From NCBI GenBank assembly GCA_948567375.1, contig OX419760.1, forward strand, positions 62,864,911 to 62,928,910: 64,000 nt of DNA, written 5' to 3'. The stretch's first letter is position 1, and each line of letters begins with the position of its first letter. The position numbers and the translations under genes are program-made. Below, in pieces: positions 1 through 64,000 of the stretch. Source of the stretch: Lunularia cruciata (Eukaryota; Streptophyta; Marchantiopsida; Lunulariales; Lunulariaceae). Below the pieces are notes generated by a model, which saw only the letters and a program-made list of their open reading frames with translations, was not told where the DNA came from and did not search any database.

Positions 1-330
1 CACTTAATATCCATGCATTAGGGTATTTAGACATGCACCAATTACTTTCTTTACAATAATAAGATTTTGCCTAGGTTTGTTTCACCTATGTACATCTGTA
101 CTACTTACTTGTGAGTGTGGTTTGACACTAAATGCATTAAAGATCCATATGGTTTAATGCACTTTTGGAGGATAGAGGATAGTTACCCATGATGTATAAA
201 AATTATAGTGTTAATCATAGTATGGGAGAGTAGATACCTCACTTAGATAAAGTGTTGGTATGCTTTATAAAAAACACAAGTTAGGATAAACTTGAATTTA
301 ATGAAATCATATAATGATGGAAAATTTAAA
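1..330 (+). repeat. 3' fragment of dispersed RT-type repeat (copy 1)
   Basis: This stretch is a diverged copy of the sequence at about 9130-9420 and 19075-19360. Shared blocks include gcattagggcat, gttttgcctaggttt, cttgtgagtgtgg and gttacccatgatg. It is only the 3' part of the repeat; the rest would lie left of the window. No reading frame survives. Confidence 0.7.
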
Positions 331-2016
331 TAAATGCCTTTAATAAATATGAGAATTACAAGAATAAGAATCTTTTTCCAAGTATATTACTCAAAGATTT
401 TAATAAATTATTTGTTTAGAAAAATACTTGCTGATTATTACTCTTCAAATTTGTATTTTACAAGTGCTAAGGTAATGGCCAAGGTTATTGCATCTTTTGC
501 AATGCACTTGTTTTGATATTGTAGGCTGCTCCTTTGTGACAAATGCACTTTGTCTAGAATGATGAATAGGACAATGCCATTTGATGTCAATTATCTTTTT
601 TTTTTGCCTCACTTGCACTATTGTATCTTTCACCTTGAACAAGGTTGATGTTGGGTTGTTATTTTTTTTATGTTTTTTATCATTTTTATTTGATGCAACT
701 TTGATGTGAAGCAATAGTGCATGAAAGTGAGTGGAACAATGCAAATTTTCACTCATGGAGCTATTTCTCACAAGTAATTAAGGGTATATTTGCAAATGAA
801 AGAAAGAAATTTAAGAAGAAATAAGAAATATAAGAAATTTCTTAGATATTTTTGTACATTTGTACTTATTGTGGGGCCTACATTTTCACAAAATTTATTC
901 TTTTTATTATTCTTGTTCTTTTTTGTAAAGATGGAAATAATTTATTATTTATGAAGGAAAACTTCTTAGTTGAAGGTCCTTCAAAGTTGTGTCTGTTTAG
1001 GCAAAGGTACAAATAGCATAAGCCAAAAGGCACTCTGAAGGAAGAATGCAGAAGTAGACAAGTCCAAATGCAAATGCAAAGGGCACCTAGTACAAAAAAA
1101 ATCAACTCCAAAGAACTTTGGCTTAAAAGGATTTTGGCCCAAACAACCTTGGTACCTACGTACCTTTGGAGCACACACAAAATTGAATATGCCACCACTA
1201 CAGTAAGAATTGCCACCAAAGACAATTTTATTCAAGGGAGACCATTTGCATTCACTAGCATCTTTGCATGTGTAGAAAAGGACTACTTGCCAATTGTTTC
1301 ATCCACATGTGCAGAGAGGGAGTTTTCACCAACAAGAGTCACTAAAGAATGTTGGCTAAAGAATCTGGCTATAAAACCAAGTGTCCACTAATCAATTTCA
1401 CTTTTTGCAAATCAATTTCAGTCTTAGATTTGAGCAAGCTCAAAATTTCCCAACCTCTTGAAAATCTTACCAACTTTGTAGTTGTTTGTTCTTTGTCATT
1501 GGACCCAATCCCCATTTGAAAGGCAACATGTTGTTTGTCCAAAAATCCATAAGGAAGACCTCCAAAGCCATTCTTTGCAGTCCAATAGTGAACAAGTGGG
1601 CAATTCATTGTAGAAGTGAAGTAATCCAAAGCAAGCATCTTGGCTTCATGCTCTTGAACTATGAAATGAGTGACTTTGGGATCATCCATGAGATAAAGCG
1701 GAGAAAGGAGAGAATAACCAAGGACTTCTAGGTAACCAGGTAACTTCTATAACTTGACCAAGGAAAATTGGAGAATATAACTTGAATATGTAAGTATTGG
1801 ATGCAAGAACCATTAGGAGCAATGATATTGGAGATTAAGTTTAAAACAAGGCACTTACCGATGATATCAAGGTAACCTTTGCAAAAAAGCAGCAAGAGGA
1901 AATATGGGTGGCAGGTTGGGAGTTATAAGGATATGGCCCAAAGAGTGATAATTGAGGTGATTATTAAGCTATTCAAGCTTAAGCGTACAACTTACCTTAC
2001 AAACAACCAAGAACTT
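331..2016. other. AT-rich intergenic, no intact gene seen
   Basis: Apart from the zinc-knuckle relic at 445-771 nothing is recognisable. A minus-strand frame at 1369-1689 is open for 106 codons but matches no family I know. Confidence 0.5.
445..771 (-). pseudogene. CCHC zinc-knuckle relic (gag-like)
   Basis: A 108-codon open frame ends in a CX2CX4HX4C knuckle at about 460-501 (CKRCNNLGHYLSTC). Such knuckles occur in retrotransposon Gag and in some plant transposases. The rest of the frame is low-complexity and lysine/asparagine-rich with no other domain. It sits among decayed repeats, so it is most likely a fragment of a mobile-element nucleocapsid. The start is not secure. Confidence 0.4.
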
Positions 2017-2017
2017 T

Positions 2018-2120
2018 TTGCTCCTCTTTTTTTGCTTCTACTGCATACCCTTGCTAAGTAAAAGAAGAAGTGTCATTTACTTAGCAAGGGTATGCAGTAG
2101 AAGCAAAAAAAGAGGAGCAA
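2018..2120. repeat. Perfect 45-bp inverted repeat (hairpin)
   Basis: The left arm 2018-2062 and right arm 2076-2120 are perfect reverse complements, separated by a 13-nt loop. A perfect arm of this length in otherwise decayed DNA implies a recent origin. It could be a foldback insertion, a templated inverted duplication or a young small-RNA hairpin. Confidence 0.9.
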
Positions 2121-3240
2121 TACAAGGATGCTCACTTTGCTTTAAATCCAAACCAACATGTGGAGCAAGGAGAAAAAGAAGAAGACATGAGAGAGACCTG
2201 CCACCAAATCAAGGAACCTCCTAACCTCAATCAACAAGTGTGTGTTCAAGAAGAGGAGCAGACAAATACCAAGGACCAACAAGAAGTAGAACTTTGGCCC
2301 AAAGCTCAACAAGAAGCCAAAGACCCTCTGCTAGAAATGCAGGTCAAAGAAGGAGAAGGATCAGCCCAAGCAACCCTAATGCTAGTAAAGGAGGGAATGT
2401 ACTTCATCATACACTTGGTGGGGGCATCACTTCAATTTACGGAGCTCTAACTATCCTAGTACCAAGAAGAGTGCCCCAAGATAGTGGACTATACCACCTT
2501 GGTATGTAGCATGCATAAGGAGATTTCCACTTAAAAGGCAAAGGCAAACCAATTGAAGAAGGAGATGGCAAAGGTGAAAAACTTATACAAGGAAAAGGTA
2601 TAGAAGGTGAATGACCTCATGCACAAAAATCATAAGATAAAGAGACAGAACTCCTCCTTGATAGTAGGGAAGAAGAAATAGGAAGAAGAACTTAGAAGGC
2701 TGCAACTCAAGTTGGGAATCCTATGAATTGAAAAGAGGAATAAGCAGCTCAAGTACAAAGACCACTTGCAACCCAAGGACAAAGAAGTGGTAAGCATTTG
2801 TGGTGAGCCAGAAAATTCAAAAGTTCAGATTGTGACCTTGGAACTATATGTGGCCTAAGTGTTGCAAAAAGGTGGCAACCCAGTTGGAGCGCCCGGTCAA
2901 TGAATTGAAGAGAAAGAAGGAGGAGAAGAAATCAGATCAAGTCCAAATGATAGAGGAGGTGAAGACCAAGACCCAACACTTAGGAGGAGGAAGAGCAAAA
3001 GGCAATTCAGCAGTTGGAGGAAGACATGGATCACTTGCAAATATGTTGAAGGAAGAAATGCAATTGTGAGCAACAAAAGTGAATATCCATGAGCTCAAGT
3101 TGCAGACCCACAAATTGGAGGGAAAGACATACAAAGAAGAGCTAATGGATCAGCTAGCAATTGGACTTAGAGAGCATTTGGATAGGAAGTTCAAAACATT
3201 TTATGAGAGATAGCAAGATATAAGAGAAAACCAAACTTCT
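2121..3240 (+). other. Purine-rich stretch, possible coiled-coil coding relic
   Basis: The + strand is strongly purine-rich and its broken frames encode runs of Glu, Lys and Gln (for example near 2160-2450 and 2848-3069), as in decayed coiled-coil genes. Stops interrupt every frame. No family was recognised; simple compositional bias is an equally good explanation. Confidence 0.3.
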
Positions 3241-4560
3241 CCTTAGGAACTTTAAGGGCAAAGTTAGTTCTTTACAGTAGAGCATCAAGCCGAGGGTACT
3301 TCACTTCACCAAAGAAAGACCTTCTGTAGTGTAAGAACTTTGGAATAGATAGTAACCAAAGTCCTTCTTAGTTGTACATGTTACTCTTAGTTCTACACAT
3401 TTAAAGTTGTAAATACCTTCATAGAAGAGGACCTTTCAAGTTGTATAATTCTTTGTAATTGTAAATCCAAAGGAGTATGATTTCAACTTGACTTCATGGA
3501 AGACCTGTCATCTTCCTTTACACATGTAAAGCCCCTAATTAACCTAAATATAATTAGGATAAGATAGGACTAAAATCTTAGGTGTATGATGTATGTAGTG
3601 ATAAGAGAGTTCAAGATAATACACTAAGTCTCAAAATGTCTTCAAGGCAAAGCAAAAATTTATTTAAGGCTTTAGCCCAATGTTATTCAAGTTCATTTTC
3701 CCATACCATCAAAGTTTAGTAAAGAGTACATTGAGTTCTTTGCAAACTATTTTTCTTCCATTTTGAGTGCTAGTGAATGCCTATGTTAAGTAGTGGTGAG
3801 AAATTTCACAATAGAATCACAAGTGCTGGAATGTAGAGAGGTACATTTGTACTTGAAAAAGATGTATGATTTCCAAGAGATCCAAAGGAGTGAAATAATG
3901 CATTGAGGAGTAAAGCTTGATTTGGAACATTAGGAAAGGCAAAGGAAAAGGCCAATATAAAGACACCTTTGGAGCTGTGCCTTTATGGAAGGGCAATATG
4001 CACCTTTGTAGTCAGTTTCTCTAGAGTGAATGAGCCTTTGGAGTGAAATAAACTATCACCTTCAACAATAAATTGGAACTTACTTGTAGTGAATGTGATC
4101 TTTAGTTTTCTCTTTTCTGTAGTATGCCACAAGCTCTGCCATTGCCTTCTTTAAGAAGGAGTTTTCTACCCAAGAGGTTAATAAGAAAAAAAACTGCAAC
4201 TTAGTGATATTTCCTTTCACTTCTAGTCATTTCCAACCCGTATCTTTGAAGGAATGACCTATTCTTACCAAATTACTAGCATTTGATGACATTGAGTTGC
4301 CACACTTATTTAAGGGTGTATATGTAAGGGGTAATATTTGAACTTAATAAGAAAAGAATTAAATGTTGAGCATCAAAAAGAACAAGACAAAAGAGGAATT
4401 TTGAAATTGTTAAGTACATAGGATAAGATATAAGCAGAGGATAGGATATAAGGAGATTTTTCATAGAATTTCTAGATTCCTTTACAAGGAGTTTGTATTT
4501 CTTTATTTTTTAACAATACCTATAACAATTTTGGAGTATGAACTTGAGGAGTTAATATGT
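3241..4560. other. AT-rich intergenic, nothing recognised
   Basis: No frame longer than about 60 codons and no recognisable protein motif. It resembles ordinary decayed repeat DNA. Confidence 0.5.
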
Positions 4561-4619
4561 CTTAATAGATTGCTTTTTTCTCATGCATTGTGCACAACTC
4601 CAAGCCTTAATCAAGAGGC

Positions 4620-4862
4620 TTGTTTGTGATGTTTCATGAACATCACAAAGATTTTTTCCAAGAATATGATCCTTCTAATAATTTCATGGATTTGTTCCAA
4701 GTGGCTATAATAGTAGCAAGGAGAGAAAAATCTAAATCAATTATGCAAGTGCCAAGTGCTAGTCTACTTCATGTAATGGAGAAAGATATAGGGGACATTG
4801 GACAAGTCATTATTATAGAATTATTGTCTTCAAGGATTGCTCTCACTTGTAGTAGTATCTAA
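4620..4862 (+). pseudogene. Repeat-derived coding relic, partner of 7517-7762
   Basis: The 80-codon frame aligns with the frame at 7517-7762: both carry an EH-x3-FF-x2-Y-x-PS-x2-F motif, then LFQV and an ARR block. The pair are copies of one ancient coding segment, probably the 5' part of the RT repeat that follows each of them. The product is not recognised. No in-frame gene structure survives. Confidence 0.45.
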
Positions 4863-4929
4863 GTCCAAATTAGTTTTTAATTACCACTCAATGAGGTTGT
4901 GAGTGTATCTCTCTATGCATTAGAGCCCT

Positions 4930-5477
4930 TCTAGGGATGTTATATATGATGGTCTAAGTAGATCAGATAGAGGTGTCACCAAAAGAGTACTTCCACTAAT
5001 AGGGAAGAGACCAAAAACTTCACTTTAGAACCAATTTTGGATGCATAAAGAAATTAGGCCTTGAAAAATAAAATAGTCTTCCCTCTTTAGGAGCACAAGT
5101 TTTGCCTTCTCTCTTCACCTGTTTTGTCTCATTGAGAGCTTTCCAATGGTACCTCATCCATCTTATTGTGAGCTTCCTAGAGGAAGATTATCCAAAGATT
5201 CTCTTTGGTCAAACTTGCTTGACCAACCAAGTAGGACAAGGATTGATATATCACCAATCCCTATCATTGATCTAAGGATGTAGCTTGCTGATGTGTCCCC
5301 AATCCATATATTGGATCCAAGGGCGTAAATCCCTTTGAGTGGATCTTCTTTACTATATAATAAAGATGAGGTGCTCTTTTGTGACATTAGAGTATTGAGG
5401 AATGAAAATTTGTATTTTTCTTGTGTATTTTTCTTGTATTTCTCTTGGGGTTTCTCATGTCCTTGGAACGGTACATA
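4930..5477 (+). repeat. Decayed solo LTR, same family as element A
   Basis: This segment follows the order of the element A LTR (46160-46915): atcagatagaggtgtcacc, aaaagagtacttc, ttgtctcattgagagctttcc, ttgaccaacc, and then the core promoter block actatataataaag at about 5352. No flanking gag or pol from the same family is present, so it looks like a solo LTR or a relic. Its borders are approximate. Confidence 0.7.
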
Positions 5478-5589
5478 AGACTTGATTATTGGGCTTCTCT
5501 ATGTACGTTTGAGAATATGTCAAATTATAGTTTATGGTCCTCCTTTAGGTATTCCTCCTCACCTTTGAAAATGGCTTAAATATTTTAGG

Positions 5590-6620
5590 AGTGCAAAAAA
5601 TGTCTAAGGATTTAGTCACAAAATTTTTATATATTGTCTTTAAAGAAAATTTCTTCATGTGGATTTTCTTCTTTTATTAAGAGATCCACAAGTGGTATTT
5701 GGTATTCTCTCCTTGAGTATTGAATATCAATTAACCTATCTGTTGCGTATTTTTCTCCTTTCTTTAGCCTTCCTATCTCATTGGAACCTACTTTTGATAG
5801 GAAGATCATAAAGTCTTTGGTAGTATTATTGGATCAAGGACTTTTGAGTGTATGGTAGGGGACTAAATGCATAGAATGACATCTATACCAATCTTATGTG
5901 GAGGGGTAGGCCTATTATTTATGGAGGAGATGGGACTTGTGTTCTTTTGTGTAGTTGTACACTCTCAATACCTTTTCTTTCCTCCCAGTTTGTGGTTGTT
6001 GATAGGCTGATCTTGGAATTGTATATGATTGAGGTGGAAGAGTGGTCCTTTCCTCTCCAAGTACTATTATAGTAGATGAGAGATGGTTTTTCTCCACATG
6101 CACAAGATGATCTTTCATCCTTTATCTCTTTTCTTTCTGATTGGACCTAAGGTTTACAATCTTCCATGACGGACTACCATTTTCAACATGTAATACATTT
6201 TGTCCTAGTTGACACACCCATTCCTCTACTTGGTGCATCTTCACTCTTGCTCTAGCAATGGTGTAATTTCTTGGATCCTAGCTTGAATTCCAATAGAAGA
6301 ACTCTGACTCACACTAGCTACTTTTCTAAAGCAAATGTGGTTTTGCTTGCGTTTGATTCATCCATCTATATTGCCATTACTCACTTATTGAGTGTGGTGC
6401 TACCTTACATCTGACAAAGAGATTTGTTGTTCCTTTTAAGAATAGAGTATAGCTACTCATTATATCATTAAAGATATAGTATTTTCCATAGAGAGTGGTT
6501 ACTTCACTTGGAAAGAGTGTTGATATGTTCTAAAGGCAACAAAAATTAGTGCAAACTTATACTTGATATGAGATTATCAATTCATTCTGAGTAGATTCTA
6601 GTAGTTAAAAGTCTGCATAC
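5590..6620 (+). pseudogene. RT-type repeat relic (copy 2)
   Basis: Parallel to 8480-9430: a block with gagatccacaagtggtatttgg, then ggaagatcataaagtctttgg, then the 3' segment with tatcattaaagatatagtattttcc. In copy 3 these blocks encode the C-terminal half of a reverse transcriptase plus tail. Here frames are broken throughout. The A-family solo LTR at 4930-5477 lies between this copy and its likely 5' part at 4620-4862. Confidence 0.6.
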
Positions 6621-7500
6621 TTTAGAGGGAATAGCAAGACAAAGAAAACTATAACACAATATTTATCACACTATTTAGAGTATTTGCTGTGTATGATAAT
6701 TTACTATCATATCCCATGTGAGTGAAAGTATTTCCGTCCAAAGTCAATTCAATAAAACTGTTGAGATTAATTATGTCCACTAATCTAGATGAGCAAATCT
6801 CAATTTATTTGAAGAACCAAGAACCAAGTCTACACTACTTGAATTTAAATTTTCATTAGGAAAGATTTAATGTATAAAAAATTTGTAAGTTGTAAATCTA
6901 ATCATAAAAAGATAGTAGAAAATACAAATGTGGAGAGAAGCCGCACAAAAAAATTGAAAAAAATTATAATTATGGTTAATTTATGATTATTAATATATAT
7001 GTTACTTTGGTATCTTGGGGTTATATGAGACTAGTTTTCCATGATGAGGCTAGATTAGCTTTTTGCATACCACTTGATCATTTGGCATATGATCCCTTGT
7101 ACAAGTTACCTTGGTTCTTATTCCCCTTACTCCCTCAATGATACTTATGTTATGCTAGAGGAGGGTGGGCGGGTAGGGCATAGAGAGGTAGCTACTAGAT
7201 CTTGTTGATTCAAAGTGAGATATTGGGTTGTCCTACCATAGGAGTTGGTTAGCACGAAAAATTTTATGAGACAAGTTTTATCACAAGATACCACAAAGCC
7301 CACTTGATTACAACGGTGTAGGAAATTGGATCAAGTACAAGAGTGTAGTGGAGCACTACCAGCGCTACATCCTTTGTCTATGGCTAGTCCCATTGATGAG
7401 ACTATCTCTTCCCTATGCTCACTATATCAAAAGTAGGAGAGAAAGTACCATTAGAGGTCTTAGATTATCAAGTTGAGTAGTTTTTATGTCTTGATAGGTC
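6621..7500. other. AT-rich intergenic, nothing recognised
   Basis: No substantial open frame or motif was found. It is probably the eroded spacer between two RT-type repeat copies. Confidence 0.5.
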
Positions 7501-7516
7501 ATTTTTTGCATAAGCG

Positions 7517-7762
7517 TTGTGCACTACCCCTCAATTCTCCTCAAGAGGCTTGTCATGGATAGTATATGAGCATCTGAGAGAGTTTTTTCATGCATATGGT
7601 CCTTCTAGTGGATTTACCAAGTTGTTTCAAGTGGTTGCAACCATAGCAAGGAGAGATATGTTTATGTCAATTAGTTGTGTGTTAGGTGCTAATCACCTTC
7701 TTGCAATAGACAAGGACATAGTGAGAATTACACTGATTGCTATTGAAGATATCTTTTTGTGA
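7517..7762 (+). pseudogene. Repeat-derived coding relic (5' part of RT repeat copy 3)
   Basis: An 81-codon frame aligns with 4620-4862 (shared LFQV, ARR and FF motifs). It lies about 260 bp upstream of the RT relic at 8023. The recurrence of the same pair of segments suggests one element. The function is not recognised, and the start is not meaningful because the element is dead. Confidence 0.45.
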
Positions 7763-8022
7763 TCTGTTAGCCACACCATTGTCCTTCAACATCAATCTCA
7801 TTTTTTAGAGCACCACAGTCCACATCAATTTAATTTTCCTTTGGGAATGCCCAAAGACTTCCATCGTGGAAGTGATATAGGAACTCCAAGCAGGGATCAT
7901 GGCACTTCTCATAGAACCTTAGGGACACCAAGAGTGGAGTAGCTACACTTGGAGGTTGAGAGGCTATATCTTTAAGCATCAAGGTACTCGTAGATATCCA
8001 TCAAGAGTAGGTCATCCTATAG

Positions 8023-9560
8023 GTGGATGTTGAGATCACTTTTAAAAACTTCTCTTTGGCATCCATCTTTAGAGAGCTTAGAGAGGCAAGTGGATTCTTG
8101 GCAAGTCACATCCTTTTTGTGCAGTCATTTATGGCTCTCCTGCTTCTCTTTACTACTAGCATGGGTGGTCATAGAGGGGAGTCAATGTCTTGGAATCAAT
8201 TTTTGTATACAATAAGGAGATCCTTTAGGGGGACCTTTGTTTGCCATGGCTCACATGGTGCGGGTCTCGTAGATCAGATTAGGCAGACCTTTGATCACTT
8301 GATTACCAAGCTACATCTTGTAGGCTTGAGAGTCAAGGTATCAAAGTGCAAAGCATGGTTCCTTTCAAGTATCCCTCCACATCTTGAGCTTCTAGAGGGA
8401 TGTGTCACATCTACAAATGGACTATGTATTCTTGGAGTGCTAGTAGGATCCAAGGATTTTGTCACATTCTTCTTAGAATTCCTTTGTAGAAGATATTCTC
8501 CATGTAGATGATCTTCCTCTACTAGGAGATCCACAAGTGGCATTTGGTATACTCTCCTCTAGTATTGCCCATAGACCAACTTACCTTCTCTGCATAGTTC
8601 CACTTCTTTGACTTTCTTATCATGTTTGAGAGCTTTTGATAGGAAGATCATGAGAGTCTTTGGTGATATCATTGGACTAGGGACATTTGAGTGTGTGATG
8701 GTGGATTTTTCACATAAAAAGACATCTCTATCAATCTCATGCAGAGGGGTATGCCTATTATCTATGGAAGAGATGGCATCTTTAGCATTTTTGGGAAGTT
8801 AGGCTCTGTCTAAACCCTTACTTTCCTCTCATTTTTGTGGTTAGTGATAGGCCAGTTTGAAGACATATATGACCAAGGTATAAGAGGGATACTTTTCTCT
8901 CCATGCATTATTATGGCTTACAAGAGATGGTCTATCCCATAGGCATGTAAGGACCTTCATTCCTTTGCTTCACTATAGTCTGATTGGACTCAAGGTTTGT
9001 AGTCTTCCTTGATGGAGCAACAATATCAACATATGTTACATTCTCTCTTAGTTGACTTGTCCATTCCTCAGGCCACTAGAGCATATCTTTGCTCTTGCTC
9101 TGTCAAGGGTGTAGGCTCTTGGATCTTACCTCAAACATGCATTAGGGCATTCCGACTCGCACTAGTCACCTTCTCTATAGCAATGAGGTTTTGCCTAGGT
9201 TTGGTACACCCATCTACATCTTTGTTACTCACTTGTGAATGTGGTTCTACACTAGATGTAGCAACAGTCCATATGCTTTTGGATGAAAGAGTACAGCTAC
9301 CCATGATGCCATCAAGGATATAGTGTTTGCTATGGCACAAGAGAGTGGATACCTTGCTTGGAAGGAACGTTCATATGCTTTGCATATGATAGAGCATACT
9401 TATACTTGGTCAGAGATGATCAGGTGACAAAGGTGGATGTCATGGTTACCGATAGTGTGTGTGATGTAGTTTTGGAGGGAGTGATTACTCATCCTCTTGG
9501 ATGGGTGACAAGTGGAGTAACAGCACATAAGGTCTCCAAGTATAAGGGTATGTAGTGAGG
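8023..9560 (+). pseudogene. Non-LTR-like reverse transcriptase relic (copy 3, best preserved)
   Basis: Broken frames carry, in order: an RT palm/thumb segment (LGLRVKVSKCKAW, then a LCILGV-VGS motif, about 8230-8500); a segment with FDRKIMRVFG and ISCRGV-LLSMEEMASLAFLGS (8608-8802); a C-terminal region with a CECG plus His pattern (about 9195-9275); and a tail with KVDVMVTD and VITHPLGW (about 9430-9510). The order RT, Cys/His cluster and D-rich tail resembles retroelements with a restriction-like endonuclease; that assignment is inference. Several stops and frameshifts make it non-functional. Copies at 1-330, 5590-6620 and 18480-19600 show it is a dispersed family. Confidence 0.6.
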
Positions 9561-9887
9561 TCACCTCCTTGTTCCTCTAGCCTTCGGGTAATATAGAGCG
9601 ATGGACATGGCATTTGTCAAGGAGTGCACAAGAGTTTTTCATATTAGACATCAAGGGTACAAATCTCATTCTCATACTTTGTAGCATACTTTAGACAACA
9701 TGTGTCCATTACTCCTCCGATAACATAACCCACTGGAGAGCATTCACACTAAGTGATGCTTCTTAAGATGTTCTAGTTGTTTGTAGACCTTATGACTTGC
9801 ATAGCTCCGAAATTTTAGATATGATAGGGTAAATTTCTCATATCAATACTATTGGTACCTAGCACCATTTTACCTCTTTTGTCCTCT

Positions 9888-9944
9888 CTTGCTTGATGTG
9901 GTTTTCCCATCCTGCATGTATTCTACGTGGTCTCCGTGGTCACC
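9888..9944 (+). repeat. Dispersed 50-60 bp motif, copy 1
   Basis: It shares the core (ggcttg, ttcccatcct, cggtcgcc-like) with copies at 13295-13345, 20557-20608 and 33595-33645. It is preceded by ccattttacc, as the 20557 copy is. It partly overlaps the 115-bp tandem duplication. The identity is unknown; it may be an end of an LTR or DNA element. Confidence 0.55.
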
Positions 9945-10143
9945 TTTTTCCCGTCATTTCATCTAATACGTCTCATACATAAACAGCACCGAGAATACTC
10001 GTTTTCCGTATAAAGAGACACACACTATGCATGTATTCTACGTGGTCTCCGTGGTCACCTTTTTCCCGTCATTTCATCTAGTACGTCTCATACATAAACA
10101 GCACTGAGAATACTCGTTTTCCGTATAAAGAGACACACACTAG
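9914..10143 (+). repeat. 115-bp tandem duplication
   Basis: Units 9914-10028 and 10029-10143 differ at about two positions (taatacg/tagtacg and accgag/actgag). Each contains the element cgtataaagagacacaca, a plausible TATA-like core. The near identity points to a recent event. Confidence 0.9.
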
Positions 10144-11180
10144 AGCTATGAACAAAATGAATTGCATATTGAGTGAATTAACGTGAGTGATCATGACACC
10201 AAATAAATTAACCGGAGTTAATCTGAGTTTAAATCCGTTGTGAGCGAGACTATTCATGTTGTGGTACACTCCACTGGTGAAATTACTGCAGTAACACTAT
10301 CTGCTAAACAGTGTCAATCCAAGCGGAATCTGATTCACATAAGCACAAGGAGGTCAATTTGGCATTGAATGCAGAACAAAGAAGTACAACTGGTGATCGA
10401 AAATAACTCGAGCGTCATCACATTCCATCTTGAAACATAAAAGTTTCATTTTGGAGGAACTCACCAAATAACTTTTCTCAAGCAAAGAGGACGACTATTT
10501 CTACAGTAAGCAACCGTCCATGGTGCTCATATCCCCCTCACGAACATGCGACACTGCCTCGATAGGGTATGAAGCATTCGAGACTTTTGGGCAAAACCTG
10601 AAAGTTGCCTTCTATCTCCACCCAGAATCCGTAAAGGCGGAGCAATGCTGTCCAAGCAGCGAATGGGTACTGCCTTGATGTCTTCCGCTATGAGTACCAA
10701 GACCTGTGGCTCTTCTGAGGAACATCGCATACATCATTGAAGTGTGCAGTTTTATTTCTTCTGTAATAGTCGTTGAGAGCTGTTTCTTCCATGAAAAGTT
10801 TCCCGTATCTAAAATAGCTTCCACTTCTCAAACTTTGAGGAATTTCTCTTTGCAATTCGGCAATCGACCTTGAGTTTGAATTAGTCCTCACAGCTTCTCG
10901 ATCCACTAGGCAACGCCATCCTCTGAATATTCTTCGGTGTACCATCAGAGTGGGACCACAGAACTTTTAGAGTACAGGATTTCCACTCCCTCCCATTCTG
11001 TGTATAACTATTGCCTGGTTCCTAACCTTGGGCCTCTTGTTGATGATAAACTCCATCATTACTTCCTGAACCAAAGGTTTCAATCCAACTGCATGGCATT
11101 AAAGAAAGATGACGCGCTATATTTGAGAAAAAAAAATTCCTTTTAGAGCAAGATAAAGAGATATGCGTATACTCTGCCTA
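10144..11180. other. Gene-like but unrecognised sequence
   Basis: Composition is more balanced than the flanking AT-rich DNA. Minus-strand frames of 60-85 codons overlap at 10527-10945 and may be exon remnants downstream of the hydrolase relic. No domain was recognised. Confidence 0.35.
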
Positions 11181-11187
11181 AGGTACT

Positions 11188-12130
11188 TCAGTCAGAGAAA
11201 TCTGCAAATTCAGCTGCGTCTGGTTGTTGGGTATGTGCTCCACAATGACACACGCATGTAGATTGTGAAAAGAACTGATAGGTAGATGCTAAAATTGAAT
11301 TTGGCTTGTTGATGTCTCCGACACTTCCTGGATCTATAAACCGCTCGTCGGTGTACCTGAAGGAAGCTTCACGAAGGAGAGAATTTGCCTGCAAGACAGC
11401 ACCGTCCGTTAAATCCACAAGAATATGAACAAAAGAGAATGTACATTGTTAGAACTTGTAGATAATTTGACGCAAGTAATCCTAATCACAATCAAATCTC
11501 ACACGCGCGTCCAATTGACTCGCTGGAGTAACAATCCTAGCCATCCAGTTGTGTTTTCTGCCGTAGCTTGCAAAAGGCCTTGTTGAAATCGACCCTTTCA
11601 GGATAGAAGATCTCTAGATGTTGAGCTAATTCACCATCGCACTTCTCCTGTCCATACCCAACTTCTCCAGTCCTTGGTGCGGTGTACTAAAATAAAACAC
11701 GCCGCACAAGGTTCTAAAGGATAACCAACACTTCTTATCAACGATACTTAACTCTACTGCATGGTAACCAGATTGGGAAGAAACTCTGCGCTCCATGCAG
11801 AGACACAGATATTTAGTGACAGACCGCCTAAATCATGACCAACAACTAGCACTGGACATCCTCTCTGTCCCATATTGCCAGACTCAAATTGAACCAAGTT
11901 CTGTGCCAGATTCTTAGCACAGAGCATCCGGACACGACCATGTTGGTTTCCTTCGGTGATGCTGGACTCGTTCTTCCCCGAGAGAATACGAGCTCTCGGG
12001 AATTCTTTGGGCCAGCCTACTGTTCCTGAGTTCGACATCCAATCTTGATCATACATTTCTCGTAAGAACCTTCGATAAATCAATGGACGAGAACTATCTC
12101 CATATCATAGGCATGATGATCCGGTTGATG
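11188..12130 (-). pseudogene. Alpha/beta-hydrolase pseudogene (lipase/SERAC1-like)
   Basis: On the minus strand the sequence opens near 12120 with a strand reading MEIVLVH followed by a stop where the Gly of the VHG motif belongs. It continues in another frame (12083-11754) with WPKEFPRARIL, a block typical of these hydrolases, then AKNLAQNLVQ and VLVVGHDLGGL. The last is the nucleophile elbow GxSxG with Ser changed to Asp. A segment near the C-terminus (11418-11188) has LLREASFRYTDERF and INKPNS, as around the catalytic His region. The stop, the frameshift and the lost nucleophile all indicate a dead gene. Related domains occur alone and as N-terminal parts of some bryophyte NLR proteins; no NB-ARC is visible here. 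Confidence 0.55.
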
Positions 12131-12660
12131 AAGAAGATATAAGTTATCGCTTAGCTTCAACAGCAGCAAAGTTACATGATCAGGATATTGAGTACAAAAT
12201 TTGAAGGACCAAGGCTTATCACGCTTGCGTCATGAGTCTCAATCATCGCGACGAGCTGTGATGCACCGGGAGTTCAGGGGAGAATATTATATTCATGGCC
12301 AGAGAAGGCAGGAACTTCAAAATCTGTCAACCCAACCCGTTCTTGAGATTGAGATCAACACTTGCAAGGGAAGCGCAGCTTATGTAATTTCAGATGCCTA
12401 AAATTCACAGTAGCCAGTAGCCATTATAGCCAGTACGCATGCACAGGGTAAAGTTTCACATAGCCTAGAATCCAAGCTCTAGATTTTAGTAAACGATCCG
12501 TCTCTAGATCTAAGCCCCAACAATAAGGTGGATAAATTGCACCACACGTGATCCATCTATCCAGAGTATCCATCCATTCAGTAAAGGTGGACTTTCTCTC
12601 TTCAACCGCACATTTGAATTTGAATGTTCGATTTGTGGGTTTCTAGAATTGGACAAAGGA
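12131..12660. other. Intergenic, nothing firmly recognised
   Basis: Moderate-GC flank of the hydrolase relic. It may hold more 5' exon debris, but no motif was seen. Confidence 0.4.
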
Positions 12661-15600
12661 TCAATTTAAAATAATGAACGTCTGTGAATTGTTAAATAGC
12701 AATTTAAAATTTCCTACGTTAAAAACTTGCTGCAGAGTTTGTTGGTCATTCGAGTTCCACGGTTGGGTATTCCTATCTGAAGGTATGAGAATTATAAGTT
12801 TAAAAAAAGTGTCTATATGTAACGGCTTAAAAGTGAAAGAAATGGTCATTATGTTAACAAGATACACATCTAGGGAGCCCTTCTGAAATTCTCTCTTTTT
12901 TAATTAATTAAAATCTCCAAATATATAAGGAATAATTTTTGTTAATTATGGTCAAAATTGACAATTACATCATAAAATGATATGTTTCATGAGGCAAACA
13001 CTATAAATTACTCTGGATTTTCCCAAAAAATTTTATCAATTTCACCAGCAAACAATGTTGATAAAAGATAGAAGATTTTATTATATATTGTAAAATTTGT
13101 ATCAATAAAACTTCTAGGGATATACATCCTATACACATGCAAATTCTCCTCAATTCCAACCAAATTTCTCCACCTTGCCGTGATATTATATTTAAAATTT
13201 GATCTCTTTTTACGGTTTCCTTCTACGTTTAACTTGCTCTTCAGAATCGTTATTTTTATCTCTTTCTAGATTGTGATTTTCATTCTTTATGAATTGTATG
13301 GCTTGATGGGGTCTTCCCATCCTTCATTTTTCCTACTCGGTCGCCTTTTTTCTTTATTTTCATTCTTTCATTTGAATCATTACAGCAACATAATCTATTG
13401 TAAAGCTACTAAAATCCTTGATCCATGTGACAATTAAAATATTTTATATCAAAAGAATTTTGAAATAAAATATCATCAAAATGTCTCTATTATGTGATGT
13501 TTAAGTAACAACAAGGAGTATTAGTATAGTAAATTTATTTATATTTAGTATAGATAATATTAATTAAATTTTGCATTAAATATAGTGTTTTGTACACAAA
13601 GATCAGAATACTTGTATTAAGTGATGTTATTAAAAAATGAGGAATATAAATGTAGTAATTTAGGAAATTTTTCATTAATTATAATGTGTTTTTAGGTATA
13701 TGTCCTTAGTACTTATACACATCAACTCTCATAAATACTTTGGGCTTTATAGAAGATCGATACTAAATTTCCTTATATATCATCAAACGTAAATTTGATC
13801 AGTACTTCTAGCAAGTTCTTCTAGATCTTATTTCATTTTTATTATGCTTAGATCTGAGTTATTATACTTTTATTATTAGTCTTTATTATTTGCAAGCTCT
13901 TGTTATCGCGGGGTTATGTCGAGATCCAAGTTATTATTATCTACTTATCAACAGGGATCTCAACCAAACTAAAATGGAAAACCAACATTTGAATTTTGGT
14001 ACAATAGATCTCAATAATCTGCATTGTCATGTATTTATCTATATTAATCTTAGTTTTTGTGTAATAATTTCCAATAATGCATTTGCTTGCTTTCTAACAA
14101 ATAATTGAATATTAGTTCTTTTTGATCCTAAATCCAAGAATTTGATTGGTATTAACATAAATACTCTGCAAATATAAAATTTTATATTATTCTACATATG
14201 GAAGTCTTTACTATATCTCTTTACTAATCTAGTTCTATATTTAAAATTTTATTATTTCCACTACAATTACAATAATCTAAAATAATAATAAAGTAAAGAA
14301 GCGAAGGCACTATAACTCTTTTTTCTTACTTACTAGTTTTTCTTTTTTTTAATTATAGGTACATTGAACATAAGATTTTAAGTTTGTTATACATGTATGT
14401 TGAATATCTAGGTCACCTGGTTAGATGTACCTTGCATAGGTTGTATAAGTATGCATTTATCTTTCTATGGACCAATTAGGACAGTTCTTTTTGCCATGTT
14501 ATAAATAAATTTAAAAAGGGTTATTCTTGAAGCCTAAGTATGACAAGGAAGAGCATATCATATTTCAATGAGACCAATTCATGTTTTTAATACTTAAAAT
14601 CATAAATTCACAATTGATTTTTCTATGTATTTTTAACATTTCTTTCTTTATTTGACTATATTTAAATTTTATTAATTTAATGTTATATTTTTCTATTTAT
14701 GATATTGCTACAAAAGCTAGTTGGGGGTAAGTGACTCATAAAGTAAATGCCTTGACATTAAATCTAAATTTCAACTTAGAAACTAAGATACTACAAATTT
14801 CTATACCTAGTACTTATCCGCTTTATTTTTTAGTTTTTAGTGCAATTGATATGTAGAATTATGACTTATGCTTTTCTAATTTTAATACCTTACTGGTCTT
14901 GTTGAAAAAATCAGAAAGGTTTAATTAGAGATAATTATATTGTGTAGGCATACATAAATATATAATTCTACTCAAAAATGTCATGTAAGAGTAGAATTTT
15001 GATTCAGCACAGCACCCTTCAAAAAATGAATAAGTATACATAACAAATAGAAATACTGATTTATTTCTTAGCAGTCATGAATGATTGTTAATAATGCATT
15101 AGAAGGGCTAATGCTCACAAACTTGGCTTCGCGAATGCGATTTGAGTGGTTTATTTCATAAATTACTATATAATAAGGCTATTATAAAAAAATCGTTCAA
15201 TTTTATTCGATAAATGTTGCGTATATCTCACTTGGCTCAGGATATTGGAATGAAAAAATAAACCAATTTTCACATCTAGAGTTTCAGAATTATCATTTGC
15301 AATGAATCGCAAGAAAAATGGTTGAAAAACCTAAGGAGAGTTGATCGTAATAAAAATTATTTAAAACAATATATCATATAAGGTGTTAATAAAATACAAA
15401 TTTATTTAAAATAATATTATTATTTTATCATATATACTAAAGAGCATTCTAGATTAAGTTTCAAATTCTATTTACATTTAATATATCAAGATAATCATCT
15501 TATCAAATGTATTTATTATTATATACATATTTATAGCTGCATATAATTTTTATAATTTTAATTTATTAAATATAGCTATAATTGATAATAATAAGCATAA

Positions 15601-18479
15601 GAGTAGAAGATGTCCTCTAATATCTAATGATAACTAAAATGGATAGAATATATCTTTTGCTAATTTGATATCAAAAGAATTAAATATTACAGAACCCAGA
15701 GTTGGATGTTATATGCTACTAATCTTGGTTGTAATCCAACATGTTTTACAGAAAACAGTGTCATGTTAACACAATTAACCTAAGAAGTATTTTGCACATT
15801 TTTTCATATATATATAAGATTAAAATATAAATTAGTTTATAAAATAAAATACATAGTATAAAGAAATGGGCCTAGTTGTTAGATACTATAATAGCATATT
15901 CTTCTATGATTTGGAGTTTAGACTTTAATTTAGTTTAATTATATGTCTAAATCTATGATATTTAATATATAAATAATAATAATTTAATATAACTTAAATA
16001 TTCATACATATCATCCACTATTATTAAGAATTTCTAATCCTTCTCTAGATTTAATCATGACCTGAATCAAGCTTAACTTTATTTGTCGATTTTATGAACC
16101 AATCATAAGATATATATTTATGTACTTTAAATTATATTAAATTTAATTAAATCTTGAAGTTGCCCTTTAATTCCTTATAACTCTTGATAAAATCCATATT
16201 TTCTCTTAGATTTCACAATATGTCATTTTTTTATGTAACGTGCTTTATATATATGGGTCTTAGATATGGGTTATTTGGGCTTAATCCTACCTTTGAGATT
16301 TTCAGCTTGGAAATGGTTTTGTATAGTCTTCTTAGACTTGATTTTATATAAATATTTCATTGTAAATAATAGATTAGATATAGATATACAATTCCTTGAA
16401 ACTTGATATAATTTTTCAAATGTAGAAAGATACGTCTAGAGTTTCTATAGCATGAGATGTTTTCTAATACTAACCAAAAGTAGTAGTTTTGTATTTCTAT
16501 ATCATTTTATCGTAGTGTTAGTTACCACTTTGTTCTCAAGTTTACATCTTGATGAACAAGGCTTTTCCTTTTATCTTGGAATTCTTTATCTCAAAGTCAT
16601 ATAAGACCAAAGTTATAATCTATCCTTGTGATTAAAAGATTGGAATGAATAAGTTTATAAATTTAAAATGATCTAATTGTCTTCCTCTTTGATATTTTTT
16701 TACCATTACTTGAGATCATATAGTCTTTTCATTCAATAAATCTCATATTATTTATCTAAATTAAAAAAATTTGATAATTTATTTACAGTATCTTGTATCA
16801 ATTCTGAATATAAAATTAGTTTCTTCTTGTATATTAGTACTTCTTGTAATTTTTCTGAATACATTTATCTTTAAGATTGATATGTGATTTGTAATTTTAT
16901 TTTATTGTATTTGGGAGATTAGTATAGTATAATATTTTTAAACATAATTCATTTACTTTTTAAGATCTTATATAGCAATCTAAGATCAATGATCTACTGT
17001 AGTTTTTACCTTCTTGTCTCAACTTCTTTTTCTTGCTATATTTTATTTCCAAATTTTTTATTTCTAATTTTAAAAATTAATTATAATTCTAGAATTCTCT
17101 TTTTAACACCTACATTACTTTGCTATAAATTGTGCCTCAAGAGTATGTGTATCTAAATACATTTTAGGAGGCCTCTTGCTCTACATCTTCCTCCAAACTA
17201 TATCTATAGAGTATATTGACATATGTCTTCTATTATAGATATATAATTCTATATATACACTGTTGATATTTAATCAATTATGTTCTTAGTCCAATGTACT
17301 TAATTTTCCGGAGATTTTGAAATTCTGGCTAGAATTTTTTACTATCTTTTTGGAATTCATTAAATAATCATGTACAATAGATCTTATTGTATTGTAATAG
17401 ATAAAAAAATTTATTTTAAAATTTATATCGAAGAAATTATTCTTTTATGGTCTTTTCTATTAAATATCTAGGATTATTTCTCATATATTATTTATATTTC
17501 AAATAAACTTTTACATCAGATTTTCACCTCTTGTGCAAACACATATTCAATTTTTTATTAGATTTCTCTTACTAGATTAATGGATTAAAATAGTGAGATT
17601 TTTCAACCATTCAAAAAAATATTCCAAACTTCACATTAACCAGTTGGATTGGCTCCTATTTGGATGGTACTTCCGTTGCTTTGCTGAGTTTAGATGGGCC
17701 AAAAACACCTTGCGTTTGCCCTTCAATTTTCATCATTGTTTGGGAAAGAAAGAAAAACAAAAGAAAAAAGCAGCCCAGTGATATATGTAAAATGTCTAAC
17801 CAAATTGCTCCTTTACTTCTTTTGGTTTTCTAATTGGATTCAAATGCATGTGCGAGCAATGGAATTTGAATATGGACTGAAATTGATATTTGGATATTGG
17901 ATTGGTAATATTGGATTTTTGAATGTGACGATGATATATTAGGTATAAGGAGATAATCAGTTTAAAGTGAATAGATATAATGACGACCTCTTTGATTGCC
18001 TATATTATAATGACATATAATATTATATTATAATGACAACAATCAAAATTGTCACTTGTCAAATTCTAATCTAGAAAAAGGAAAAGTGATAAATTTATAC
18101 ACCACCTAAAAACCCAAAACTAGTAGAACTTTGGATACCTAAGTTTATTAAGTCTTTTTTTATTACATATTACTTTCTTGACGTCCATCTTTAAGCACGA
18201 TTCAAGAATCTTTGATCTAATCCGATTGATTTTATATTATCAAGATATAATCTTATATTATTAACTAATTTCCTGAATGTAGTTTGTTGTTGATTTCCAA
18301 TGTTTTCAAATAGTTAATAACTCTTTTACATCAAAAAAAGAGAATACAATGAAAATGTTTAAACATAAGAGAATTGATAGGCCATGGTTTTTTATCTCCG
18401 AATCTAAAAGTAGATCACTTCAATGCAATGCTCCTTTAGAATGCTCAAAATGAGCATCAAACACAACCATAGATAAGTA
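12661..18479. other. AT-rich gene desert
   Basis: Almost six kilobases of strongly AT-rich DNA with no frame longer than about 80 codons and no recognisable protein or RNA motif. Short AT runs and microsatellite-like stretches are common. Only the dispersed motif at 13295-13345 could be identified. Confidence 0.6.
13295..13345 (+). repeat. Dispersed 50-bp motif, copy 2
   Basis: About 88% alike by eye to 33595-33645: tgtatggcttgatggggtc, then ttcccatccttc, then cggtcgcc. It stands out from the AT-rich DNA around it. Confidence 0.7.
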
Positions 18480-19600
18480 ATCCCGTAGCTTGGACCTATC
18501 TTCTTTGCAAGGTTTTCCCTTCTATAACCTTCTTATCACATTTGATAGCATTTGATATGAGTATTATGGGTGTCTTTGGTGATATCATTGGACACAAGAC
18601 ATTTAAATATGTGATCAAAGATATGATACATAGATAACCATATCTATAGATCTTGTGCAGAGTGATAAGTCTATTATCTATAGAATAGATGACAACTATA
18701 GCATTTTTGGATAATTGGGCTCGTTAGGCAACTCTACTTTCCTCTAGTTTATGGTTGTTGATTGGTCAATTTTGGAATTTTGGAATTTTGGAATCATATG
18801 TGAAAAAGGTGGAGGAGTGATTTTTTTGGTCTCCATGTGTTATTACATAAACTATAGATGATATATCTCCATGGGCATGGGAGGACATTCCATGTTTTGC
18901 TTCCCCATCGTCAGATTGGACCAAAGTTTTGCAATCTTCCTTGATGGAACAACAATTTCAACATACATTACATTTTCTCTTAGTTGACTCATCCATTCCT
19001 TGTGCTACTAGAGCATGTTGTAGTTCTTGGTTGGGCAAGGGTGCAAGTTCTTGGATCCTAGCTTGATAGTGCATTAGGGCATTTTGCTACTTGCACTAGA
19101 TACTTTCTTTACAATGATTGAGGTTTTGCCTAGGTTTAGTCCACCCATATGCATCTTCATTACTCATTTGTGAGTGTAGCTCTACACTAGATGCAACAAT
19201 GATACATATGACCTAAGTGTCCTTTTGGAGAACAAAGGATAGTTACCCATAATGCTATCAAGGATATAGTATTTTCCATGGCACGAGAGAGTGTATACCT
19301 TGCTTGGAGGGAGCATTGGTATGCTTTACAATAGACACGAGTAAAGATAAACTTATACTTGGTCCAAGATGACCAGGTGACAATAATAGATATTGTGATT
19401 ACAGCCCTGCATGTGATGTGTGTCAAAGGGAGTGATCACCCATCCTTTAGGATGGGCCGCAAGCAAAGAAGTAACCGGCAAGGTCTCCAAGTATAAAGGT
19501 ATAGATAAGGCAAGGCTAGAGGAACAAAGAGGTGACCTTGGTCACCTTTTTGTTCCTCTAGCCTTGGAGTTTTATGGAACAATGGACATGATGTTTTACA
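18480..19600 (+). pseudogene. RT-type repeat relic (copy 4)
   Basis: Collinear with copy 3 (8600-9560): the FDRKIM-type block (about 18545-18720), the C-terminal region (about 18960-19430), and the tail segment encoding VITHPLGWA (about 19428-19456). Frames are broken. The 3' end carries a palindrome (19511-19566) and is followed by an A-family solo LTR. Confidence 0.65.
19511..19566. repeat. Near-perfect 27-bp palindrome
   Basis: Arms 19511-19537 and 19540-19566 are reverse complements with one mismatch and a 2-bp spacer. Copy 3 of the same repeat (near 9560) has only the right arm, so the inverted duplication arose in this copy. Confidence 0.85.
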
Positions 19601-19652
19601 CCTTTGGCAGCAAGTGAGTGAACAGCATATCACTCAAGACATTGCGGGTATA

Positions 19653-20243
19653 TGTAATACCAAAAGCTAGACATATTATCTAGAGGTAAAAATGGGCTTT
19701 GTAACATCTAGAAAGATTTTGTGTATGATGTGCTGGGAAAATCAGATAGAGATGTCACCAAAAGAGTACTTTTACCAATAAGGTAAAATTTGAAAATAGC
19801 TTGAAAATTTTATAATCAATTTTGGAGGCCTGAATGGATGAATTAAGACTCAAAATAGAATATTTCAAAAATGAAACAATTTTGAAAAAATAGAAAAAAA
19901 TAGAGCCCCAAACCCAATAGTTTGTCTCATTGAGAACTTTCCAATAGTATCACCCATGTGATTCTAAGCTCCCTATCAAAAGATTCACTAAAGATTCATT
20001 GCAATCAAACCTATTGACTAACTAGACAAGACAAGGACAGGCATGTCACCCATCTTGGTAACTAATCTAAAGGTGAAGCTCATTTACATGTCACCAATCC
20101 ATATATATGACTCATAGGTATAGCTTTCTTTGAAAGAATACTCTTTGCCATATAATAAAGAAAAAATAATCTTTTGAGTTATTTGAGTATTGATATGAAA
20201 CTTGGGTTTTTATCTTTTAAAGTTTTCTTGTCCTTGGAATAGT
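19653..20243 (+). repeat. Decayed solo LTR, same family as element A
   Basis: It starts TGTAATACCAA like the A LTR (46160) and keeps the order aacatctagaaagat, atcagatagagatgtcacc, the attgagaactttcca block, and the promoter block catataataaag at about 20150. It ends near cttgtccttgg. No internal region of the same element adjoins it. The 3' border is approximate. Confidence 0.75.
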
Positions 20244-22880
20244 ATAGTATCACTATTACTTTCATATTTCAACATATAGTTTAGGTGGCATGTGTCCAAT
20301 ATCACTATTACTTTCATATGTCAATGTATAGTTTAGAGGACATGTATCCATTGCTCTACACATAACATTGGTTGGTGTAATCCATAGTAGAACATTAGGT
20401 GATATTTCTTTAGAGACTCCCGTGGTTTGTAGATCATCCGAACTTGCATAGCTCCGTAGCTCGTAGGTGCATAGCTCGGATATCTTAGGTGTTGTAAGGC
20501 AAAGTCCTATCACCTATACTTTTGTGGTTTAACTCCATTTTACCCCTTTGTCGTTTCTTGTGAGGCTTGTGGATCTTCCCATCCTCCTTGCTATCACACG
20601 CGGTCGCCTCCCCGGATAAGTAATCCCATAGATCGGGTTCGAAGACAGATTGCACGGGAAGCTTGTACGTGAAATTGAAGTCAGACAAGCATCGGTTTCG
20701 CATACCATCACTATTGGGCTATTGCTATCGACCTTCTTAAGTCTTAGCATTCCTGGTTGCCTGGATATGATAAATCCAAACTATGATGTCCTGTAGGTAG
20801 AAGGCGGATATCACACCAATAAACGGACAGTCAACCTATAAAAATTTACAGAAATCCAGTCACACAGATCTAGACCTTCAAAGTTGATCCCAACGATCCA
20901 TGAAAACTGGAGGAGACAGTCAGTGCCTATCCTCACTCCATCATCGCTAGTAGCTCTCATTGTAGTCATAAACATCATCATGTCGAGAAATTATTGTTTT
21001 GCTTCAATGAACTTGATCTACCCTAGAGAACTCGCTGGAATCAGCTAGTTGGGCTGTGTGCTAAATTACCCGGCACGGGTTAATCACACATGCCACGAGC
21101 TCGGCTGGTCTCAATCCCGTCGACTGATTGGTCACCATAATCAAGTCCTTCAAAATTGCTCCACACGAAGATTGTCATTCCAGCAAAAAGAATCCCGTCT
21201 GCAATTGTGCTTTCAGTTTCAAGTATAGATAGAAACCTAATCGCGCAAAAGACGTTGAACCTCTAAGTATTGAGGGCAAGTAGCGACATCCTACCTAGGA
21301 GACTTGTGCAGTCTTTTGGCGGTATTGACGTAACCATACCCATCCTGGTTCGCATTAAGAGAAGTAATGCTGGACTGAAAGCATCAAAAGCAGTGTGATG
21401 TCCATCAAGAAGGGTGGGTTCCGAGAGAACGAACTTCTTCTCAACGTCAACTCGTTATCTTTCTGCCATATCTGATCTCTCGGTAGAAGTTATTTCCTTC
21501 CTGTCTTCCTGATTTTGCTCCCAGGACGGCTGACCAATGATTGTCACTGGTAACATTATTAACGGTCCTTCTTGAGGTGCGGACACGGTTTTGGGTACAC
21601 CAAGTCCTTCTATCTAGATCGTCCCAGTTCGAGTTAAGTTCATGTTTCAATCCTCGAAAGCATCTCCCCGTCAAGGGTTGGTCTTCTATCTGTTCGACAA
21701 TCGCAAATCTATATCTTCGGCTATCAATATCGGTATCTAGGCTAATAGGTTCTGATTGGATCCATGGTCTCCAGGTTGTCTTAAGCTTGATAAAAGGTGA
21801 AGAAGATTTTCAACCTCTCACTTCCTACATGAGACATTCATCGAGTTTCTGCAATCGGCAGAGATCGGCAGATATAGAGAAACAGAATCCAACCTCTTCT
21901 GTCAAGTAAAACGGGAAACGGGTGCACACAAATCTATATTCTGTTGGACAGAAACGTGTGAGATTGGCCTTAATCTACTTGCCTCTACGACCCACATACA
22001 TGCTTGTTTGGCAATCGGTACCTGTACTTATAGCCGATTGCATGTATGTAATACCTTTCTAGATCAAGACTTCAAGTCGGGAAAACAAATTATGCTGGAG
22101 CGTGCTTTAGTTATGCTATATTAAGTCTGAAGAGCGCATACCTGGCGACACTTTAGATCCAGGGAGCTCACTTCTGCCATTTCGGTAACCTGCAGAAGTC
22201 AACGGTGCGTGCTCTCGTCTCACGATTTTGTGTATATAACGAGAGGTCCACGAACTGAAACTATCCATTGCAGTTGTGCCTGCGCGAAACTCTCAATTTC
22301 ATTCCAGAAATCAGACATGACGATTGATCATGACATAATGCCTGCAAGTAGCTCCGAGTTCGATCGGGCAGGTGTTTGGCTTCTAGATACATTGTATTAA
22401 AAAAGCGAACAGTTAAGTCATCTGAGTACTGTAGTTGCTACCAAATATAGCAGCTGTGGATCGATTTATAGCGCTTGCAGCACAAGGCCATCTATCGTCG
22501 CTACTGGTGACAAGAGTTGTACTACAATGTCTGCATCATAAGACTGTCCAGTGAAATTATGTTACTCTAAGCAATTTGATTCGGGTATATTGCTTTATGC
22601 AAGTCTAGAAGGACGTGAGAGGAGGGCCCGCACCCCATTACAGTGGTATATTTCTATCAATTTAACTGCAGCCGCAGTCGAAGTTTATCTTTGCAATGTC
22701 AGCGTTTGAGCACCTTTTTCCTTCAAAGGGGGCTAAAGAAGCGTGCTGTGCAAATTGCTCTATTTTTCCTGGATTTCATGCGCTCGCGGGCTGTTGGATC
22801 AAACAATTTCTATTTTGAAGAAAAATCAATTGAAGAAATCTTGATCTGATAATTACGTACGTACAGTGTTCAGGGGTACG
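20244..22880. other. Intergenic; balanced composition from about 20560, no gene recognised
   Basis: 20270-20560 resembles 9660-9890 and forms part of a dispersed repeat. From 20560 on the composition becomes gene-like, and frames of 70-120 codons occur on both strands (for example 21541-21909), but none shows a conserved motif. It may hold pseudogene debris. Confidence 0.4.
20557..20608 (+). repeat. Dispersed 50-bp motif, copy 3
   Basis: Shares cttgtgaggcttg, ttcccatcct and acgcggtcgcc with the copies at 9888, 13295 and 33595. Confidence 0.6.
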
Positions 22881-23455
22881 ACTTCAAGCTCAAGAAAATT
22901 GCCACCATGCAGTTTCTTTGACTTGTCCTGTCATCTGGACGTGGATGACTCCAGTCACCAATAATCAAGGGGAGTTCGTTTTTGTAACAGTGCTCGTGCA
23001 TCCGATCCATCTACGTACGAACAGCTTTCTCGGCTTTTGAACTCACTGTTGCGTGTCTTATGTGGTCGTGATTTCTTGTGAAAGGTCGGAAGGACCATTT
23101 CAAGCATGTCGACGAATTTTACAAAAGCAAGTTTACCCTAGATCTCCCGACTTCTTTCGTTCATGGCTCCAAACAAGCGTGATAGCCTCCGCATACGTTG
23201 CAAAGAAGTCGACAACGCGTGCACGCAGCGGTGTCGCCTGACCTGAGTGGGACCATAGTTTATGCAGCTGATGTCATGACATTGACAGCATAAATGGAGC
23301 AATTATACTTCTCAACATGCAACCTATCCCAAGCAAATGGAAGCTCTTCTTTGGTAATTGATCCATCTTCTTCAGCACTTGAATTACTGTCTGAGGATAG
23401 ACATTCCTTCTTCACGACGCATTCTCCCCCGAAGAATTTATGTGCGGGTGGAAAA

Positions 23456-24996
23456 ATGGCATTACTCAGCCGTCTTGTAACAATCGCCGCAGTTTTCTTG
23501 ACCTTGTTTCTTTCAGCTAGTGCCCAATTGATAGACGCTCCGGAAGTTCAGGAACCATCTGGAAGTGCAGTGGAGTTCTACCAGGATGACTGCCCAAGAG
23601 CGAGAGCAATCGTAGCCCTGTCAGTTGCCAATGCTCTCAGAGTAGACAAGGGCCTGCCAGCAGAACTTCTCCGTTTGCACATCAACGATTGCTTCGTAAG
23701 GGTACGTAAGCAGCAAGTGTTGCCGAATTCGAAGATTGCGTTTCAACATTTAATATTTTCGTCTTCCAGTTTGCTCTCCAGTAGCGCATCAATATTAATG
23801 CGGTTATAAATTGACCACATTTGGATTACTGTACGCATGTACTTAACACGTATGCTGCTTCGAAATTTCAGGGGTGCGATGCTTCTATTCTCTTAGAGTC
23901 AAACCAGACCAATCGGGCCGAGAAAGACGGGGTTGGAAATGCGTATACATTGAGAGGATACGAGTTTCTGGATGAAGTCAAAGCCCAACTAGAAGACGTC
24001 TGTCCTGGAGTTGTGTCTTGTGCAGATCTCATCACCCTCGCAGCTCGGGATGCTATCGCTAATGTAAGTTCTACTTATTGAGAGGGCTAGCATCCGGATT
24101 CTTGCCATGTCGTGAAGTCATGTTTGTTTCCAAAGTAAACCGATTTTAAAAGTCACTGTAGTATAAATGATTGAAGGGTTGGCTTAGTTAGACTTATATC
24201 TCAAGACTCCCTTAGCTTCTGTAATTTATCACGAAGACCTGCTAGGCTCTATATATCTTCTCGTAACCTTGTGCAGATCGGAGGTCCCTCGTGGGGAGTT
24301 GTTTCGGGGCGAAGAGACGGCTTCACTTCTATTGCGTCAGAGACTTGGCGCAATCTGGCACCTCCTTACGCAGACTACTGGTACCTTTTGAACAGATACC
24401 AGAGGAAAGGATTTACAGAGAAGGAGATGATCGTCCTCCAAGGTAATGATTTCAGATCAACTATCAGATATCTCGCTGACTAGAACTTAAATCTATTCAG
24501 CAATATGTAGGAGGCTAAACAAGTACCAGTGGGTTCGATCAGCATAAGAAATGTCCTTAATTCTTTTTCTGATTCGACGCCAACAGGTCGGAACACTATC
24601 GGCGTAGCACAGTGCGGGGTGATCCAATCCCGCCTTTATAACTCCTCTGGTCCCGGTGGAGTTGACCCAACTCTTAATCCAGCATTTGCTGCTGAGCTGA
24701 AAGAGCAGTGTCCGTTCGGAGATGTGATGAATCAGGTGTTCCTGGATCCAACCCTCGGTGGATACAGTTTCGATAGCAATTACTTCAAGAGAGTGGAGGC
24801 AGGTCAGGGAGTTTTAACCTCTGACGCTGCACTTATCACCACGGCAAGTGGTCGTGCTCTTGTTGCGGAGCAAGGTCAATCTCCTCGGGCCCCTTTCTTC
24901 CAAGATTTTGCTGATGCAATGGAGAAGATGAGCAACGTTCAGGTTCTTGTAGCACCCAAAGGGGAAATTAGACGTAATTGTGCGTTCGTCAACTAA
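23456..24996 (+). CDS. Class III peroxidase-like protein lacking both haem histidines
   Basis: Exons 23456-23701, 23872-24063, 24277-24442 and 24587-24996 join to 337 residues, a normal length, with introns in the three classical class III positions (phases 0, 0, 1). Residues 1-23 form a signal peptide, so the product should be secreted to the wall or vacuole. All eight disulphide cysteines are present, as are catalytic Arg73, the distal Ca site (D..V.G.D.S in DCFVRGCDAS), GGPSW and the FDSNYF block. The distal motif, however, reads RLHINDC instead of RLHFHDC (Asn77, codon 23684-23686), and the proximal motif reads GRNTIG instead of GAHTIG (Asn204, codon 24592-24594). Peroxidase chemistry and normal haem ligation should therefore be lost. 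Frames and splice sites are otherwise intact, so it may be a pseudo-enzyme. An in-frame ATG at 23294 is possible but would bury the signal peptide. Confidence 0.88.
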
Positions 24997-27090
24997 ACAA
25001 ATCTGACCGATTAGAGCTTGTACTCGGTCCTGAGATGTAATTACATTCCGTCACCCACCAATCCTTACATTTTGAATCCTGAGACCGGATAACTCCGAAG
25101 AGTCCGCAAGGGTGCCCATCAATCGCATGATCCTGAGATCTTGATTTTGCCAACTCTGCACTGTAGAGAACTTATCTGAATGTAAGAACTGCAGATATCT
25201 GGCAACAAATAGCAAATGCCCTTGTAAAAAGCAGCTATTAGATAGTTTGGGCTGTTGGTGATTGGACTTGCAGGTCATGACCTTGGACATTTCAATTACC
25301 AACAACCTTCAAGTAGACTCATTTTCCACTTCAGATTTCTCACAAGTGGTGTTCCGATGTCCGAAGGACTGAACACATGCTTGGTACCGTGCTTACATAT
25401 GAACTTCAAAGTTTGTGCAAACATGAAATCTCGTTTCGCTGAAGTGTAAGATTGCAAGTATTCAAAGCTTATCCTTCTTATAAAGTTTAATCAACTGGCT
25501 CGAGGTTCGATAACTTACTCTAGTTCGATCTATTTTTCAAAATGGAATGTCGGTCATACTAGGCAGAATGGGTCTGTTCTGGCCTCCTATTTCCTCTCAA
25601 CCTTGAAGTGAACTTCCGATTTTGCTTCTCAATCACACATAACGCCGAAACAAAGCATGAGAATTTTCAGCCACTTGTTGTTGGGCCCGTTAACACTGTG
25701 CGAACCTACTTACCACAAATCTGAATTGTAGTCCAAAAGCACGGAGTCTAGAGTAAGTTTCTTGAGAAGTGCATATTTCACGTCGAAAACTCGAAACGAA
25801 ACAGTGGTGAATGAGATGCACGAATGCAAGTGTAAACCATTACCTGCAGATTTTCTTGTTTTATCTAGATACTTAGATAGATGTAAATGGAAGGATCTGG
25901 TAGTGGAAAATCATCGCAGTTAAGTGCGCAACGTATGTATCTCAGGACATATCAGTCATTTTAAGATGGATCCAAATAAGAGCTTATTATGATAACTGAA
26001 TTTTCTGCAAATCTATTGTCTTCTCATATAGAACAACAGCAAACATACATTATTCGACATCATTCGACACCAGAAAAATTTATGTTGTAGATTCCAAATG
26101 ATCTCATGTTCTATAATATTATATTTGATTCCTGTAACAGAAATTGTCGCCAGAATTCGTCACAAGTGCCTATAACGTGGAGAGATACTCTACAGTAACT
26201 GTCACAAAACTTGTTAACATGATATTACAAGGTTTAAGATAGCTTTGATGTTTATGCTTTGAGCTTTACTGTCATTAGACATGATATGGTCTAAAACTAC
26301 AGATGAATCATGTAATTATCAGACTATATAAATTTCAGTAAGTTTTTCATAAATTACAATCACTTGAGAAATGAAGATTAGAAGCTTTAATATAGCTTTG
26401 ATGTTTATGTTTTGAACTTTACTGTCATTAGACATGATACATAGTCTAAAACTACAAAATCATGTAATTATCACACACCATAAACATTACCACACACTTT
26501 CAATAAGTTTTCATAAACTACCAAAATTTAGCACTACACCTATAAAGCTATCGAGCTCCATTAAAGAAAAATGTTTTCAACCTCAATTCAAACCTCGCCT
26601 CTCCCAAACCTAAATAGTTTTGCGTGACTCAGTGGAATATCATTGAGGATTTGGTTCTCTAATCACTGAGGGTTAGGCATGACACTAACAGGGTGAAAGT
26701 GTCGAGACATGATTCGTTAAATTTGTCGTGCGATTAAACAGTAGTAGGAAAAGAAACGTAGAAGTACAACACATACAACCCAGTTCTCAGACGACAGGCA
26801 AAAGTTTCCGTCGCCGAAGACAAACCCCGTCCCAAAACCAGTTTCCCCGGGCACATCAGAGGTGCTTTTCGGCTAGTTTTGCACTCCGATCACTTCTTTG
26901 TCACTGAGGGTTTAGGTTTTGTCGGCGAATCCATCTTTACCCAACCCAATTGTAGTGCCCTAATCCGTCAGGCGACCAACTCGCTAGGATTTGGAAGCGG
27001 AGTCTTCGCTCCAGCGAAAGGGGTTTAGGCACTGGGAAGTCCAGCAGAGGAGAAAGATTGCAATTCTCTTCTCGACGAAATTGAACCTCC
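24997..27090. other. Intergenic between peroxidase and NOP9-like gene
   Basis: No gene seen. It holds the 153-bp-period duplication at 26230-26530 and, from about 26800, the GC-richer promoter and 5' leader of the downstream gene. Confidence 0.5.
26230..26530 (+). repeat. Diverged tandem duplication, period about 153 bp
   Basis: The blocks tagctttgatgtttatg, ttactgtcattagacatgat and aatcatgtaattatca recur in the same order. The first block starts near 26240 and its partner near 26393. The copies differ by several substitutions and short indels. Confidence 0.75.
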
Positions 27091-27105
27091 ATGGGATGGG
27101 GCTAA
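27091..27105 (+). promoter_or_regulatory. Four-codon uORF overlapping the NOP9-like start
   Basis: The first ATG of the leader (27091) opens a four-codon frame ending TAA at 27103-27105. It overlaps the main ATG at 27096 in another frame. No other ATG is seen in the roughly 200 bp upstream. Ribosomes would have to scan past it, which could dampen translation; this is inference. Confidence 0.45.
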
Positions 27106-30100
27106 GCAGGAAGAGAGCAGAAGCAGAGTTCTCGCCCATTATGAAGAAGAGGCAAAAGAGTTCCGGGGGTGGCCGAGGGGGTGGGGCACGAGGGAGAGGA
27201 GGAGGTAGAGGTGGGGAAAAGCGCCGAACAACTCGTTATGATGAGGAAGAGGAGCAGCATGGTGAAGAATTCCAAGCTTGGAAATCGGAAGAAGGAGGAG
27301 AAGGGTTGAGCTTATCGAGGAAACGGTTAGATCCTTCGACGAAGAGCTACTTTTTGGAGATTGCAGCGCTGGTGAAAGATGGAGGGAATGAGGAAGAGAG
27401 GGAGAATATTTGCGTTAGTGCATTGGAGGAAACTAAAGGACAGGAATTGCAGTTGGCCTGCGATCCTGGTTGCGGCAGGGTTTTGGAAACTTTACTTAGT
27501 TACTGTGATGTCTCTCACATTGTTCAGTTCCTCCAGCGTTGTAGCTCTGTCTCGGTTAGTATGGCTGTAGATCCCGGAGCATCTCACAGTGTGGAGGGGG
27601 CATTAAAGTCTGTTGCGAGAGCTTTGATTGATGATACCGCCCATTCGGCGGATTGGTTTCCGCTACTTGAGTCCACCCTGTCCAATATTTGCCAGGTATT
27701 TTGAGGCACTGAAATGTTAATTCAATTTTATCGTTCTACCGGTGGATACTAGTTGTGTATGTCTCATGCACGAGAATCCGTAGGTGAATTGGCATACGCC
27801 GAGAGCAAACTTACTTTGTCAATCTGGGTAGGGTTTAGGGGTTACGCAGAATCGCTAGATTTGAAGAATTTCGTACGAGCTCCTCTTCTGCTGCCCTGAA
27901 AATTGGCATTATCATCAGTAAACTCTAATTGATCTTGCATGGAATGGGGGTCAGCGAGAGAGTGGAATTTGACCGCAATTAAGACTATTTCGTTGGTCGA
28001 TGTAAGTCGTTCCGAGGCCTGGCGGGGTGTATACGCAAGTAAGGATTAAGGGGCAGAGTGGTTTAAGTAGAATAACATGGTTTAAGAGTCTGTGGAGGTT
28101 TTTATTCTCCTGTTTCATGAATTTCGATTATCATCTTAACTTGCAAGAAAATTCATAAAATGTGGAAATAATGAATTTAACCATGAAAAGCTGGATTGCG
28201 TCAGTTGTGATTAGTCTTCTTCGGGCTTGGAGGAAGCCGTACTTCATTTAAAGGCATGTAATTTTTCGAATTGGCAACAATGCAGGAACTCGGTGCTCAG
28301 GCTGTGGATGTCATGTGCAACCGATATGGATCACACGTGTTTCGCTGCCTTCTGTCTCTTCTGAGTGGCGAAACGGCCGACCTCCTTGATCAAGTAAAGG
28401 GAGGTGCAAAGCAAACGAGGAATCTTGGTAATAAGCTTGGATCGTTTCGGTCTAAGGACGTCATGCGGCCGAAAGGACTTGCGTTCCCCAAGCTACTCAA
28501 GAATTTAGTGAGAACAATTTTGCACAGCTCGAAAGGAAGCATGGCACAGGTGCGAGCTGATATGTCTGGAGGTCCAGTACTGCAGGTACACCTACCTGGT
28601 GATTATGAACGTCATATGTCACATAAGCTCAGGTTTCATGTACCTCTGTTCCTGTTCAGTCCCTCACGTTCCGAGTCATTTGGTCACCTATAAAGTGAGA
28701 TTTAAACACGCTGGCCCAGTAGAAGTATAGGTTGGAGAAGCACATTACGAACTTGTACGCGCTATCAAGTTCTTACGGATCTCGGTGGACACAGTAGCCT
28801 GCACTTCGAGTAAATTAATAATATCTGAAAATTACAAGCAGAAACATTGCAACGTTTGTTGGTGTCACGTTAGCACAGTCTAAGAGGGAACCAGATGATC
28901 ACTACTTATGGCAGCAAGCAGCAGTGCATAGGTCTTGGCCGAACGTATCCCAACCTCTTTTTACCTTCACAGTGTCTAACAATGTGTTGTCAACAGGGGC
29001 TATTAAAGGCGCTGCAAGGGAACCAGGAGGCAATCACACAGGCTGTTGCAGGAATTCTAGATTGCGAAATGGACAGCAAAACCAAAGAGGGTTCTGTTTT
29101 GGAGAACGCACCTGTAGAAGACATTGTATCAGCAATGGAAGATCGCAGTAGCAGCCACCTTATGGAGGTAATTCCTGAATTCACTTTTGTAACCCTCCAC
29201 GTACCGCTGCGAAGAATGTTCTTAGTGAGCTGGTTAATGATCAGTTATATGCCGTATCGAACGTTAGAGGTTATGCAGAGAGACAAAGTTTGTACCTTCA
29301 CATCTGCTTATTGAAGGACCGGGAAAATGTACGTCCATCTCGTTACACATGAACAATCGTTGCGACTCACTTCAGTAGGCACAGAGGTCTCGTTTGAAAT
29401 GCACGATTCTCGAGTGTTTTTGCTAGAGTTTCAATTGCCACCAGCCAGCCCCTCTAGTTGTTTGTTAGGTTGACAGATATCTGATCAAGGAGTGACAGAT
29501 ATGCTCATACTGATTATTTACTGCTTCCATGTGTGGTACCTGGCCCACCCATACTGTTCTACATGTGCTGATACAGGTCATCATTCAAAGTGCACCAAAT
29601 CCTCTATACGTGGAGATATTTCAAAGATTCTTTAGGAAGCGGTTGTTAAAACTCTCTCTCCATCCGTCCGCCAATTTTGTCGTCCAAGTGCTGATTTCGT
29701 GTGCCAGACATGAAGGGCAGGTATGTTTATGAATCAGTGACTTACATGCATCCATAGGATTCAATGCCAGAGGATTACTAGTGCAGACCATCAGCATATT
29801 CCTGGAAATAAATCATTGTTCTCACAGAATATACATAGGGCGGTTGTCGTCTGATATTCAAGTTGGTCATCCTTGGCACTATACTATGACAGATCAACAT
29901 GATCTTCGACGAACTGGAAGGGAACTTTACTGACATCATCTTTGAGAAGCGAGCCGGTGTTCTCGCGGCTTTGCTGTCTGCCTGTGGCCGTTTTCACACC
30001 AAGCAACGAGAGGTATGCGCCGTACTGAAGTTTTTAATAATAAGTACCCTTCCAGTTTCCGGTAGGAGCAATCTTGACCCTGCTGGACTCACCCCTTCCC

Positions 30101-32058
30101 CCCCCCCCCCCCCCCCCCTGGGTGGCATGTCAACGTACCTTAACATGTCAGGGTTAGACAGCAAATTGGTTGAACAGTGGTGTTATGTCAAGATATTCGT
30201 GCTAATGCATTTTATCCCGTCTACACACCTTGAGTGCGCTCTTTCTCGATGAGCAAGGTAATCAGCTGTTTCATTTGTTCACTTCACTAATTCTACTCAA
30301 GACAAACTTTCGTGGGCAGGCATGTAGAGCGCTTGCTGTTGCGATAAATTCGAACAAGGCATCTCCAGTTGACATCGTACCGCGTCTGCTACACCTCGAG
30401 AGTGCGAAGAACGGAGCATTTCCGCCGGACTTGGACTCCTTATCTGACAACAAGATGTCTGTTATCGGCTCCGTCATTTTGCAAACAATTTTGACATTCC
30501 CTAAGGTAGGAATGTCCCATCCATCACCATTATCGTCTTTCTTTCTCGCTGATCTCGCTAGAATGATTAAGCGTAATTTGCCAAACACAGTATAGTAATG
30601 AGGTGAGATTGTGGTATAATATTGTGGTGACTGAATGTGGTCTGTGTATACTGGGTAGAGTCGTGCAGGAGTGCAGTCAGCAGTTCTGTTCAAGCATTGC
30701 TGCTCTTGAAGCTGTCAGCCTACTGCACGCTGTGAGAGATCAGAGCGGAAGTCGTGTTTTGGAAGCATTTCTCGAATCGTCTGCCGCTCCTCCAAAACAC
30801 AAGCACCGGATTATAGCGAAGTAAGCAGAGGCTATCGTGTCCCGTTCTTGGCTTACTTCCTGCGCTTGCTCACGTTTTTCAGTCCCGCGGGAGTGCATCA
30901 AGATTTCAATCTGAGGATACACTAGAGCTAGTAGTCGGTTCTCTTTATGACTTTCGGTAAACCATAGGAAACAATACTGTACTTTTATCCTGTTTTTCCT
31001 GATCGATTTTGATCAAACAGCTGATTCAGTTCAAATCTATGTTAGGTTCGAGGGCCACTTTGCCGAGTTGGCACTCCATCCTATCAGCTGCTTCACAGTG
31101 GAAAAGTGTTATACAGCAGCGGATATCAAGCTGAAAGAGAAAATTGCCGCCGAGTTGGTGACAGTGCAGGCGGAATTGACGAAGAGTCGGCACGGGGCCC
31201 GCATATCAAGGCGGTGTGATATCATCGGGTAAGTCTTGACATCAACTGTTTGGCCATGAACTACGTCTGCCCAAGCACGCAACACATCATAATAGCACGG
31301 CATGATTACTTCGCTTCTCAAGTCTATGCTGTAGTCGAGAGTCCTAAACTGTGTCCTACATTACATCATGTATTCTTGTGATTATTTCACCCGAGGTAGT
31401 GACTTAACGATAACGAAAGGCTGGTTTGATAATGTGTAATTGTTAAAAAGAATTGTGACCAGGTCACATCATGCATTTTGTATTCTTTTGATTATCGCTC
31501 TCATAGGTACCGTGCTTAGGACAAGTATTTTAGTGGACAATGTTGACTAGTCCACAGGTGATTTCGAAAAAACTTACTTAAATGCTTCCTATTTATCTCT
31601 AATTTCTTTGTCTATTGTTGGTTGAACTTACTAACAGGTACACTAAAAGGCCAGAGCAATGGCGAACAAAAGAGAGCACAAAGCAAACGACTCAGAAAGC
31701 TTTTGCAGAGTTGTTTAGTTCGGTCTCTGAGGTAGAGCAACCAGATGAACAGGACGAAGTCAAAGTGGAAATTGCACCCCAAAAGGTGGACAAGGACCGC
31801 AAATCAACTAAGCCGAAGATCTCTCAAAACGACCTCGACTTGGAAGGACCTATGGCCCAACTTGGTTTTAGTTTTGCGAAGCGGAAGGAAGACCTAGTCC
31901 CCTTAGGCGGCAGAGATCTTGAGAAGGATGATACTGGGAACGGCAGCTCAGTTGGAGCGAAGAAAGTGGATAAACCTACTGATGACATAGATCGTCTTTT
32001 TGGTAGGAAAAATAAAGAGAAGAAGTCCAAAAAACGGAAACATTCGTCCGACCAATAA
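27096..32058 (+). CDS. NOP9-like nucleolar pumilio-repeat protein (APUM23 type)
   Basis: Nine exons: 27096-27695, 28286-28585, 28997-29167, 29577-29720, 29893-30012, 30320-30505, 30669-30820, 31046-31228 and 31638-32058, giving 758 residues, similar to plant APUM23. The N-terminus has a Gly/Arg box (about residues 23-39), then the KRLDP-x-TKSYF-EIA and NALEET-like blocks of this family. Degenerate PUF repeats follow: GSHVFRCLL, SSHLMEV, SANFVVQVL and GSRVLEAFL. The C-terminus has the YTKRPEQW block and a lysine-rich nucleolar signal (KKSKKRK). Family members bind pre-rRNA and act in 18S rRNA maturation in the nucleolus. All junctions keep frame with GT-AG borders; exon 7 could instead start at 30681. 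The frame is open upstream to 26991 without an ATG, so 27096 was chosen. Confidence 0.9.
30099..30118 (+). repeat. Intronic C20 homopolymer
   Basis: A run of 20 cytosines in intron 5 (30013-30319) of the NOP9-like gene. The length may be inaccurate because of sequencing. It could form a G-quadruplex on the minus strand. Confidence 0.9.
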
Positions 32059-33594
32059 AATGTGAATGACGAGGCCGAGCGGTTCTCTTTCTACCACCCT
32101 AAGGCGCTTCTTAAGTCCCCGGCACTTGTCGTTAACGTTTTCTGCTACTTTGCTGTGTTATGACCAATTATAAATCTCATGAGCTTGCTGTGCCCGTCCT
32201 GGGTTTCACAATTGTTTCGTCTGCTTCTTCAAAGGAGGAATTTACTTCGAGATCACCCACTGCACGCACTGAGAACTGAGACTGGGTTTTACAGAGTCCG
32301 TGATAGAGAAATGGAACCGTCTTGTTACTTCAGCTGGCTAATGTTTGGTGCTTTGTCCTCGCGCCATTGCAAAGTGCTGGAGAGGTATCAGGCAAGGGGT
32401 AACGACGTTGCTAGCACTTTCACTCACCGTTTGCATTGTGGTCAATAGTGACAGTCGCCGTGGAGTGCGACATTCTGTTGGGTAGTCCGCTGACACGTGG
32501 GTGAGCTTTCTGCAAACCTGCAGTAAAGTGCCAGAGAAAACGTTAGTGGTCCGCGTAGCTCTTGTAAGCGAGAAGTAGATGCTTTTTCGTACTTCAGAGT
32601 TTCTCGTGCCAGTTCTCTAGCGGCTACATAAGACAGGCAGTTTTCGGTGGTCCGTTTGTGATTGCAGAAGCAGGGTAGGCTTTTGATAAAAGCCCAGACC
32701 ATGGTTTGATACTTTTCCATTGCCAGGAAACAACAAAATTTTACGAAATGAAACACGAGTTTGCAACCCAAATTTGACGCAAGTGCACCGGGGATTTAGT
32801 TGAGGGGCCAGCTTGACATCTGTTCTAGAGAGAAGACCCATCCATCTACTGCAAAGTGTTTAGGCACAGGATGCCGACTCCGGAACGAGAATTTGACAGT
32901 TGTGTAAGTTCTGATTCCACAAAGTAGCTCCAAGATGGACTTGAAAATGAGACCACGGTTCCAGCTGAGTTTGCCAATCTGGTGGAGTCGCCGATCATTA
33001 GAATGTTGCGTACTTCACTCGGAATGTTTTCCCCCTCCATATTGAATCTGAATTCGGACAAACTCTATTAGATTTTAAACGACATTGATCAGGTGATGAC
33101 AGTGTCGAGGCATGTGGACATTCATGATAACAGCTGATACTAGTGTACTAAAGTCTGTTATTTCCTCGAATCTTAAACAGATCTGGACATGTCAGATTTG
33201 ATGACATTCAACGGGGACCGGTTGCTTCGTTGCTCAGAAAAGTTTTGCTGAAAAGCCACGAGACGCCAAAATGCAGAGCATTGTGTCCTCACTGTCAGCG
33301 CGGCTTTCACCGTGTCCGGCCGCCCTCGGTATCTCGTTCGAGGACAGGATCTCTTCAAATGTTGCTGCCGCCATATCAGCCGATCAGAATGTTTGTGTAC
33401 TGACTCTCATGGACTTGCGCTAAAAATTTAGCTTGCTCCACCCAGGAAAGGTGGGGATAGCGGAGCACCGCAAACTACTATCATTTCTACGTCGCACCTC
33501 AGAGAGATCTCACAGCCACTGAGGCCATGGTTATTCCATCGCATCTTTATGACAATTGGGGCTTAGCCCCATGTTACCATTTTTGTCTCTCCCT

Positions 33595-33645
33595 TGTACG
33601 GCTTGATGGGGCCTTCCCATCCTTCGTTTTCCCTACGCGGTCGCC
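33595..33645 (+). repeat. Dispersed 50-bp motif, copy 4
   Basis: Close match to 13295-13345: ttgtacggcttgatggggcc, ttcccatccttc, acgcggtcgcc. It is preceded by a block (gttaccatttttgtctctccc) like the one before the 9888 copy. Confidence 0.7.
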
Positions 33646-34437
33646 TTCTTCCTTTATGACAATCAATTCAAGCGCAAAGGACAACATTGGATGCCCTCGA
33701 TTTCTTTGCTCAGAAGATGGTCTCTCAAGAGTCTTTCAAACTTCGGACCTCCTTTCCATAATTTCCATTCAGACCTCGCCACTGCATTTTACATTGAAAC
33801 AGCGAATAAGACAACTGGTGGTAACTCACTACGAACTTCTCCACTCTACTTCATCGCGGTTCTCCAAAAATGTACATTCGACCCACAAAAGCACATCCGA
33901 CGGTTTTCTGCCATAGGCAGAACCATCCATTCCAGTACCAGACCACGAGACGCTGATTTACCCTACCTTCGAGTACTGTACCAATTGGTCTCTTGTCTGA
34001 GGCCTGATGTCTGGGAAATAGGCCGATGAAATATGTCTTGGCGATGGATGAAAAGGCTGGTTTGTGTCTGTTTCTCTGCATGAATGGGAAGAGAAACTGA
34101 ATCATCATCTGTGGTGAAAAGGTGAGGTGTTGGAGTTCTGATCATACCACGTGTAGATGAACTTGCCAATGAGAAGCCCCACAATAAAAGAAGAAATGTG
34201 AGGTGTTAGACCAACCATGCAGACGCCACCTGCCTCTCTCTAAACGCTCCCATGGTCCTGGATTTGTGGTTGTCTCTTCTAATCTTACCGTAGCACATAG
34301 CCCGAGGCAGTTTACCTCGAATTTGGCTCTTGTGCTTAGAAGAGCCGGATTTCCGACTTCCGTAGCCTCGCTTATCATATTGTATTCAAGTGTGAAAGAA
34401 GTTGAGTGTCCACTCTTTGTCAATTAGAGTTTCAACG

Positions 34438-34481
34438 AATCCTCGTACTCCTTATGTTCTCAGAGTAAGAGTACGAGGATT
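34438..34481. repeat. 13-bp perfect inverted repeat, 18-nt loop
   Basis: Arms 34438-34450 (AATCCTCGTACTC) and 34469-34481 are perfect complements. It could form a hairpin. No T-tract or gene end adjoins it, so it was not called a terminator. Confidence 0.8.
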
Positions 34482-35151
34482 GGATGTGTGGCAGATATGC
34501 ATTTACACTCTAATCATGTTCTTCAGTCTGTTAAGCCGCAACTCGAGTCGACCGATGTTTGTTTATTGCAATGGGTTAGGAAGATCAAGATCGAGACTCT
34601 CAGGTATCGAACTTCTAATAAGTGTAAGATTCTTCTCTTATCCACATGGTGAATCTCTGTGCCTAATATGTATGATGATTCATGTAGTTGATGATGTAAA
34701 AGCTTCCATCTAATCCGTATTATGTTTCGAGTCTCATGTAGAATAGATAGGAACAATCAGTAATTTATTGAACTGTTAGACGTAACCATACCCACTTGAA
34801 TACAAGATCGATCGCATACAATTTTCTACCGATGTAATCAAGTTTTCCATTTAACCGAGGCTTCCCCGATTGTTGTTATTTTTTGACCTCTTACTCATTT
34901 CGAAATAATGAACAGTCTTAACTCTACAATCCTATCATAACTAATCGAACAGTTAATAGTAATCTACAGCATACACTGGAAACGATAAGCTATCTATATA
35001 AGCACAAAGTTACATGTCTATTGAAGGTCTTCCCGAGTTCGTGCTTGATGTCGTGTAGACAGAACGGGAACAGATGTCTGTTCTGATGGAACACCGTAGT
35101 TACTTCGACGGTTGGGTTATAATGCAAGAGCATACTCGTTTGCTTACTGTG

Positions 35152-35665
35152 TGAAGTACAGGACATGTACCGAGACACAGGAGTAGATCATGATCTAAGA
35201 GGCAGACTCTCACGAAAGCGTAGGACATGTACCGAAACACGGACATGGATCACAGTCACACTGGATCATGATCTAAGAGCCAGTCGACGATAAGTGTAGG
35301 GCATGTACAGAGACATAGAACTGGATCGTGATTTAAGGGACACGAAAGTGAAGCATAACGAGAGAGCAGAGTCAACGATAGGAGGAAGACAGGTACCAAG
35401 ACACAGTAATTTAGCATGATGAGAGTTCAGAGTCGACGATAAGTGTAGGGCATGTACAGAGACACAGAACTGGATCATGATCCAAGAGACACGAAAGTGA
35501 AGCATAACGAGAGAGCAGCTCAACGATAAGTGGACGACATGTACCAAGACACAGAAAGTTAGCGTGATGAGAGATCAGGCTTAACGCTAAGTGGAGGCCA
35601 TGTAACGAGAGGGGGAGAGAGAGGAGACTCGGGGATAAGTGGAGGGCATGTATCGGAAGAGAGAA
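35152..35665 (+). repeat. Minisatellite, about eight irregular units
   Basis: The core rGGACATGTACCGAGACACAG and a spacer gacgataagtg recur at about 35160, 35221, 35298, 35383, 35447, 35536, 35595 and 35641. Two adjacent units (about 35298-35445) recur as a pair at 35447-35594, a higher-order repeat of about 148 bp. It lies some 1.3 kb upstream of the MIPS start. Confidence 0.85.
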
Positions 35666-36720
35666 TTAAATATGTAGAATATAAGAGAAGACGCTATGAT
35701 GAAATGGAGGTTTTATCATTCCGATATTCCATAAAGTGCATGTAGGCCGCCTTCATGGATAGTGCAATAATGGTGGATTCCAGCACTTGTTGAGTTGCCA
35801 TTTGTCGAATCCTGGGGATTTCGACAAGTGGGTTCTCCTTACTTCGTAGGAAGAGCATCATGGACGACGATGACACAACCCCTAGGTCTATAACTGTACT
35901 CTCTGATGTGCACCATGTGAAGGTACAGTTAACACATGACTTGAGAAACACTGTTGAAGATTTCATCTCCTTCCACATTTTGCTGGTGAGTCATCCAGTG
36001 TTGTAACAGCAGGGCTTCATCAACTCTGTACTTGACAACTTGGCTTCAGCATAACGTTATTGTATTATATTAGATTAATGTATTAACGTCCTTAAAGTAA
36101 TACTTGTTCCCATATATGACAAATTTGACATTTGGTGTTTACATTCTTGAGCCAACAAAACTCTGTTCATGCAAAGATACAAAAGAAGTATGAATCATTA
36201 CCTTGCTTAACAAGAGGAGGAGGGATTAAAATAATAATTATCTTGATTATCTTAGAGTGTGTGATGAATGATAGAAACAAGTTCATATCTAATTTCACCC
36301 TACTTAAGGTGAAAATTAGAGAGAGAAATCTAATTAAGGTGGAAGAACTTCTACTACGAGGTCAGCTAAGCTTGGAGAGAAAAACCTTCCACCCTACTCT
36401 CGCTTATGTCCTTGCAATTTGACGGCCGCTATAAACAAGCTCTAATCAACAACTAAATCCCCCACCTGCCCCTTCTTCACATTCTAAGGCTCAAAGCACA
36501 AAACTGGTGATACGTTGGTGGTGGAAAATAGGCCGCAATTTTACCAGTATGAAATTCGTCAATAACCTCTGGGATTTGGAGAACGGGCGAAGAAGGAATG
36601 AAGGACAAAAAGAAGGTTTGTGGCTCTGCAGGCATCTGCGGAACACTGCTCTTGACAGGAACAGAGGAACCTTCGCTCGGGAGGCCGGGGCTGGCAGGAG
36701 GAGGAATGGTGGGGCGAGGT
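35666..36720. other. Intergenic upstream of MIPS
   Basis: No gene recognised. A minus-strand frame at 35694-35978 is vaguely like the copia RNase H end but was not accepted. The right part is presumably the MIPS promoter. Confidence 0.45.
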
Positions 36721-36724
36721 CCCC

Positions 36725-36738
36725 CTATATTTATATAG
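36725..36738 (+). promoter_or_regulatory. Putative TATA box of MIPS
   Basis: ctatatttatatag lies about 245 bp upstream of the MIPS ATG. It is followed by a pyrimidine-rich leader (about 36800-36960, many ctcttcc runs) typical of highly expressed plant genes. Confidence 0.5.
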
Positions 36739-36980
36739 AACGTGAACGCCAAGATCGTCCAGTCGCAAGTAACCAGGCGCCATTACCTCCTCTGTGGTAG
36801 CCAGCTCTTCCTTCTGTTAAGAATCCTCTGCTTCACTCGAGGAGGTCTTCTTATTCCCTCCCTTCTTCGTATCCTCTCTTCTCTTCTGTCTGTCATTTCG
36901 ACTCCTCCTTCCCTGTCTGTGTTATTCCCACTTCCTCAGCATCTCCTGCAAGTGGTTGTCCCTGTCACCAGCTCGTCGAA

Positions 36981-40641
<3,661 letters not shown>

Positions 40642-42425
40642 ATCTTGTGTAACATACAGTGCACCATCCGCATCATTCTTTCAGCCATTCGATATTCCTT
40701 GCACCTGTGACTGCAAGGTTTTTCGGAAATATGACTATCTTTGAGACAGAACTGTACATAGATAAGGCACTTTAGAGCCTTACGGTGTCTGAGAATAGAA
40801 GGATATAGCTTCACTTGACTCTCACACTTGATTCCACCCGAAATTTGATTATTTCTATCAACTCACAAACCCAGAAGCAAATATATTTGTCTCCTTTGGA
40901 ATGAGATATCACCTCTACCGTCGTAGCAGGTTGTGCAACAGTCTCGACGAAGATTTATCATGGGTAGTTTTGCAGCACATAGTTCCATTTCATCTCTTTC
41001 CCTATCACATCATTTTGCCTATGGCTACTTCTCGGGACCGTTTCGTGTGTGACCCCTGTTTTGGAAGTCTTCCTCGAATGAGCTACAGAGTCTCTCTAGA
41101 TGGAAAGCGCTACTCGACGAGTTCGTAGCGCACTACAGCTCCAAAATCAAGTTCCCATAGTTATGGGTGCACATGGGTGGTGTGAGATGCACCTGCCAAG
41201 TGCGTTCTAGATGCACAAGGTGGTATGAATAAGTTACTACAGATACAGCGCACGAATTTAGTAGTGGTGCTGAATGATCAGGAGATTCGTTGCTCTAGAG
41301 AGCTGAGCAGGAATGGAAGCTAGCAGTGTGACTCCCAACGTTCCCTTTGGTCGCTGGGATTGTGTTGCCAAAACATATCATGGTGCCTTGGACGTGGCCT
41401 TGATGACTATCTGAAGTTGCAGTTGACAAATCGAAGAAGTTGCAATCTGATACCGAGAGAACTCCGACCAAGCTTACATTATAGCTCGGGCAGTTGAGAA
41501 ATGTAAACAGGGGAATGTCCACAAATTGAACTGGAAGATGGAAGTATTTAGTTAATTCATTTGCTACAGGAATTCAAAATGGGAATTTATCATTCAATTC
41601 TGAAAGGGGTATTTATTCATTCATTGTATCTGTAGGACATATGGATCAATCATTGGTGAATTGATAACCAAGATAACAAGTTAATATAGGTTCTAAACTC
41701 TCTCTCATAAATTCAAGATATAAACGATCGGATTCGTTCATTCAAAGTAACAGAAATTATGGAATTAACTGGAATTCATGTTATAAATTTAGAGCAGTTA
41801 GTTACTTATTTCACAATTTAGGACATCTTACTTACTTTTACTCATGTTCTGATAAACTAATCTAATTTTGAAAATATATTATATTGAAACACGGTTAGGT
41901 ATACATACATGAAACAACTATGCCACACCACCTCGCGGTTACATATACTATGACCAAACATATACTATCTATGTAACTTAAGATTGTGAACAATATCCAA
42001 TACATTGTAACTAATGTTTCCATACCCCCAATAATTTGAATATTTAGTCAAATTGGAGAGTTCTAACTCTCCATCTTGAAGGATTAACTTGTTAACTTGG
42101 AGAGTTCTAACTTAGCAAACTATTTAACTATCTTTTTCTGAGCACCACTCAGAAAAGTGTTGCTCGACAGTGAGTGGGCATTTCAGCTTCGTCCGAGAGG
42201 GTACCACCATATCTGTGGGTTTCCAAAGCACTGTCAAAGCCGGCAGAGAGTGTACGTCAAAGTGTTGCCTGCTGTAGGAACTTTACCTCGTCAAAAACTA
42301 CATGTGGAAATTTGCTCCTCCTACCAACAATCTGCCTTAGGGTCCTGGTGCGGCAAATAGTTTCGTTCCGATTGGTGTAGGTGCACTGAGTGTTGCATCT
42401 TGTCCACACCAACCATCCTTGTCAA
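40642..42425. other. MIPS 3' flank and AT-rich intergenic
   Basis: 40642 to about 40900 is probably the MIPS 3' UTR. The rest has short frames only (40901-41128, 41295-41522, 42157-42360), none recognised and the last without an ATG. Confidence 0.5.
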
Positions 42426-42496
42426 TTTGTCCCTTTATCAATTTTGGGTTTGTCCCTCTTATCAATTTTGGGTTTGTCCCTCTTATCAATTTTGGG
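42426..42496 (+). repeat. 24-bp tandem repeat, three units
   Basis: tttgtccctcttatcaattttggg occurs three times in a row; the first unit lacks one base. A small minisatellite. Confidence 0.9.
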
Positions 42497-43024
42497 CTTT
42501 TCACTTAGTTTGAAAACTTTATGGTATAGCTATTCCATTGTCTAGAACAATCGATGGTTTCTATCTTGATAAATCAAGAAACTCATTCATGTCTGAGTTA
42601 TTACAACCAATGTAATTGGTAGGAGTGATTTGTGGCATTAAGTAGACTACGTAGTGTCACCACATTTACAACGCCAAAGCTAATTTGCTCAAATGTTGGA
42701 ATGTTCACCTCGGCAATCATAGTTATAAGTGTAGTTGCTTAGTGACTACTTACTGGAGGCCAGATTTTATGTTAAGGTTATTTATCTCACCATTAGAGCT
42801 ATCATTTGTATTGTCAAGTGGACCGAAATAGGCCATCGGCACCGTTAGGGTTGGAGTTACAGGTCGAGTCCAAAAGGGTATAGCTTCAAAGTGCAGCTCC
42901 AAAGAACTCACTTCTCTGATGTTGAGATTTCAAGCTCTTAGTATAGGGGAAAGAGATTGGCGAGTGTCAATTGGAATGGCTATGGATTGACACTATAATC
43001 AATGCCTATTGATAAGTTTTTCGA
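42497..43024. other. Intergenic left of element D
   Basis: No gene or motif recognised. Confidence 0.45.
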
Positions 43025-43447
43025 GTTGATCGATGTGTTTTTGATCCAAGTTGAGTGTGTGAATTGAACGGATTATATGCAAGAAATGAGTCAAGGGGAA
43101 ATTTGGGAGAAGCATCTAGAAGCAATCCTAAGAAGCTTCTTACTACCTTCCAAGGATCAAGTAATTTTCACATGAAGTTAACGGTTAGCTTAGCTTGTAT
43201 GTAAAGTAGGAGGTTTCTAGAAGGGAACTTCTTTGGCAGCTTTTGAAGTAACTTAGCTTGCACTCCAAGAAGACTACTTTGAGAGGGAGGTTTCCTTAGA
43301 AGCTTCTCAAGAGCCTTGTGTTACTTTTCTATACATACCAAAGCTCAAGCTCATGCTAGGCATTCTTAGTGTCACTCACGTGAGTGTTTCCAATGTGATT
43401 TTCTATTTTGATCTTCCATTCTCTTATTTCACTCCTTGGTTTTTTAT
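43025..43447 (+). repeat. LTR of element D
   Basis: Collinear with the reverse complement of the C LTR (60629-61040): ggttagcttagcttg, ggtttctagaagg, cttagcttgcactc, agcttctcaaga, ataccaaagctcaagctcatgctaggcatt, ttccattctcttatttc. It retains GAAGCTTC at 43132 and 43299 and TTCTAGAA at 43215. The left border is approximate. Confidence 0.7.
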
Positions 43448-43450
43448 ATT

Positions 43451-43462
43451 GGTATTAGAGCA
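43451..43462 (+). promoter_or_regulatory. Primer-binding site of element D
   Basis: TGGTATTAGAGC is one base away from the tRNA-iMet-type site TGGTATCAGAGC present intact in element A. It lies directly after the LTR end. Confidence 0.75.
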
Positions 43463-43474
43463 AGAATTGGATAG

Positions 43475-43669
43475 ATGGAATCTATGGACCACCAAATCAG
43501 TCTCTCCCAAAGTATTGGGAATTTTATATTAGTTTGTTGCAAAAGCATCATTTCCAATTGTTCATCATTTCTTGCTTTGGCCAATATTTTTTGAATCACC
43601 TTGTCCTAGGAGCCACTGATCCTTCTAATTGTAACTTATGGAAAGTGGTGGATTTGTTGCATCTATGAG
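43475..43669 (+). pseudogene. Leader-ORF relic of element D
   Basis: A frame open for 64 codons between primer site and gag, ending TGA, with no ATG left. It shows an aromatic-I core, an FG-x2-F motif (CFGQYF) and a hydrophobic end followed directly by the stop, as in the leader ORFs of A and B. The resemblance is weak and judged by eye. Confidence 0.35.
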
Positions 43670-46154
43670 TAAAATTAGAGAATTATAATATGGTAGTGTA
43701 GTAGAGTAGTAGTCATGGCGGCAATATCTCAAGTTATCATTGTTATGCAACAATAGATTGAGCATCTTACTTGAATGTTAGAAGAGAGTAATTGTGAATG
43801 TCAACAACAAGAGCAATTGGAGAGAGTGGCATTTTGAGAAGAAGAAGATCAAGTGCAATTTTTGAAACCAAAGATCTTTGAATGCAAGAAACTACTATGA
43901 GCAATAGAGAATTTTGTGTTTGATTGTGAATGTTATTTTGAAGCCACAAATCACATAGATGATTGGAGACAAATCTCCTTAGCTTCAAGTCAATTAGATG
44001 GAGTGACAAAACTATGATGATGATTATGGGTAGAGCAAACTCAATAGTAGTTTATTGCTCTAATCTTGACATGGAAAGACTTCAAGAGTGCAATCATTGG
44101 GTGATTCCAAGTTATGAATATTGCACAAGATCGAATAACGGAATTGAGGCAGGTCAACTCAATGAGAAGTTACATTTCTCAATTCTAGAACATCATGATG
44201 TTGATTCTAGCCATACAAGAAGGTGAAGCTTGGATTGCTTTGTAAGAGGCTTGAAATCATGTACCAAATTGGAAGTAACCATACGTGAACCTAAGCATTT
44301 AGAAGAAACCATGCAAATGGTTGAGCTCTTTGACTCCTTAGTTACCCAAAAATGGGCTTGATCTAGACCTCTACAAAACATACAAATGCACAAATCACAA
44401 TTAGATGAGCCGGCACCAATGGAGATTTATGCCATCCAATAGAGCCACTTAGCATGGTAGACCAAGAGCATTTACAACAAAATGATGTTTGCTTCTATTG
44501 TTATTAAATTGGACATAGCATTGTGGAATGTCCACTCCATGATGGATGATCCCAACCATTTACCCCAATGGAGTTGGTGCAGCATAATGATCAAGGAAAC
44601 AAAGATATTTTCAGTATCAATATCTCCGAGTAGGAGATATTGAGCCACTTATTGGAAACTTGTTAATTCCAATGGGATTGAAGGTTTGACCTATGCAAGT
44701 TTTGTTCACTTGCAAGGTATGATATACAATTTTGGTTGATTTTGGAAGTTTTAAGAATTGCATGTCCATGCAATTAGTGGAAAAATTATGTATTCATACA
44801 AAACAAGTACTTGGTAGCAAGTTGATGATGGGAGATGGTAGAAAGTGTTTTGCATTTTGAACCTCACAACATGTTACATTCAAGATCAAGAAGTATTTTG
44901 AGTACATGAGATTTGTAATCAACCCCTTACACTATAATATCATTCTATGTTTTCCTTGGCTTGAATATCATAAGGTTCAATTTAGATGGACCTGATGAGA
45001 AATTCAAGTACAATACCAAGGTAAGAATTACTAGTTAGCTTATTTGGCACCCTTGAGTAAGACACCTAAGAATAGTTAATCCCAAGATGAGAAGTTTATC
45101 AATATAGCAACTATAGAGAAAACTTTGGAGGAAAATATCCTTGTCTTTGCAATGTGGATCAAACCTATTACATAAGGAGACTTTGATGAAAATCAAAAGC
45201 TAATGGTTGATCAAATAGTTCAAGACTTTGCGGATGTATTTTTAAATTACTTCCCAAAAGAGTTCCTTTTTGATTGAGGTATGCTTTTCAAGATTGAGCT
45301 ATTTTTAGGTAGTACTCCCATGAGCAAATCAATATATCAACTCTCATCAAAGGAAAGAAGTTAGAGGAACTTCAAAAAATGTTGACCAAGTTGTTGGAGA
45401 AGGATTTCATATGATATACTACATCTCCATGGGGAGCACAAGTACTCTTTGTACAAAAGAAAGATAAAGTGCTTTGATTTTGTATTGACTATTTTGGCCT
45501 TAATAAACAAATTGTGAAGAACGCATATCCCTTGTCTCAAATTGATGACTTGTTGGATCAATTAAGTGGAGCACAAAACTTCTGAAAGTTGGATGTACAA
45601 AGTGATTGTTGGTAGATTCTTATTGATTAGGAGGATGTGCAAAAGATTATCTTTTGTACAAGGTATTGGCATTTAGAGAGCTTTACTTTTTGGGTTTACT
45701 AATGCTCCGGTAGTTGTCATGGATCAAATGCATTGAGTATTGGAAGGCTATTGGATTGATATGTGGTGGTCTTCTTGGATGATATTAAATTTACAATAAG
45801 ATTGAGATAGAACACAAAAATCATGTATGAGAAGTCTTGTGAAGATTAAATTAGTGGAAGTTTTACTACAAGAAATCAAAGTGTGCTTTTTGGCAAAAGG
45901 AGGTTACTTTCTTAAGTCATAAGGTCTCATCAGAGAGGATAAAGATGGAAAAGGAGAAAATCAAAGCCATTACCTATCGGCCTACTCCTAAGGATACCAT
46001 AAAACTTTGGGCATTTAATGGATTGGCAATTGTTTACCAATGGTTCATCTATTATTTATGCATATGTGACCACATTGTTGATAGATCTCTTGGGAAAGAC
46101 ATCAAGTTTTCCATGGACCACAAAGTACAAGGAAGTATTCAAGAAATTCGGTTT
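43670..46154 (+). pseudogene. gag-pol remnants of element D
   Basis: CX2CX4HX4C knuckle at 44490-44531 (one in-frame TAA inside), protease-like ILVDFGS near 44730, an RT start resembling FADVF near 45228, then FTNAP with VMDQMH near 45690-45735 and a degenerate DD region near 45770. Every frame has multiple stops. It is closer to element C than to A. Confidence 0.65.
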
Positions 46155-46159
46155 GGTAT
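46155..46159 (+). repeat. Target-site duplication of element A, left copy
   Basis: GGTAT directly before the LTR start; the matching GGTAT is at 60614-60618. Confidence 0.85.
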
Positions 46160-46915
46160 TGTAATACCAAGGGTTAGCAATATGATCTAGATGTGAAATT
46201 TGGTTTGGTAACATCTAGAATGATGTTATACATGATGGTCAAAATAGATCAGATAGAAGTATCACCAAAAGAGTACTTCTACTAATAGGGCAGAAACCGA
46301 AATAGACTTGAGAACCTTAGAACCAATAGCTAGACATATGATTTAAAGGTGAGAATTGGTTTGGTAACATCTGGAAGGATGTTACACATGATGGACTAAA
46401 CAGATCAGAAAGAGGTATCACCAAAAGGGGACTTCTACTAATAGAGTAGCAACCAAAATATGCCTGAAATCTTTGAAGGCAATTTCGGAGGCCTAAACGG
46501 ATGAATTAGGCCTTGAAAATGTGTAGATTCCCCCCCCCCCCCCAATAGAGGAAAGGCTGGCCTTCTCTACCCTTGCTTTTTCTTGTTGAGAGCTTTTCAA
46601 CGGTACCTTACTCAAGTGATTCTGAGATTCCTACATGAAGATTCCCTAAAAGATTCCCTAAAAGATTCCCTCCGGTCAAAGCTTGTTTGACCAACCAGAT
46701 AGGACCTAGACCAGACAGGTCACCCATCCAAGTAAGTAATCCAAGGGTGGAGCTTGCTGACATGTCACCTATCTGTGTCCCTAATCCTATGGTGGAGCTT
46801 CCTTGGAGGAGATCCTCTTTGTCTATATAATAAAGAGAAGGTGCTCCCTTGGGGCATCGAATGTTTGAGTGTGCAATCTATGTTTTCTCTCTTCTCTTGT
46901 CCTCCGAGGATTACA
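46160..46915 (+). repeat. 5' LTR of element A
   Basis: Starts TGTAATACC and ends GGATTACA. The core promoter block tctatataataaagag is at about 46822. It has a C-run near 46530 and an extra aaaagattccct unit compared with the right LTR. Related solo LTRs lie at 4930-5477 and 19653-20243. Confidence 0.93.
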
Positions 46916-46916
46916 A

Positions 46917-46928
46917 TGGTATCAGAGC
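46917..46928 (+). promoter_or_regulatory. Primer-binding site of element A (tRNA-iMet type)
   Basis: TGGTATCAGAGC lies one base after the LTR end, the classic initiator-methionine primer site of plant LTR elements. Confidence 0.9.
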
Positions 46929-47055
46929 AAGTGTTCTAGTCCAAGAGAGTGGATCACCCCTCTTGGAATAGCACGAACTACTAAAATTGAGTAATGTGAG
47001 GTGGAGAACATAGAGTAATCGCGAGACTTAGGAAGGACTCTAGAGAGCGGATGGG

Positions 47056-47277
47056 ATGGATGCGCCGGGAGGACAATTTCCCGCACCTACCTTTCCATTC
47101 TCAAACCCATTCCACATCAAGGTTATGTACATCCAGCGTGAGCAGATGAGGGTATCGCTAGTTTATCACTTTGGTGCGGAATTCATGGACAGAGTGATGA
47201 ACTCACCAAACCCGGTGATTCTACCTATGGTGATATACGACAGAGAGTGGGATTTGACAATCTACATTTTATTATGA
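47056..47277 (+). CDS. Leader ORF 1 of element A
   Basis: A 73-codon ATG-started frame between primer site and gag. A Pro/Phe-rich start is followed by FHIKVMYI, then REQMR, FGAEF, VILPMVIYD and IYILL, then TGA. A similar layout (basic strand, helix with G-E, V-x-P-V strand, hydrophobic end plus stop) recurs in leader ORF 2 and in element B. No known domain was recognised. It is not in the gag frame. The function is unknown. Confidence 0.5.
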   Translation: MDAPGGQFPAPTFPFSNPFHIKVMYIQREQMRVSLVYHFGAEFMDRVMNSPNPVILPMVIYDREWDLTIYILL

Positions 47278-47281
47278 TGTA

Positions 47282-47485
47282 ATGGATATGAATGTTCCGA
47301 ATCTTCTCCCTTTCAATACTCAAGTAGAAATCCGTTATGTAGTGAGACCGAAAGTGATGTTTAGAGATTTTGTGGTTAGGAATTTTGGTGAGGAGTATTA
47401 TCAACAAGTGATAGCATCGGAGGTCCCAATGGTAGTTCCAATAGTTCGTGCGCCTTCCAAAGTGATCATATTGACTCTGTATTGA
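47282..47485 (+). CDS. Leader ORF 2 of element A
   Basis: A 67-codon ATG-started frame five bases after leader ORF 1, ending 33 bases before gag. It contains VEIRYVVRPK, FGEEY, VVPIV and ILTLY before TGA. It resembles leader ORF 1 and even more the B leader ORF, so it may be a tandem duplicate of one module. The function is unknown. Confidence 0.5.
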   Translation: MDMNVPNLLPFNTQVEIRYVVRPKVMFRDFVVRNFGEEYYQQVIASEVPMVVPIVRAPSKVIILTLY

Positions 47486-47518
47486 AGTAGACATTAGCAG
47501 TTGAGTGTCGCATGAACC

Positions 47519-48532
47519 ATGGATCCGCAATTGCAAGAGTTGGTGCAAGGAATGCAAGGCATGTTGAATGAATTTCAAGAGATTAAAATGACCATGGAGA
47601 CATTACAAAGTCAAGTGCAGATCCTCAGGAACGATCAGGCCATGCAAGAAGAAGAGCCATCTCAAAACCTAGTACCTGCGACTGAAGTACTTGGAGAGGC
47701 ACCTGTGCCTACAAACCCTATCAACGATGAAGCCACATTGCTACTCCGGATGAAGAAGACCTGCAACATCGAGTCTTACAAGGGGTAGCGTACGATGGAA
47801 GTAGTGGAAAATTGGATCTCGAGAATGAATCGATATTTTCGATTGTTCTCAACAGAGATCACAAAGCATGTTGTAGGTGTGTTTGCATGTGGGTACTTGA
47901 CCGAGAAAGCCCTCACATGGTATGATGCTTGGGAACGATCCATGCTAGCAGAGAGAAGGGAGGTCACATGGACAGCAATGCAAGAAGGACTGTTGAAGAA
48001 TTTCCAATTGGTGGATTCTGTGCAGATGGCTCGAACCCGACTATGGGGATTGAGACAGAAGAATAGTGTACAAGAGTATGTGGAGGCATTTCTGGATCTA
48101 CAAGTTGCAATTACCGACATGAGTCCAGCAGAGGCTCTCAACAATTTCAAACGAGGGTTGAAAGAGCGGATTCGCCAAGAAGTCATGGTGCAAAACCCTC
48201 GCACGGTATTTGAAGCTATTGCTTGTGTGCAGAGAATAGCAAGAGCATTAGGTGGAGGTGAAGGAGTAGTTCCACCTCAACATTATCGGGCAGAAATGCC
48301 ACACATGGGTGGAACAGTACCGATGGAATTGGGCAACCTTCGATTCCGGGATCGAGGAGCACGGCCGCTTCAAGGGGAGTGGGGACGGGTAGAAGAACGA
48401 AGAGATGGAGTCCCACGAGGAGAAGGGACTTGAGGAGAACAACGCCGTTGTTACAATTGTGGCCGTATTGGGCACATATCTACCAATTGTTGCACTCATT
48501 TCCCTAGAGGCCCTCGGCCTTCGTACAAGTGA
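47519..48532 (+). pseudogene. gag: gag of element A
   Basis: The frame runs 337 codons from ATG 47519 with two nonsense codons (TAG 47786-47788, TGA 48431-48433). The first part is a coiled-coil-like Gln/Glu-rich segment. The middle is a Ty3-type capsid (NWISRMNRYF, ALTWYDAW, LKNFQLVDS-like core). After the second stop is a CX2CX4HX4C nucleocapsid knuckle at 48449-48490. Gag forms the virus-like particle and binds element RNA. The pol frame starts in another phase. Confidence 0.85.
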
Positions 48533-48672
48533 TCTTTGAACAACATGGAGAGGTACATTGAAGAGGAGGAGGTGGAAACCACTTTGGAAAACGAAGATCG
48601 CCAATAAATGTACCTTGCGGCCTTACTGGCTCAATAAGGAAGCAGAGAAGCGAGGGAAGGAAGAAGAATAAT

Positions 48673-51123
48673 GTGCAAAGATCCCGAAAGGCAACCTCAC
48701 AATTGATTGTCATGAATGGAATCCTAGAAGGTAATCAAGTGAGAGTATTAATAGATCCAGGAGCAACAGAGAATTTCTTGTCTCGCTCTGTTGCAATAAG
48801 CTTGGGAATGGATCTAGAGAGAGATGGAAGTGAAGAAGTAGAGTTACCAAATGGGCAAACAGAGAGGATTGAATCATTACCAAGACGGGTAACCCTCTCT
48901 ATAGGAGAATATCATGAAGCAATTGAGTGGCGAGTGATATTGTTAGCCCGTTATGATGCAATTTTAGGCATGCCATGGATGGAGCAGTACAATCCAATGG
49001 TGGATTGGAGGAAGAAAGTAGTGAGAACCCACCAATGGTCAATCATTGGGGTTAAAGAAAAATCACACAGGCAGAAACTGCCTCTATATATCATAGGGAC
49101 GACAACTATCTGTAAGACCGATAGATGTTTTATGGGTCTAATAAGAGAAGTCCAGAGTGCACAACTCGTTGGACAAATTCCTGAGAAATTGAAGGATGTG
49201 GTGGATGAGTTTCAAGATGTCTTTCCCGATGATCTACCCTCAGGATTACCACCTAAAAGGCGAGTAGATCACAAAATAGAGACACTCCCGGGGAAGACAC
49301 CTCCTTGTAAGGCCCCATATCGCCTATCACCTCATGAGTTGGAGGAGTGTAAGACTCAAATTGAGGAGATGCTACAGAAAGGGTTCATCCAACCTAGCGT
49401 ATCACCATATGGGGCCCATGTCTTGTTTGTGAAGAAGAAGGATGGTACAATGCGCATGTGCATTGACTATCGGGGTCTCAATCAGCAAACAGTGAAGAAC
49501 AAATACCCCTTACCTCGCATGGATGACCTGTTTGATCAACTCCATGGAGCAAGATACTTCACCAAACTGGACTTGCAGAGCGGTTACAATCAAATCCAAA
49601 TTGCAGAGGAGGATGTGTACAAAACTGCCTTTCGAACCAGGTATGGCCACTTTGAGTATCTTGTGATGCCTTTTGGCCTCACCAATGCGCCTGCCACTTT
49701 CATGAGCCTAATGAATGACATATTTTGTCCATACTTGGATAAGTCTGTTATTGTCTTCTTGGATGATATCTTAGTATATAGTAGCATGATGACAGAACAC
49801 AAACAACATCTACGAGAGGTCCTCCAGATTCTAAGACGGAATCAATTGTATGCCAAAATCTCAAAGTGTGAGTTTGGCAAGTCTGAAGTAGACAACTTAG
49901 GGCATAGAGTAAGTGCAGATGGCATTCAAGTATTGATTGATAAAATAGGGGTCATTCAAAAATGGAGTGCCCCAGAAGATCAAACTCAACTTAAGAGCTT
50001 CTTGGGGTTGACGGGATTCTATCATAGATTTGTCAAGGACTTCTCCAAGGTGGCATAGCCTTTAACGGCACTACTTGGCAAGGGGAAGAAGTGGACATGG
50101 GGAACTGCACAAGAGTTGGCCTTTCAAGAATTGAAGGCCGCCTTGCTACATGCACCAATCTTGAAGTGGTATGACCCAAAACATCCAATCAAGTTGGCTA
50201 CAGATGCATCAGGCGTAGCAATAGGAGCAGTCCTACAACAAGAGTGGCATGACGGATGGCATCCAATTGCATATTTCTCTCGAAAGTTGTTACCGGTAGA
50301 GCGCAACTACCACACCACAAAACGAGAAGAGTTGGCCATCGTTCTAGCAACCAAGCATTGGAAGCACTACCTAGGCGAGAAGGCATTTGTAGTAGAGACA
50401 GACCACAAACCTTTAGTCCACCTTGAGACACAAAAGGATCTATCTCGTCGCCAAATTTGGTGGGCAGAGTGGCAACAACGCTTCAACATGACAATCACCT
50501 ACGTGGAAGGTAAGAAGCAACTTGTAGATGCATTCACCCGCATGCCAATGGCCAACAACTTGGTGGCAGAGGTTAAGATTAACCCTGAATTCTGGCAAGA
50601 GATTCTAGCTGCTATAAAAACTGATCCACAGATTGTAGAAGCGCAATCATCCAAAGATGTCACCAGCACCCAAGGACTCACCTTTCGGGAGGGTCGATTG
50701 TGGATCCCAAATGTCCCAGAATTACGCACCACCATTCTAGCGGAATGTCATGATTTGGCCATTGTAGCTCATGTCGGAGTGGACAAGACCTTGGAGGCAG
50801 TCAAGCGCCATTACTATTGGCCCAAGATGAGCAATAACGTGATGGACTATGTGCGTAGTTGCCTACTTTGTCAACAGAACAAAGCTTCTAATCAAGCTCC
50901 TGCAGGGCTCCTTCAACCTCTCCCCACTCCTACCCAACGTTGGGAACAAGTGAGTATGGATCTCGTTTGTGAATTACCCAAGACCACCTCAGGGTTTGAC
51001 TCCATTGTGGTCTTTGTGGACCGGCTCAGCAAAATGATTCATGTAAGCCCTACCACCAAGGAGGTGACCGCTCCACAACTTGCTCAACTATACTTAGATG
51101 CAGTCTTTGCTCACCATGGCTTG
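48673..51123 (+). pseudogene. pol: pol of element A, 5' part (PR-RT-RH-IN)
   Basis: One frame with a single TAG at 50056-50058. Protease: [11 protein letters not shown], where the usual DSGA reads [46 protein letters not shown] and the catalytic FLDDILVY. RNase H: LATDASGVAIGAVL and ETDHKPL. Integrase: zinc-binding H/C region ending CLLCQQNK, and first catalytic Asp in SMDLVCELP. The frame is cut by element B after HHGL and resumes in phase at 58948. No good ATG starts it; presumably it was reached from gag. Confidence 0.9.
51119..51123 (+). repeat. Probable target duplication of element B, left copy
   Basis: GCTTG here and at 58946-58950. It overlaps the first bases assigned to the LTR by one to two positions, so the exact border is uncertain. 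Joining across it restores the integrase reading frame. Confidence 0.6.
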
Positions 51124-51811
51124 TGAGCCGGCCTGTCTCTCACTCAAGATGAACCTCTGATGGCTATTATGGTAGCGCACCATGGACTAAGAAGGCAAGG
51201 AACCCAAACTCCATCATACTCCTCCAAGGCTAACACTCCAAGACTCAAGACATTGCTCACTTGAAAACTCAATGAGAGAGAGATAGTTGCAAATGAAAGG
51301 ATGATGAGTACCTCCTCACCCCTTGTTTATATACTTGTGAAATAGTTACGTACCAAAGTTACTAATTACCATAGTAACTCAAGTTACTAGACTAAAAGTC
51401 AAGTAAAGTCAAAAAGTAGAAAGGAATATCCATTCACATGGGCATATTCCCCTAAGCATGTGGTCTTATCTTGACCCAACCACTAAGTCAAGGATTCCTT
51501 CACATGGGCTATCCTTGGAATAAAGAAGAATCCAAAAGAAAAAGGTTTGTGGGCCCAAGAGTTCTCAACTCTTTCCTCAAAGCCAAACACCTAGGAATAA
51601 TGCCAAGTCAACACACTAAAATCCAAAATAGTGGTGCTCATCTTTTCTACTTCCTCTAAAGTAAGGTCCACTCTATCTTAGCTATGACTAACTTTAGCAA
51701 ACCATGACTAATATAGAACCATCCTTTATCTCTATAAATAATATCTCTTAAGTACTTGTAATACCAAGCTAAATATTACAATACCACACACATGCACAAA
51801 TGGGTGTTACA
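51122..51811 (-). repeat. 3' LTR of element B
   Basis: Ends ..GGGTGTTACA on the + strand (TGTAAC.. as read in the element). It is preceded, in element orientation, by a purine-rich tract (51812-51824). It matches the other LTR except for about seven substitutions, four of them outside the outer 16 bp. Confidence 0.93.
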
Positions 51812-51859
51812 TTTACTCCCGGACTAAGTTTTCACTTTGTCCTCAAAGTGAAGGTCTCT

Positions 51860-53713
51860 CTACCTTCTATGGTACATCTTCAACTTATCATGGTTAATCC
51901 TATCAAAGTGTCTTCCTCCCAACTCCTTGAGATCATAGGTGTAATTGCCCCACACCTTCTTCACTATGAAAGGTCCAAAGTACTTAGGTAAAAACTTCTT
52001 TTGCACTCTCTTGAATCGAATGGAATCAAACAACATTACCCAATCACCTTCTTTGAAAGGCTCTACCTTCTTCTTGCCTTGCCTCTTATCATAGCTCTCC
52101 TTTTGTTTCCTTTGGGCTTGCTCCACTCGAACCATAGCAACTGCTCTTGCCTCTTCCAACTCCATGAGTTGTTCCTTCCTTGACTTCTCTGCATCACCTC
52201 CTTGTGCTTTCTTCAATTTCCTATGAATGCTTTGGAAGGTAGGAAGATCAAAGTGAATAGGTAAGGTAGACTCAATACCATACACCAATTGAAATGGAGA
52301 ATATCCGGTGGAAGTCTTCATGGTTGTCCTATACTCTCACAAAACTGCATGAATCCTCTTGTCCCAATGATGTTTAGCCCCCTCCATTTCTGCATCTTTG
52401 GCCAACATCATGCACAAGGTCTGATTGGTTCTCTCTGCCAAGCCATTGGAATTTGGCTTATAGGATGTAGTTACTCTATGTGTGATAGAGAAATGTCGTA
52501 GCATGGCTGTAGTAATGCTTCCTATAAACTCTCCTCCTCTTTCAGAAACCAACTCCAAAGGGCATCCAAACCTAGTGATAATGCGTTCATAAAGAAATCT
52601 ACCCACTTCATCTTCATTCTTGTCCCTCAATGGTCTAGCCTCAACTCACTTGGTAAGGTAATCAGTAACTACCACAATGTACCAATTGTTCCTTGGGGTT
52701 CTATTGAGAGGACCTACAAAATCAATTCCCCACTTCTCAAAAGGTCCTAGCAATGGAATTGATCTAAGTGGTGGAGTGGATGTAGACTTTCTAGCAAAAG
52801 CTTGACAAACATGACAAGTTTTGCAATAATCAAGACAATCCTTGAAAATCCTTCTCCAATGGTAACCTGCATCTAGAATCTTGAAAGCAGTCACCTTTCT
52901 TGCAAAGTGTCCTCCACATACTAAGCCTTCATGAAACTCCTTTATGAGTAGGATAGACTCTTCCTTACCCACTGCTCTTCGAAGTAGACCATCTGCTCCT
53001 TGGTGAAAAAGAATATCCTCCACCATTATGTAAGGTCTAGATCTTGCTGCAAGGGCCTTCCTCTCCCTAGCATGCATCCCTTCTGGATAGTTACCTCTTG
53101 TCACAAAATCCACAATCTCCTTGTACTCCATTGGAACCTCTTGAGTGATTGAGATTGTCATGAGCTCCTCATCCGGGAAGGAATCATCCACTGGCTCATC
53201 TCCATCATGATCATAGGCTCTAGATAATAAATCAGCATTTGCATGTTTCTTTCTTGGCCTATCTTCAATGGTGTAGTCATACTCAGACAAGAGTATCATC
53301 CACCTTGCTAGTCTCCCTTCAACATTAGGCTTGTTGAAGATGTACTTCAAAGCCTTGTGATCCGTGACAATGGTGGCTTTCCCTCCAATCAAGTAGTGTC
53401 TAAACTTCTTGAGACCAAAGATCACTGCCAACCCTTCTCTCTCCGTGACAGAGTAGTTCTTCTCTGCTGAAACCATCTGCCTACTAGCATAAGCTATTGG
53501 ATGATCATGCCCATCTTGGTCTAATTGACTAAGAGTGCATCCTATAGCTACATTAGAAGCATCAGTGTAGAGGATGAAAGGCTTACTCCAATCAGGTTTA
53601 GCAAGAATTGGAGCTACAACAAGGGATTGCTTGAGCTCCTCAAAAGCTTTGAGAGCCTCCTTGTCCTCCAAAATCACTATGTAATCTACACCCTTCTTCA
53701 TGTAGATGGTCAA
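51860..53713 (-). pseudogene. pol: RNase H and integrase of element B
   Basis: In one frame, read right to left: RNase H (LYTDASNVAIG, VTDHKALKYI), integrase zinc region (HEGLVCGGH, then CKTCHVCQ), catalytic core with GIDFVGPL, then LVSERGGEF where the second catalytic Asp reads Glu, NGLAERTNQT with the Glu intact, and a C-terminal KYFGPF-type domain ending in HRR. TGA codons at 52646-52648 and 52337-52339 sit where Trp is expected. No chromodomain follows. Confidence 0.88.
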
Positions 53714-53755
53714 TGCATAAGCCTTGTTGGAAAATGAGAAGATGAACCTCCTATA

Positions 53756-54552
53756 CTATCCAACCATCCCCAAGAATTGGCGTAACTTTGTCAAGCTTGA
53801 AGGGAATGGAAGGTCTGAGATTTTCCTTACCTTCTCAAGATCAACTGCTATTCCATCCTTGGAGATGATGTGCCCCAAAAGTAGACCTTCTTCACATCCA
53901 AAAATGCACTTCTCTGGGTTGAGTGATGCATTTGCCTCATCTAAGCATTGCAAGACTTTGATTAGGTGTTCAAAGTGCTCCTCCTTGCTCCCATAGACAC
54001 AAAAGTCATCAATGAAGTCTCTCACAAATTTCCCAATGAAAGGTTCAAATACCTTGTTCATGAACCGTTGGAATGTGGCTGGAGCATTGCAAAGCCCAAA
54101 AGGCATGACCTTGAAAGCATAAGTTCCCCAAGGTGTGGTGAACGTGGTGAGTTGTTGATGCTCTGGTGCAATCTTGATTTGGTTGTATCCACTATAACCA
54201 TCTCCAAAACTGTACCTCTCATGACTTGCAACCTCCTCCAAGATCTCATCAATGAATGGCAATGGGTAGTAGTCCTTCTTGGTAACAGCATTGAGCTTCT
54301 TGTAATCCACACATACCTGAAGCTTGCCATTCTTTTTCTTCACAATGACAATTGGAGCACCCATTCTAAATTCTCCACCTCAAAGATAAATCTAGCCTCC
54401 TTGAGCTTATCAATCTCCTCCTTCACAACCAAAGATATTGGTGGGCTAATGCGATGTTGCTTTTGGCGGATTGGTCTTGCATGTGACTCCACCTCTATCT
54501 TGTGCTCCTCCAAGGTGACTTCCTTCAAATCCTTGTAACTAAAAGCAAACAC
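53756..54552 (-). pseudogene. pol: Reverse transcriptase of element B
   Basis: The start (54552-54340: FAFSYKDL, HRISPP) is in one frame. A one-base shift near 54355 leads to the main frame with APIVIVKKKNGK, VDYKKLNA, GYSGYNQI, MPFGLCNAPATF and the catalytic FIDDF. It ends at TAG 53756-53758 in the connection region (FLGMVG), in phase with the RNase H part. Confidence 0.88.
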
Positions 54553-56684
54553 ATGGATGACTTGCAGAAAATCTCCTCAAATCTCACCTTCTCCTCCTTG
54601 GTAACATTTGGGCCATACTTGAGGGTAGATAACCTTCTCTCTACCTCCTCAAGTGTCAATGGTGATTTATCTGGGTCCTTCAAAACCTCAGGCTTAGGTG
54701 CAAAATCCATAGCACACAAAGGATACACATCTGAATCAGATTCAGATTCATCCTCCTCCGTGGAAGTCTCCTCTTCCATGCTTGTGTCCACACCTGAAAC
54801 TCCTTCTTCAGAATCTGATTCCCAATAATCAAAAGATGGGGTATCTGAATGTGAAGTGTTGGTGGTGTTAGTCACAAGAACAGTGACTCTATGGTTTGAT
54901 GGCCCAATACTCAAGTACCCTTTGTGCCATCGATCAGTTGTGCGTGCTGCTCTCAACCATGGCCTCCCAAGAAGTAAGTCATAGCTTGAATCCTTCAAGA
55001 CTTGGAAAGTCATGAGATTTTGAACTCCCATAATTGAAACTACCACCTTATCCATCACCCCTACTGGTCGAACTTGTTGCTTGTTTGCCATGCTCACCAC
55101 AAATGTTGAAGGTCTTGAGGGTATCATACCCAACTTCTTCATCAACCTTTCTGACATGGCATTCACTGCTGATCCTCCATCAACCAATGCATCCTTGATG
55201 TTGTGACCATTCACTCTCACATCAATCTTGGAGGCATATTCACAAGCCTCCCATGGTGCTAGCTTGGCATCCACCACCCCCAGTGATATTGGAACTTTTG
55301 CCTTCTTCTTCTTCTTGCTCCTTGTAGAACTCAAACCACCTCTAAGCTCCTTTCTCAAGGTAGGGTTCAAAGCAATTAATTGGCCCACTGTGATATTAGC
55401 CTTGTGACTACCAACATCCTCCAACACATTGTAGTTCCATTGTTGCTTTGAGATCAAGAAGTCCTCCATCCCCAACTTCTTCCTTGGAGTCTTTGTTGTT
55501 GATGGTGTTGAGGTGCGAGTGCTCCTAGTAGACATAGGAGTATCCTTGCTTGAAGTAAATCCTTGAGAAGAGTGAACATCCTTTGCAAAACGAGCTCTCT
55601 TCTTCTCTTGTGCCAAAAGCTCCAAATTAAGACCCTTGGAGTTTGAGCACTCTCCCCTCTCATACTTGCTCTCCACCACATCTATGGATGCTATCCCCTT
55701 ACCTTTTTTGGGATTAGGAGCCACTTGGGTTTCACTACCTCCTTCTTTCCCTCTATTGGCTCCCTCATAACCCCTTCCTCCATGGTAAGTGGAATTTGGG
55801 CAATTCCTTTGGATATGGCCTCTTCCTCCACAACCAAAACAATTTCTATCATTGAAATTGTTGGCTGGTTGGCCTCCTCAATATGGATAGTTTCCATAAC
55901 TCCTAGGCCCTCTCCCTACATTCTGATCCACCTCTCTCTTCTCCCATAGTTGCACCACATTGATCTTGAGATCTGCAAGTTGTTCTGTGATGGTTTGGAG
56001 TGGATCTTTTGGTGGAGGTGCAAGAACTGGAGCAACTATTACTTGTGGTGCAACCCTTGTCACCAAAGTATCAGAAGTTCCACCATACTTGTAGCCTTGA
56101 GGAGGATGCACAACCTCCTTCACCACCAAATCACTCTCATCCCCTTCCAAACTCTCCTCCATACGAATTGCGATCTTGATAGCTTCAACCTTGGAAGAAG
56201 GTTTCTCATATCTCACCTTGCTTCTAATTTGTGGTCTCAATCCTCCCACAAAATTCTTGGTGAGCATGGCCCCTATGCCAATCATTGTAGTCTCCACATC
56301 ATCCCCACCCTTCCTCAACACTATGCGAAATCTGGACTCCAACTTTTCCACTCTTTCCACATAGACTCTCACTTTCTCTCCATCTCCTTGCTTGAGAAAT
56401 GTAACCTCACTCATCAATCTCTCATAACTCTCATCAGGAAGAAAGTTCTCAATGAGTGCTGAAGTCAAAGTCTCCCAAGACTCCTCTTCCCCCTCTCTCC
56501 TCTCTCTCTTTTGGTATTCTGACTCATACCATGTAAGTGTTGCATCCTCAAAGAAATCTGGTAATAATGAGGCCCACTCATTCTTCCTCCTCTCATTGTT
56601 TCTTATGCAAGCTCTCTTGAAGTCTCTCACAAAGGCCTCCACATCTTCTCCATCCTTGCCAAAGAAAACTGGAAGTTTTCCCAT
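54525..56684 (-). pseudogene. gag: gag-protease of element B
   Basis: One frame from ATG 56684 with a single TGA at 55878-55880. Capsid: FFGKDGEDVEAFVRDF, LTWYESEY, NFLPDESYERL. Just after the stop lies a CX2CX4HX4C knuckle (CFGCGGRGHIQRNC, about 55800-55845). The protease region reads ALVDGGSAVNAM and LLLGRPWLR; the DGGS form occurs in other plant elements. The frame changes again near 54570 before RT, by a mutation or a programmed shift. Confidence 0.88.
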
Positions 56685-56920
56685 CTTAACCCCTCACTAT
56701 CTTTCTTTTCTCTCAAAATTTTTTTTTCTCTTTTCTTTTCTCTCACTCTATTACTAATAGAGTATATACATGACTAACACCATCTGAGAATAATCCACTC
56801 TAGGGAAAACAAAAGGTTCAGGTTGCTCCAAGATTTCTATAGCAACATCAAATCCTAGAGTGCATATTAATCTAACTCTCATGGATAGTTTATCCATAAA
56901 TTGAAAGATTATCTCCATCA

Positions 56921-57394
56921 CTAATCTTGAGAACTAGCTGATGAAGGTGGTAGTATTTTTGTAGTTGTACTAAGACTCTCTCCAAGATCCTTCACCAAAG
57001 TTTCCAAAAGTGCTTTTACTCCACTACACTCATGTCCTTTTGGAAGTCCTTCAACTCCACAAACCTCACACAACTCCTTGGTCTTAGATCTTCTCCCTCC
57101 CAATCTTGGTGAAGAAGGTCCAACATGCAAACCCAAGTCAAGTAAGCCTCTCCTTTCCCTCAATCTCTTGCTCTCAAAGGTCAATGGACATGAACTTGCC
57201 TTATGTCCCTTCTCTCCACATAGAAAACACTTAGACTCACTCTTTCCTCCAAGTGGTGTAGGTTTTTGGATCCTCTCAATACTCTCTTCAAATTCTATTG
57301 TAAACTCTCTTTTCCTCAAATCAACCCCTACAATCACCTCAAACCCTTGGGGCACCTTGCATAATCTCAATTTCCACTCTTGATGACCCTCCAT
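56921..57394 (-). CDS. Extra CCHC-bearing ORF upstream of gag in element B
   Basis: An intact 157-codon ATG-started frame between the leader ORF and gag. Its middle holds a CX2CX4HX4C knuckle (CFLCGEKGHKASSC), and a second Cys/His group follows (CEVCGVEGLPKGHEC). The first third has FEVIVGVDLRKREFTIEFEESIERI, a possible beta-rich strand pair. It is separate from the gag knuckle at about 55820. An overlapping upstream frame (57587-57339) is also open and may be its frameshifted start. It could be an accessory nucleic-acid-binding protein or a captured host fragment. The family is not recognised. Confidence 0.55.
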   Translation of the reverse strand: MEGHQEWKLRLCKVPQGFEVIVGVDLRKREFTIEFEESIERIQKPTPLGGKSESKCFLCGEKGHKASSCPLTFESKRLRERRGLLDLGLHVGPSSPRLGGRRSKTKELCEVCGVEGLPKGHECSGVKALLETLVKDLGESLSTTTKILPPSSASSQD

Positions 57395-58042
57395 GTTCCC
57401 AAGATGAATCTAAACACTCAAACATGCTTTTTGTTGATCTCAAACTTCTCATGCATGAGATCTCCACTCTGCAGAATTGACCCTTCCTCACAATGTCACT
57501 CAAATCTCCCAACCAATATGTCACAGTCCTCTGAAATTTTTCACACTTGATTACAACTCCAGGGCGTCCTTCCCTGCAAAATTTCAAATCTTTTTATCAA
57601 GCCATTTGGCCTAGACATCTTTCTATTCAGCACCCATATTTCAGATTTGGTCTGAAAACCACCCCCCCCCACTTCAAAAACTCATTTCTCCCTGCGCAAG
57701 AACGATCTCTTTCTAATTTTTGTGGCAGCAGGTAGGATACAATGCACTGAATTTTCTTGGAAATTTTCAGGATAATTCACTTAAAATTGAAGAAATGCCA
57801 GACTCTGTACAATTTTCCAGAGAGCATGCAGTTGCGGGAGCACTTTACCCTATCAACTTTCAAAAATTCTAGCCCAGTGCGCATAGAAGCTCTCACAATA
57901 ATTTCAAGTGTGCTAACTAAAAGATAACCCAAGCTATCCTGTGTAGAAATCTCAAGTCCAGATCTCAAACTTGAGATTTTGCCCAAAATCACCTTAATCC
58001 CCAAAATCTGCAATACACCTCACACAATCTCTCCAATTTCTC
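57395..58042 (-). other. Leader of element B between small ORFs
   Basis: Minus-strand frames at 57587-57339 and 58013-57777 are open, but only the former looks possibly coding (it overlaps the CCHC ORF). A short C-run lies at about 57661-57670. Confidence 0.4.
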
Positions 58043-58213
58043 TCATGTGTACAAGATGTACAAAATCACCTCAAAGATATCATAATGAACTACAGGGTAT
58101 ACAAATAGATCTTGGTTCTCTAACATAAGTTCAGCCCTCTCCTCTCCTAATGTTCTCTCCAAGTGAGCTCTCATAGCCTCCTTCTGCCTAATGTAGAATT
58201 GGACGCGGAACAT
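58043..58213 (-). CDS. Leader ORF of element B
   Basis: A 56-codon frame whose ATG lies about 20 bases after the primer site. It reads FRVQFYIRQKEAMR, LGEER, FVYPVVHYD and LYILYT before TGA. It resembles the two leader ORFs of element A in motif order, length and C-terminal end. It is far from gag (56684) and not in the same message segment as any known domain. The function is unknown. Confidence 0.5.
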   Translation of the reverse strand: MFRVQFYIRQKEAMRAHLERTLGEERAELMLENQDLFVYPVVHYDIFEVILYILYT

Positions 58214-58231
58214 TATCTTGCCTTCTAGAGA

Positions 58232-58250
58232 GGTCCCAGCAACGGAACCA
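58232..58250 (-). promoter_or_regulatory. Primer-binding site of element B
   Basis: On the minus strand TGGTTCCGTTGCTGGGACC starts four bases after the 5' LTR end. It begins with the obligatory TGG. The cognate tRNA was not assigned; it is not the iMet type used by A. Confidence 0.7.
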
Positions 58251-58254
58251 AAAA

Positions 58255-58944
58255 TGTAAGTCGTCCTGTCTCTCACTCAGGATGAACCTCTGATGGCTAT
58301 TATGGTAGCGCACCATGGACTAAGAAGGCAAGGAACTCAAACTCCATCATACTCCTCCAAGGCTAACACTCCAAGACTCAAGACATTGCTCACTTGAAAA
58401 CTCAATGAGAGAGAGATAGTTGCAAATGAAAGGATGATGAGTACCTCCTCACCCCTTGTTTATATACTTGTGAAATAGTTACGTACCAAAGTTACTAATT
58501 ACCGTAGTAACTCAAGTTACTAGACTAAAAGTCAAGTAAAGTCAAAAAGTAGAAAGGAATATCCATTCACATGGGCATATTCCCCTAAGCATGTGGTCTT
58601 ATCTTGACCCAACCACTAAGTCAAGGATTCCTTCACATGGGCTATCCTTGGAATAAAGAAGAATCCAAAAGAAAAAGGTTTGCGGGCCCAAGAGTTCTCA
58701 ACTCTTTCCTCAAAGCCAAACACCTAGGAATAATGCCAAGTCAACACACTAAAATCCAAAATAGTGGTGCTCATCTTTTCTACTTCCTCTAAAGTAAGGT
58801 CCACTCTATCTTAGCTATGACTAACTTTAGCAAACCATGACTAATATAGAACCATCCTTTATCTCTATAAATAATATCTCTTAAGTACTTGTAATACCAA
58901 GCTAAATATTACAATACCACACACATGCACAAATGGGTGTTACA
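58255..58944 (-). repeat. 5' LTR of element B
   Basis: Same length as the partner at 51122-51811. It contains tctataaataat-like core sequence near 58862-58875 on the + strand. Confidence 0.93.
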
Positions 58945-59859
58945 AGCTTGTCTCGAGTACTCATCACCGATAGAGGCACCCAATTCACCAGTTTGTTTTG
59001 GCAAACACTCTTTGGTTTCTTCAAAACCAAGTTGGCCATGTCTACAACTTACCACCCACAAATAGATGGCCAAACAGAGCGGGCCAATCGCACGATCGAA
59101 GACATGTTACGCGGCTTCACCTTGGAAGAGCAAGAGAGGTGGGACACCTTACTACCGTTGGTGGAATTTGCTTACAACAATTCAGTGAATGCCTCCACCC
59201 AGGTCACTCCATTCTTCCTCTTGTATGGTGAGCATCCCTTCACACCTTCTAGCTTGATGAAGATCCGTCCAGTGACTACCAAGGTTGATGCAGTCAACAC
59301 ATTTGTTTCTAGAATCCAACAAGGTGTGGAGAGCGCCAAGCACAGGTTACAGATTGCACAAAATCGACAAAAGCAGTATGTTGATGCACACCGTAGGCAC
59401 ATGGAGTTCAATGTTGGGGATCAAGTGTGGCTATCGACAACCAACCTCACATTAGTTGGATCTCGTAAGCTCAGACCTTGTTTTATTGGGCCTTTCTCGA
59501 TTCTTCGTCGCATCGGCGCTGTGGCCTATCACCTTGAGCTACCACCACACATGAAGATCCATCCAGTGTTCCATGTCTCCCTATTATGCAGATATGCTTC
59601 CCGATCAGGCCAAGGTCCTTCCACACAAGACATTCGACCTTGTCCAACAGTCATTGATGGCATAGAGGAATATGAAGTGGAGCGGATTCTCCAAAAGCGC
59701 ATGCGTGGTACTCGCCATCCGTGGGTGGAATATCTAGTACAATGGAAAGGTTACCCCCTCTATGAAGCAACCTGGGAACCCGCTGCCAATTTGGCACATG
59801 CACCGGTGTTGGTGCAAGCATTTGAGCAACAATTGCACAACGAGGATGTTGCGTCTTAA
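58945..59859 (+). pseudogene. pol: pol of element A, 3' part (integrase and chromodomain)
   Basis: Continues the integrase cut at 51123, in phase. LITDRGTQF holds the second Asp and QTERANRT the Glu, so the DDE set is complete across the two parts. A GPF-type domain follows (FIGPFSILRRI), then HPVFHVSLL. The C-terminal chromodomain, from 59668, shows EYEVERIL, YLVQWKGYP and ATWEP, all aromatic-cage positions of the family. Chromodomains can guide insertion to marked chromatin. The stop is at 59857-59859, just before the polypurine tract. Confidence 0.9.
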
Positions 59860-59872
59860 AAGGAGGGAGGTC

Positions 59873-60613
59873 TATAATACCAAGGGTTAGCCATATGATC
59901 TAGATGTGAAATTCGGTTTGGTAACATCTAGAATGATGTTATACAGGATGGTCAAAATAGATCAGATAGAAGTATCACCAAAAGAGTACTTCTACTAATA
60001 GGGCAGAAATCAAAATAGACTTGAGAACCTTAGAACCAATAGCTAGACATATGATTTAAAGGTTAGAATTGGTTTAGTAACATCAGGAAGGATATTACAC
60101 ATGATGGACTAAACAGATCAGAAAGAGGTATCACCAAAAGGGGACTTCTACTAATAGAGTAGGAACCAAAATATGCTTGAAATCTTTGAAGGCAATTTCG
60201 GAGGCCTAAACGGATGAATTAGGCCTTGAAAATGTGTGAGTCCTCCCCCCCACAACAAAGGAAAGGCTGGCCTTCCCTCCCCCTGCTTTGTCTCATCGAG
60301 AGCTTTCCAATGGTACCTTACTCACGTGATTCTGATATTCCTACAGGAAGATTCCCTAAAAGATTCCCTCCGGTCAAAGCTCGTTTGACCAACCAGATAG
60401 GACCTAGACCAGACAGGTCACCCATCCAAGTAAGTAATCCAAGGGTGGAGCTTGCTGACATGTCACCTATTTGTGTTCCTAATCCTATGGTGGAGCTTCC
60501 TTGGAGGAGATCCTCTTTGTCTATATAATAAAGAGAAGGTGCTCCCTTGGAGCATCGAATGTTTGAGTGTGCAATCTATGTTTTCTCTCTTCTCTTGTCC
60601 TCGGAGGATTACA
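59873..60613 (+). repeat. 3' LTR of element A
   Basis: Begins TATAATACC (the TG start mutated to TA) and ends GGATTACA, followed by the TSD GGTAT at 60614-60618. The promoter block ctatataataaag is at 60521. Confidence 0.92.
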
Positions 60614-60628
60614 GGTATGGAGACATTA

Positions 60629-61040
60629 TGTAAAAGACCAAAACCGAGGAGAGAAATAAGAGAATGGAAACTCACATTGGGACACTTGAATGAGGGAAAA
60701 CTCCAAATGCCTAGCATGAGCTTTGGCTTTGGTATTTATAGGTAGCATACAAGGCCCTTGAGAAGCTTCTCAAGAAGCTTCCTCAAGCTGCTTTCTTAGA
60801 GTGCAAGCCAAGTTAACTAGGAAGCTTCTCAAGAAGCTTCCTTCTAGAAACCGCCTACTTGGCGTGCAAGCTAAGCTAGTTGGAACCTTCTAGAAGCTAC
60901 TTACTTAAGGTGCAAGCTAAGCTAACCGGGAAGCTTCCCAAGAAGCTTCCTAGATACTTCCAGAATATTCTAGGTTAATTTGTCTTATGTGCTACTTCGT
61001 GAGCCTGACTGACTTCGTCGCTAAACTCCATATTGTTACA
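60629..61040 (-). repeat. 3' LTR of element C (412 bp, HSE-rich)
   Basis: In element orientation it starts TGTAACAATATGG and ends CTTTTACA. It contains about three diverged tandem units, each with HSE-like words and the phrase TTAGCTTAGCTTGCAC, followed by a TATA box (CCTATAAATACC, minus strand, 60731-60742). Confidence 0.88.
60762..60970 (-). promoter_or_regulatory. Heat-shock-element-like array upstream of LTR TATA box
   Basis: GAAGCTTC (nGAAnnTTCn) occurs six times, at 60762, 60774, 60821, 60833, 60930 and 60942, in three pairs. TTCTAGAA is at 60842. Two perfect three-part sites are present: GAACCTTCTAGAA (60883-60895) and TTCCAGAATATTC (60958-60970). On the minus strand all lie upstream of the TATA box at 60731-60742, the nearest about 20 bp away. 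Binding by heat-shock factors is inferred from the motif. Confidence 0.65.
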
Positions 61041-61052
61041 TATTCCCCCGCC

Positions 61053-62260
61053 GCTAGTTGGTGATGTCCTCGTCGCCAGTGAAGCTTTGAATTCCTGGAT
61101 GGCCGTATGTGCATTGTGGAGGTGAGAAAGAGGTTCCCAGGTGGCATCATGAAAGGGATACCCTTTCCAAAGGACCTTGTACTCCGTATGTTGGCGACGG
61201 CCTCGTTGAATGTGGCGACGGGCAAGGATACGATCAACTTCGTACTCCTCATGATCATTGATAGGGATAGGAAGAGGGGGAGGTTGGACTCAAGAGGAAA
61301 AGGAAGAGGGGTTAGGAACAAAGGGTTTCAACTTGGAAACATGAAAGAAAGGATGGATATGCATGTGACGAGGCAAGGCAAGACGATAAGCAACAGGAGA
61401 GACAATTTGGGTGATATCAAAGGGTCCTATCTAATTACGGGCAAGTTTACAAACTTGGGTATCAAGTGGGAGAGGGAGGTTACTAGAGGATAGCATGACT
61501 TTATCACCAACTTTGAAGGTGAGATCTCGATGATGGTGGTCTGCATATTGTTTTTGGCGATTCTGAGCAACAAGGAGGTGAGACTTGGCTTGTTGGAGAG
61601 ATTGGGATATAGTGGTCAAGAATGTGGAAGTATGAGGAACTTGAGATGGAGGAGAAGCAAGAAGAGAATCGGGAACAAGCGGATCTTGGCCAAAATTGAG
61701 AAAGAAAGGAGAGAATCCGGTGCTTGCTTGTTTGGAATTGTTGTAGGCAAATTCGGCAGCGGCAAGACATTCATCCCAATTGGTATGGTGGACATTGACA
61801 GAGGCACGCAACATATCCTCCAATGTTCGATTTGCATGTTTGGTTTGTCCATCAGTTTGAGGATGATAGGCCGTGGACAAAGCAAGCTTGGTGCCAGGTA
61901 TCTAAAAGAGTGCTTGCCAAAACTTCTCGGTAAAGCGAAGATCACGGTCGGAGATGAGTACGTGTGGCATTCCATGATGCTTGAAGACATTGTCGAAGTA
62001 GATTTGTGCTAAGGTTGGAGTATCCACGGTATCACAGTTTGTTGCCAAGTGGATTTGCTTACTAAGCTTATCCACAAACACCACAATGGTAGTGTGTCCT
62101 TGTTTTGTCTTTGGCAAGGATGTGATGAGATCCAAGCTCACATGCTCCCAACGAGCTGATGGAACGGCAAGCGGTTGAAGGAGTCCACCCGGCTTTTGAT
62201 TGTTGGCCTTGTTACGTTGGCAGCTCTCACATGATTGGACAAATTCTCAAACATCCCGTG
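61053..62260 (-). pseudogene. pol: Integrase and chromodomain of element C
   Basis: One frame read right to left with at least two stops (ending at 61902 and 61431). It shows SLDLITSLPKT (first Asp), LISDRDLRF (second Asp), then TDGQTKHANRT, where the catalytic Glu of QTERANRT reads Lys. A GPF-type region and HPFFHVSKLK follow. The chromodomain begins at 61247 (EYEVDRIL, YKVLWKGYP, ATWEPLSHL) and is intact. Confidence 0.85.
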
Positions 62261-62996
62261 TCATGTTAGCTCACCACCATTGACGTTGGAGGGTACCCAA
62301 GGTCTTGTCCACACCCATGTGACCAGCAATGGGTAAATCATGGGCTTCTTGAAGGTGCACAAGTTGAAGATCACATTTGGCTGGAACATAGATCCGGTCC
62401 GCATGGAATAGAAGGCTTTCCTTGAAGGAGAAGGTGTTTTACTCCTTGTCACCAATTGTTAGCCAACCATGTACCATTTGGAAGAAGGGATCTTGCTATA
62501 GAGCTAACCAAAACTCATTATGAATCTTGGGATCAATTGACACCGTCGTAATTGCTACCGTGATGAGAGGAAGAGACTTCAAATCAAGTCGTTGTGATAG
62601 AGCATCAGGGATGACATGGAACCGACTTGGTTTGTACTCAAGTTTGATGTTGAACAATTGGAGTTGCTCTTCCCATCAATGATGTCAACTCTTCATGTGC
62701 TCTAGGTGTAAGGTCTGCAACAATGGCTTGTGATCAGTTTGCATGATCACTTGTTTCCCCAAGAGATAATGCCTCCATACCTTGGTGGCATATACCATTG
62801 CAAGTTGTTCCCGATCTCGAGCAAAGTAATTTCTTTCAGCTGTATTTAGTCGGCGAGACACAAAGACAATAGGATGTAGTCCATCTGGAAATTCTTGTTG
62901 TAACACAGCTCCAATTGCAAAGTTAGAAGCATCAAAATCAACCACACAAGGTAGTTGAGGATCATATGGTTGAAGAATGAGTCTTGAAGACACCAT
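62261..62996 (-). pseudogene. pol: RNase H and integrase zinc region of element C
   Basis: 62996-62685 carries VDFDASNFAIGAVL, FVSRRLNTAERNY, KVWRHYLLG and QTDHKPLL of RNase H. Further on, frames break; an integrase zinc-binding relic (HLQEAHDLPIAGHMGVDKT) lies near 62285-62355. Confidence 0.8.
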
Positions 62997-63070
62997 ATGC
63001 TTTAACTTCTAGAATGCTTCTTCATGCTTGGTGGTCCATTGGAAGCTTGAGTTCTTTCCCAAGAGGTCAG

Positions 63071-64000
63071 TTAATGGTGCAGCCACGTGAGCATAATAGT
63101 GGATGAACCGTCGGTAAAAACTGGCCAATCCATTGAATGCTCATACTTTGGTAGCATCCTTTGGGGTAGGCCAATCAGTATTGGCCTTGATCTTCTCTTC
63201 TTCCATCTTGATCCCCTCTGATGAGATCTTATGACCCAAGAAGGTAACCTCCTTCTGCCAAAAAGCACACTTTGACTTCTTGTAGTAAAATTTCCACTGT
63301 CGTAGTCATCTTAGGACTTCTTGCACATGATTCTTGTGTTCTGCCTCTATCCTACTATAGATTAAGATATCATCTAAGAACACTACCACAGACTGATCCA
63401 ATAGTCTCTCCAACACCTGATGCATCTGATCCATGAAGACTGCTGGAGCATTAGTGAGTCCGAAAGGTAGAACTCTCCACTCAAAATGTCCATACCTTGT
63501 GCGAAAGGCAGTCTTTTGCACGTCCTCTCCTTCAATAGGAATTTGCCAATAGCCGCTACAAAGATCTAGCTTGGAAAAGTAGCGTGTTCCACTTAATTGA
63601 TCAAGCAGGTCATTGATCTTGAGGCAAAGGATATGCATTCTTCACGGTTTGCTTATTGAGCCCACGGTAATCAATATAGAAACAAAGTCCTCCATCCTTC
63701 TTTGGAACAAATAGTACCGATGCTCCCCACGGAGAGGTACTATGTTGTATGAAATCCTTCTCTAACAACTCTGTAAGTGTTGTTTGCAACTCCTCCAACT
63801 CCTTTGGTGAGAGCCGATAGATTGGTCTACTCACTGGAGTACTCCTTGGCAATAACTCGATCTTGAAGGGCATACCTTGATCAGAGGGTAATCTCTTTGG
63901 CAGATCATCCGGAAACACATCTGCAAACTCTTGAACTATTCGATCAACCGTTGCTTGATGCGGCACCTGGCCCTCCTCAGATTGTTCTTGTGCAATCGGC
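63071..64000 (-). pseudogene. pol: Reverse transcriptase of element C
   Basis: From the right: [42 protein letters not shown] (63966-63610), then a frame change and [23 protein letters not shown], catalytic FLDDILIYS (63638-63306), then the thumb/connection region with further shifts to about 63071. The pol start and gag are beyond the window edge. Confidence 0.85.

Follow-up and report, generated by a model that had tools for sequence, protein, structure and literature searches.

We find that a peroxidase gene of the window (the whole 64-kb stretch of DNA analyzed, C10:62,864,911-62,928,910, in a genome of 565.8 Mb in 74 contigs) has lost both haem histidines, that its changes at conserved positions are concentrated in the haem cavity, and that its reading frame is intact. 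We favor, with moderate confidence, the reading that this gene, hereafter the query, has been retained and encodes a secreted protein of the class III peroxidase family that carries no haem; from its sequence, it probably still functions, though not as an enzyme, and is not a gene in decay. Judged by sequence, the query descends from the class III peroxidases but fails the enzyme definition of the class, since Asn occupies both haem His sites.

The query lies on the plus strand at positions 23456-24996 of the window, and its four exons join into a coding sequence of 1014 nt that specifies 337 amino acids without a single internal stop; the three introns (170, 213 and 144 nt) are all of the GT-AG type. 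Identical exons were recovered when the query protein was spliced-aligned to the window, which is a consistency check and not independent evidence. An alternative in-frame ATG occurs upstream, at 23294, but the start at 23456 was preferred because the N terminus is then signal-like and similar to the start of L061, a paralogue that is described below. The apparent signal peptide of approximately 23 residues was recognized by eye. The eight cysteines (residues 46, 79, 84, 126, 132, 211, 243 and 333) would be bonded as four disulphides. A processed pseudogene, or one recognizably decayed by lesions, was considered and rejected, as the query has no stop and retains three introns. No second copy of the query was found within the 64-kb window, and no relatives were found in prokaryote genome contigs or viral contigs, neither collection being described as holding plants. 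Two other open frames in the window, both on the plus strand, matched a NOP9-like PUF domain (26988-27704) and myo-inositol-1-phosphate synthase (37620-38198), and are ordinary host genes. The segment from 47789 to 59859 contains pieces of Ty3-type retroelements on both strands (RT, RNase H, integrase zinc domain, gag and chromodomain), and the location of minus-strand pieces between plus-strand ones suggests a nested insertion.

Table 1. Coordinates of the query gene, its haem-cavity residues and its sister gene. Positions are those of the window unless a contig is named; counts of residues refer to the 28 reference paralogues of the same genome.
Feature	Position	Strand	Remarks
Exon 1, codons 1-82	23456..23701	+	apparent signal peptide, mature N terminus, distal helix RLHINDC
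Intron 1	23702..23871	+	GT-AG; no xHDC peptide in three forward frames
Exon 2, codons 83-146	23872..24063	+	GCDAS distal Ca site, AEKDGVGN, CPGVVSCAD
Intron 2	24064..24276	+	GT-AG
Exon 3, codons 147-201 and first base of 202	24277..24442	+	
Intron 3	24443..24586	+	GT-AG; no xHTxG peptide in three forward frames
Exon 4, rest of codon 202 to 337 and stop	24587..24996	+	proximal helix GRNTIG to C terminus
Glu70 = HRP Ser35	23663..23665	+	on cavity list; G in 12/28, A in 12/28
Arg73 = HRP Arg38	23672..23674	+	kept
Ile76 = HRP Phe41	23681..23683	+	Phe in 27/28
Asn77 = HRP distal His42	23684..23686	+	codon AAC; His in 28/28
Ala174 = HRP Pro139	24358..24360	+	Pro in 27/28
Tyr187 = HRP Phe152	24397..24399	+	Phe in 28/28
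Gln201 = HRP Ser167	24439..24441	+	Ser in 27/28
Arg203 = HRP Gly169	24589..24591	+	Ala, Gly or Ser in 28/28
Asn204 = HRP proximal His170	24592..24594	+	codon AAC; His in 28/28
Sister gene L061, four exons	C10:4,659,923-4,661,145 plus upstream exon	-	same contig as query

The class assignment is based on the whole chain. The query matched PF00141 with 221.3 bits (residues 56-298, against a cut-off of 27), and its best relatives in the PDB were class III plant peroxidases, led by the royal palm enzyme 3hdl at 232 bits. Nearly the whole mature protein was covered by 25 of the 26 PDB sequence matches. Descent from class I was rejected, since the sole class I match, 1iyn, scored 37.6 bits against the 232 bits of class III, and the query groups with class III paralogues. 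In whole-chain homology, apparent signal peptide and eight cysteines, the query resembles the known class III proteins (HRP C1A, 3hdl; PF00141), and it also shares with HRP C1A and 3hdl the calcium ligands, Arg38 and Asp247. Unlike the class III enzymes, however, it lacks both haem histidines and four further conserved cavity residues.

Query sites were given HRP numbers from the alignment with HRP, which confirmed the central claim of the original prediction that both haem histidines are replaced by Asn. Both His codons read CAC in L061-L064, so that each Asn codon fits a single C-to-A change, also as predicted. To place these losses among the others, conserved positions were defined as those at least 95% conserved among 28 reference paralogues of the same genome (L052, L066, L002, L028 and L014 being excluded), which gave a set of 56. 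The cavity set was the published HRP list with His42 added, and it was taken from a docking paper, not from measured coordinates; the haem-site list of that paper includes F41, P139, F152, S167 and H170, and His42 is named there as an interacting residue (PMC10812671). The query has lost six of the 56 conserved positions (F76I, H77N, P174A, F187Y, S201Q and H204N), and all six are at the cavity, which accounts for only nine of the 56 positions available (p = 2.6e-6). On the printed list, without His42, five of the six losses are at the cavity versus eight of 56 positions (p = 8.4e-5). The result was also examined at other thresholds of conservation: three of three losses were at the cavity at 100% (p = 0.0017), six of eight at 90% (p = 3.7e-5), and six of 12 at 80%, the other six being outside (p = 5e-4). 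The remaining three conserved cavity positions (R38, L166 and G173) are intact, and all 47 of the 47 non-cavity conserved positions are retained. The query also keeps the distal residues D78, V81, G83, D85 and S87 and the proximal T205 and D264, which we take to be the calcium ligands of class III, as well as E99, N105 and Asp281, the equivalent of HRP D247. HRP D222 was misaligned, its likely match being the conserved D255, which is kept. Thus, Arg73, the distal calcium ligands, the eight cysteines, the three introns and the whole frame are intact, as had been stated. What does not hold is the claim that exactly the two haem residues were lost, since F41I, P139A, F152Y, S167Q and G169R (HRP numbering) have changed as well, and 11 of the 21 cavity positions that could be polarized are altered.

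The peroxidase family of the genome provided the frame for this comparison, and the large size of its class III part points to a land plant. At the exon level there were at least 231 PF00141 matches, so that most of the family is probably outside our sample, which comprised 80 loci with 44 distinct 3' ends and 45 genes (L063 and L064 counted apart, the query included); gene models of the paralogues were predicted from sequence by spliced alignment. Among the 44 sampled genes other than the query, every distal and proximal site that could be read was His, the unreadable ones being the distal site of L054 and the proximal site of L065. Two of these 44 are, by their motif, presumably class I ascorbate peroxidases. 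A motif search of the same genome for the distal Asn returned 14 places, the query included, compared to seven for a control pattern. One of them, C10:940254, was rejected because its sequence is not that of a peroxidase, and among the matches listed none of the other 12 was at a peroxidase position.

A tree of 34 rows, drawn from the same genome, placed the query as sister to L061 with a support of 99/94 and on the longer of the two branches (0.44 versus 0.25); left out of this tree were L004, L005, L054, L065, the seven near-identical L018-L024 and the duplicate query locus. L061 is the closest relative among the genes sampled, 64% identical to the query over 296 codons and at a fourfold-site distance of 0.58, and its exons 2 and 3, like those of L062-L064, equal those of the query in length. 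It differs from the query in retaining FHDC and GAHTIG. Three class III copies are decayed by their gene models, L052 with three stops, L065 with a stop and a missing part, and L066 with a stop. They are the opposite of the query in that they have stops but keep every readable His. Conserved positions lost by L066 number seven of 56, none of the seven at the cavity, and those lost by L052 four of 56, of which one (L166) is at the cavity. Intact paralogues can also vary at cavity positions: L079 (C12:19,143,500-19,147,500), in which the third splice junction of the model is doubtful, carries the milder changes F41Y, P139L and S167T, with both His kept. Two other features of the family are recorded here. 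The divergent pair L002 (C2:7,989,800) and L028 (C2:29,981,665) reads RLFAHDA in place of RLxFHDC, retaining the distal His, and Ala stands for both cysteines of the distal disulphide. On C2, four class III matches of equal score (69,010,019; 69,086,437; 69,162,842; 69,239,246) are spaced by 76,418, 76,405 and 76,404, which suggests that a 76-kb unit has recently been multiplied in tandem.

The focus of change on the cavity was also seen on a codon tree of the query and five paralogues, all from one genome and with synonymous sites to the outgroups near saturation. Of the polarizable positions, 11 of 21 in the cavity had changed along the branch of the query, compared with 35 of 183 in the rest of the protein (p = 0.0015); for the sister branch the corresponding counts were 0 of 10 and 26 of 174, and change outside the cavity was not different between the two genes (p = 0.33). 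An unconstrained branch test was uninformative, placing the query dN/dS anywhere from 1.0 to the upper bound depending on the model (p = 0.15 against 1), and for this reason equal synonymous time was imposed on the query and its sister in the base codon model. This equality is an assumption, which was judged reasonable because a single duplication within one genome gave rise to both genes and because relaxing it gains less than one log unit (only 0.78 in the partitioned model, and 0.98 without L072). With equal time, the query dN/dS was 1.17 in the cavity, not different from 1 (p = 0.62), and 0.35 outside, which is below 1 (p = 1.9e-8) and below the cavity value (p = 5e-4). The sister had values near 0 in the cavity and 0.30 outside, the latter being indistinguishable from that of the query (p = 0.50). 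Five fits were compared: the base model, one that omitted the two His codons, one that omitted L072, one in which equal time was relaxed, and one that combined the last two changes; the cavity exceeded the outside in all five (p at most 0.0016). With equal time relaxed, the query dN/dS rose to 2.7-3.1 in the cavity and to 0.83-0.91 outside, the latter indistinguishable from 1 (p = 0.84-0.94). Thus, the expectation of a dN/dS below 1, taken outside the cavity, holds when equal synonymous time is imposed but not when it is relaxed. The broader view that selection, not random decay, has shaped the gene agrees with the cavity-focused change, the rest being held and the lack of a stop, although not in its wording of exactly two lost residues.

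The main rival, which we consider unlikely but by a good measure the strongest, is that the query is an early pseudogene that lost catalysis first and is now drifting, having yet to meet a stop or a frameshift. In its favor, the whole-gene dN/dS with equal time is higher than that of the sister (0.42 versus 0.27, p = 0.034), the values without equal time do not differ from 1, and L052, L065 and L066 show that family members do decay. In one unconstrained model, moreover, the query branch had only 0.063 neutral substitutions per codon with dN/dS at the upper bound, and at that length the open frame means little. The length of the query branch was, however, 1.09 substitutions per codon with equal time and 0.445 in one model without it. 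In neutral simulations, a stop-free frame was obtained in 0 of 4000 runs at 1.09 substitutions per codon, and with a probability of 0.002 at 0.445 and 0.04 at 0.25; from stops alone, the 5% limit is reached near 0.23 neutral substitutions per codon, a value bracketed by the simulated lengths of 0.2 and 0.25. Given the length of 1.09, the unconstrained span is at most about a fifth of the separate history of the query. Over a span of this length, no more than about five cavity changes of all kinds are expected, and the query has at least 12 nonsynonymous ones in 21 codons (p = 0.004). A Poisson count of 18 differences in 23 cavity codons (p = 1.1e-5) was set aside, as it includes synonymous and unpolarized differences. 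Since the 12 changes exceed the neutral span, the cavity changes probably began while the frame was still kept. Drift also fits poorly with the clustering of the changes in the cavity in place of a scatter, and with the retention of the eight cysteines and of every conserved position outside it.

It is quite improbable, in our estimate, that the query is still a haem protein, in which Asn or some other nearby residue ligates the iron differently and the redox chemistry is altered and slow. Residues that shape the haem pocket in HRP (Arg38, Asp247 and the calcium ligands) are kept, and haem may remain bound in a cavity that has lost its ligand, as the imidazole rescue of the H170A mutant of HRP would indicate; Newmyer reportedly found in 1996 that the activity of this mutant is rescuable by imidazole. 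Against this, the cavity now includes the bulky or charged residues Arg203, Gln201, Glu70 and Tyr187, and it lacks Phe41, Pro139 and Ser167. The idea that the Asn codons are artifacts of assembly or sequencing, or that an incorrect splice model has missed the genuine His codons, is barely credible, as six conserved positions and site 203 are altered in separate codons, the splice sites are GT-AG, exons 2 and 3 match those of L061-L064 in length, and an alternative exon that could supply the His, looked for in the introns and at the edges in three forward frames, was absent in that no xHDC or xHTxG peptide occurs there.

For the preferred reading, that of a retained and haem-free protein, we propose the following course. 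Duplication of a haem-competent parent would have produced the query and its sister, after which both the histidine that ligates the haem on the proximal side and the one that serves as acid-base catalyst on the distal side would have been lost from the query. Loss of His170 leaves the iron without its ligand, and loss of His42 removes the acid-base catalyst. The H170A mutant of HRP is reported to have 0.004% activity towards ABTS (PMC4439038). By analogy to the chemistry of HRP, we infer that the query does not turn over H2O2, and it is probably without haem. Side chains of Ile, Asn, Tyr, Gln, Arg and Glu would have moved into the places of the haem cavity, and selection would have held the scaffold, i.e., the eight cysteines, the calcium ligands, the structural residues, the splice sites and the frame. 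The query may then act by binding in the cell wall, as a scaffold stabilized by calcium and disulphides. In one form of this model, perhaps the most likely, it would occupy the wall or partner sites of active paralogues and thereby damp them; in another, it would hold a different ligand in the remodeled cavity. A non-catalytic role, probably in binding, is supported in its general direction; our confidence in a binding role in the cell wall is low, and the identity of any ligand would be a guess. In Marchantia polymorpha, 189 class III genes are reported, 39 of which were found in the wall proteome (PMC8792609).

A known parallel exists in class I. APX-L (TL29, APX4) is described as a protein of the thylakoid lumen with a peroxidase fold but without catalytic residues, reportedly unable to bind haem, although the protein is abundant and its knockout has a phenotype (PMC8069737). 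According to the same account, most angiosperm APX-L have Leu41-Asn42, the distal His of the charophyte proto-APX-L is likewise changed to Asn, and the proximal His was lost mainly through small deletions (PMC8069737). The Ile76-Asn77 and Asn204 of the query resemble the Leu41-Asn42 so described. The query differs in being a class III and apparently secreted protein, in contrast to the plastid, class I APX-L; in keeping Arg38, whereas APX-L is said to keep no catalytic residue; and in having lost the proximal His by substitution rather than mainly by deletion. Since the two belong to different classes, their origins would be independent. We therefore put forward, tentatively and at a little short of an even chance, that the query is to class III what APX-L is to class I: a secreted protein devoid of haem in which a cavity-centered release of selection, with the scaffold held, would have turned a catalyst into a binding protein, the aliphatic-Asn pair at 41-42 being reached independently. 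Among the matches listed in the open-licence literature (titles and starts of abstracts), no haemless class III peroxidase was described, which is weak evidence of absence.

If true, such a loss in class III would have occurred independently of that in APX-L, as a second event of this kind, and one located in the apoplast. The haem site would here have been lost naturally from a scaffold that is otherwise conserved, the same genome would provide a sister of catalytic appearance with which to compare it, and the non-catalytic roles of wall peroxidases would thereby become directly testable.
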